DNA of 35,904 bases from Actinomycetota bacterium (GTDB lineage: Bacteria > Actinomycetota > Thermoleophilia > Gaiellales > Gaiellaceae), in the NCBI GenBank assembly GCA_013821525.1, contig JACDGR010000004.1, positions 1 through 35,904 of the forward strand. The letters run 5' to 3'. Each line of letters begins with the position of its first letter. The stretch's first letter is position 1. Both the position numbers and the translations under genes were made by a program. The notes beneath the pieces were generated by a model. That model did not search any database, was not told the DNA's origin, and saw only the letters and a program-made list of their open reading frames with translations. Shown here in pieces: positions 1 through 35,904 of the stretch.

Positions 1-19
1 AGCCGGAAGCGCTAGCGGT

Positions 20-307
20 TCAGTTCCGGTCGTCGATCGCCAGCGCGCCGAATTCGGCGGGGTTGATGCCGAGCTTTAGGCACAAGCTCCGAACGACCGA
101 CGGCGTTACATCATCATCCGGTCCTAGGCTCTGAAGATGGGCGGTCACCACGTTCCCGTTCACCACTCGAACGAGGTACGTGAAATTCTCGGGGCCCCGC
201 TCGCCGCTGTAAGTCTTGCCGAGGGTCACTTGCCTGCACCCGTATCGCTCGACCAAGCGCGCGAGCAACGCCCCGAACGCTACGGGCGGACCGTTCGGAT
301 AAGGCAC
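20..307 (-). CDS. HicA-like small protein (putative toxin partner)
   Basis: 95-aa ORF, GTG start at 307, 4 nt after the stop of the HicB-like ORF; C-terminal VTPSVVRSLCLKLGINPAEF resembles the HicA C-terminal pattern. Confidence 0.4.
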   Translation of the reverse strand: MPYPNGPPVAFGALLARLVERYGCRQVTLGKTYSGERGPENFTYLVRVVNGNVVTAHLQSLGPDDDVTPSVVRSLCLKLGINPAEFGALAIDDRN

Positions 308-310
308 GAA

Positions 311-652
311 CTACACCCCTCGGGCGAATCGAGCCGAGATGTGGGGCACCTCGTGCATCATCGCCTCGTCGGGTTTGCCCCGTGTAATCACGAGGCTGAG
401 CGTCGACTCGGACGCGTTGTACTCATCCTCGTATTCCTTCGGGGCCGGTGGCACCGCGTACGGATCGAGGCCCTGCTCTTCGCATGACAGGATGTGTCCA
501 ACGATCATGCGCCGCACCTCGTAGAGGATTTCGTCGATGCTCGATGCTTGTGCCGCAAGGTCGTGCTCTAGGACCTGCGCAACCCATCGATAGCTTCCAT
601 CCCGAACGACCTCGCGCCTGATCAAGACACGGGCCTCGGTCGTGGTTTCCAT
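311..652 (-). CDS. HicB-like protein (putative antitoxin)
   Basis: YRWVAQVLEHDLAAQASSIDEILYEVRRMIVGHI...PPAP resembles the HicB-like N-terminal fold; ATG start. Confidence 0.5.
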   Translation of the reverse strand: METTTEARVLIRREVVRDGSYRWVAQVLEHDLAAQASSIDEILYEVRRMIVGHILSCEEQGLDPYAVPPAPKEYEDEYNASESTLSLVITRGKPDEAMMHEVPHISARFARGV

Positions 653-836
653 GCCTCAGCCTATACCGAACGCGAGGTCGGCGGGCCACTTCCCCATGTA
701 GGCGGGATCCGGAGCGGTGCGGCATCTCCACCGTGCTACGCTTCAACTTGCCGTCAGGGCATCACGGATTGGGGTTTCCCGGTCGGAGCAAGGCTCGACG
801 CATCAGGCGCCGGGCCTTTGCTTTATCCGCGGTAGG

Positions 837-1139
837 TCACCGCCCGCTCGTGTACACCTGTAGTCGGATCGCCATGACAGCTACGGCGAACAGCACCGCG
901 TACAGCATGCCGCGAGACAGCCACAGGCTGCGCTCTGCGCTACGCAGCCGCTCCTCTAAGGGGTTCATGCGGTTCGCGTAGAAGAGCGCAGCACGCTCAT
1001 CCTGCGCGGCGATGTGCTGTGTTAGGCGCGCGTTGAAACCTTCGATCACCCGATCCACGTGGATCCGATCGCCATGCGTGATCGCCATGGGGCCAGTTTC
1101 CGCATTGGGATCGGCGCCCCAGCCGTTGAGGTCGGTCAC
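837..1139 (-). CDS. Small coiled-coil protein with C-terminal TM helix (lysis-associated?)
   Basis: GTG at 1139 overlaps the endolysin TGA (GTGA); ERLRSAERSLWLSRGMLYAVLFAVAVMAI = coiled-coil-like segment then TM. Confidence 0.5.
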   Translation of the reverse strand: MTDLNGWGADPNAETGPMAITHGDRIHVDRVIEGFNARLTQHIAAQDERAALFYANRMNPLEERLRSAERSLWLSRGMLYAVLFAVAVMAIRLQVYTSGR

Positions 1140-1732
1140 GGCCTGGACCGAATCCGCACCATCGCCGCTCGATGATTCCACTTCGGCCACACCGCATCGT
1201 GCTGGTCGACGCTCGCCCCGTGGTTTCGCGTCACACCGGGCCGGTGCCCGTTCGGCCCGTGGCACTCGAGGTAGATCACGTCGGCCCACTTCGGCGCGGC
1301 GGGATTCCACTTGGTCGCGTCGATGATGAGCCGCACATGCCCCATCATGTAGAACTGCTTCTCGGGGATCCGGATCGTCGGCGTGATCAGCAGGATACCC
1401 GGCGCCGGAATCGTGGCGAGCTCGCCGAGCTCGAGGTGACCGCCGCGGCGCGGGTCGGCATCCTCCAGCAGGCTATCCACGTTCAGGTCATCGCAGACCG
1501 TCGCCTGTGACTGGTCGTTGAAACCGCATCTAGATCTTCGAATCCGATACGCGAAACAAATCGCACCCGCGCAGTCCGAGCCCCACTTGCCGTCGCGGAA
1601 GGTCCACGGCACGCCGGGATGGCGCGGGTCGTACGTACCGGTCCCGAGCAGGTACTGGCCTCCGTTGCCCTCCACCGAGAGCATGCGGGTAACGGCCTCT
1701 TCCGCAGAGCACGGGGTGTCGCCGTCGGTCAC
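1136..1732 (-). CDS. NlpC/P60- or CHAP-like endolysin
   Basis: GSDCAGAICFAYRI (Cys region) and MMGHVRLIID (His region); GTG at 1732 overlaps the upstream TGA. Longer GTG start at 1813 is possible. Confidence 0.6.
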   Translation of the reverse strand: MTDGDTPCSAEEAVTRMLSVEGNGGQYLLGTGTYDPRHPGVPWTFRDGKWGSDCAGAICFAYRIRRSRCGFNDQSQATVCDDLNVDSLLEDADPRRGGHLELGELATIPAPGILLITPTIRIPEKQFYMMGHVRLIIDATKWNPAAPKWADVIYLECHGPNGHRPGVTRNHGASVDQHDAVWPKWNHRAAMVRIRSRP

Positions 1733-1890
1733 TTGCGATGCCTCGGCGCTTTCGACCGTCCGAGCGCCGGGCAGACGCGCTTCGAATGGCCCGTTACGCC
1801 GCAACTCGAGCACGTGTTCTTCGCTCGCATGGGCCGGTCCTGATCGCGCTCGACGAGCCCGGCCTCGACGAGCGCCACGAGATCAATCAC
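1729..1890 (-). CDS. CCHC zinc-knuckle microprotein
   Basis: GTG start overlapping the end of the upstream ORF; CSSCGVTGHSKRVC = C-X2-C-X4-H-X4-C. Confidence 0.55.
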   Translation of the reverse strand: MIDLVALVEAGLVERDQDRPMRAKNTCSSCGVTGHSKRVCPALGRSKAPRHRK

Positions 1891-2101
1891 GTGCGTCCTT
1901 GAACTTCTCGTCGAGGGCCGCGTCGGCCTTGGCATCATCTTCCGCGAACGCCACGGGCAGCGCCTCGAGCATCGCGGCGATATGCGCCAACGATTCGCTG
2001 ACGGATACGGTGCCAGCTTTGGCGGATTGATAGGCGGATACGGCGCGTTCAATGACGGCGCCGAGCGCGGTGGCGAGAGCGACCTCGTCTTCGATTTTCA
2101 T
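1883..2101 (-). CDS. Hypothetical small protein
   Basis: MKIEDEVALATALGAVIERAV...; ATGA overlap with the 2098-2451 gene. Confidence 0.55.
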   Translation of the reverse strand: MKIEDEVALATALGAVIERAVSAYQSAKAGTVSVSESLAHIAAMLEALPVAFAEDDAKADAALDEKFKDARD

Positions 2102-2451
2102 GGCGTAACTCCGATCGATTTCAGCGCCTGCTCCACTGCGATCCCGTACTGCAACGCAGCCGCGAGGCTGGACGCGTTGTCCAGCTTCCAAGCTGCCGCC
2201 ACGGCTCGGTACGCCGCGACCACCGCCACGAGCACCTTGGCTCGCTCGGCCCGGTACTTCGCCAGCGTCGCATCACACGCCGCTTTGCCGTCAGCCACGG
2301 GGCAGGCCGCAACGATGGCGAGCTGATGCTCGCCGTCGAAAGCCACGAACATGACCTGTGCGGCGTCCAAGCTGGCCGTGGTCGTGCTCAGAGCCGTGTG
2401 TCTCGCCGTGGCCGAGCACGCGACGAGCGCGACGAGGATCAACGCCTTCAC
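2098..2451 (-). CDS. Small putative lipoprotein in lysis cassette
   Basis: N-terminal MKALILVALVACSAT = signal peptide with lipobox-like LVAC. Confidence 0.55.
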   Translation of the reverse strand: MKALILVALVACSATARHTALSTTTASLDAAQVMFVAFDGEHQLAIVAACPVADGKAACDATLAKYRAERAKVLVAVVAAYRAVAAAWKLDNASSLAAALQYGIAVEQALKSIGVTP

Positions 2452-2807
2452 AGCGCCACCATCGGTTCATCCTTGGCCATCGTGTCGTGCGGGACCACCG
2501 GGTCCATGCTCGCCGCGCTCTCGGCGTTGATCTTCGCCGCAGTGGCGCCGTGGTCAGCGATGCCTTGCGACAGGATGTACGCCGCGGCCGCGCCTACAAA
2601 CAGCGCTAGCTTCTGCGGATCGACCTCGAATCCGAGCACGCCGACGATGGGCGAGAGCACCACGACGAGCGCCGTCACGATGAATGCGAGAAATTTCTTA
2701 CTGGCGAGCAGCTGGGTCAGTACGTCTTTCACGGGCGGGTCCTTTGGTGGGGGAGGCGGTGGCAGGAGTGGCTTACGGAATCGAGCGGTGATCGTGTCGT
2801 CGCTCAT
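2448..2807 (-). CDS. Holin-like membrane protein
   Basis: ATG at 2807 overlaps the stop of the EAL gene; two hydrophobic segments FLAFIVTALVVVLSPIVGVLGF and LALFVGAAAAYIL. Confidence 0.55.
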   Translation of the reverse strand: MSDDTITARFRKPLLPPPPPPKDPPVKDVLTQLLASKKFLAFIVTALVVVLSPIVGVLGFEVDPQKLALFVGAAAAYILSQGIADHGATAAKINAESAASMDPVVPHDTMAKDEPMVAL

Positions 2808-3547
2808 GCGAATTGGCCGGTTGGACGACCGACGAGGTAGCCCTGAACCAATCGAATGCCGCACGCGCGACACGCCTCGAGCTCGGCTTGCGTCTCGACG
2901 CCCTCGGCGATGACCGCGATCCCGACCTCGTTGCAGAACCGGGTGATCGCGGCGACGAGCTTGAGCCGTCGTGGAATCTGATCCATGCCTCGGATCATCG
3001 TCATGTCGAGTTTGACGATCTCGGGCTCGAACGCGATCAGCGCCTCGAGCTCCGAGTGTCCGGTGCCGTAGTCATCGAGCGCGACCCGATACCCGACGCA
3101 CCGGAGCCGGCCGATCTTCTCGAAGCCCTCGTCGAGATCGATCCGCACGTGCTCGGTGAGCTCGAGCACCACTCGCCCGGCATGCCGAGACAGCATTGAA
3201 TCGGTCGCGTATAGCTCCTCATCGTCGAGCTCGCCGCCGTGCACGTTCACGAACAGGTGAACGTGCACGGGCATCAGGTGAATCACGCCGGCGAGGTACG
3301 CGCGGATCGCGCGCCCGAGCTCGTGAAGCCGCCCGAGGTGGATCGCCGCCTCGATGAAGGTCTCGGGCTGTCCGAGCTGCGCATCGTTGCAACGCAGCAG
3401 CGCCTCGTAGCCGTAGACCTCGAGCGTGTCGACGTGCGCGATTCGCTGGAAATCCATGCGCAGGGTGGAGAGAGCGGCGTCGAATTGGGCGTGGGTTGCG
3501 GCCGTCCCGCCGAGCAGATCCGAGATAGACGGATCGTCGTCGGCCAT
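2804..3547 (-). CDS. EAL-domain protein (putative cyclic-di-GMP phosphodiesterase)
   Basis: YGYEALLR, FVNVHG, VLELTE, ALDDYGTGHS, VKLDM, VIAEGVET, VQGYLVGRP = ordered EAL-domain motifs. Confidence 0.88.
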   Translation of the reverse strand: MADDDPSISDLLGGTAATHAQFDAALSTLRMDFQRIAHVDTLEVYGYEALLRCNDAQLGQPETFIEAAIHLGRLHELGRAIRAYLAGVIHLMPVHVHLFVNVHGGELDDEELYATDSMLSRHAGRVVLELTEHVRIDLDEGFEKIGRLRCVGYRVALDDYGTGHSELEALIAFEPEIVKLDMTMIRGMDQIPRRLKLVAAITRFCNEVGIAVIAEGVETQAELEACRACGIRLVQGYLVGRPTGQFA

Positions 3548-4023
3548 CAGCTGCACCCGTGCACGAGTGCGGTGATGACTGCGGCGACCGCGATGCCCAG
3601 CGCCGTGATGATCGGGACGATCATCTTGCCGCGCCGCTCGCTCGCCGCGTCGGTCTTCGCGGTGATGTCGACGATCGTGGTCAGCTTGGTTTCGATCTCG
3701 ATGTACCGCTCGCGGATCCTCTGGACCTCAAGCTTCTGAGCTTCGTCGGCGAGTTGCGATGCCTGCCGAAACTCGCGGAGCGCTCGCCAGAGCTCGGGCT
3801 CGGTGCCAACCGGCGTGTGCGACTCGAAACTGAATTCGCCGCGCGGCACCGTGGGCGGCGGCTCGGTTAGGCCGACGCCGCGGGGAGGGGTGCGAACGCG
3901 CAAGGTCTCGCCACGGTCGCCGAGAATTGTGCCGGGTCGCTGCGGACGCGGCGGCCTTGGCTCCTGCGGTGGAGCCCAACGTCCAACGGTCGGCGGCGGC
4001 CGAGGTTTCCGATCATCCGACAC
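3547..4023 (-). CDS. Proline-rich protein with coiled coil and C-terminal TM
   Basis: GTG start; PRPPPTVGRWAPPQEPRPPRPQRP N-terminus, helical middle, MIVPIITALGIAVAAVITALV TM. Confidence 0.55.
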   Translation of the reverse strand: MSDDRKPRPPPTVGRWAPPQEPRPPRPQRPGTILGDRGETLRVRTPPRGVGLTEPPPTVPRGEFSFESHTPVGTEPELWRALREFRQASQLADEAQKLEVQRIRERYIEIETKLTTIVDITAKTDAASERRGKMIVPIITALGIAVAAVITALVHGCS

Positions 4024-4071
4024 GTAAGGTGGAGGGTGACGGGGGTGAGCAGGCAGGCTCCGGGATTAGGG

Positions 4072-4824
4072 CTACGGAACGGTCGTTACGTACTCAATTG
4101 AATCGATATACTGGGTGTTCGCGTTACCGCCCGATGTGACCGTAACGTAAAAGTTCGTAACGGTTCCCGCGACTACGTTTTCCGTGAGTCCGGTGATCGT
4201 TAACGCTTCAACGTTGCCGGTGTGTACCGCAGCGGTTTGCGTGGTCCCGAGTTGCGTTGAGGTAACGCCGCTCACGCCGACCGCATAAACGTCTTTGGTG
4301 GCGAGCATGGTCATGATGTCGCTAACCGAGAAGTTTTGGACATACACCGTGATGCTTTGAAGCTGTTCACCCTCTTCTAGGATCAGGTTGTAAACTGCCC
4401 GATCATTCGCGGCCTTGAACTGAATCTGGCTACCGTTGAAACGCGAAATCGTTTGGGATGATGGAACGGGATTAACGACGATACCCGCCGCGCCTGGCAT
4501 GCGCCTAACGCGCGTGCCTCGCTTGTACTTGCCCGTGCCGCTCACCGTAAAGTGCGCGTTCGCCGACGCGGTCGCGCCTGCAGTGAGCGTCGCGAGCCCG
4601 GTGACCCCGAGAGTGTTATCAAACGAGCTCGCCCCCTGAAACGCGCCGTCGCTCAAGTACTGGCACCACAGGTACAGAAACGCGAACAGCGTGTTGATCT
4701 CGCCGCTCGTCGGGATCTCCGAGTTGGCGAACCCGCTCGCCTTGTGACCCGCGGTGAGCGCGATCGTATTGACGAGACCCGTGTCCCACGTTGGTAGCTG
4801 TCCGACGGTTGGCTTGGTGCTCAT
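4072..4824 (-). CDS. Putative tail fibre / distal tail protein
   Basis: Ser/Thr/Gly-rich beta-type composition, position after the DUF2612-like gene. Confidence 0.45.
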   Translation of the reverse strand: MSTKPTVGQLPTWDTGLVNTIALTAGHKASGFANSEIPTSGEINTLFAFLYLWCQYLSDGAFQGASSFDNTLGVTGLATLTAGATASANAHFTVSGTGKYKRGTRVRRMPGAAGIVVNPVPSSQTISRFNGSQIQFKAANDRAVYNLILEEGEQLQSITVYVQNFSVSDIMTMLATKDVYAVGVSGVTSTQLGTTQTAAVHTGNVEALTITGLTENVVAGTVTNFYVTVTSGGNANTQYIDSIEYVTTVP

Positions 4825-4827
4825 GAG

Positions 4828-5325
4828 TTATCCGATCCCGGCTGCGAGGTTTCCGACGTCCCATCCGGGACCTGCATCGAGCTTGAACGCTGCCGCCGTC
4901 GCAACGCTCGACCACTGCACGACAAGCCGCACGCCGGCTGCAGCGGCCGCCGCCACGAACGACACCAAGATGGCCGCGGTTGAATCCGTGATCACGCCAA
5001 CGATGCGCATACGAATCGTTGCCGCGCCCTCTTGGCTGATCCGGATCTGCAACGTCGTATCCGTCAGCACCAGCCGAGCGATCGTCAGCAGGTCCTCATA
5101 TCGGCCTTTGCTGTTGTTCGTCGATATGCGCGCGCGGATGTAGCGGCTGTAATCCGCGTCGGTCGTGCCGTCGCGCGGTTGGTTAACGAGCTTGCCGAGC
5201 GCGTCGAGCTGCACGCCGACGGCTGTTCCGACCTGCCGTTGCATGAGCAGCTGCCACAGCGCCGACTCGAGCGCTTGGATCGGTGTGACGTACGCGGTGA
5301 GCGTCGCCGCGATAAACGGCTTCAT
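4828..5325 (-). CDS. DUF2612-like baseplate/tail protein
   Basis: LDALGKLVNQPRDGTTDADYSRYIRARISTNNSKGRYEDLL pattern; ATGA overlap with fibre gene. Confidence 0.6.
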   Translation of the reverse strand: MKPFIAATLTAYVTPIQALESALWQLLMQRQVGTAVGVQLDALGKLVNQPRDGTTDADYSRYIRARISTNNSKGRYEDLLTIARLVLTDTTLQIRISQEGAATIRMRIVGVITDSTAAILVSFVAAAAAAGVRLVVQWSSVATAAAFKLDAGPGWDVGNLAAGIG

Positions 5326-7541
5326 GAGTCCTGCTCGAACATGCGGGAAAAGGCCTCGGCCACGTGATCGGGCACGTCGACGCCGGGAACGGGTACTAAA
5401 GTGAGCGGACCTGCTAGGCCTACCAATCGATCGAACGAGCTATCGAACGAGCTATCAAAGGAGCCCGTTGGATAGTCGATATCGAACGAGCTCGCGAAGG
5501 ATCGGTCAAACGTCCTGCTCGACGGTGCCGCCGGAGTGAACGTGGTCGCCGAGGTCTCGACGCTGTACAGACGTGCGCCGCTAACATCGCTCACCGGGCC
5601 CGCCGCCATGAACAGCGTGTGCCCGTCGCTCGCGAATCCCGATACGACGATAGGGCCGATCGCGCTTAGGTCCTGGACCACCGTGGCAGTCAGTCCGTTG
5701 ATATCGACCGCGACGAGGTTGCTGCCCGACGTGATCCACACGTCGCCGTTAGGTCGCTGGCACGACGCGCCGAGCGTTCCTGTGATCGCAATCTCGGTGT
5801 ACGTAACGAGCGCCTGGGTCTGGACGTTGTACTTGTACAATCCGAGCTTGTTGCCCGAGCCCTGAACGATTCCCGTGATCACGCTCGCCGTCGACGACTT
5901 GTAAATGTTCCCGAGGTTCGCGACGCCTGCTAGCGGGGTGACCTGCGTGATGTAGTTTAGGTCGTAATCAAAGACGTAGAGAGGGGCGCTGCCCGAGCCC
6001 GAGAGCAGGAGCGTCGAGAACACGACGCGCGAGATGCCATCGAGCACAACCACGCTCGGCGACTGCCCCTTGGGCGACGCCACGATCCCCGACGGGATCA
6101 CGGCGGTCATCCCTGTCGCCGCATAGGTGCCAGCGAACGAGCCCAGTGATTTATCCCAATAGCCTACTCCGAGCCCGGTGCCGTTGCGTTCGCGGTCGCC
6201 TGAGCAATAGAGCCGCCCCGTGGTTCCGGCGCTCGCGCCCCAGGCCAGCGCGTTCGCATACTTGATCCCGGCGAACTGCGTGCCGTTGAGCCCGTAGTAG
6301 CCGATCAGGATCGGATTAACGTTGCCGTTGGAATTCCACGCCGCCGACGGGTCGTACTTGAACAGCACGCCGTTGGGGTAACCAGCGATGTAGACTGTGC
6401 CGCCGACGTTCAGCCGAGGCCCTTGGCTAACCGCGGTGTTGGTCCAGACGCCATACCAAGTGACCGTGCCGGCAGGCTCGACGTCCTGAAAGAACCCGCT
6501 GTACTGCGACGTGTTGCCGATGACGCCGCTGTTTGGCAACGACGCGACGAGCGATTCGATCGCGACCGGCAGCACGTAATTCAGCGCGTAATTGACGTAC
6601 GTGTACGCACCGGTCGAGCCCGCACGCCAACCAACCTTGCCGGCGCCGCCGTCGATATCGAGCTGAGGCGGCGTCCCGGTGAGCGGGTTACTTTGCGGCG
6701 TTACGTTGCGACCGGTGACCGGAGGCGAACCACCGGCCGTGTACGTGTACATCGCGCCGTCGAGGCACCACGACTGCGTGCGCACGTTGTTCGGTTGTCC
6801 CAGCGCCGTGTCAATGATCGCGGTCCAGCCTTGGCCAACGATGTCAACGAACTGGATGTTTCCGGTGCTCGTGACCTCGTAGAGCTTGGTCGCGGTGCCC
6901 GTCGTGATGTTGAGCGCCCACAGCTGCCACGGGTTCTGGCCGAACGCGACGTAGATCCACTTGCTCGAGGTGCTCGTGTCGGGCGCGAGCCGGTACGCGT
7001 ACGTCGTGAAGCCGGCAGCATTGCTATCGCCGACGTAGCCGATGATCGTCTGCGCGAGCGTGGTCGGGTTCGTGACCACGATGCACGCCGGGCGATTCGC
7101 GCTCTCCTGTGTCCCCATGTAGAGCAGGCCCGCGGTGTCGAAGATCGCCGAGTAGAACGTAGTCGACGCGTCCGGGTTCTGCGCCGGCGATTCCGTGATC
7201 TGTGCGAGCTCGTGGATCTGCTCGTCGGTCGGGTCGTAGTACGCAGTCGACGGGCCGAACAGCGGGAAGAAGATCCGACCGTTCGCCGCGCGCAGTTGAT
7301 TCGTGTACTGGTAGAGCAGGCTTGGATAGAGGTGCGTCGTGGTGTTGTAGAGCGTCGTGACCGGAGCGGTGCCGGTCAGATTCGAAACAACGGCCCACTC
7401 CACGGGCACGCCTACGCCGCCGTCAAAACACCCGGAGATGTAGTTCCATCCCGTGTTGGCGGCGTTCCGGGAGAGCGCTGTCGTGAACTGGCGAGAGACG
7501 CTGACCGGGATGCCGTGATCAATGATCGACGGCGTCGGCAT
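5322..7541 (-). CDS. Large tail fibre-like protein, possible beta-propeller, with (S)SFD repeat linker
   Basis: 739 aa; repetitive beta-type sequence; TAAATG junction with upstream gene; C-terminal TGSFDSSFDSSFDRL. Confidence 0.55.
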   Translation of the reverse strand: MPTPSIIDHGIPVSVSRQFTTALSRNAANTGWNYISGCFDGGVGVPVEWAVVSNLTGTAPVTTLYNTTTHLYPSLLYQYTNQLRAANGRIFFPLFGPSTAYYDPTDEQIHELAQITESPAQNPDASTTFYSAIFDTAGLLYMGTQESANRPACIVVTNPTTLAQTIIGYVGDSNAAGFTTYAYRLAPDTSTSSKWIYVAFGQNPWQLWALNITTGTATKLYEVTSTGNIQFVDIVGQGWTAIIDTALGQPNNVRTQSWCLDGAMYTYTAGGSPPVTGRNVTPQSNPLTGTPPQLDIDGGAGKVGWRAGSTGAYTYVNYALNYVLPVAIESLVASLPNSGVIGNTSQYSGFFQDVEPAGTVTWYGVWTNTAVSQGPRLNVGGTVYIAGYPNGVLFKYDPSAAWNSNGNVNPILIGYYGLNGTQFAGIKYANALAWGASAGTTGRLYCSGDRERNGTGLGVGYWDKSLGSFAGTYAATGMTAVIPSGIVASPKGQSPSVVVLDGISRVVFSTLLLSGSGSAPLYVFDYDLNYITQVTPLAGVANLGNIYKSSTASVITGIVQGSGNKLGLYKYNVQTQALVTYTEIAITGTLGASCQRPNGDVWITSGSNLVAVDINGLTATVVQDLSAIGPIVVSGFASDGHTLFMAAGPVSDVSGARLYSVETSATTFTPAAPSSRTFDRSFASSFDIDYPTGSFDSSFDSSFDRLVGLAGPLTLVPVPGVDVPDHVAEAFSRMFEQDS

Positions 7542-8303
7542 TTACTTCGCGACCCAGCCGGCGGTCGTGCTCGCGCCCGATTCCTTTATGTACAGACTGG
7601 TGCCAGCTCCACCGTCGGTTCGCAGGAACATATCTCCAGGGCTCCCGTAAACAACGCCGAGCGGAGTACCAGCACCCGACGTGATCCGAGACAGTCCATT
7701 GATCTTTAGCGATCCTTCGATCGTTGTGTTTCCCTGAATATCAACGGGCGGTGGCGTGGCGGTACTGATCGCGACGACGTTCCAGACCGAATTGAAATAT
7801 TGAAGCGTGACGCTGTTTCCGAGCCCGCCACTCATGATGACGTCGGCGCCGTACCCGGTGTTGATCCGGTTCGCCGCTGCCGAGCTGCTCGCGTTGTTGC
7901 GGATATACATCTGGTTCGCGGCGTCCGCGTTCACCAGGATGATCGTGCGTCCAAGCGTCCCGCCGGTTAATCCCGCGAGCAAGACCGTGCTACTCGATGA
8001 CGTGACGAGGATCGTCGTCGCGGCGCCGATGCCCGTCGGGGCCCAGTCGTTAACCGTGCCGGTGATCCCAGCTGGCGAAATGACCGAGACCGAGCTACCG
8101 CCGGAACCGTTGCTCGCTGCGGTGATGCGACCGTCAACGCCAACGGTGAGATTTGTCGCGGTGTAGCTGCCAGCCGCAACCGTCGTAGTTGCGAGCATCG
8201 CGGTTGTGATCGTGTTGTTGTCGATCGTGTGCGTGGCATTCCACGCCGTCGCACCGATGATCGCGACGGACCCATCGTTATTTGTAGAGTGCTTGATGCT
8301 CAT
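7542..8303 (-). CDS. Putative tail fibre protein
   Basis: MSIKHSTNNDGSVAIIGATAWNATHTI fibre-like start, Gly/Ser/Thr-rich body. Confidence 0.5.
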   Translation of the reverse strand: MSIKHSTNNDGSVAIIGATAWNATHTIDNNTITTAMLATTTVAAGSYTATNLTVGVDGRITAASNGSGGSSVSVISPAGITGTVNDWAPTGIGAATTILVTSSSSTVLLAGLTGGTLGRTIILVNADAANQMYIRNNASSSAAANRINTGYGADVIMSGGLGNSVTLQYFNSVWNVVAISTATPPPVDIQGNTTIEGSLKINGLSRITSGAGTPLGVVYGSPGDMFLRTDGGAGTSLYIKESGASTTAGWVAK

Positions 8304-8313
8304 TGGTTGGCTC

Positions 8314-9696
8314 CTACGGGGTCCCGTTGCTGCTGTTCACGACCACGCGGCTCGTGTCCCAGACTGCTTGCTGACGACTTGTGATGACGATGGTGGCGTC
8401 GCTCGTCGGGCTTGCCGCGATGCCGATGAGCGCGCCTTGCAGCGAGCCGGAACGCGGCACATCGAGGACGCCCGTCACCTTGAACGCTTGCGCGGCGACC
8501 GAGGCCGCGACCGCATCCTTGCCGACGAGTTGCAACGATCCGTACGTGGCGATCGCGAGGGCGACCTGCGCATCGCCGTTGGCCGGGTAGAAGATCGGAT
8601 CTTTGACGACGTTGATCGTCACGTAGATCGGCACCTGCGACGGCCGCGAGAACTTGATCGGCTGCGCGACGCCTTGGCTATCGTTGATCACGACTGTGGT
8701 CGTGCCCTGGTACGCGATGCCGGCCGCGATCTGCGCATACAGCGCGTTCGCAATGTCCGCATCGGCGCCGCCGAGCGCGAGCACCTCCACCGAGTGAGGC
8801 GGCATGCCGTCAACGTTGGCGAAATCCGTGTTGTTCACGAACACCGTGCAGCTGGTGACGCCGGCGACCTGCAGCACCGCGGCTCGGACCGCGTTTGCCG
8901 TGCCGGTGCCTGGCGCCGAGAGCTGTGCAATGCGTGCGACCCGTAGGCTGGCGTCGCTCTGGACGTCGTTTCCGAGCACCGCATCGAGCACATTGCTGAC
9001 GCCTGCCCAGCCGCCCACCGGGGTGTTGATCACCGAGATATCGCCCGCCACGCCGCCGACCGCTCCGGTGTTCACGCTCGTGGCGAGCACGTCAACGGCT
9101 GCAGCCCCGCCGCCGAGGTAGCGCCAGGTGACCGTGCCGTCTGTGCCCGTGGTCGAGCCGGTAGCGAGCGGCGAGAACGTTGGACCGCCACTGGCCGCCG
9201 AGGTTCCCGCCACCGTGACCTGGTAGACGTTGCCTGCGTTGGTAACGCGCGTGCCGATCGCGTTAACCGTCGAGCCCGACCACGCGGCGAGCGCTCCCAA
9301 GATGGTCGATGCGGTGGTTTGAAACAGCTGGCCGGTCGAGAGCGTCGCCGCACGCGAGCCGCCCGTCACCCCGGTACCCGCGGTGCCTGTGAGCGTCAGG
9401 GTGACAGCGCTCGATCGGGCCGGGGTGCGAAACGTGCCCGTGAGCAGGCACAGCGCGTCCAGGGATGCGCCAGTGGCTTGGTCAGGGTCTTGGGATGCGG
9501 CAACCTGCTGAACGAGGTCCCACATCTGGCCCATGCGCTCGGCGAAGATGCCGGCGATGGCGCCGTCTGGACTGGAGTCGCTGACGTCGAACGACGGGCC
9601 GAACTTCGCGATCAGCAGCGCGTTGATGTCTTGCCGGACGAGATCCGTGGTTTTCACCACGAGTCCGGATGCCGTGAGGCCGTACGTCACAGGCAC
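8314..9696 (-). CDS. Baseplate J-like protein
   Basis: GTG start; FGPSFDVSDSSPDGAIAGIFAERMGQMWDLVQQV and the GxxAxAxxVRxAVLQVAGV pattern typical of gpJ-like proteins. Confidence 0.8.
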   Translation of the reverse strand: MPVTYGLTASGLVVKTTDLVRQDINALLIAKFGPSFDVSDSSPDGAIAGIFAERMGQMWDLVQQVAASQDPDQATGASLDALCLLTGTFRTPARSSAVTLTLTGTAGTGVTGGSRAATLSTGQLFQTTASTILGALAAWSGSTVNAIGTRVTNAGNVYQVTVAGTSAASGGPTFSPLATGSTTGTDGTVTWRYLGGGAAAVDVLATSVNTGAVGGVAGDISVINTPVGGWAGVSNVLDAVLGNDVQSDASLRVARIAQLSAPGTGTANAVRAAVLQVAGVTSCTVFVNNTDFANVDGMPPHSVEVLALGGADADIANALYAQIAAGIAYQGTTTVVINDSQGVAQPIKFSRPSQVPIYVTINVVKDPIFYPANGDAQVALAIATYGSLQLVGKDAVAASVAAQAFKVTGVLDVPRSGSLQGALIGIAASPTSDATIVITSRQQAVWDTSRVVVNSSNGTP

Positions 9697-9735
9697 GGGC
9701 CCAGCCTGCTCGCCTAGCCCTCTCGGGCTCCGGGA

Positions 9736-10146
9736 TTAGGCGCCGATGGCCAGTGTGTCAACCGGGGTGTCACCGAACGCGCAGCGAGCCTGCCAGGTGA
9801 TCGAGCATCCTCGGGTCGCACCGTTGAAAGCCACGTCAATCCGCAGCACCGAGGTCACGGCCGGTGTCGACAGGATTGCGCGCCGCACCTCGGCGTCGAC
9901 CTTGGTCGCATCGAACTTCTGTCCCAAGATCGCCGCCGTCGCCGGCACGTGGTCGCGCTCGAACCAACGCACGCCAAGGTCGAGGTCGAGGAACCACTCC
10001 CCTGAGATGGTGCCGATGCGCCGCCGAATGCCTTGAACCACAGCCGAGATGCCAGTGGCGAGCACGCGACGGCCGTTGAGGTAGACGAAATCGCCGGTGA
10101 CGTTATCGATGGCCGAGCAGATCGCGTCGGTGGATAGGATCGCCAC
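9736..10146 (-). CDS. gp25-like baseplate wedge protein
   Basis: Size and position next to baseplate J; IRRRIGTISGEWFLDLDLGVRW. Confidence 0.6.
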   Translation of the reverse strand: MAILSTDAICSAIDNVTGDFVYLNGRRVLATGISAVVQGIRRRIGTISGEWFLDLDLGVRWFERDHVPATAAILGQKFDATKVDAEVRRAILSTPAVTSVLRIDVAFNGATRGCSITWQARCAFGDTPVDTLAIGA

Positions 10147-10148
10147 GG

Positions 10149-10820
10149 TTAGCCTACTTTCACGATCAGGGATTTCGCAGCCGTTGCCGCCGTCGTGAAC
10201 GCGGTGATCGCGCCGGTCAGCGCAGGGGTAGCGGCGTTCGTTGGGTCGGCGATTGCCTTGATGGCTAACGCGTACGCACTGAGCGCGGCAAACAACGTCG
10301 TCAACGCGGTGACCATTGAATCGCCCATCAACGCTGACTGAAACGCAGTCTGCGATCCTAGCCGGACATCCGACCCCTCAAGCACCACAGCCGACGAGCT
10401 CGCCGCCGTCGCGTGCGCAAAGTCGTGCAGTCCGGGGATCGCGATCGCGTCTGAGATGTGATGCCGCCGATCGTCAACCGGGTCAACCTCGCCGCCGAGC
10501 GCCAGCCACCGATCGATGCTCGAGCTCGCGAACACACACAGCACCGTGTCGCCGGCCTTGATCGGGAACGTCAGCCGGCCCCCACCGCCACCTGGGAACA
10601 CGACAGGCACGCTCGTGATGACCGGCAGCTTCTCCGGTTGCCGCGTTCCAGTCTCGTCGTTCACGCCGTCATGCACGAGCAACTGGACCGAGCACGACTG
10701 CGTAGCAGCGTCGTAGGTCTCCACACGCCCGGGCAACGCAACGCGCAGGTTCGAGCGGTTCACCTCGATCGCACCCGTGATGACGTCCGCCAGCGTTGGG
10801 GTTTGCGCGTTGGTTGTCAT
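10149..10820 (-). CDS. Baseplate spike protein, Gp138/gpV-like
   Basis: ALPGRVETYDAATQSCSVQLLV, PVVFPGGGGGRLTFPIKAGDTVLCVFA. Confidence 0.65.
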   Translation of the reverse strand: MTTNAQTPTLADVITGAIEVNRSNLRVALPGRVETYDAATQSCSVQLLVHDGVNDETGTRQPEKLPVITSVPVVFPGGGGGRLTFPIKAGDTVLCVFASSSIDRWLALGGEVDPVDDRRHHISDAIAIPGLHDFAHATAASSSAVVLEGSDVRLGSQTAFQSALMGDSMVTALTTLFAALSAYALAIKAIADPTNAATPALTGAITAFTTAATAAKSLIVKVG

Positions 10821-11713
10821 GCTGCCCTGGTCCCGCTCGCTGGCAGGGATTCACACTCGGTGGACCAGTCATCGCCGTGCGTGTCGCCGGTGTGTGTGAG
10901 CTTCGTGATTCGGAATAGCCCCTGGACCGCGAGCGAATCCACGCTAATCGTCGCCCCCGCGATGAGCTCGGGATAGAGCAGCGTCTTGGTCTTGAGGGAT
11001 GGCGCCTTGCCCGCCTTGTCAGGCGTAGCGTACTCCGGTGAGCCGAGCAGCCCGGTTGACTGGCTCACCACGAACGCCGTACCGGGGGCTGCGTTCTGAT
11101 CTTTGAGGATCTGAAGCTGCCCGCTTTGGATTGACCAGTGATAGCCGTACGGCGCGAGCAGCTTGGTGAGCTCGTCGCTGGCCTTGCCATGCAACGTGCG
11201 GCTGGTCGCGAACTGAGCTTGTAGGTCCTGAGATGCGGCGATGTTCGGTGCGAGCTGCAAACCCATGGCATTGGCAGCCTCACGTAGCGCCGTCGCGACG
11301 TTGGCGCCCTTCGTGTAGGACCGCGACACCCGAGCGTAGCGGTAGGCGCGATCGCCCTCGGCAGCTTGGATTATGGTCTCCCAATCGCCATCGTCGGTGA
11401 CCTTGGAGAATGCCGTCCGAACGTCACCTTGGATCACGTAGCGAAACGTATCGTCGTAACCCGCCTCGAGCTTGATGATCAGAGGCTTGGCATTCAGGAA
11501 CGCCCGCGTTTGCGCGTTGCAATTCGTGATCGTGATCTCGGCGGTGTTGGGCGTCTTCTCCAAGCTCTTCTCGATCTTGAACTGGATACGCAGATTCTCG
11601 ACAATGATCGCGTTGGACTGCGTTTCGAAATACTGCGGACTCCGGCCGACGATCGTGGGTTTGCCTCCGTAGATCGTTACTCTGCATACCCGCTTGAACA
11701 GCTGGCCGCTCAC
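10817..11713 (-). CDS. Baseplate hub protein (gp27/late control D-like)
   Basis: IQFKIEKSLEKTPNTAEITITNCNAQTRAFLN..., position before the spike. Confidence 0.6.
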   Translation of the reverse strand: MSGQLFKRVCRVTIYGGKPTIVGRSPQYFETQSNAIIVENLRIQFKIEKSLEKTPNTAEITITNCNAQTRAFLNAKPLIIKLEAGYDDTFRYVIQGDVRTAFSKVTDDGDWETIIQAAEGDRAYRYARVSRSYTKGANVATALREAANAMGLQLAPNIAASQDLQAQFATSRTLHGKASDELTKLLAPYGYHWSIQSGQLQILKDQNAAPGTAFVVSQSTGLLGSPEYATPDKAGKAPSLKTKTLLYPELIAGATISVDSLAVQGLFRITKLTHTGDTHGDDWSTECESLPASGTRAA

Positions 11714-12066
11714 GTCACACCAACAAGCCCATAGTACTGAAGCAAATCGGCCGACGTCAGGTAGGCGATCTTGACGCGAGCGCCGAGATCGTCAAACCCC
11801 GCGTCCTTACCCTTGCCGGTTGCATCGAACGCGATGAACGCACCATCGGCAAATGGTCCGATCGAGCACGAGCGGCCAAGAAAGGTTCCGATTACGATCT
11901 TGATACCGCAGCGAATCGGCTGTTCGATGCCGTCGTAGATATCCATGTACCAAGCGACATCGCGTGCATTCCAACGGAAGTCGATGAGGTAAGCGACGCC
12001 CTTTATCGTGGTTTGAATCCGATGGTTCGGATCTGACGTGACGACCGGTAGGATTACGTAGCTCAT
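11710..12066 (-). CDS. Baseplate plug-like protein
   Basis: 118 aa, IKGVAYLIDFRWNARDVAWYMDIYD, position between Dit-like and hub genes. Confidence 0.45.
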   Translation of the reverse strand: MSYVILPVVTSDPNHRIQTTIKGVAYLIDFRWNARDVAWYMDIYDGIEQPIRCGIKIVIGTFLGRSCSIGPFADGAFIAFDATGKGKDAGFDDLGARVKIAYLTSADLLQYYGLVGVT

Positions 12067-13031
12067 CCGTTTTTCCCGAAGGGCGACGTTACGAAGTTGA
12101 ACTGATCAACGCCCGGCGGGACCTTCTTAACGACGCTGTTGCTAGTGCTGTCTACCCACGTGCGCGATTTCTCGTCGTAATGAACCGGCTGACCGTTGAT
12201 CGTCGCCGGCGCTGACGTGCCGAGTAGCCCTTTAACGCCCGTGTTGCCGGTCGCGTACGGATGATAGACACCGCCGTGATAGCCAGGCGCCGATTCGTTC
12301 GGTCGCACGTAGCCGTCTTCCATCGGATCGTGACTGTCGGGCGCCTCATAGTGATCGCCGAATGGCGAATCTGCGACGCCAGTAAAGCCGCGCGCCGCCC
12401 ACAACGCACGCTCCGAGGATGGACGAGTGAACACCGCCACGCTGCCGGTCAAGGCATACGCCGCGGACGCCTTCGTATAGAGCTTCTTGCCCTGTCCGCT
12501 CGGGCTCGCCGTCCGCTTCGTTGCCGTGCGGATCGTGGTCCGTACGTTCGTGACGATGATGATCTGCTTGAACGTTGCCGAGAACCGGAACGCCGCGCCC
12601 GTGCTCGCGTCGACCGGAATCTCGAGCGTCTGTAGCGCCATGTTCTCGTAGGTGCGGATCGAGGTCGAGATCGTGATCGGCTGCCGAGCGTCGCGGATGG
12701 CAAGCAGCGCAGTGCGCGCGTCAACCGACGGCATGAACGTCGAGCCCTTCACAGCCTCGAGCGCCGCCTTTGGATCGCTGAACGGCAGGAAGTCCGAGCT
12801 TGCCGCTTGCTGGTTACGCAGCGTTGCGATCGGGCCGATCGGCGTGTCGCTGACGATGCCCTCGATCGTCACCATGATCGACTTGGGCACGATGTTGTCA
12901 CTGATCGCCGAGCCCTGCTCTACCGGAAACTCGGTGACCGTCGATTCAAATTGGTGGCTCTCGCTAATCGACGCGTCGATCTGATAGCCGCCGATCAAGA
13001 TCGGAACCGCGCGCTTCTTGAGGTCGCTCAT
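12063..13031 (-). CDS. Dit-like baseplate/tail protein
   Basis: N-terminal ESHQFESTVTEFPVEQGSAISDNIVPKSIMVTIEGIVSDTP. Confidence 0.6.
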   Translation of the reverse strand: MSDLKKRAVPILIGGYQIDASISESHQFESTVTEFPVEQGSAISDNIVPKSIMVTIEGIVSDTPIGPIATLRNQQAASSDFLPFSDPKAALEAVKGSTFMPSVDARTALLAIRDARQPITISTSIRTYENMALQTLEIPVDASTGAAFRFSATFKQIIIVTNVRTTIRTATKRTASPSGQGKKLYTKASAAYALTGSVAVFTRPSSERALWAARGFTGVADSPFGDHYEAPDSHDPMEDGYVRPNESAPGYHGGVYHPYATGNTGVKGLLGTSAPATINGQPVHYDEKSRTWVDSTSNSVVKKVPPGVDQFNFVTSPFGKNG

Positions 13032-14611
13032 CGGTCAGCTGCTCCAACAGCGGCGCCTGTGTCACGGAGGAGCAGGCCGATCTGATTCGCGACGTGCTTG
13101 CCGACCGTTGCGGAGTCGGCGCCGGCTGCGTTGACGGTCACGTTGTTGGTGACGTTGGTACTCGAGGTCGCGCCCGCGCTCGGGGCGCTCTGTTGGTAGT
13201 ACGCGGTGTTTGCAGCCTGCCGCCTCGCGATCGCCGCGGCGCTCTGGTCCTGGTTTTCGTCGCTGTGGTCGATGCCGTCGCCATGGATCGCGTTAAAGGC
13301 TGCATCCCCGAGCGCGTTGCCTGGTATCGCGATCGTTGCGACCGCGGCGTGGACCTTCTTGATAATCGCGTCGATCTTCTCGTCGATCCAATCGATCACC
13401 GTCTGGACCGCTGCCTTGATCGCCGAGCCGATGCCGGCAAAGAAATCATAAATCGCTGCGCCGACGCCGACGATCGTGTTCTTGATCGAGGAGGCCTTGC
13501 CCGCGATCCAATCAAACGCCGAGCGTGCCGCAGCCTTCACCTGAGGCCAATGCTTGATCAGCTGCACGACGCCGTAAGTAACGGCAGCGACCGCAAGACC
13601 AATCGCTATCACAGGCCACGTCGCCGCCACGACAGCCGGCACCATCGCCCACCAGCCGCTCACCATCGTCCAAATGGCAGGGACCACGACTGCCAGCAGC
13701 ACACCGCCGAGCCCTGTCAGCAATGCGATGGCGCCAGCATCGCCATCAAATGCAGCTTTGAAGACGTCCGCGATGGCGGTAACGCCCGTGATCACGATCC
13801 CGATCACGTCGCCGACGACGCGGAACCCCGCGACAAGCCCGTCGACAAAGGTATGGATCCCGCTCGCGATGAGATCCTTGTTCGCCTTGACCCATCCCAT
13901 GACGCTGTCAACGACCAGTTTGATCTGAGGCATCAACGCGACGACGACCTGCGTCTTCAGCCCGTTGAGCTGCGCCTTCGTGCGGTCGATGTTGTCGCCA
14001 AGATCGTCGAGGCCCGCCGCGTCGCTGCCGCTAAGCTCGCCGCCCATGGCTTTGAACTCGGCGCGCAAGGCCGTACCGTTCTTGCCGAGATCATTGAGCG
14101 TCGGGATCAGGCTCGCGCCCGACTTGCCGAACAGGTTCATCGAGGCCGCGGTCTTCGCGGCCCCGTCGGGCATCTTGGCGATGGCTTGCGCGATCACCTC
14201 CATGCGCTGGTCCACTGGCAGCTTCATGATGTCGGACATCTTGAGGTGCAGCGCGGCGAGCCCGTCAGCTGCTGGCCCTGACCCCGTTTTCGCCGACTCG
14301 GCGAGCCCGCGCGATAGCTTCGTCGAGGCTGCCGCGACCTCTTCCATGCTCGAGCTGTTCAGCTTCGCGACGTAGCCAAGCTCTTGCAGCCCCTCGACCG
14401 TCATGCCGGTCTTCTGTGCGGTGTCGTTCAAGGCCGAGCCCAGATCGATCACGCTCTTCGCGCCTTCGTAGAGCCCAACCGCGCCAGCAATCGCAGCAGC
14501 ACCGAGTGCTATGACCCCAGTCTTCATTCCCTTGACCAGCGAGTCGCCCTTGGCCCACGAGCTGCCGTCGACCTTGAGCGACAGCCCGGCGTAGAGGTCA
14601 GCGACCTGCAA
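13028..14611 (-). CDS. Tail tape measure protein
   Basis: Coiled-coil N-terminus, hydrophobic Ala/Gly/Val-rich centre, position after tail assembly ORFs. Confidence 0.8.
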   Translation of the reverse strand: MQVADLYAGLSLKVDGSSWAKGDSLVKGMKTGVIALGAAAIAGAVGLYEGAKSVIDLGSALNDTAQKTGMTVEGLQELGYVAKLNSSSMEEVAAASTKLSRGLAESAKTGSGPAADGLAALHLKMSDIMKLPVDQRMEVIAQAIAKMPDGAAKTAASMNLFGKSGASLIPTLNDLGKNGTALRAEFKAMGGELSGSDAAGLDDLGDNIDRTKAQLNGLKTQVVVALMPQIKLVVDSVMGWVKANKDLIASGIHTFVDGLVAGFRVVGDVIGIVITGVTAIADVFKAAFDGDAGAIALLTGLGGVLLAVVVPAIWTMVSGWWAMVPAVVAATWPVIAIGLAVAAVTYGVVQLIKHWPQVKAAARSAFDWIAGKASSIKNTIVGVGAAIYDFFAGIGSAIKAAVQTVIDWIDEKIDAIIKKVHAAVATIAIPGNALGDAAFNAIHGDGIDHSDENQDQSAAAIARRQAANTAYYQQSAPSAGATSSTNVTNNVTVNAAGADSATVGKHVANQIGLLLRDTGAAVGAADR

Positions 14612-14614
14612 GCG

Positions 14615-14872
14615 TCACCTCGCCTTGCTCGCGCGATGCTGCGCGTCGGCCACGAGCTCGATGGTCTCCCAGAGCTGGGCCACGTCGTCGGCGCACATCG
14701 TTTCGAGATCCGACCACGTTACGTACCTTTCAGCGACGAGCCGCAAAGATGCGAAGATCGGTGCCAGCTCGGTTGGGATGTCTATCGTTACGGCGCCGGG
14801 TCGGACTGGACTGCGACGCCCTTGGTAGGGCGCGAAAGGTTCACTTCCCACGAGAACATCACGCACTCCCAC
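14615..14872 (-). CDS. Tail assembly chaperone, downstream (frameshift?) ORF
   Basis: Overlaps the preceding ORF by 85 nt in the -1 frame, directly upstream of the tape measure; only a GTG start. Confidence 0.45.
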   Translation of the reverse strand: MGVRDVLVGSEPFAPYQGRRSPVRPGAVTIDIPTELAPIFASLRLVAERYVTWSDLETMCADDVAQLWETIELVADAQHRASKAR

Positions 14873-15204
14873 ATCGCCATGTCATCGCCGTCGAAGGCTT
14901 GATCGATGACGCCGAGCGTCGTCAGCTCGTACTTTACCTTCGTGCCTTGCGCGTTGGTGCTGACGATCGACGTGCACACGAGCGACTCCAAGATCAACGC
15001 ATCGGCATCGGCCTCGGGAAGCTGCGCGAGCAACGCAGTGAACTTCTCCGCGTCGAGCTCGCCCGTCGGCACGCCGTCGCGAAGGATCAACCGGTTCACT
15101 TTGAATCGCAGCTTGGACCCGCGCAGCGTCGGGAGCTTCTGCGTCGTGACCTCGAGGTCGCCGACGACCTTGGTCCTGATGGCCCTCATTTCGCCCTCAT
15201 CCAC
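14788..15204 (-). CDS. Tail assembly chaperone-like protein
   Basis: Position between tube and tape measure genes. Confidence 0.5.
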   Translation of the reverse strand: MDEGEMRAIRTKVVGDLEVTTQKLPTLRGSKLRFKVNRLILRDGVPTGELDAEKFTALLAQLPEADADALILESLVCTSIVSTNAQGTKVKYELTTLGVIDQAFDGDDMAMWECVMFSWEVNLSRPTKGVAVQSDPAP

Positions 15205-15440
15205 GCCGAGCCCTGCGTATCGCTACGTAGTCCCGGGACATTCTGCATCTTGTTGCGGCCGATCTCGCCGACGATTTGAAACGACAGGTCGATCGTCCCG
15301 TCCGCATGAACCTTGTCGACGCGCGCCACGTGCTCGCGACGACGACCGTGCTCGAACTCGAACAGCCACACGGGATCGCCGATCGAGAGCGCGGTCGGAT
15401 CCGGCTGCTCGGCAGCCTCGGTGCGCGCGACCTTTTTCAC
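15186..15440 (-). CDS. Hypothetical tail-region protein
   Basis: GTG at 15440 overlaps the upstream TGA (GTGA); IGDPVWLFEFEHGRRREHVARV. Confidence 0.5.
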   Translation of the reverse strand: MKKVARTEAAEQPDPTALSIGDPVWLFEFEHGRRREHVARVDKVHADGTIDLSFQIVGEIGRNKMQNVPGLRSDTQGSAWMRAK

Positions 15441-15868
15441 ACCAGCCCGCCACCGATGTACATCTCGAGCTCGGCGCACATCAGAATCCATTCGTTGGTT
15501 CCCGAATCCTTGCCGTACTCGAGGTCCGGGAACTTCTGGATTCGCGCGTTGGCGCACTGGATCAACGTGGTGCCGTTCAAATCCTTGATCAGCAGCGCGC
15601 CGTACATGAGCCCGGTGAGCTCGTCAGCTTTGGCCGCAGCCGATAGCGCATCGTTCGTGGGGCTCGCGTCCTGGATCGTGAACGTCACCTTGCCGGTGCG
15701 GTTGCGGTTGCGGCTGTGAACCACGTCGCCATTGGCGCCGACCTGCTCGGTGTACTGGTCTTCGTTACGCACGGCTTTGACGAACGTGTCGGGGCCGATG
15801 CCGAGGATCTGGATACCGTTCCAGACCATCGTGATTTTGCCGGGGTCAAACTGCTTGAACATGCTCAT
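15437..15868 (-). CDS. Tail tube protein (DUF3277-like)
   Basis: 143 aa, FDPGKITMVWNGIQILGIGPDTFVKAVRNEDQYTEQVGANGDVVHSRN; follows sheath. Confidence 0.75.
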   Translation of the reverse strand: MSMFKQFDPGKITMVWNGIQILGIGPDTFVKAVRNEDQYTEQVGANGDVVHSRNRNRTGKVTFTIQDASPTNDALSAAAKADELTGLMYGALLIKDLNGTTLIQCANARIQKFPDLEYGKDSGTNEWILMCAELEMYIGGGLV

Positions 15869-15883
15869 GTCATTCCCCCGGGG

Positions 15884-17215
15884 TTACGCGCTGACCGTGC
15901 CGATGATGTTCGCGCTGTGAATCGCGCCGGCGAGCTTGCCGGTGAAGAACACGTTGTTGAGCGTGCGGCTGATCTTGTCGGCGGTCGCGATGTTGGCGAC
16001 GACGGGCGTGGTCACCGTGAACTCGGGCGACTGTGCCAAGATGCCCTTGTCCACCGCGCGCTTGAGAGCGCCTCGGAGCGCGGCCTCGATCATCGCGACG
16101 CCTTGGTCCGTGTACGGAACCTTTGGTGCGCCGGCGAGCGTGCCGAAGACCGACGTGGTGATGTCCGAGATGAGCGCGTCGAGTCCGCGCGTCACGTCGA
16201 TGTAATTGCCCGATCCCACCTTGCCGTCAAACGTCATCGACAGGCCAGCCACCGATTCGTAACTGTTGCCGTTACGCGCAACGATGTTCGTGCGGTGCGT
16301 CGACGTCATCATGAACGTCGGGATCGTCGCCAGCGTCTTGAATTTCCAGGTCTCGGAGCCCGGGGTGTACGGCAGGCACTTGCCCATCCATGCGAAGTCC
16401 GCGAACACCGACGGGAACGGGTGATAGAACCCGGCCGAGCGCGCGTAGGCGTTCGTCTTGATCGTGTCGATCAGGTCCGCGTTACCAACCGCAGTGAGCA
16501 CCGTGGAGGTGTCCTGTGACTGGCAGATGAACAGCCGGTTGTTGGATTCGATCCAGCCCGCAGCCGCGACGCCGATCAGCTTGCTGTTGAACGTGTTACC
16601 GAAGCCGTACCAGTTGGGATTCTCCGCGGTGATCGCGATGAGGTCGGCGGCGATGCCAGCGTCGATCTCCGTCTCGCTGATTCGCATGTCGGCGGGGTTG
16701 ATGACCTCGACTGAGAACCAAGCGCCCGCAGTATTGCCGGTGATCGTGACCGGGCTCGAGGCGCCGGCGGCCGTGTAGTTCTTGGACGCGACCGCATTGA
16801 GCGCGGTGACGATGCCAGCGGCCCACAGCGCATCGGTCGGGGTGCCACTCGATGTGAAGGTCACGTTCTGATCTGCGAAGCCCTGGCCGCGAACCTGGAG
16901 CGTGTACGTGTACGTAGCTTGCGTGAGCGGCGTGTTCGCGGTGAGCGACAGCACCTTAGTCGGCTTGTTCACCATGCGACCGACCATCACGGTCGTCGGC
17001 GCGGGGTTCTGCGAGAACAGCGCGGTGCCAGCGCGATACTCAGGGCTCGTGGTGACCGGAAAGTCGGTCGCGAGGCCCGCGAGGTTGTTATAGGTGCGCG
17101 TGCGTTCGGTCCAGGTCGCCGAGTAGCTCGGGATGAGCGGCACGCCGAAGCCCGGCAACGTTGGACCCGCCGAGGTCTGCGTGATCGCAACGGTGACGTA
17201 ATCCGATAGCGCCAT
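15884..17215 (-). CDS. Tail sheath protein (DUF3383-like)
   Basis: 443 aa, ALSDYVTVAITQTSAGPTLPGFGVPLI...; C-terminal TADKISRTLNNVFFTGKLAGAIHSANIIGTVSA. Confidence 0.8.
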   Translation of the reverse strand: MALSDYVTVAITQTSAGPTLPGFGVPLIPSYSATWTERTRTYNNLAGLATDFPVTTSPEYRAGTALFSQNPAPTTVMVGRMVNKPTKVLSLTANTPLTQATYTYTLQVRGQGFADQNVTFTSSGTPTDALWAAGIVTALNAVASKNYTAAGASSPVTITGNTAGAWFSVEVINPADMRISETEIDAGIAADLIAITAENPNWYGFGNTFNSKLIGVAAAGWIESNNRLFICQSQDTSTVLTAVGNADLIDTIKTNAYARSAGFYHPFPSVFADFAWMGKCLPYTPGSETWKFKTLATIPTFMMTSTHRTNIVARNGNSYESVAGLSMTFDGKVGSGNYIDVTRGLDALISDITTSVFGTLAGAPKVPYTDQGVAMIEAALRGALKRAVDKGILAQSPEFTVTTPVVANIATADKISRTLNNVFFTGKLAGAIHSANIIGTVSA

Positions 17216-17254
17216 GCCGCCACCGTGCGGCGGTAGCGCTCACGGGCTCCGAAA

Positions 17255-18169
17255 TTACGGGCCGATGACGGTCAGGCTCGTCGGCGGCGCAGGTATCTGA
17301 TCGGTCGCGTTCACGATCTGGATGTACGTCGACGTTTCAACGATCTCCGACGCGAGGTGGAGATGCACGGTCGCAATCGCGCGCGGCTCAAAGCGGACCG
17401 TGTTCACAACGCCGTCGATCGATTGGATGCTCTCGACCCACCCGATACCGATACCGGCCGCTGACAGCGCAGCCTCTCGCGTCTCGAGCGCGTACGAGCT
17501 GATCGCATCGTTGAGGATGGCGAAAGGCGAGGTAACACCCGTGGCGCCGCCTCCGGTGGGAGCGCCGGCGAAACACTGCAACGTCAGGATGGCCTGCCGC
17601 GGTCCGCGCAGCTTACTCGTGACCTCGGCGCCGGGCACGAACGTGGTCCCGCTGATCGTGACCGTGCCGGTGCCTGCCGAGCTCAGCGCGATGACCGTCG
17701 GGCTCGCAGCCACGGCCAGCTGAAACGTCGCGGCGAGCTGCAGCGTGTTGGCGTTGATCACGACAGGCCAATAACTCACGCCTGGAGTAAGCCCGCCGGG
17801 GACGGCGCCTGCGCCTGCGCTGTCGAAGGAGCCATCGTACGAGCCATCGTACGAGCCCGTAGCGGTTCCGGTGCTCGCCACTGTGAGCGGGCCCTGTCCG
17901 GTGACGAGCCCGTGCGCGGTGACGGTGAGCGAGTTGCCGGCCTGCGCGGTGACCGCGAGCGGCCCGATTGGCACAGGATTATCTTCCCGTGCTCGCCAGT
18001 CGCGGCCCGAGCGGTTGAACACGGTCATGCGCAGCGAGATGAACTCGCCGACCGGTCGTGGCGCGGTCTGTTGCGCCCACACGACGTGGTCCGAGGCGAG
18101 GCCGGAGCCTGCCGTGATCCACGCCTGTATGGCATCCTCGACGCTGGCCCATGCGAGCGCGCTCATCAA
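17255..18169 (-). CDS. Neck / tail terminator-like protein with inserted beta domain
   Basis: Position upstream of sheath; N- and C-terminal parts terminator-like, middle NSLTVTAHGLVTGQGPLTVAS...GLTPGVSYWPVVINANTLQLA insert. Confidence 0.55.
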   Translation of the reverse strand: MMSALAWASVEDAIQAWITAGSGLASDHVVWAQQTAPRPVGEFISLRMTVFNRSGRDWRAREDNPVPIGPLAVTAQAGNSLTVTAHGLVTGQGPLTVASTGTATGSYDGSYDGSFDSAGAGAVPGGLTPGVSYWPVVINANTLQLAATFQLAVAASPTVIALSSAGTGTVTISGTTFVPGAEVTSKLRGPRQAILTLQCFAGAPTGGGATGVTSPFAILNDAISSYALETREAALSAAGIGIGWVESIQSIDGVVNTVRFEPRAIATVHLHLASEIVETSTYIQIVNATDQIPAPPTSLTVIGP

Positions 18170-18546
18170 GGCACCCTCTGCCTGGCCACGCTGACCTTGT
18201 AGAACGTCACGCCTGACATGTTCCAGGGACCGATCACGCTAGCCACGGAATACGTATCCCCCGCGATCACGAGTGTGTCCGGCACGTCAACCGGGCTCAT
18301 GGTGACGAGCGCCGTGGTGGTCCACAGCACTTTGGTGTCTTCCGAGAATTGGCCCTCGGCCATCACCTTGAGGTCGCGACCCGAGCCGGGCTGCACAACC
18401 GCGTCGATCGTGAACGTCGTCGGCGTGCCCGCCGTGTAACGGCCGTTGACGTACGTGCCAGCCGGGGTGCGCGTGACGACGTAGCCGCTTGGCGTGCCGT
18501 CGGCGGCTGCCGTTGAGAAATGCGCGATGGTCTCAAGGATGCTCAT
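18166..18546 (-). CDS. Head closure/connector-like protein
   Basis: 126 aa, position in neck cluster. Confidence 0.4.
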   Translation of the reverse strand: MSILETIAHFSTAAADGTPSGYVVTRTPAGTYVNGRYTAGTPTTFTIDAVVQPGSGRDLKVMAEGQFSEDTKVLWTTTALVTMSPVDVPDTLVIAGDTYSVASVIGPWNMSGVTFYKVSVARQRVP

Positions 18547-18998
18547 CAGTCCTCGACGGCGAAAGTGATCGCATTGATGAGCTGCCCCGTGTCAACAAGC
18601 GCCACGCTCGAGCCCTTGCGTGCGATCGTCTCAGGCGCCAGCGCGGGCGCGATGTTGGATCGAATCGTCTTCTTGACCTCAGCCGCCGCCCAGGTGCCGA
18701 GCAGGCCGAGCGCTTGGGTTTCGTCCATCTTGCCCGCGATGATCGCAGCGACGAGCTTGGCGCACATCGCCTTGAGCCCGTCGGCGCCATGGCCGTAGAA
18801 CGTCGAGCGCAGGAACGACCGCTCGGGAATCGTCGAGGTGCCGAACTCGTGGAACGCGGCGATCTCCGCGATGGACACGCCGTTCTCTAGCCCACCATCG
18901 TCAAACACGCCCACCCGGACCTTGCGACGAGGCTTGCCGACGGCTGCGAGGATGGCCTTCCAGCGCGAGTCATCGCCGCCGCCGAGCTCCTTAGTCAC
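18546..18998 (-). CDS. Phage neck/morphogenesis protein
   Basis: KVRVGVFDDGGLENGVSIAEIAAFHEFGTSTIPERSFLRSTF. Confidence 0.65.
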   Translation of the reverse strand: MTKELGGGDDSRWKAILAAVGKPRRKVRVGVFDDGGLENGVSIAEIAAFHEFGTSTIPERSFLRSTFYGHGADGLKAMCAKLVAAIIAGKMDETQALGLLGTWAAAEVKKTIRSNIAPALAPETIARKGSSVALVDTGQLINAITFAVED

Positions 18999-19348
18999 TA
19001 CAGCACCTGGGGGCCACGCGTAGCCGGTGGCATGAGCGCGAGCAGCGCCATCCCGTAGCTCGTCATGCCCAGTTGTCCGCGCCCCATGAACGGAGCCGCG
19101 TACGTGCGCGACATGCCGCCGACTGACTCGCCGATCAGTGGCCCCGACACGCCGAGCCGGATCATCGCTGCCAGATGCGCCGCGTACAGGATGCGCGCGA
19201 GCCGCAACATCGGATCGGCCTCACCGCCGAACAGCCCGACCGCGAGTCGAACGTTAGCCACGCCGAGAATGTCGGATTGCGACGCGAGGGCGACAGTGGC
19301 GAGCTCGGGGGCCGCCGCAATCACGTCGGACCAGCTCACCGCCGCCAT
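18998..19348 (-). CDS. DUF4054-like head-tail connector
   Basis: LARILYAAHLAAMIRLG...GGMSRTYAAPFMGRGQLGMTSYG. Confidence 0.6.
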   Translation of the reverse strand: MAAVSWSDVIAAAPELATVALASQSDILGVANVRLAVGLFGGEADPMLRLARILYAAHLAAMIRLGVSGPLIGESVGGMSRTYAAPFMGRGQLGMTSYGMALLALMPPATRGPQVL

Positions 19349-19351
19349 GAG

Positions 19352-19705
19352 TTACGCCGAGACCGCGAAGAGGCAAGCGTTGCCGGCGATGGCGTCCGCG
19401 AGAACTGCGAGCTTCGCGCCCTGGCTACCGTCGACCACGATTTCGCTGCCGGCCTTCACGAACCGCGAGCCGATCGCTTTGGCAGCCGTAGGGTTCGAGC
19501 CCTGCGACAGCCACACGTCTTGCGTCGCGATGAACACGAACACACCGCCGCCAACCAGCGCAGCGCCGATGCCGGCAAATTGCGAGCTCGTGGCGGTGAA
19601 CGCTAGGAAGTCGCTCGTGTACGCGGTGCCGCTACCGGCAGCCGCATACCAGCTATTGAAATCCGTCGCGCCGACCAGGCCAGGGCGCTTGAGAGTAATC
19701 GACAT
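19352..19705 (-). CDS. Hypothetical head protein
   Basis: 117-aa ORF directly after capsid, co-directional. Confidence 0.45.
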   Translation of the reverse strand: MSITLKRPGLVGATDFNSWYAAAGSGTAYTSDFLAFTATSSQFAGIGAALVGGGVFVFIATQDVWLSQGSNPTAAKAIGSRFVKAGSEIVVDGSQGAKLAVLADAIAGNACLFAVSA

Positions 19706-19748
19706 GCAGCACTCCAGCGCCCGCCGTCACAGCGGGCTGTAGCTCGGG

Positions 19749-20723
19749 TTAGATGCCGACGCCGTACGAGATTGCGACCGGGTACTTCGAGACCACGCCA
19801 CCGGTCTTCATGTACGAGTTGATGATCCACATCAGGTTGCGTGCCTGCGGTGGCTCCGGGGTCCACTCTTGCGAAACGATCGCACCGACCGCGACCGGAT
19901 CGTTCGGGAACGCGACCATGGTGTTCGCGGGCGCGTTCCACCACGGCTCGATGCTCTCGATGTACGGACAATTCGCCATCGCGAACGCGAGCGCGGTGGT
20001 ATCCGAGACCGAGCCGAGCCGCTTCTGGATCGCGTAGTTATATTGCGCGACCGGCAGGATGATCTTGAACTTCTGCCAGATCTGCTTGGTGACCGCGTAC
20101 AAGTTGGCCGCGATGCCCATGATGTCGGCCGCGACCTCGTCGCCAGTGGCGTTCGGCGCCTGGAGGGTTCCCCAGTTGGTGCCACCGAGCTGCTTGGTAA
20201 TCGGCGTGTACGGAGTCGTGCCGGTCTGGTTGTACAGACCGAGAACGCCCGTGATCGTGGTGCCGTCCGGCATCGTGCCCGCGGCAAGCAGGTAGTCGAC
20301 GCCGACTTCGCACGCGTACCGAGCCGCCTGTGCTTTGAGCGCATCGAGCGGGAAGCCCGTTGCCGCTGCCGCCTGGATCTCGAAGATGTCGTACCCGTAC
20401 GCATCGCCGATCGGGACGATGCGGCTCGTGAACTGCGAGCCCGCCACATTCACCATCGGCAGATCATCACCCATGTTCGCGATCAGCTTACCGATGCCGT
20501 ACTCCTTGTACTGGCCATAGGTGTACGCATGCATCGTCGACGGCACCGAGATCGATGGCAGCAAGCGCCGACCCATAAGGGCCGGGTACTTGACCATGTA
20601 CGCCTGCGTATCGATGTATTCGAGCTGGCGAAGGAAGAATACGGACTCGCCCTGATCGAGGCGGCCGACGGTCTTGGAATCGGCTGCGTCGATCGTGTAG
20701 CGGCCGTGAGAAACGAGAGTCAT
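19749..20723 (-). CDS. Major capsid protein (DUF2184-like)
   Basis: FFLRQLEYIDTQAYMVKYPALMGRRLLPSISVPSTMHAYTYGQYKEYG...; size and gene order. Confidence 0.75.
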   Translation of the reverse strand: MTLVSHGRYTIDAADSKTVGRLDQGESVFFLRQLEYIDTQAYMVKYPALMGRRLLPSISVPSTMHAYTYGQYKEYGIGKLIANMGDDLPMVNVAGSQFTSRIVPIGDAYGYDIFEIQAAAATGFPLDALKAQAARYACEVGVDYLLAAGTMPDGTTITGVLGLYNQTGTTPYTPITKQLGGTNWGTLQAPNATGDEVAADIMGIAANLYAVTKQIWQKFKIILPVAQYNYAIQKRLGSVSDTTALAFAMANCPYIESIEPWWNAPANTMVAFPNDPVAVGAIVSQEWTPEPPQARNLMWIINSYMKTGGVVSKYPVAISYGVGI

Positions 20724-20735
20724 GGCAGGTCCCTT

Positions 20736-21140
20736 TCAGCCGACGTAACGGCCGTGAACGACGAGGCGAACGTTGATCGTCAACGCGCCGGTGAGAGTGA
20801 GAACGCAGTCGACGAGCTCGCCCTTGGCAGCGACACGGTTGCTGATCGGGGCTTGTCCGGTTTCGGCGAGAGGCGTGAACACAGCGGACGTGCCCGCCGT
20901 GATCGCGTTGCCGTTGATCGTGAAGGTGCCGCACGAGCGACCACCGACGCGGAGATTGAACGTGAAGTAGTTCGCACCACTCGAAGCGATCGTGGTGTCA
21001 CTGAACACCTCGACGCTGTCGATGCGGAACGCGCGCGGAGCCGTGAACAGGCCCGCGGTGCCCGTTGCCGATGCCGAGAGCGGAACGATCGCGTCGTAGA
21101 ACTCTTGGCCGAGAACGTTAGGGTCTCTGGCGATCGGCAT
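20736..21140 (-). CDS. Hypothetical capsid-associated protein
   Basis: 134-aa co-directional ORF between cement-like and capsid genes. Confidence 0.5.
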   Translation of the reverse strand: MPIARDPNVLGQEFYDAIVPLSASATGTAGLFTAPRAFRIDSVEVFSDTTIASSGANYFTFNLRVGGRSCGTFTINGNAITAGTSAVFTPLAETGQAPISNRVAAKGELVDCVLTLTGALTINVRLVVHGRYVG

Positions 21141-21145
21141 CTGGG

Positions 21146-21682
21146 TTAGTCCGCCGTGAACTGGTTGCGGAGCAACATGTCAAACTCGACGCGACAGATG
21201 CCGTTGGCAACCGCCGTGTCGAGGTAGCGACAGCCGGTGAGCAACATCGACAGGCCTGCGCCCGCCGACGTGGTGCGGAAGGTTCCCGTGCCGTTACCGG
21301 CAACGGTGTTGCGAATGCGAACCGGGGAAGCAGTGGTGACCGCTTCCTCGACCTGCACCCACAGACGGCCGCGACGCGACACGCCGAACTGGACGCCCGG
21401 CAGGATGCCGATGCGGCCCGCGGCATCAGCCACGGAGCCCATCTCGGTATTGACCTGCGTCGCCGCCGAGTAGGTGCAGATGCCGATGAGGCGATTGACG
21501 TTGCCGGCAGTCGGCAGCATCGCGCCCGCGTCGGTGGTGCCCTGCATGAGCATGACACCCCAGGGAATCTGGCTAGACGTCTCGGAGCTGACGTAGCTCG
21601 CGACGTCCTTCAAGAACGTGGTGTCCGCGATCATGCCGGGGAAGCCCGGCGTGAAGAGCGCAACGGTAGATTGACCGGGCAT
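21146..21682 (-). CDS. Structural cement/decoration-like protein
   Basis: GVMLMQGTTDAGAMLPTAGNVNRLIGICTYS...VEEAVTTASPVRIR. Confidence 0.55.
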   Translation of the reverse strand: MPGQSTVALFTPGFPGMIADTTFLKDVASYVSSETSSQIPWGVMLMQGTTDAGAMLPTAGNVNRLIGICTYSAATQVNTEMGSVADAAGRIGILPGVQFGVSRRGRLWVQVEEAVTTASPVRIRNTVAGNGTGTFRTTSAGAGLSMLLTGCRYLDTAVANGICRVEFDMLLRNQFTAD

Positions 21683-21685
21683 TGG

Positions 21686-22825
21686 TTAGCTCACCTTCGA
21701 AACGTGACCGGCCAGAACTTCGGCGCGGTGGGTTTGGTTGAGAGTTGCGTTCTCGTTGTCGCGCGCGATCCGCGCCTTCTCGGCCGGCGACTCGGCGAGC
21801 GAGGCATCCGCGCGACCTTGATTGATCACGCTCATCGCGCCCTGCATGACCGCCGTCGAAGCGCCAACGCGCTCGACCGCTGCGTCGAAGCGAGCCGCGA
21901 CGTAGTCGTTGCTTTTGTCAGCTGCGACATCCGCGCCGGTGACCTGCTTGATCACGGCAAGATGAATCGCGCGATCGTCGAGGGCATCGAGCTTGACCGC
22001 GGCACCGAGGATCGGACCAGACTTGGTCTCGAGCTCGACGCGCGCGCGAACGAGCGACGGCGTCGCGGAGGCCGCATCAGTGCGGGCCTTCTTCTCGTTC
22101 TTGAGCTCCTCGGTGAGCGAATCAAGACGTGCCGTGACAGCGTCGAGATTCGATTTGTGAGACGCGCCAACGGTCGTGGCTGCATCCGCGCGGGCCTTCT
22201 CGGCGCCGAGCTTTTCATTGGCAGCTGCGAGCGCAACAAGAGCTTCTTTGAGATCCATGGAGTCGTTCCTTTGCGCGCTCGGCGCCGTTTCATCGTCGGT
22301 CATAAATTCGGCATCCATTCGGAGCCGCGCGGAATCGGCGCGACCGCGTTGCACGATCGCGAGGTGGTTGCCGCGGATGTTTCGCTGCACGGCGTCGTAG
22401 CGCGTGCCGTCGGGCGCGATGCCCGGCGTCTCGTCGAGGTCGCACTCGTAGCCGCAGGAGACCTGCAACTTGCCGGCGTCCATCTTCGCGATCATCTTGG
22501 CGTCATGGATCGCGACCGAGCCGATCACGTGATCGTCGTCGGCGCGCACGTCGTTACCCGTGGTGCCAACCGAGTACTGCGCCGCGTTCGCCGCGGTCAG
22601 CAGCTCGGGCGGGTGGTCGTCGGTGACCGGGACAAGATTGAAGCTCTCGAGTGATGCCGGCGAGAACACCTCGGTGTCGGGTCGGTACTCGCGAGTGATG
22701 CCGCCGCCCGGCTTTGCGTACGTGAACACACCCGAGCGGGTGAGGTGGGCCTCGGCGACAACGGTCCCGTTGTCGCGGCGCTTGGCCGGCGAGAGGGTCC
22801 CCTTGTCGTAGTGCTGCACCCGCAT
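21686..22825 (-). CDS. DUF2213-like prohead protease fused to scaffold-like region
   Basis: LVPVTDDHPPELLTAANAAQYSVGTTG...LQVSCGYECDLDETPG...; helical, charged C-terminal half. Confidence 0.7.
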   Translation of the reverse strand: MRVQHYDKGTLSPAKRRDNGTVVAEAHLTRSGVFTYAKPGGGITREYRPDTEVFSPASLESFNLVPVTDDHPPELLTAANAAQYSVGTTGNDVRADDDHVIGSVAIHDAKMIAKMDAGKLQVSCGYECDLDETPGIAPDGTRYDAVQRNIRGNHLAIVQRGRADSARLRMDAEFMTDDETAPSAQRNDSMDLKEALVALAAANEKLGAEKARADAATTVGASHKSNLDAVTARLDSLTEELKNEKKARTDAASATPSLVRARVELETKSGPILGAAVKLDALDDRAIHLAVIKQVTGADVAADKSNDYVAARFDAAVERVGASTAVMQGAMSVINQGRADASLAESPAEKARIARDNENATLNQTHRAEVLAGHVSKVS

Positions 22826-22881
22826 CTGCCGCCCACCCTGCGGGGTGCCGGGTGCGTGGCTCCGAAATTACGGGGCGAGCA

Positions 22882-24699
22882 CTATTCGATCGCGTTCAAG
22901 ATGTCATCGAAAATTGGCTCACAGGAACATCGGCAATTGTGTACAACCAGACCTTCCGCCTCGTACCAGTTAGTACCCGTCTCAAGGTTGTAGACATGAA
23001 TCTCAAGATGACACCGGCTGTTGTCGATCACGCGATCAAGCTGATGTCCAGCCACACCCTCACGGAGACCGCTCGCGCCATCGGCGTGCACCCTGACAAT
23101 CTCAGCAAGGTCCTCCGCGCTCGGGGCGTTCAAACCAGGGGCATCATCAGACGCCCTCCTGGCAACGCTCATGATTACCCGCGTGAGAAAGTTGCGCCGC
23201 TCTTCGCCCGGGGGTGGAGCGTCAAGAAGCTTGCGGAACACTTCGGAGTCACGCGCGCCACCATTCGCGCTCAGTTGGTGCGCGATGGCGTCGAGCCAAG
23301 AAATCGCTCCGGCGCAATGTTCGCCCGAATGGCTACTACCAGCCCAAAGCAGCGCCAGAAGCTTGCTGCTGCCGCCCACGAAGCCTGCGCCGGCCGGATT
23401 CAATCGATCGAAGAGAAGGTCAAACGGGCTCGGATCAAGTGCAAGATCGTTGGCCCTGGTGAGGAGCTGCTGGCAAAACGACTGAGTGATCTCGGGATCG
23501 AGTTCAAAGCCCAAGAGCCAGTTCATATCTACAACGTCGACTTGCTCGTCGGTTCCGTCGCTGTGGAACCATCCCGCGGCACCGTCACGAAGCGAAAGTC
23601 GTCCAAGTGGCGCGAGAGAACGGAATACCTCCTCGAGAACGGCTACTCTGTTCTGTCTGTCAGCTACCTGCGGTTGGAGGCGCTCGCTGGATGCCTCGAC
23701 GACGTGATCGCCGATTTGAATCTCATGCGCAGCAACCCACCCGCGCGTCGTGAGTATCGGATGGTTTACTGTGGACGTGAGAACACGACCCTTGTCCGTC
23801 GTGATGACGGAACATTCTCCTCGGTAGAATCGCCGGTAAAGTTTACGTATCGAAGATATTGAGGAGACTGCGATGTTGCCGGGAAAACATTGGATTGCCT
23901 CGCCAGGCATTTCCTCGGGCGGATCGCTGTAGCTGAACTCGCGCCCTTCGAGAGCTTCGTGCTCCGATCGCACGCGTTCGTCCAGCACAGTGCGCCACGT
24001 CCAGCGGGTGATGCCCAGATCCTGCTGACGGCTCTGGTTGATCTGAGACGAAACCTTGCCGATCTGGTCACGCGAAATGAGCCGCGCCCTCGACTCGCCC
24101 ACGCTGAAGGTCTGATCGATATGCTTCGCCAGCTCGCGGTGCGGCATGCCACTGCTGAATGCGCGCGTGACCACCTTGTCGATGTCCGTGGTGATCACGT
24201 CTGGGATCGACTTGATCAACGCGACGTTCTCTTGCACGAAGTGATCGACCAACTGGCTCATCTTCACACCCATCGCGCGCATGTCCCGGCCCATCACGTC
24301 GACGCCGAGCGCGGCACGTACCTGCTTCCCTAGCTGCTCCTGGTTGTGCTTGTCGGCGCGGTTCGCGAACGTGCGCGCGAGCCCCTCGATCCTCGACGTA
24401 TCGAGCCGGATTCCCATGTGGTGACGCGCCAGGTTTACGAGGTCGCGGGCGCGCTTGCTCTCGCCGACGTCGTGGCGTTGGCCCTCGGCAAGCGATTGAC
24501 CGAGCAGCGCCGGGAGCTCGGATAGCAGCGGGGTGAACGCGGGCCGGATCTCGGTACGGATGAGCGACACCATGGCCTTGGCGTACTCGAGCTCGATGAG
24601 CTTCGGGTAGACCTGCCGCGGGATGCGCCGCCGTGGCTTAGCAAGCCCATAGCGCCGATGCAGCGCGACGTGATTCGCGGTGGCCAGGGTCCGATTCAC
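22882..24699 (-). CDS. MuF-like minor head protein interrupted by a Hint/intein domain
   Basis: Extein ends PPEEMPGEAIQ / CRCSCEPIFDD typical of gpF-like proteins; residues 271-588 form a Cys...HN|C intein. Confidence 0.85.
   Translation of the reverse strand: MNRTLATANHVALHRRYGLAKPRRRIPRQVYPKLIELEYAKAMVSLIRTEIRPAFTPLLSELPALLGQSLAEGQRHDVGESKRARDLVNLARHHMGIRLDTSRIEGLARTFANRADKHNQEQLGKQVRAALGVDVMGRDMRAMGVKMSQLVDHFVQENVALIKSIPDVITTDIDKVVTRAFSSGMPHRELAKHIDQTFSVGESRARLISRDQIGKVSSQINQSRQQDLGITRWTWRTVLDERVRSEHEALEGREFSYSDPPEEMPGEAIQCFPGNIAVSSISSIRKLYRRFYRGECSVITTDKGRVLTSTVNHPILTTRGWVAAHEIQIGDHVVEASSERLQPQVADRQNRVAVLEEVFRSLAPLGRLSLRDGAAGWFHSDGTDEQVDVVDMNWLLGFELDPEITQSFCQQLLTRANDLALDPSPFDLLFDRLNPAGAGFVGGSSKLLALLWAGSSHSGEHCAGAISWLDAIAHQLSANGGARDSEVFRKLLDAPPPGEERRNFLTRVIMSVARRASDDAPGLNAPSAEDLAEIVRVHADGASGLREGVAGHQLDRVIDNSRCHLEIHVYNLETGTNWYEAEGLVVHNCRCSCEPIFDDILNAIE
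22936..23889 (-). other. Intein (318 aa) within MuF-like protein
   Basis: Block A CFPGNIAV, block B TSTVNHPILTTRGWVAAHEIQIGD, blocks F/G VYNLETGTNWYEAEGLVVHN followed by C+1; boundary codons TGT (23889-23887), AAT (22938-22936), TGC (22935-22933) checked in the sequence. Confidence 0.85.
22996..23862 (+). CDS. Putative antisense-nested homing endonuclease (HTH segments plus Vsr/DUF559-like nuclease)
   Basis: MTPAVVDHAIKLMSSHTLTETARAIGVHPDNLSKVLRARGV and SVKKLAEHFGVTRATIRAQL helix-turn-helix-like segments; EELLAKRLSDLGIEFKAQEPVHIYNVDLLVGSVAVEPSRG...RTEYLLENGYSVLSVSY nuclease-like segment; entirely inside the intein. Confidence 0.75.
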   Translation: MNLKMTPAVVDHAIKLMSSHTLTETARAIGVHPDNLSKVLRARGVQTRGIIRRPPGNAHDYPREKVAPLFARGWSVKKLAEHFGVTRATIRAQLVRDGVEPRNRSGAMFARMATTSPKQRQKLAAAAHEACAGRIQSIEEKVKRARIKCKIVGPGEELLAKRLSDLGIEFKAQEPVHIYNVDLLVGSVAVEPSRGTVTKRKSSKWRERTEYLLENGYSVLSVSYLRLEALAGCLDDVIADLNLMRSNPPARREYRMVYCGRENTTLVRRDDGTFSSVESPVKFTYRRY

Positions 24700-26345
24700 A
24701 CGTCGGCTCTCGGCGCGACCGCACCGCTCGAATTGGTCGCATCATCGGGCACCGCGCCGCTTTCGTCGACCGGCAACATCGGCGGCGGCGGGGTCGGATC
24801 CGCATCGACCGCGGGTGCGACGATCGCTTCCTGATCAGCGCGCGCGTCAAAGTCAATGTGCGTGTCGTACGAGAACCGGTCGCCGCCGAACCGCGAGAGC
24901 GCGATCTCTTCGGGCGACACCACTTGGTTGGTGATGTACACGGCATCGGCTTGCGCCTGCGTATAGTGCGCCTCAGCCGATTCCTTTTCGCTCGGTTGCC
25001 ACAGGCTCTTGAACCGAACGCTGTGGTTGACCTTGTCGGGGTCCTCGCCGATCGCGGCGAGACAGATCTCAACCATGCGCAAGATCGCCGGTGCCACCTG
25101 CAGCGCCTGCACGCTCGCCACGCGATCGTAGAAGAACCGGATATCACTCTCGCCGGTGGCGTTCAGTCCGCCCGGGCTCTGCCCCATGAGCAGCGTCAGC
25201 GGCATGTCACACGCCGCGGCAAGCCGGGTGGAGAACCGGTCAAGCATCTCGGGGAAGCCCGACATTGGCGTGGCCTGGCGTTCGAACTTCTCGCCATTGG
25301 CGTCGACCAAGATCGCGCGGGCGGTGGAGCGCATGACGTCGACGCTCACCAGCCGTTGCATCAGCGCGCCGGGGCCGTCCTGATCGATGAGGTCGGAGAG
25401 CCCGTTGATCGTGTAGACCGCCTGGCTGAAATCGGCCAGCAGCTGCGCGCCCGATTGGTGCGCGCTCTGGTAGTCGCGTAGCGCGCTGATCACGCGGCTC
25501 AAGATCGAATCGCCCCAGCCTTGACCGCCTTGGCTGATCGCGTACCGAGAGACGCGGATGCCGGGGAAGATCAGCAGACGGCTCTCGTGCACCTCCATGT
25601 ACTGCGCGTGGTACTCGGCATCGACGGGCGTCCCGGTGATCGTCGGCACGAGCTGATAGATCGCAGGCTCGCCAAACTTCGGCGCCCTCGGATCGTTGTA
25701 GAAGTAGCGCGGGATGAGCTCGCGACGCTCGAGCGAGGTCAACCAGTCGACCGACTTCACCCGCTTGAGGTCCAGCGGCTCACGCAAATCTGTCGTGTAA
25801 TCGTTGGCGCCGATCAGGATCGCGCCGCCGCCGTACGCACGCTGAAAACACATCGCATCCTTGAGCGCGGCGAGCAGGCCGAGGTCTTGGAGCTGCTTGC
25901 TGATGGTCTCCTGCAGACCTTTGGCGCCCTTGTCGACCTCGTCTTTGCGCGCGAACGCCGGCGGCTTACCAGGCGCGCTGCCCGGTGCAGCGACCATCGA
26001 CTTGGCCGGATCCGGTACCGGCGGCTTGTAGGTCTCGGGCGGCTCGTCATCGCCGATCTGCAGCTCCCAGCCTTGGCGTAGCGCCTCGTTTGGGACCGAC
26101 TCGATCACGCGCGCCGCAATCGCATCACCACGCCACAGCCCGAGCGCGGCGATATCGCTGACCACATCGGGCTGAAACGACACGTTGCCGATCGATCCGA
26201 GCGTCTTGTCCCGGCCGAGGATGCCCGCGCCGGTCAGGTCGTTCATCCACGCATCGGTGCGTGCTCGAGCGTCGACGGTCTTGGGCTTGCCCGTGGGGTT
26301 GCCGCTCACGCCCTTGGTGAATTGCCCTGCGTTCCGCCTGCCCAT
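24696..26345 (-). CDS. Portal protein (DUF1073-like)
   Basis: LLMGQSPGGLNATGESDIRFFYDRVASVQALQVAPAILRMVEI. Confidence 0.85.
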   Translation of the reverse strand: MGRRNAGQFTKGVSGNPTGKPKTVDARARTDAWMNDLTGAGILGRDKTLGSIGNVSFQPDVVSDIAALGLWRGDAIAARVIESVPNEALRQGWELQIGDDEPPETYKPPVPDPAKSMVAAPGSAPGKPPAFARKDEVDKGAKGLQETISKQLQDLGLLAALKDAMCFQRAYGGGAILIGANDYTTDLREPLDLKRVKSVDWLTSLERRELIPRYFYNDPRAPKFGEPAIYQLVPTITGTPVDAEYHAQYMEVHESRLLIFPGIRVSRYAISQGGQGWGDSILSRVISALRDYQSAHQSGAQLLADFSQAVYTINGLSDLIDQDGPGALMQRLVSVDVMRSTARAILVDANGEKFERQATPMSGFPEMLDRFSTRLAAACDMPLTLLMGQSPGGLNATGESDIRFFYDRVASVQALQVAPAILRMVEICLAAIGEDPDKVNHSVRFKSLWQPSEKESAEAHYTQAQADAVYITNQVVSPEEIALSRFGGDRFSYDTHIDFDARADQEAIVAPAVDADPTPPPPMLPVDESGAVPDDATNSSGAVAPRADV

Positions 26346-26375
26346 GCCTGCGTTGTCACCGGTTCGCGCCTGCTA

Positions 26376-26391
26376 CCTCCAATATTGGAGG
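26376..26391. promoter_or_regulatory. Perfect 16-bp palindrome CCTCCAATATTGGAGG in divergent gap
   Basis: Sequence is its own reverse complement; right arm is a GGAGG Shine-Dalgarno for the plus ORF at 26398. Confidence 0.6.
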
Positions 26392-26397
26392 CTCGGC

Positions 26398-26778
26398 ATG
26401 CACCTCGCACACGCTCACCGCATGTCTACCGATCCAAACAACGTCCCCTCCAAGGGTCCCGCCGACGTCGTCTACCCCAACCCCGCGCCGATCGCGCCGC
26501 CCGTCGTCGATCAAGCGGCCGCTGCCCAGCCGCCCATCGTGCAACCGCCGGTACAGCCCGTCGGCATGCCGCCCGCCGTGCAGCCACAGCCGTTCGGTCA
26601 GCCTGGGCAGCCGACGCCGACCCCTGCGGTCGAGACCCCGCACGGTATCCAGCCCGCGGCGCCGGCCCCGCTTGGCGTGCCGACCCAGGCCGATCAACCG
26701 CACAGCGCTGAACCGTTTGCATCCGCGCCCGCGCCTGCGGTGACTACGAGGTCAAAAACCCCGACCCAGCAGCGCTAG
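26398..26778 (+). CDS. Proline/glutamine-rich disordered protein
   Basis: ATG 6 nt after GGAGG; MHLAHAHRMSTDPNNVPSKGPADVVYPNPAPIAPPVVDQ... Confidence 0.5.
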   Translation: MHLAHAHRMSTDPNNVPSKGPADVVYPNPAPIAPPVVDQAAAAQPPIVQPPVQPVGMPPAVQPQPFGQPGQPTPTPAVETPHGIQPAAPAPLGVPTQADQPHSAEPFASAPAPAVTTRSKTPTQQR

Positions 26779-27001
26779 GCTCCGAGAAGCTCACCCCATC
26801 GGGGTGCGCCTGCAGGAACGCGAACAGCCGCTCGTCCCCGATGTTATCGAGCGCAGCTTTCGCCTGATCGATGTTCCCCTCATGCAGCAAGGTGCACGTG
26901 TCCTCGATGGCCGATTTGTCGGCGCGCGTGACGAGGAATGCCTCGACATCGATGTGCGGGGTGCCGTTGGTGTCGGTGCGACGGCCGATTAAATTGATCA
27001 T
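26744..27001 (-). CDS. Hypothetical protein
   Basis: MINLIGRRTDTNGTPHIDVEAFLVTRADKSAIEDTCTLLHEG..., ATG at 27001. Confidence 0.55.
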   Translation of the reverse strand: MINLIGRRTDTNGTPHIDVEAFLVTRADKSAIEDTCTLLHEGNIDQAKAALDNIGDERLFAFLQAHPDGVSFSEPSAAGSGFLTS

Positions 27002-27091
27002 GCCGCACTGTAACCGAGAGTGGACCTGAGTCCCCAAGACTCGCCAGGCCGAGCCGTACCGTGCCTAACCCCGCCGCGCCCCGGCGCAATC

Positions 27092-28519
27092 CTATCTTCG
27101 CATGCCCGACAGCAATCCGCCAAGGCCCGCCAGCTTTCGAGCCTGATCAACCGCGCTGCCCGAGCCGATCAGCAGGCCATACGCGCCGCTCATGGCGTCG
27201 ACTTGATCTTTGAGCTTCGCCGCCGGAAAGCTCTCGTGCTCTCCCACGAAATCACGCACCCATGGTGCGCCACGCAACAGGTGAACGTTGCCGGCTGCGC
27301 ACTGACTTGCATACGGATCGGCGCGCACATCCTTGGCCCCGCTCTCGATCTCAAACGAGACCTTGTAGCCGTGCAGTAGCTTCGCAAAGTGCGGCTTCTG
27401 ACTCTTGCCGGCCTGCCCAGGGTCCTGCGGCAGCCGGATCTCGACGTGCTTGCCATCGAGCTGCGCGGTCTCCAAGATCTTGCGGTCGCGCACGTCCGCG
27501 CCCCATTGCCCACGCTGCATGTCCGCCACGTAGAGCGCGTTATCGGCGAGCCCGACCAAAGCACCCGCGGTGTACGCGCTATCGCTCTCGGTGGAGGCCG
27601 CAAGGTCCCAGCTGCGGACCCACCGAGCTCGGGTCGGCATGATGTTGACCAGCGCATCGGCGAACCACTGGCCTTTGAACATGCCGCCGCCTCGAGGGGA
27701 CGGCCTTTGTTGGTACAGCGACCACCAACCGTACTCGCCGCGCATGCGGATGGCCTTGAGCGCCTCGAGGTTGTAGACCGCTGGCCAGTAGCTGACCACG
27801 TCCGCATCGTTGCGCTCATCGGCGGGCTGACCGTCGGGCCCCGAGATCGCCGGGATCTCAATATGCCGCCACTTGAGGCCGAGCGGATCGTGCATCAGCC
27901 GACCGATCACGTCGTCCTCGTTCCACCGCGTCATGTTTACGATCATCGATGCACCCGGCTCGAGCCGGCTCATGTAGTCGTCGCGCAACCAGTCCCACGC
28001 GCGGTCGCGGTTGAGCTTGCTCTCGGCAAACTCGCGACCCTTGACCAAGTCGTCGGCGACCATGAGCCCCGAGTTGCAACCGCTGCCAGTGACCGCGCCG
28101 CCAACGCTCGTCGCGCGCAGCCCGCCTTGCAGGATCGTCCGCCAATCGTTGATCGATTGCCGCTCATCGTCCATCGCACAGCCTTCGGCCCTGACGATCG
28201 AGCGCACACGCCTCGAGGTCTGTTGTGTGAGGTCGTCGCCGAACGTCGCGTAAAAGTTCAGGCAGGCCGGATCCATGAGCGTGCGCCAGGCGAGGCCGTG
28301 TGCGAGAGTCTCCGTCTTACCGCCTCGAGGTGGCATGCTGATCGTCGCGTACACCGATCGGTGCCGCGTCTCCTCGATCAGGTCGGTCACGATCTTCAGG
28401 TGAGCCGGCAGCGGCGTGTACTTCGGCGTCACGCGCGCAATGAAATCGGCCAGCGGCTCGGCGTCGTTCTGGTAGCGGTCGAGCGCCTCGCGGCGTTCAG
28501 CTCTCGTGGTCGTCAGCAT
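27092..28519 (-). CDS. Terminase large subunit
   Basis: Walker A-like ISMPPRGGKTETLAHGLAWRTL, LMVADDLVKGREFAES, MIVNMTRWNEDDVIGRLM. Confidence 0.85.
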   Translation of the reverse strand: MLTTTRAERREALDRYQNDAEPLADFIARVTPKYTPLPAHLKIVTDLIEETRHRSVYATISMPPRGGKTETLAHGLAWRTLMDPACLNFYATFGDDLTQQTSRRVRSIVRAEGCAMDDERQSINDWRTILQGGLRATSVGGAVTGSGCNSGLMVADDLVKGREFAESKLNRDRAWDWLRDDYMSRLEPGASMIVNMTRWNEDDVIGRLMHDPLGLKWRHIEIPAISGPDGQPADERNDADVVSYWPAVYNLEALKAIRMRGEYGWWSLYQQRPSPRGGGMFKGQWFADALVNIMPTRARWVRSWDLAASTESDSAYTAGALVGLADNALYVADMQRGQWGADVRDRKILETAQLDGKHVEIRLPQDPGQAGKSQKPHFAKLLHGYKVSFEIESGAKDVRADPYASQCAAGNVHLLRGAPWVRDFVGEHESFPAAKLKDQVDAMSGAYGLLIGSGSAVDQARKLAGLGGLLSGMRR

Positions 28520-28838
28520 CTTCTTCTTCGAGCGCCTTCCGACGTTCGTGTGGCGTCATGCGAGCGGCTTCGATCAACGCCACCATGCGCGAGTCCAGTA
28601 CCTGCTCGGCCTGGACCTCGTGGCGCTCGGGCGGCTTGCTGTAGCCGTTCGCGGCGATCCAGTTCAGCGCCTGGATCTGCTGTGCAGGCTCACCTTCGCG
28701 CAGGATCCGAAGAGCAGCTTCTACGAGCTCGGCGGGCCTTGCACCTTCGCGAATCGCCTCGGCCAAGGAGTGGTTGTTGGGCGGCCTGCCTTTGACGTTG
28801 CCGCTTTGGCCGGGTTTGAAACTTGTGCTGGATTTCAC
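28497..28838 (-). CDS. DUF5681-like / terminase small subunit candidate
   Basis: FKPGQSGNVKGRPPN motif; directly upstream of large terminase. Confidence 0.6.
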   Translation of the reverse strand: MKSSTSFKPGQSGNVKGRPPNNHSLAEAIREGARPAELVEAALRILREGEPAQQIQALNWIAANGYSKPPERHEVQAEQVLDSRMVALIEAARMTPHERRKALEEEDADDHES

Positions 28839-28942
28839 GGGGTTACCATCGCAAGTCGTGCAAGTAGGACATCTTCGATCTCGGTTTGTCCTAACGTCGC
28901 GTAAGTCCCTGATTCGGCCGTGTTTTTCAGGGTAGATCTCAT
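28835..28942 (-). CDS. 35-aa micro-ORF
   Basis: MRSTLKNTAESGTYATLGQTEIEDVLLARLAMVTP; ATGA overlap upstream and GTGA overlap downstream. Confidence 0.4.
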   Translation of the reverse strand: MRSTLKNTAESGTYATLGQTEIEDVLLARLAMVTP

Positions 28943-29421
28943 CGCTCCCCCATCATCAACGATTCCAGGTTCACGCCTAAGGCTTTCAGCTTGCCGATCG
29001 CGCTCGCAAGCTCGGCGTGGCATTGGCTCTCGCGCATCCGCACCAGTACTGCCACGTCTTTCACCTCCATGATCTCGCCGGTCTGCGCCACGGTGTCGGC
29101 CACATCCAGCGTGCAGCTCGGCGCCTCGCTTCGGTAGCGCCTGCCGTTGAAGTCGGTTGCAGGCGTCTTGCCGTTGACGCGCCTACCAGCTCGATTCGAT
29201 CCCAGGGTTACCCAGAGATGCGACGAGCAGCGGACGTGCGGACACGGCCGCTCTACTGGGCAATCGCCACGGGTCGCTGGCACATCGTTGCGTAGCCGTA
29301 GCCTGCGGCCGTCGCCGAGCGGGACCACAGTGGGCGCGGCGTCGTCGTCGGCGATCGCCGTGGCAATGGCGATCTGCGCGGCGAGGTAGGCGCGGAGCTT
29401 GGGGTCGATGTTATTCGTCAT
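28939..29421 (-). CDS. Sigma-factor region 4-like / HTH protein with Cys motif
   Basis: RGDCPVERPCPHVRCSSHLW ... SCTLDVADTVAQTGEIMEVKDVAVLVRMRESQCHAELASAIGKLKALG. Confidence 0.5.
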   Translation of the reverse strand: MTNNIDPKLRAYLAAQIAIATAIADDDAAPTVVPLGDGRRLRLRNDVPATRGDCPVERPCPHVRCSSHLWVTLGSNRAGRRVNGKTPATDFNGRRYRSEAPSCTLDVADTVAQTGEIMEVKDVAVLVRMRESQCHAELASAIGKLKALGVNLESLMMGER

Positions 29422-29689
29422 CGTCCACTCCAAGGAACTTCACGTGTGCCACGGGCTCGGGTAGATCGAGCACGATCCGAAACCGGCTCTTGCTGCTCGA
29501 CAGGAACTCGTACCGCGCCAGGTGGCGATCCATCATGAGCTTCGCGAGCAGGATTTGATCGGCCTTCTGCTCGTCGGTCAACCGCTTGACGGCGGGCGCC
29601 CGATCGCGCATCCGCTCCACCACGTCGTCGATCTCGCGTTGTGGTTCATCCACGAACGCCGGCCCCTGCATGTGTAGTTGCTTTGACAT
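29411..29689 (-). CDS. Hypothetical protein
   Basis: ATG at 29689 preceded by AGGGGG; MSKQLHMQGPAFVDEPQREIDDVVERM... Confidence 0.6.
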   Translation of the reverse strand: MSKQLHMQGPAFVDEPQREIDDVVERMRDRAPAVKRLTDEQKADQILLAKLMMDRHLARYEFLSSSKSRFRIVLDLPEPVAHVKFLGVDDDE

Positions 29690-29711
29690 AGTCACCCCCT
29701 GTTGATACAAA
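29683..29711 (+). promoter_or_regulatory. Sigma70-like promoter TTGACA-N17-TACAAA
   Basis: Hexamers at 29683-29688 and 29706-29711 with 17-nt spacer. Confidence 0.5.
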
Positions 29712-29717
29712 TCATGG

Positions 29718-29778
29718 TGTTAGCTGGGGTGACGCGAGCGGTCCGCTGAGTGGCATCAGCGGGCCGTTTTCTATTTCT
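29718..29778 (+). ncRNA. Candidate small RNA (about 60 nt)
   Basis: Between a consensus-like promoter and a hairpin plus U-rich tail; no coding ORF. Confidence 0.4.
29738..29778 (+). terminator. Intrinsic terminator
   Basis: GCGGTCCGCTGA (29738-29749), 6-nt loop, TCAGCGGGCCGT (29756-29767): 12 pairs with 2 G-U, followed by TTTCTATTTCT. Confidence 0.6.
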
Positions 29779-29929
29779 GCTTACCTCGTGTCTTTGGGAC
29801 AGACGGCTTCCCGAACAGCCGATCAAAGCAATCGCAGCACAGTCCCTCATGGCCGTAGCCCTCGGGCCAATGTGTTGCGACGACGTCCTCGGGCACTTCG
29901 GCTTTGCAGGTCTTGCAGTGCTCCTTCAC
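29771..29929 (-). CDS. Small zinc-ribbon-like protein
   Basis: GTG after GGAGGGCAA; VKEHCKTCKAEV...GLCCDCFDRLFGK (two CxxC). Confidence 0.55.
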   Translation of the reverse strand: MKEHCKTCKAEVPEDVVATHWPEGYGHEGLCCDCFDRLFGKPSVPKTRGKQK

Positions 29930-30045
29930 TTGCCCTCCAATTCCGCCAGCATCGCCCTGGCTCGCCACAGTGCCCGCTGCGACTCCGGGGAACATGTGCT
30001 GGGTGTCGCTGACACAGTGCTTGAGAACGTCGCGCAAAACGCCAC
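29926..30045 (-). CDS. 39-aa micro-ORF
   Basis: VAFCATFSSTVSATPSTCSPESQRALWRARAMLAELEGK; GTGA overlap with zinc-ribbon ORF. Confidence 0.35.
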   Translation of the reverse strand: MAFCATFSSTVSATPSTCSPESQRALWRARAMLAELEGK

Positions 30046-30197
30046 AAATGAACCGAACCTTTGTCCGATTACGCTTTGCCTAGCGGTCATGGTTGAACCT
30101 TCCTGCTGCCGCCTCGAGCTCGGCGAGATGGTCCATGGGCGCGGGTCGTTTCTTGAGGGCGGTTACCATTTGGCGCTGCCTTTCGAGCGTGCGAACA

Positions 30198-30249
30198 TGA
30201 CGAAACGTCTAATTTGCGCATTGACGAAATGTCTAACGCGGGTTACTCT
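30198..30249 (+). promoter_or_regulatory. Promoter with two direct repeats TGACGAARYGTCTAA (toxin-antitoxin operator candidate)
   Basis: Repeats at 30198-30212 and 30222-30236 (24-nt period); TTGACG (30221-30226)-N17-TACTCT (30244-30249). Confidence 0.6.
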
Positions 30250-30255
30250 TGTTTT

Positions 30256-30504
30256 GTGCTCGACCAGATCAAGCGGATGGCAGCACGGGGCGACGTGGTC
30301 GTGAGCGTGCACGCCATCGAGCGGATGCGCGATCGCAAGGTGAAGGGTCGCGACCTTTTCAGCGCGATCGCTTCGGCCACGAATGCCGCCTATCAGGCCG
30401 AGCGCGATAACTGGAAGGTTACCGGCGGCATCGATGCAGACGGCGACGACCTGACCTTGATCGTCGCAATCAAAGCCAACCTGATCATCGTCACCATTTT
30501 CTAG
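30256..30504 (+). CDS. DUF4258/RelE-like putative toxin
   Basis: VLDQIKRMAARGDVVVSVHAIERMRDRKVKGRDLFSAIASATN...DDLTLIVAIKANLIIVTIF. Confidence 0.65.
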   Translation: MLDQIKRMAARGDVVVSVHAIERMRDRKVKGRDLFSAIASATNAAYQAERDNWKVTGGIDADGDDLTLIVAIKANLIIVTIF

Positions 30505-30513
30505 GAGGGAACC

Positions 30514-30834
30514 GTGCCAAAACAAATCGACGGCGAGACCGTATACACGCTTGATGAGGCCGACCAGATACTCCGCCAGGATGCTACGGAGTGTGTCGAG
30601 CGCGGCATCCGCACGGGCGGCGAGTTCAAGCTCGTGCGCAAGTTTGCCGAGCTGAGCCAGGGCGAGCTCGCCGGACTTCTCGGCGTCACGCTCGAGTCCG
30701 TGTCGCGGTGGGAGACCGGCAAGCACGAGATCCCGCGGGCGGTGGCCTACGCCCTGGGCGAGTTGCTCAGGCACCCCAAAGCGGTGAGGCGGCAGCTGGA
30801 GGCGGCAGGGCAGCCCCTGGCTGCGAAGCGATAG
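30514..30834 (+). CDS. HTH Xre-family putative antitoxin
   Basis: KFAELSQGELAGLLGVTLESVSRWETGKHEIPRAVAYALGELL; GGAGGG ribosome site. Confidence 0.8.
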   Translation: MPKQIDGETVYTLDEADQILRQDATECVERGIRTGGEFKLVRKFAELSQGELAGLLGVTLESVSRWETGKHEIPRAVAYALGELLRHPKAVRRQLEAAGQPLAAKR

Positions 30835-30836
30835 CG

Positions 30837-31340
30837 TCACGGCTCCCGCCACTCGTCGACGCTGATCGTCGCGCCTTCACGCCCCGGTTCGGCGTACTCC
30901 TTGCGCACGACGAGCTCGACGATTCGCGAGTCGTCATCGAAGATCGATCCGGTGAGCACGTCGATCGCGTGCCTGGCCAGCTTGTCGACGTCCGGAACCG
31001 TGGCCGGTGCCAGCGGTGCGCCCGGTTTTAATCGCCCAGCGTTCTTGCCACTACCCCAATGGCCGCCCGGTCGCGCCAGCCGGAAAACAATGTGAACGCT
31101 CAGCGCTGTCCGGACAAACGCAGGACCTTGCGCCAAACCCCATTGGCTTGCGTTCTCCGCGATCTTTTCGCGAATCGCAGCCGAGAACCCACGCTGCTTC
31201 TCCGCGTTTACCTTGGAGCCGCCAGGGACGAATCGAGCCCTTCCGCCGATCAGCATCGCGCGGTTGCTGCCCTTGGGCGCCGGGGTGCCGAGCACGTCGA
31301 ACCGGATCACCTCAGCCCCGCTTGCTCTGAAGGGCTGCAA
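30837..31340 (-). CDS. RusA-like Holliday junction resolvase
   Basis: GTPAPKGSNRAML..., VPDVDKLARHAIDVLTGSIFDDDSRIVELVVRKEYAEPG. Confidence 0.8.
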   Translation of the reverse strand: MQPFRASGAEVIRFDVLGTPAPKGSNRAMLIGGRARFVPGGSKVNAEKQRGFSAAIREKIAENASQWGLAQGPAFVRTALSVHIVFRLARPGGHWGSGKNAGRLKPGAPLAPATVPDVDKLARHAIDVLTGSIFDDDSRIVELVVRKEYAEPGREGATISVDEWREP

Positions 31341-31350
31341 GCAGTCGATT

Positions 31351-31845
31351 TCATAGAATCTCGCTTGACCGGCGTGTCTTGCCGGTGGTCTTGCGGCTTT
31401 GCTCGATCGCGTCGAGTAGGCCGCTGATATCGGGGTGGCCGATGCGCTCGATCTTCGCGATCAGGGTCTTCTCGCCCCGGGGGTTTCCGGCGCTCTTGAG
31501 CTCGACGATCGCCTCGCGCATGGCCTCGACAGCCTTGCGGTTCCGATCGCCCTGCATGCCCTTGCCGAGCTTGGTGCACGCGTCGCAGAACGCGATCCGC
31601 GTCCTGTCGAGCCCAGCCTCGTCGTCACTGGCGAGTTTGCGGTCCCACATCGCCAGCGCGTCCTCAGCCTCTTGCGGCCAATCAGCTAACGTCCCGCAGC
31701 GAGATCGACACGGCACCGTGTCGACGATTCGGGCAGGTTGAAACGGTCCTGGATCGCCGGTGCGCGACGGATCGCGAAGCGTGCGCCAACGAAGCAACTC
31801 GTCCTCGACGACTTCGGGATCCCGTTCTCGCTCGTCGTCGCTCAT
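31351..31845 (-). CDS. Hypothetical protein in replication module
   Basis: ATG at 31845 MSDDERERDPEVVEDELLRWR; CRSRC and CDAC motifs. Confidence 0.5.
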   Translation of the reverse strand: MSDDERERDPEVVEDELLRWRTLRDPSRTGDPGPFQPARIVDTVPCRSRCGTLADWPQEAEDALAMWDRKLASDDEAGLDRTRIAFCDACTKLGKGMQGDRNRKAVEAMREAIVELKSAGNPRGEKTLIAKIERIGHPDISGLLDAIEQSRKTTGKTRRSSEIL

Positions 31846-32684
31846 GCTGCACCCCCAACGGCTTGCGCATGTTCGAGCTCGCCGATCCCGTCGAGCGTTC
31901 GCGACCACGAGCGTGCTGCGTCGAGGTACTTCGAGATTCCCTTCGGGCTAAACAGCGTCTCGGGGCGCAGGTATTTTTTCATGTCCGGCTTGTCGCGCCA
32001 GCCCAGTTCGAGCGCGCAGTACGCGACGACCTTGCGCAGATCGAGTTCGGTGATCCCGTCGCTGAGCCGATCGGCGATCAGCTTCGAATGCTGCGGAGTT
32101 CCAGAGAAGCTCGTGCCGCTGTGGCCGCCGAGCTTCTCGAGAACCACGGCAACGGTTCGCTGGTGGGTCTCCCCCGAATCCGAACTAACCGAAAAAAACG
32201 AATCGCAAGAAAGCCCCCCTTGGGGGGTTAGGGGGTTCTTAGTTTTATTAGGATTAGCCGGAATCGGATCCGGAGCAGAAGGATTAACCGGATCCGGAGG
32301 GTTCCCGCCAGCTTCTGGTTGCTTCGTGTTTTGCTTCGTACCTTTCCGCCGTGAAATCCCGCTCTTGATTCCACCTTCCCTTCCTGCCTCAGCCTTGTCT
32401 TTGATGTACTTCACGCGCTCACGCGCGCCCGATACGCGCAGCTTCCCGCTGCGATCACGGCGCGCGAGCTCACATTCGATCATCGCTTCCGCGAATCCCT
32501 GGTGGTCCGCAGCGCTGTCGATCATGCGCGCCGAGACCAGGTGGGTGGCCTGGTCGTAGCAAATCGGCCAGACGTCCTGGACGAGACAGCCGACGACTTC
32601 GCGGCGCTTCCAGTTGAGGACCTTGGCAAGCTCGGTGATCCGCGGATCGCGAGCCACGGAGTCGTCGATGGACATGCGGGCCAC
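31842..32684 (-). CDS. Replication protein O-like
   Basis: N-terminal winged-helix-like region, low-complexity Pro/Asn linker, C-terminal domain; replication neighbourhood. Confidence 0.5.
   Translation of the reverse strand: MARMSIDDSVARDPRITELAKVLNWKRREVVGCLVQDVWPICYDQATHLVSARMIDSAADHQGFAEAMIECELARRDRSGKLRVSGARERVKYIKDKAEAGREGGIKSGISRRKGTKQNTKQPEAGGNPPDPVNPSAPDPIPANPNKTKNPLTPQGGLSCDSFFSVSSDSGETHQRTVAVVLEKLGGHSGTSFSGTPQHSKLIADRLSDGITELDLRKVVAYCALELGWRDKPDMKKYLRPETLFSPKGISKYLDAARSWSRTLDGIGELEHAQAVGGAA
32171..32300. repeat. Iteron-like repeats, G-tracts and AT-rich segment inside O-like gene (candidate ori)
   Basis: GGATTAGCCGGAATCGGATCCGGAG and GGATTAACCGGATCCGGAG, inverted-like CCGAATCCGAACTAACCGA, CCCCCCTTGGGGGGTTAGGGGG, GTTCTTAGTTTTATTAGG. 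Confidence 0.5.
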
Positions 32685-32687
32685 GTG

Positions 32688-33407
32688 CTAGCGCCCTCGG
32701 CTCATCTTGCGACCGCCGTTGCCGCGGTCCACGTCTGGGATCTCGACCTCGGTGAACAAGAACGACTTTTGTGGCGCCGGCTCGCCTTTCCAGGCAGGAG
32801 CGATCATCGACATCGGCACCTGAACCTCGGGCTGTGGGGCGATCGGGTCGGTGATTGGCGCGCGCGGCGGGGCGATCGCGTTGCCGGATCGTCTGAAGTT
32901 GTCGGCTAGCTGATCGAGGTCCTCGTACGGCATCCACAGCGGGATTTGCTCGAAGAACCAGTTGACCATCCCGCCCTTCGACCCGGGGTATTGCTGCTGG
33001 GTGCACCGGTGTGACTCGATCATTCGAAGGTGCGCGAGCGTTGCGCATCGAACCTCACGTTCGAGTTGGTGGCAAAACACGATAACGACCGACGAGCCGC
33101 CGTCGCGCTCGTGCTTGAGGTACGCGTTATAGGAATCGACATCGATCCCTGTGAGCCGGCCCTTGCCGAATCTGTGCGGGAACGTGGCCGACTTCCATTT
33201 CACTTCGAAGAACGACAGCGATCCGTTCTTCATCGCGGATATATCCGCGCCCGCGTAGGAGTCGGCTCCCTGGTCGCCTCGAGCGAGCGGAGCCCCGCGC
33301 TGCTGGTAGTTCAGCGACTCGCCGAAGGTTCGGTACCCGCACGCTCGCAGGTACGCGCCGACCGCGTACTCGAATGCTTCGGCCTCGGCGTGTCGCTTAA
33401 ACGCCAT
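32688..33407 (-). CDS. PD-(D/E)XK nuclease-like protein
   Basis: GADSYAGADISAMKNGSLSFFEVKWKSATFP (D...ExK); ATG at 33407. Confidence 0.55.
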   Translation of the reverse strand: MAFKRHAEAEAFEYAVGAYLRACGYRTFGESLNYQQRGAPLARGDQGADSYAGADISAMKNGSLSFFEVKWKSATFPHRFGKGRLTGIDVDSYNAYLKHERDGGSSVVIVFCHQLEREVRCATLAHLRMIESHRCTQQQYPGSKGGMVNWFFEQIPLWMPYEDLDQLADNFRRSGNAIAPPRAPITDPIAPQPEVQVPMSMIAPAWKGEPAPQKSFLFTEVEIPDVDRGNGGRKMSRGR

Positions 33408-34791
33408 CGGCCGCCTCCTCGACGTCCGTGTCTTCGTCGGGGCCCCAGAGCTCGCGCGATTTCGTGCCGACGTATGCGCCAGGTAGCGAGCCCCAGTCGA
33501 TCTGATCTTTAGTGCGCGCAACCATGGCGTAGATCGTCCAGGACGCTGGGCCGTCGCCCGTCATACGCACGCCCATGCCGCGAATCACGCACGGGATTGG
33601 AGCGAAGGAGGTGCGCCCCACGCGATCGAACGCGTCTCGCCAAACGCCAGCGAGGTCCGAGTCGGTGAGCGCTACGATCCAGCCGCTGCACCGCGGCGAC
33701 CAGTGATCGACGAACTGGTTTACGTCGTCGGCCGTCCACTCGGCGTACGTGGGAGCGAGCCCAGCCGCGCTCGACCAGTCGCTTCGCGTCTGCTCGGACG
33801 AATGAGTGCGACTACCGTACGGCGGGTCGCAGATGACCGCATCAACCACGTTGACGTCCGCGAGTGCCACCCGGTAGTCGCCGGTTCGGATATCCGGGTC
33901 GTCAGCCGTCGTCGCCACCTCTGCCACGAGCTCGGCGCCGATCGCTAGGCGGTCTTCTGCTCGAGCCGCCCTGAGTGTGGAGCCGTATCCGGCAACCGGG
34001 TCGCAAACGGTGTGGCCGTGTCTCGAGTAGTGACGCACGAGCGCCTGCATGAGCCATGCAGGCTTGCCGCGTCCGCTGGTCTGCGACACGCCGCTGCCGT
34101 CGTGGAGCTCGATCAGAACGCTCTTGAGCGCCGCTTTGGGCTTCTCGCCTTCCGCGACCAGGGCCTCGACGCGCTTGGACACCTCGGCCAGGTCGTCGCG
34201 ATCAGCGAGCGAGCTGAGCTTGCTAGCGGTAATCTCGCCAGCCTCGAGGTATTCCATGAGCGCCGGGTGATCTTTGAGCGCGTCCTCGGCCTTTTTGGCG
34301 TGCTGGACGCTGCGGTCGCTCACGCCGAGCGCGGCGGCCGCCTCTAGCTGGGTTAAATTACGAAAATTTTCGGAATTACCCGGCCTGCCCACAGGCATCT
34401 GTGCCAGCCGGCTCGCGATCAGCGCTCGCTGCGTCTCGGTCAGGTGCCGGCGATGGATGTTCTCGGCAATCACGAATCCCTGCGGATCGCCGCCGTCCTC
34501 GGGTCGTGATCCGAAAGCGCGGAGTAGCGGCTGGACGCCGAGCTGCTCGCAGGCGAGGTACCGATTGCGGCCGTCCAGTACCAGGCCGTCCAACATGACA
34601 ATCGGCTCGTGTTGGCCTTCCGCTCGAATGCTTTCGACGAGCCGTTCGAGTGCCCCGTCTCGCATGGCCGGAAAGATCCTGGACAACAGGTGGAACGGAT
34701 CGTCCTGTTTCCGGATCGGCGACACCGTTGCGAGCAAAGGCTTCGCGCCGAGCGCGCGGTCTGTGGCTGTGCTGACTGCCTTGCGTCCCAT
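33397..34791 (-). CDS. ParB-like nuclease/DNA-binding domain fused to DNA methyltransferase
   Basis: N-terminal MLDGLVLDGRNRYLACEQLG...VIAENIHRRHLTETQRALIASRLA (ParB); C-terminal VCDPVAGYGSTLRAA and VDAVICDPPYGSRTH (methyltransferase motifs I and IV). Confidence 0.85.
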   Translation of the reverse strand: MGRKAVSTATDRALGAKPLLATVSPIRKQDDPFHLLSRIFPAMRDGALERLVESIRAEGQHEPIVMLDGLVLDGRNRYLACEQLGVQPLLRAFGSRPEDGGDPQGFVIAENIHRRHLTETQRALIASRLAQMPVGRPGNSENFRNLTQLEAAAALGVSDRSVQHAKKAEDALKDHPALMEYLEAGEITASKLSSLADRDDLAEVSKRVEALVAEGEKPKAALKSVLIELHDGSGVSQTSGRGKPAWLMQALVRHYSRHGHTVCDPVAGYGSTLRAARAEDRLAIGAELVAEVATTADDPDIRTGDYRVALADVNVVDAVICDPPYGSRTHSSEQTRSDWSSAAGLAPTYAEWTADDVNQFVDHWSPRCSGWIVALTDSDLAGVWRDAFDRVGRTSFAPIPCVIRGMGVRMTGDGPASWTIYAMVARTKDQIDWGSLPGAYVGTKSRELWGPDEDTDVEEAADGV

Positions 34792-35160
34792 TTATCCGCC
34801 CGCTTCCGTCTTGGTGAGTTGTGGATTTCTTGTGGTCTCCGGATACCGCCGCAGTCGCGCGCGCTCCGGTTTGTCTAGTTCGTGGATCGGTGAAACGCCG
34901 CGAACGTCGACGAAGGCACCCGGGTGCACCGCGTACACGTCCACCGCCGTCATGAATTCGTCGTCGCCCCAGAACAACGAGCACTCGAGCTTGTCGCCGA
35001 CGACGGGGTGCAGCTCGAGCTGCGCCGCGTGATCGAGTTGAAACCGTGCCCGCTCGTCGGCGAACCGCACGAGCCGGACGTCGTGAGAACGCAACAACGC
35101 CCCGTGCCGTTGCAACGCATGCGAGACGAAGATCCCAGCGCCGATGGTTTTCGCCTTCAC
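34792..35160 (-). CDS. Hypothetical protein
   Basis: 122-aa co-directional ORF. Confidence 0.5.
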   Translation of the reverse strand: MKAKTIGAGIFVSHALQRHGALLRSHDVRLVRFADERARFQLDHAAQLELHPVVGDKLECSLFWGDDEFMTAVDVYAVHPGAFVDVRGVSPIHELDKPERARLRRYPETTRNPQLTKTEAGG

Positions 35161-35498
35161 GCGTCACCATCCGGCATCGTGAAGCTCGCCAACTCGCGCA
35201 GCCCCGGCTCGATCAGCCCATGGATCTCGTCGTGCGCGTCACACCGCAGCCGCTCAAGCCGGGCATCGTTGGCCGCGACCTCTTGCCAGGCGCGATACCA
35301 GAACCAATCGGTGAGCTCGTCGCAGCCCTCGCTGCGCGGGTCACGGCGATCGGCTGCGATATCGAGGGAGCCGTACTGGCCTTCGCCGATACGAACGCGC
35401 TCCACGATGCGCTTGAGGACGCGGATGCCGTCGCCGCCGATCGCGCCGAGTTGCGAGGCGATCCATCGGCGGTCGGCGTCGAGGGCGGTGTCGGTCAC
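35157..35498 (-). CDS. Hypothetical protein
   Basis: 113-aa co-directional ORF with short overlaps to neighbours. Confidence 0.5.
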   Translation of the reverse strand: MTDTALDADRRWIASQLGAIGGDGIRVLKRIVERVRIGEGQYGSLDIAADRRDPRSEGCDELTDWFWYRAWQEVAANDARLERLRCDAHDEIHGLIEPGLRELASFTMPDGDA

Positions 35499-35899
35499 AG
35501 CTTGGCTCCCAACGTCTCAGCAAGCAGCTGCGTGCCGAGCGGCATGCTCAGCACCAGTCGCTCGAGCCGATCGGCGCGCTCCTTGTCGGTTAGCGAGACG
35601 CGCGGGAATACATCCAGGTCGAACGTCTCGACGAGCGCCGAGCCGAGCTTCGCGGCGAGCCCCGCGTTGTAGCTGCGCAGCCGAGCGCCGATCGCGATCG
35701 CGTGGTCGACACAAACGCGGCGGCCGTTGCGATCAAGCGAGCGTCGAAGGTCTCCGCGGTCGGTACCGCATACCCCGGCCGCAACCTCGATGCCACCGAT
35801 GCTCGCGATGGCGTCGTCCAGGAACCGGTAGACCCGACGCACGGCGGAGTCGACCGCCGATTTCTCGGCATTGTCCTTAGATTCCGCGAGCATCACCAT
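35495..35899 (-). CDS. Hypothetical phage regulatory-like protein
   Basis: Helical, FLDDAIASIGGIEVAAGVCGTDRGDLRRSLD HTH-like; near window edge so start uncertain. Confidence 0.45.
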   Translation of the reverse strand: MVMLAESKDNAEKSAVDSAVRRVYRFLDDAIASIGGIEVAAGVCGTDRGDLRRSLDRNGRRVCVDHAIAIGARLRSYNAGLAAKLGSALVETFDLDVFPRVSLTDKERADRLERLVLSMPLGTQLLAETLGAKL

Positions 35900-35904
35900 G
35901 CGAG

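Follow-up and report, generated by a model that had tools for sequence, protein, structure and literature searches.

Dassa et al. in 2009 reportedly described split-intein 'fractured genes' that come with endonuclease genes of the same superfamily as the one we discuss here. Two conserved protein genes seldom overlap in full on opposite strands, and claims that they do are usually doubtful. Nuclear group I introns carry homing endonuclease genes in antisense, as with I-DsqI of Didymium (PMC9548176), and the mycobacteriophage element ShiLan hides an out-of-frame HNH endonuclease in an insert within a phage methylase gene that has no splicing domains (PMC11855218). Our literature search, which covered no preprints and few subscription papers, turned up no account of an endonuclease gene lying antisense within an intein, and novelty is therefore unproven. 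Here we analyze a window of 35,904 nucleotides (contig C375 of a bacterial draft genome, holding the sole copy in that genome) that very probably carries a mobile intein whose homing endonuclease gene lies within the intein DNA on the opposite strand, codon on codon.

The host gene is a MuF-type minor head protein gene on the minus strand (22882..24699), encoding a 605-aa precursor that matches Phage_Mu_F (1.4e-15), phageSPP1_gp7 (6.7e-17), the head protein family phrog_15127 (1.5e-83) and Intein_splicing (1.8e-7). Its minus-strand neighbors encode a portal protein, a terminase and a head maturation protease, and the contig is therefore a tailed phage or prophage. Elsewhere on the minus strand, a single ORF at 33397-34791 combines a ParB-like domain with a DNA-methyltransferase-like segment. 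The predicted intein is 318 aa long (22936..23889, minus strand) and corresponds to residues 271-588 of the precursor (CFPGN...VVHN^CRC). It bears the signature of a class 1 intein (C1, T40-x-x-H43, HN^C), with Cys1 in CFPGN, T-V-N-H as block B, HVYNLE as block F, a C-terminal HN, and the Cys of the CRC motif as the next extein residue. The minus product showed no endonuclease domain in its own frame. A fractured gene with a split intein was ruled out, as the host gene is one continuous 605-aa ORF.

The minus frame might not encode a working intein at all, if a plain endonuclease insertion had merely left the other strand open, as in ShiLan. In the AF2 model of the minus product, residues 149-280 fall below pLDDT 50 and are predicted to be disordered, which this reading would accommodate, and the ShiLan element itself lacks a splicing domain (PMC11855218). 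Against it, both ends of the model are mostly at pLDDT ~90 or more and adopt a Hint-type fold. The best Foldseek matches of the splicing part are the inteins 7qss (1.5e-4) and 1dq3 (8e-4), with a low global TM because the linker is disordered. Across 31 inteins compared, C1, T40, H43 and H298 are invariant and N318 is nearly so; both Pfam and NCBIfam intein families match the minus product, and the insertion point falls exactly at the Cys of the best-conserved MuF motif. Taken with these data, a non-intein insertion is very improbable, and a ShiLan-type insertion without a detectable splicing element was ruled out by the intein domains found. We infer that the minus frame encodes a protein-splicing intein, which would excise itself from the MuF precursor.

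On the plus strand, an ORF running from an ATG at 22996-22998 to a TGA at 23860-23862 (22996..23862) encodes a protein of 288 aa (864 bp plus stop). The sequence-only reading had placed this ORF wholly within the intein (22936-23889) and had taken its product for a DNA-binding endonuclease with two helix-turn-helix (HTH) segments and a Vsr/DUF559-type nuclease; the coordinates proved exact, and HTH_23, profile and fold matches agree with the assignment. Length alone is no proof of a gene, because the GC-rich window (64% GC) contains longer spurious antisense ORFs (428, 426 and 468 aa at 6423, 19869 and 27389). Homology lifts this ORF above chance (tblastn E 2e-38 over 98% of its length). The two N-terminal HTH units (23014..23283, plus strand) appear in the AF2 model as helices at residues 7-42 and 63-96, with HTH_23 (4.8e-6), HTH_28 and HTH_31 matches at residues 21-53 and 65-91. 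Two relatives from bacterial draft genomes (L253 and L262) have extra tandem HTH units before the nuclease domain.

Profile, model and invariant residues together define a nuclease core at residues 151-226 (23446..23673, plus strand). All 48 homologues compared have E156, Y179, N180, D182 and E191, and at least 90% have R208; E156, D182 and E191 would provide the catalytic Glu and Asp residues of the EDxHD/DUF559/Vsr-like superfamily. Searched against the PDB, the family profile matched I-Bth0305I (3r3p; 2.6e-8) and the DUF559-like protein 3hrl (2.9e-9). The AlphaFold model of the protein (mean pLDDT 89.7) likewise resembles 3r3p most closely among PDB structures (prob 1.00, TMt 0.74, E 1.4e-3), so that the HHpred/AlphaFold-type comparison proposed in that reading was positive for a nuclease. 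The His-Asp of the EDxHD signature is absent from the window protein, which reads AVEPSRGT at this point (many relatives read AVEVFGGGW), and because this pair is absent we consider the protein a relative of the EDxHD family rather than a member. Overall, these matches support the prediction of an antisense-encoded, EDxHD/DUF559-like homing endonuclease that would cleave DNA. A promoter scan of 22600-24000 revealed no sigma-70-like promoter for the plus-strand gene.

A tblastn search with the plus-strand protein returned 126 phage records, with the gene nearly always antisense to a MuF or head gene, and the best homologue reached 33% identity over 98% of the protein's length. The matches come from phages of Klebsiella, Edwardsiella, Salmonella, Vibrio, Aggregatibacter, Gordonia, Pseudomonas, Acinetobacter and others. 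Single-protein searches (P0001) of the genome contigs and viral contigs gave no match. In 17 representative loci the plus frame is open in 17/17 and a MuF-intein ORF lies opposite it in 16/17, with the codons of the two strands in register and the phase never varying. Because the 18 rows of a first alignment had diverged too far to yield a search pattern, closer sub-alignments were taken for the viral-contig loci. These added ~75 further distinct loci, nearly all with both frames open in the same phase; stops in the plus frame of related inteins, a prospect raised in the sequence-only reading, turned out to be rare, with one in L090.

The exception among the 17 loci is Acinetobacter phage BUCT629 (L011), where MuF is intact and intein-less (MCKCRA) and the endonuclease gene is free-standing. 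This gene (2992-3885) is convergent with the adjoining MuF gene and may represent an intermediate. Codons TTA, CTA and TCA in the plus frame, which would stop the intein frame, number 0 in the nested genes of the 17 loci and 12 in BUCT629. Likewise, 22 loci with a GC content below 0.47 have 0 such codons where local codon usage predicts 270, with a summed probability that is not a strict P value because the loci are related.

We also sampled viral contigs encoding GHVYNLE, a sample chosen independently of the plus-strand gene and with contigs not deduplicated, and found the endonuclease antisense in 64/69 inteins among the matches listed. Among these same matches, the block F CAT codon is present in 56 of the 64 inteins with the endonuclease, and the 5 inteins without it have antisense open lengths of 8-94 codons. 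Inteins of this family reside in MuF at several sites, in Phage_min_cap2 and in a UDG-DNA polymerase A fusion, the last seen in two phage contigs (L200 and L206). In another locus (L055), the host gene has two intein-like C-terminal junctions, of which the upstream one (VHN^SQTC) precedes the one that bears the endonuclease.

A conserved open frame opposite a conserved gene may be no more than its shadow, a spurious frame that looks similar between phages just because the intein opposite it is conserved. High GC favors antisense ORFs, and the window itself holds longer spurious ones; the C-terminal part of the plus-strand protein, opposite blocks A and B, is indeed conserved mainly because of the intein. 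The phase of the overlap makes it possible to tell the two strands apart. Here the third position of a plus codon is the first position of a minus codon, and third plus positions vary most if the plus-strand protein is selected, first plus positions if the intein is. In the window's cluster, the difference between third and first codon positions is +0.136 [0.089, 0.181] over the core and -0.126 [-0.191, -0.062] over the ends. The same signs recur in 8/8 clusters, with positive values across the HTH and nuclease core and negative ones at the block F/G and A/B ends; in 7/8 clusters, the window's included, neither the core nor the end bootstrap interval contains zero.

By alignment column, conservation follows the plus-strand protein at 19-216, whereas columns 1-12 and 238-277 follow the intein; columns 173, 188-191 and 256-257 are among the few where both proteins are conserved. 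Because constraint swaps strands along the element, both genes are real and share the DNA by division. On the suggestion that synonymous sites might be conserved for the minus frame only, we found that the plus frame is also constrained, in the core. Over this core the plus-strand protein is better conserved than the minus-strand protein in every cluster, and third plus codon positions change most, the opposite of what intein constraint would leave. Moreover, the plus frame stays open in contigs of GC 0.35-0.46, a free-standing homologue exists in BUCT629 without an intein frame, and a known homing endonuclease is matched by both fold and profile. A shadow frame is accordingly a most unlikely explanation, and for the core we rejected it on the strand-specific constraint seen by cluster and by column.

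With two genes on the same DNA, the intein's block F would double as the start site of the endonuclease gene. A Shine-Dalgarno-like AAGGT and the ATG (22978..22998, plus strand) are the complement of block F (H-V-Y-N-L-E). Read backwards, this motif can be TTC GAG GTT ATA AAC ATG, which places a Shine-Dalgarno sequence seven bases before an ATG; the window's version is CTC AAG GTT GTA GAC ATG. In 60/65 loci compared to 26.9 expected, the His of block F is encoded by CAT, the antisense of ATG, and 57/75 loci have a Shine-Dalgarno match of at least 4 nt compared to 39.6 expected. Four loci (L040, L052, L076 and L015) have no start codon in block F and instead have an in-frame ATG one or two codons downstream.

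A doubly coding site spans 12 bp (23557..23568, both strands), where V188-A-V-E191 of the predicted endonuclease overlies F-H-S/G-D of the intein (residues 108-111). The intein's F-H-G/S-D motif is conserved like block B and lies exactly opposite the active-site strand VAVE. The codons [GA]TC GCC GTG GA[AG] hardly vary, even at wobble positions, in ~74 loci of very different GC; BUCT629, without an intein frame, reads GTG GCG CTG GAA at this site. A GTC/ATC swap is common, and is silent for the intein (Asp) while changing the nuclease (Val/Ile). A scan for DFHGDG...EV gave 80 sites, with the endonuclease antisense in 79/80. Taken together, these data show the FHGD motif of the intein to be selected in its own right.

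The sequence-only reading had proposed that intein and endonuclease move as one ~950-bp unit; related elements measure ~0.8-1 kb and have exact empty sites in close relatives, in line with this idea. Since the closest homologue of the window protein is only about one-third identical to it, empty sites and activity are argued from these relatives. Among Pseudomonas phages, 14 records have the element and 23 an empty site at 95-98% extein identity, and BR161a differs from BUCT566 by an insert of exactly 807 bp, which keeps the frame and lies at SIN^CKC. In Salmonella phages the element, an 816-bp insert, occurs in 58/348 records, most of the others having just the two exteins. Between PK2 and SETP13, extein identity falls from 0.97 far from the site to ~0.8 beside it, resembling co-conversion; no such dip was seen in the Pseudomonas pair, and NFG_5577 and SETP13 are too diverged to confirm it. 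The stop in L090 interrupts the endonuclease frame and leaves the intein frame intact, as the homing cycle predicts. Judged by exact presence and absence among near-identical phages, in relatives rather than in the window, the element moves.

Free-standing phage endonucleases act in competition between phages, and the enzyme could be real without still moving the intein, as a relic or in another role such as excluding competing phages. Against this stand the invariance of E156, D182 and E191 in all 48 sequences, the recent presence and absence at 95-98% extein identity, and the gene's location inside inteins (rare free-standing relatives apart). We regard this alternative as improbable, if less so than the other two.

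In the mobile-intein reading that we prefer, the minus strand would produce the MuF precursor, from which the intein, composed of splicing blocks at both ends and a largely passive linker between them, would splice itself out. The plus strand would produce a free-standing HTH and EDxHD-like endonuclease from the ribosome-binding site and start codon complementary to block F. This enzyme would cut MuF alleles that lack the intein, close to the conserved CRC codons, and the whole ~950-bp element would be copied into the cut allele during repair. Translation of the plus-strand gene, cleavage of the empty site and splicing are steps that we infer from sequence. More broadly, tailed phages probably carry a widespread and as yet undescribed class of such mobile inteins, marked by an antisense endonuclease gene that covers almost all of the intein, a block F that serves as Shine-Dalgarno sequence and start, and the 12-bp VAVE/FHGD dual site.

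Such a class would add a third combination of intein and homing endonuclease, antisense, to the fused and split-gene forms, and would explain why these inteins seem endonuclease-free in annotation. In Escherichia phage Snoke (MK931441) the intein is annotated and the antisense endonuclease gene is present but unannotated, and in Salmonella phage PK2 the plus ORF is annotated as hypothetical. The evidence for antisense overlap here is statistical, recurs in phages that infect many different hosts and is open to testing in common laboratory phages. The element would also offer a natural system for measuring the evolution of two proteins that share every codon.

Compared with canonical inteins, which carry LAGLIDADG or HNH endonucleases in frame, the element is alike in blocks A, B, F and G, in its conserved insertion sites and in its exact empty sites, but its predicted endonuclease is a separate protein from the opposite strand. 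The nuclease core resembles that of the EDxHD enzyme I-Bth0305I (3r3p, deposited as a mobile intron protein) by profile and fold; here, in contrast, the host is an intein with the gene in antisense, the nuclease follows tandem HTH units and the His-Asp is not kept. Fractured genes are likewise reported to associate an EDxHD-family gene with intein halves in phage-like genes, whereas here the host gene is continuous and the coding sequences of intein and endonuclease overlap. Didymium I-DsqI shares the antisense orientation of an endonuclease gene to its host gene within a self-splicing element, but its host is an RNA intron, where the strand need not be translated, in eukaryotic rDNA, and the enzyme is of the His-Cys family (PMC9548176). 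ShiLan, in turn, also has its endonuclease in an alternative frame, within an insert through which the host frame stays open; unlike the present gene, it is of the HNH family, lacks a Shine-Dalgarno sequence and is described as out of frame, with antisense orientation unmentioned (PMC11855218).
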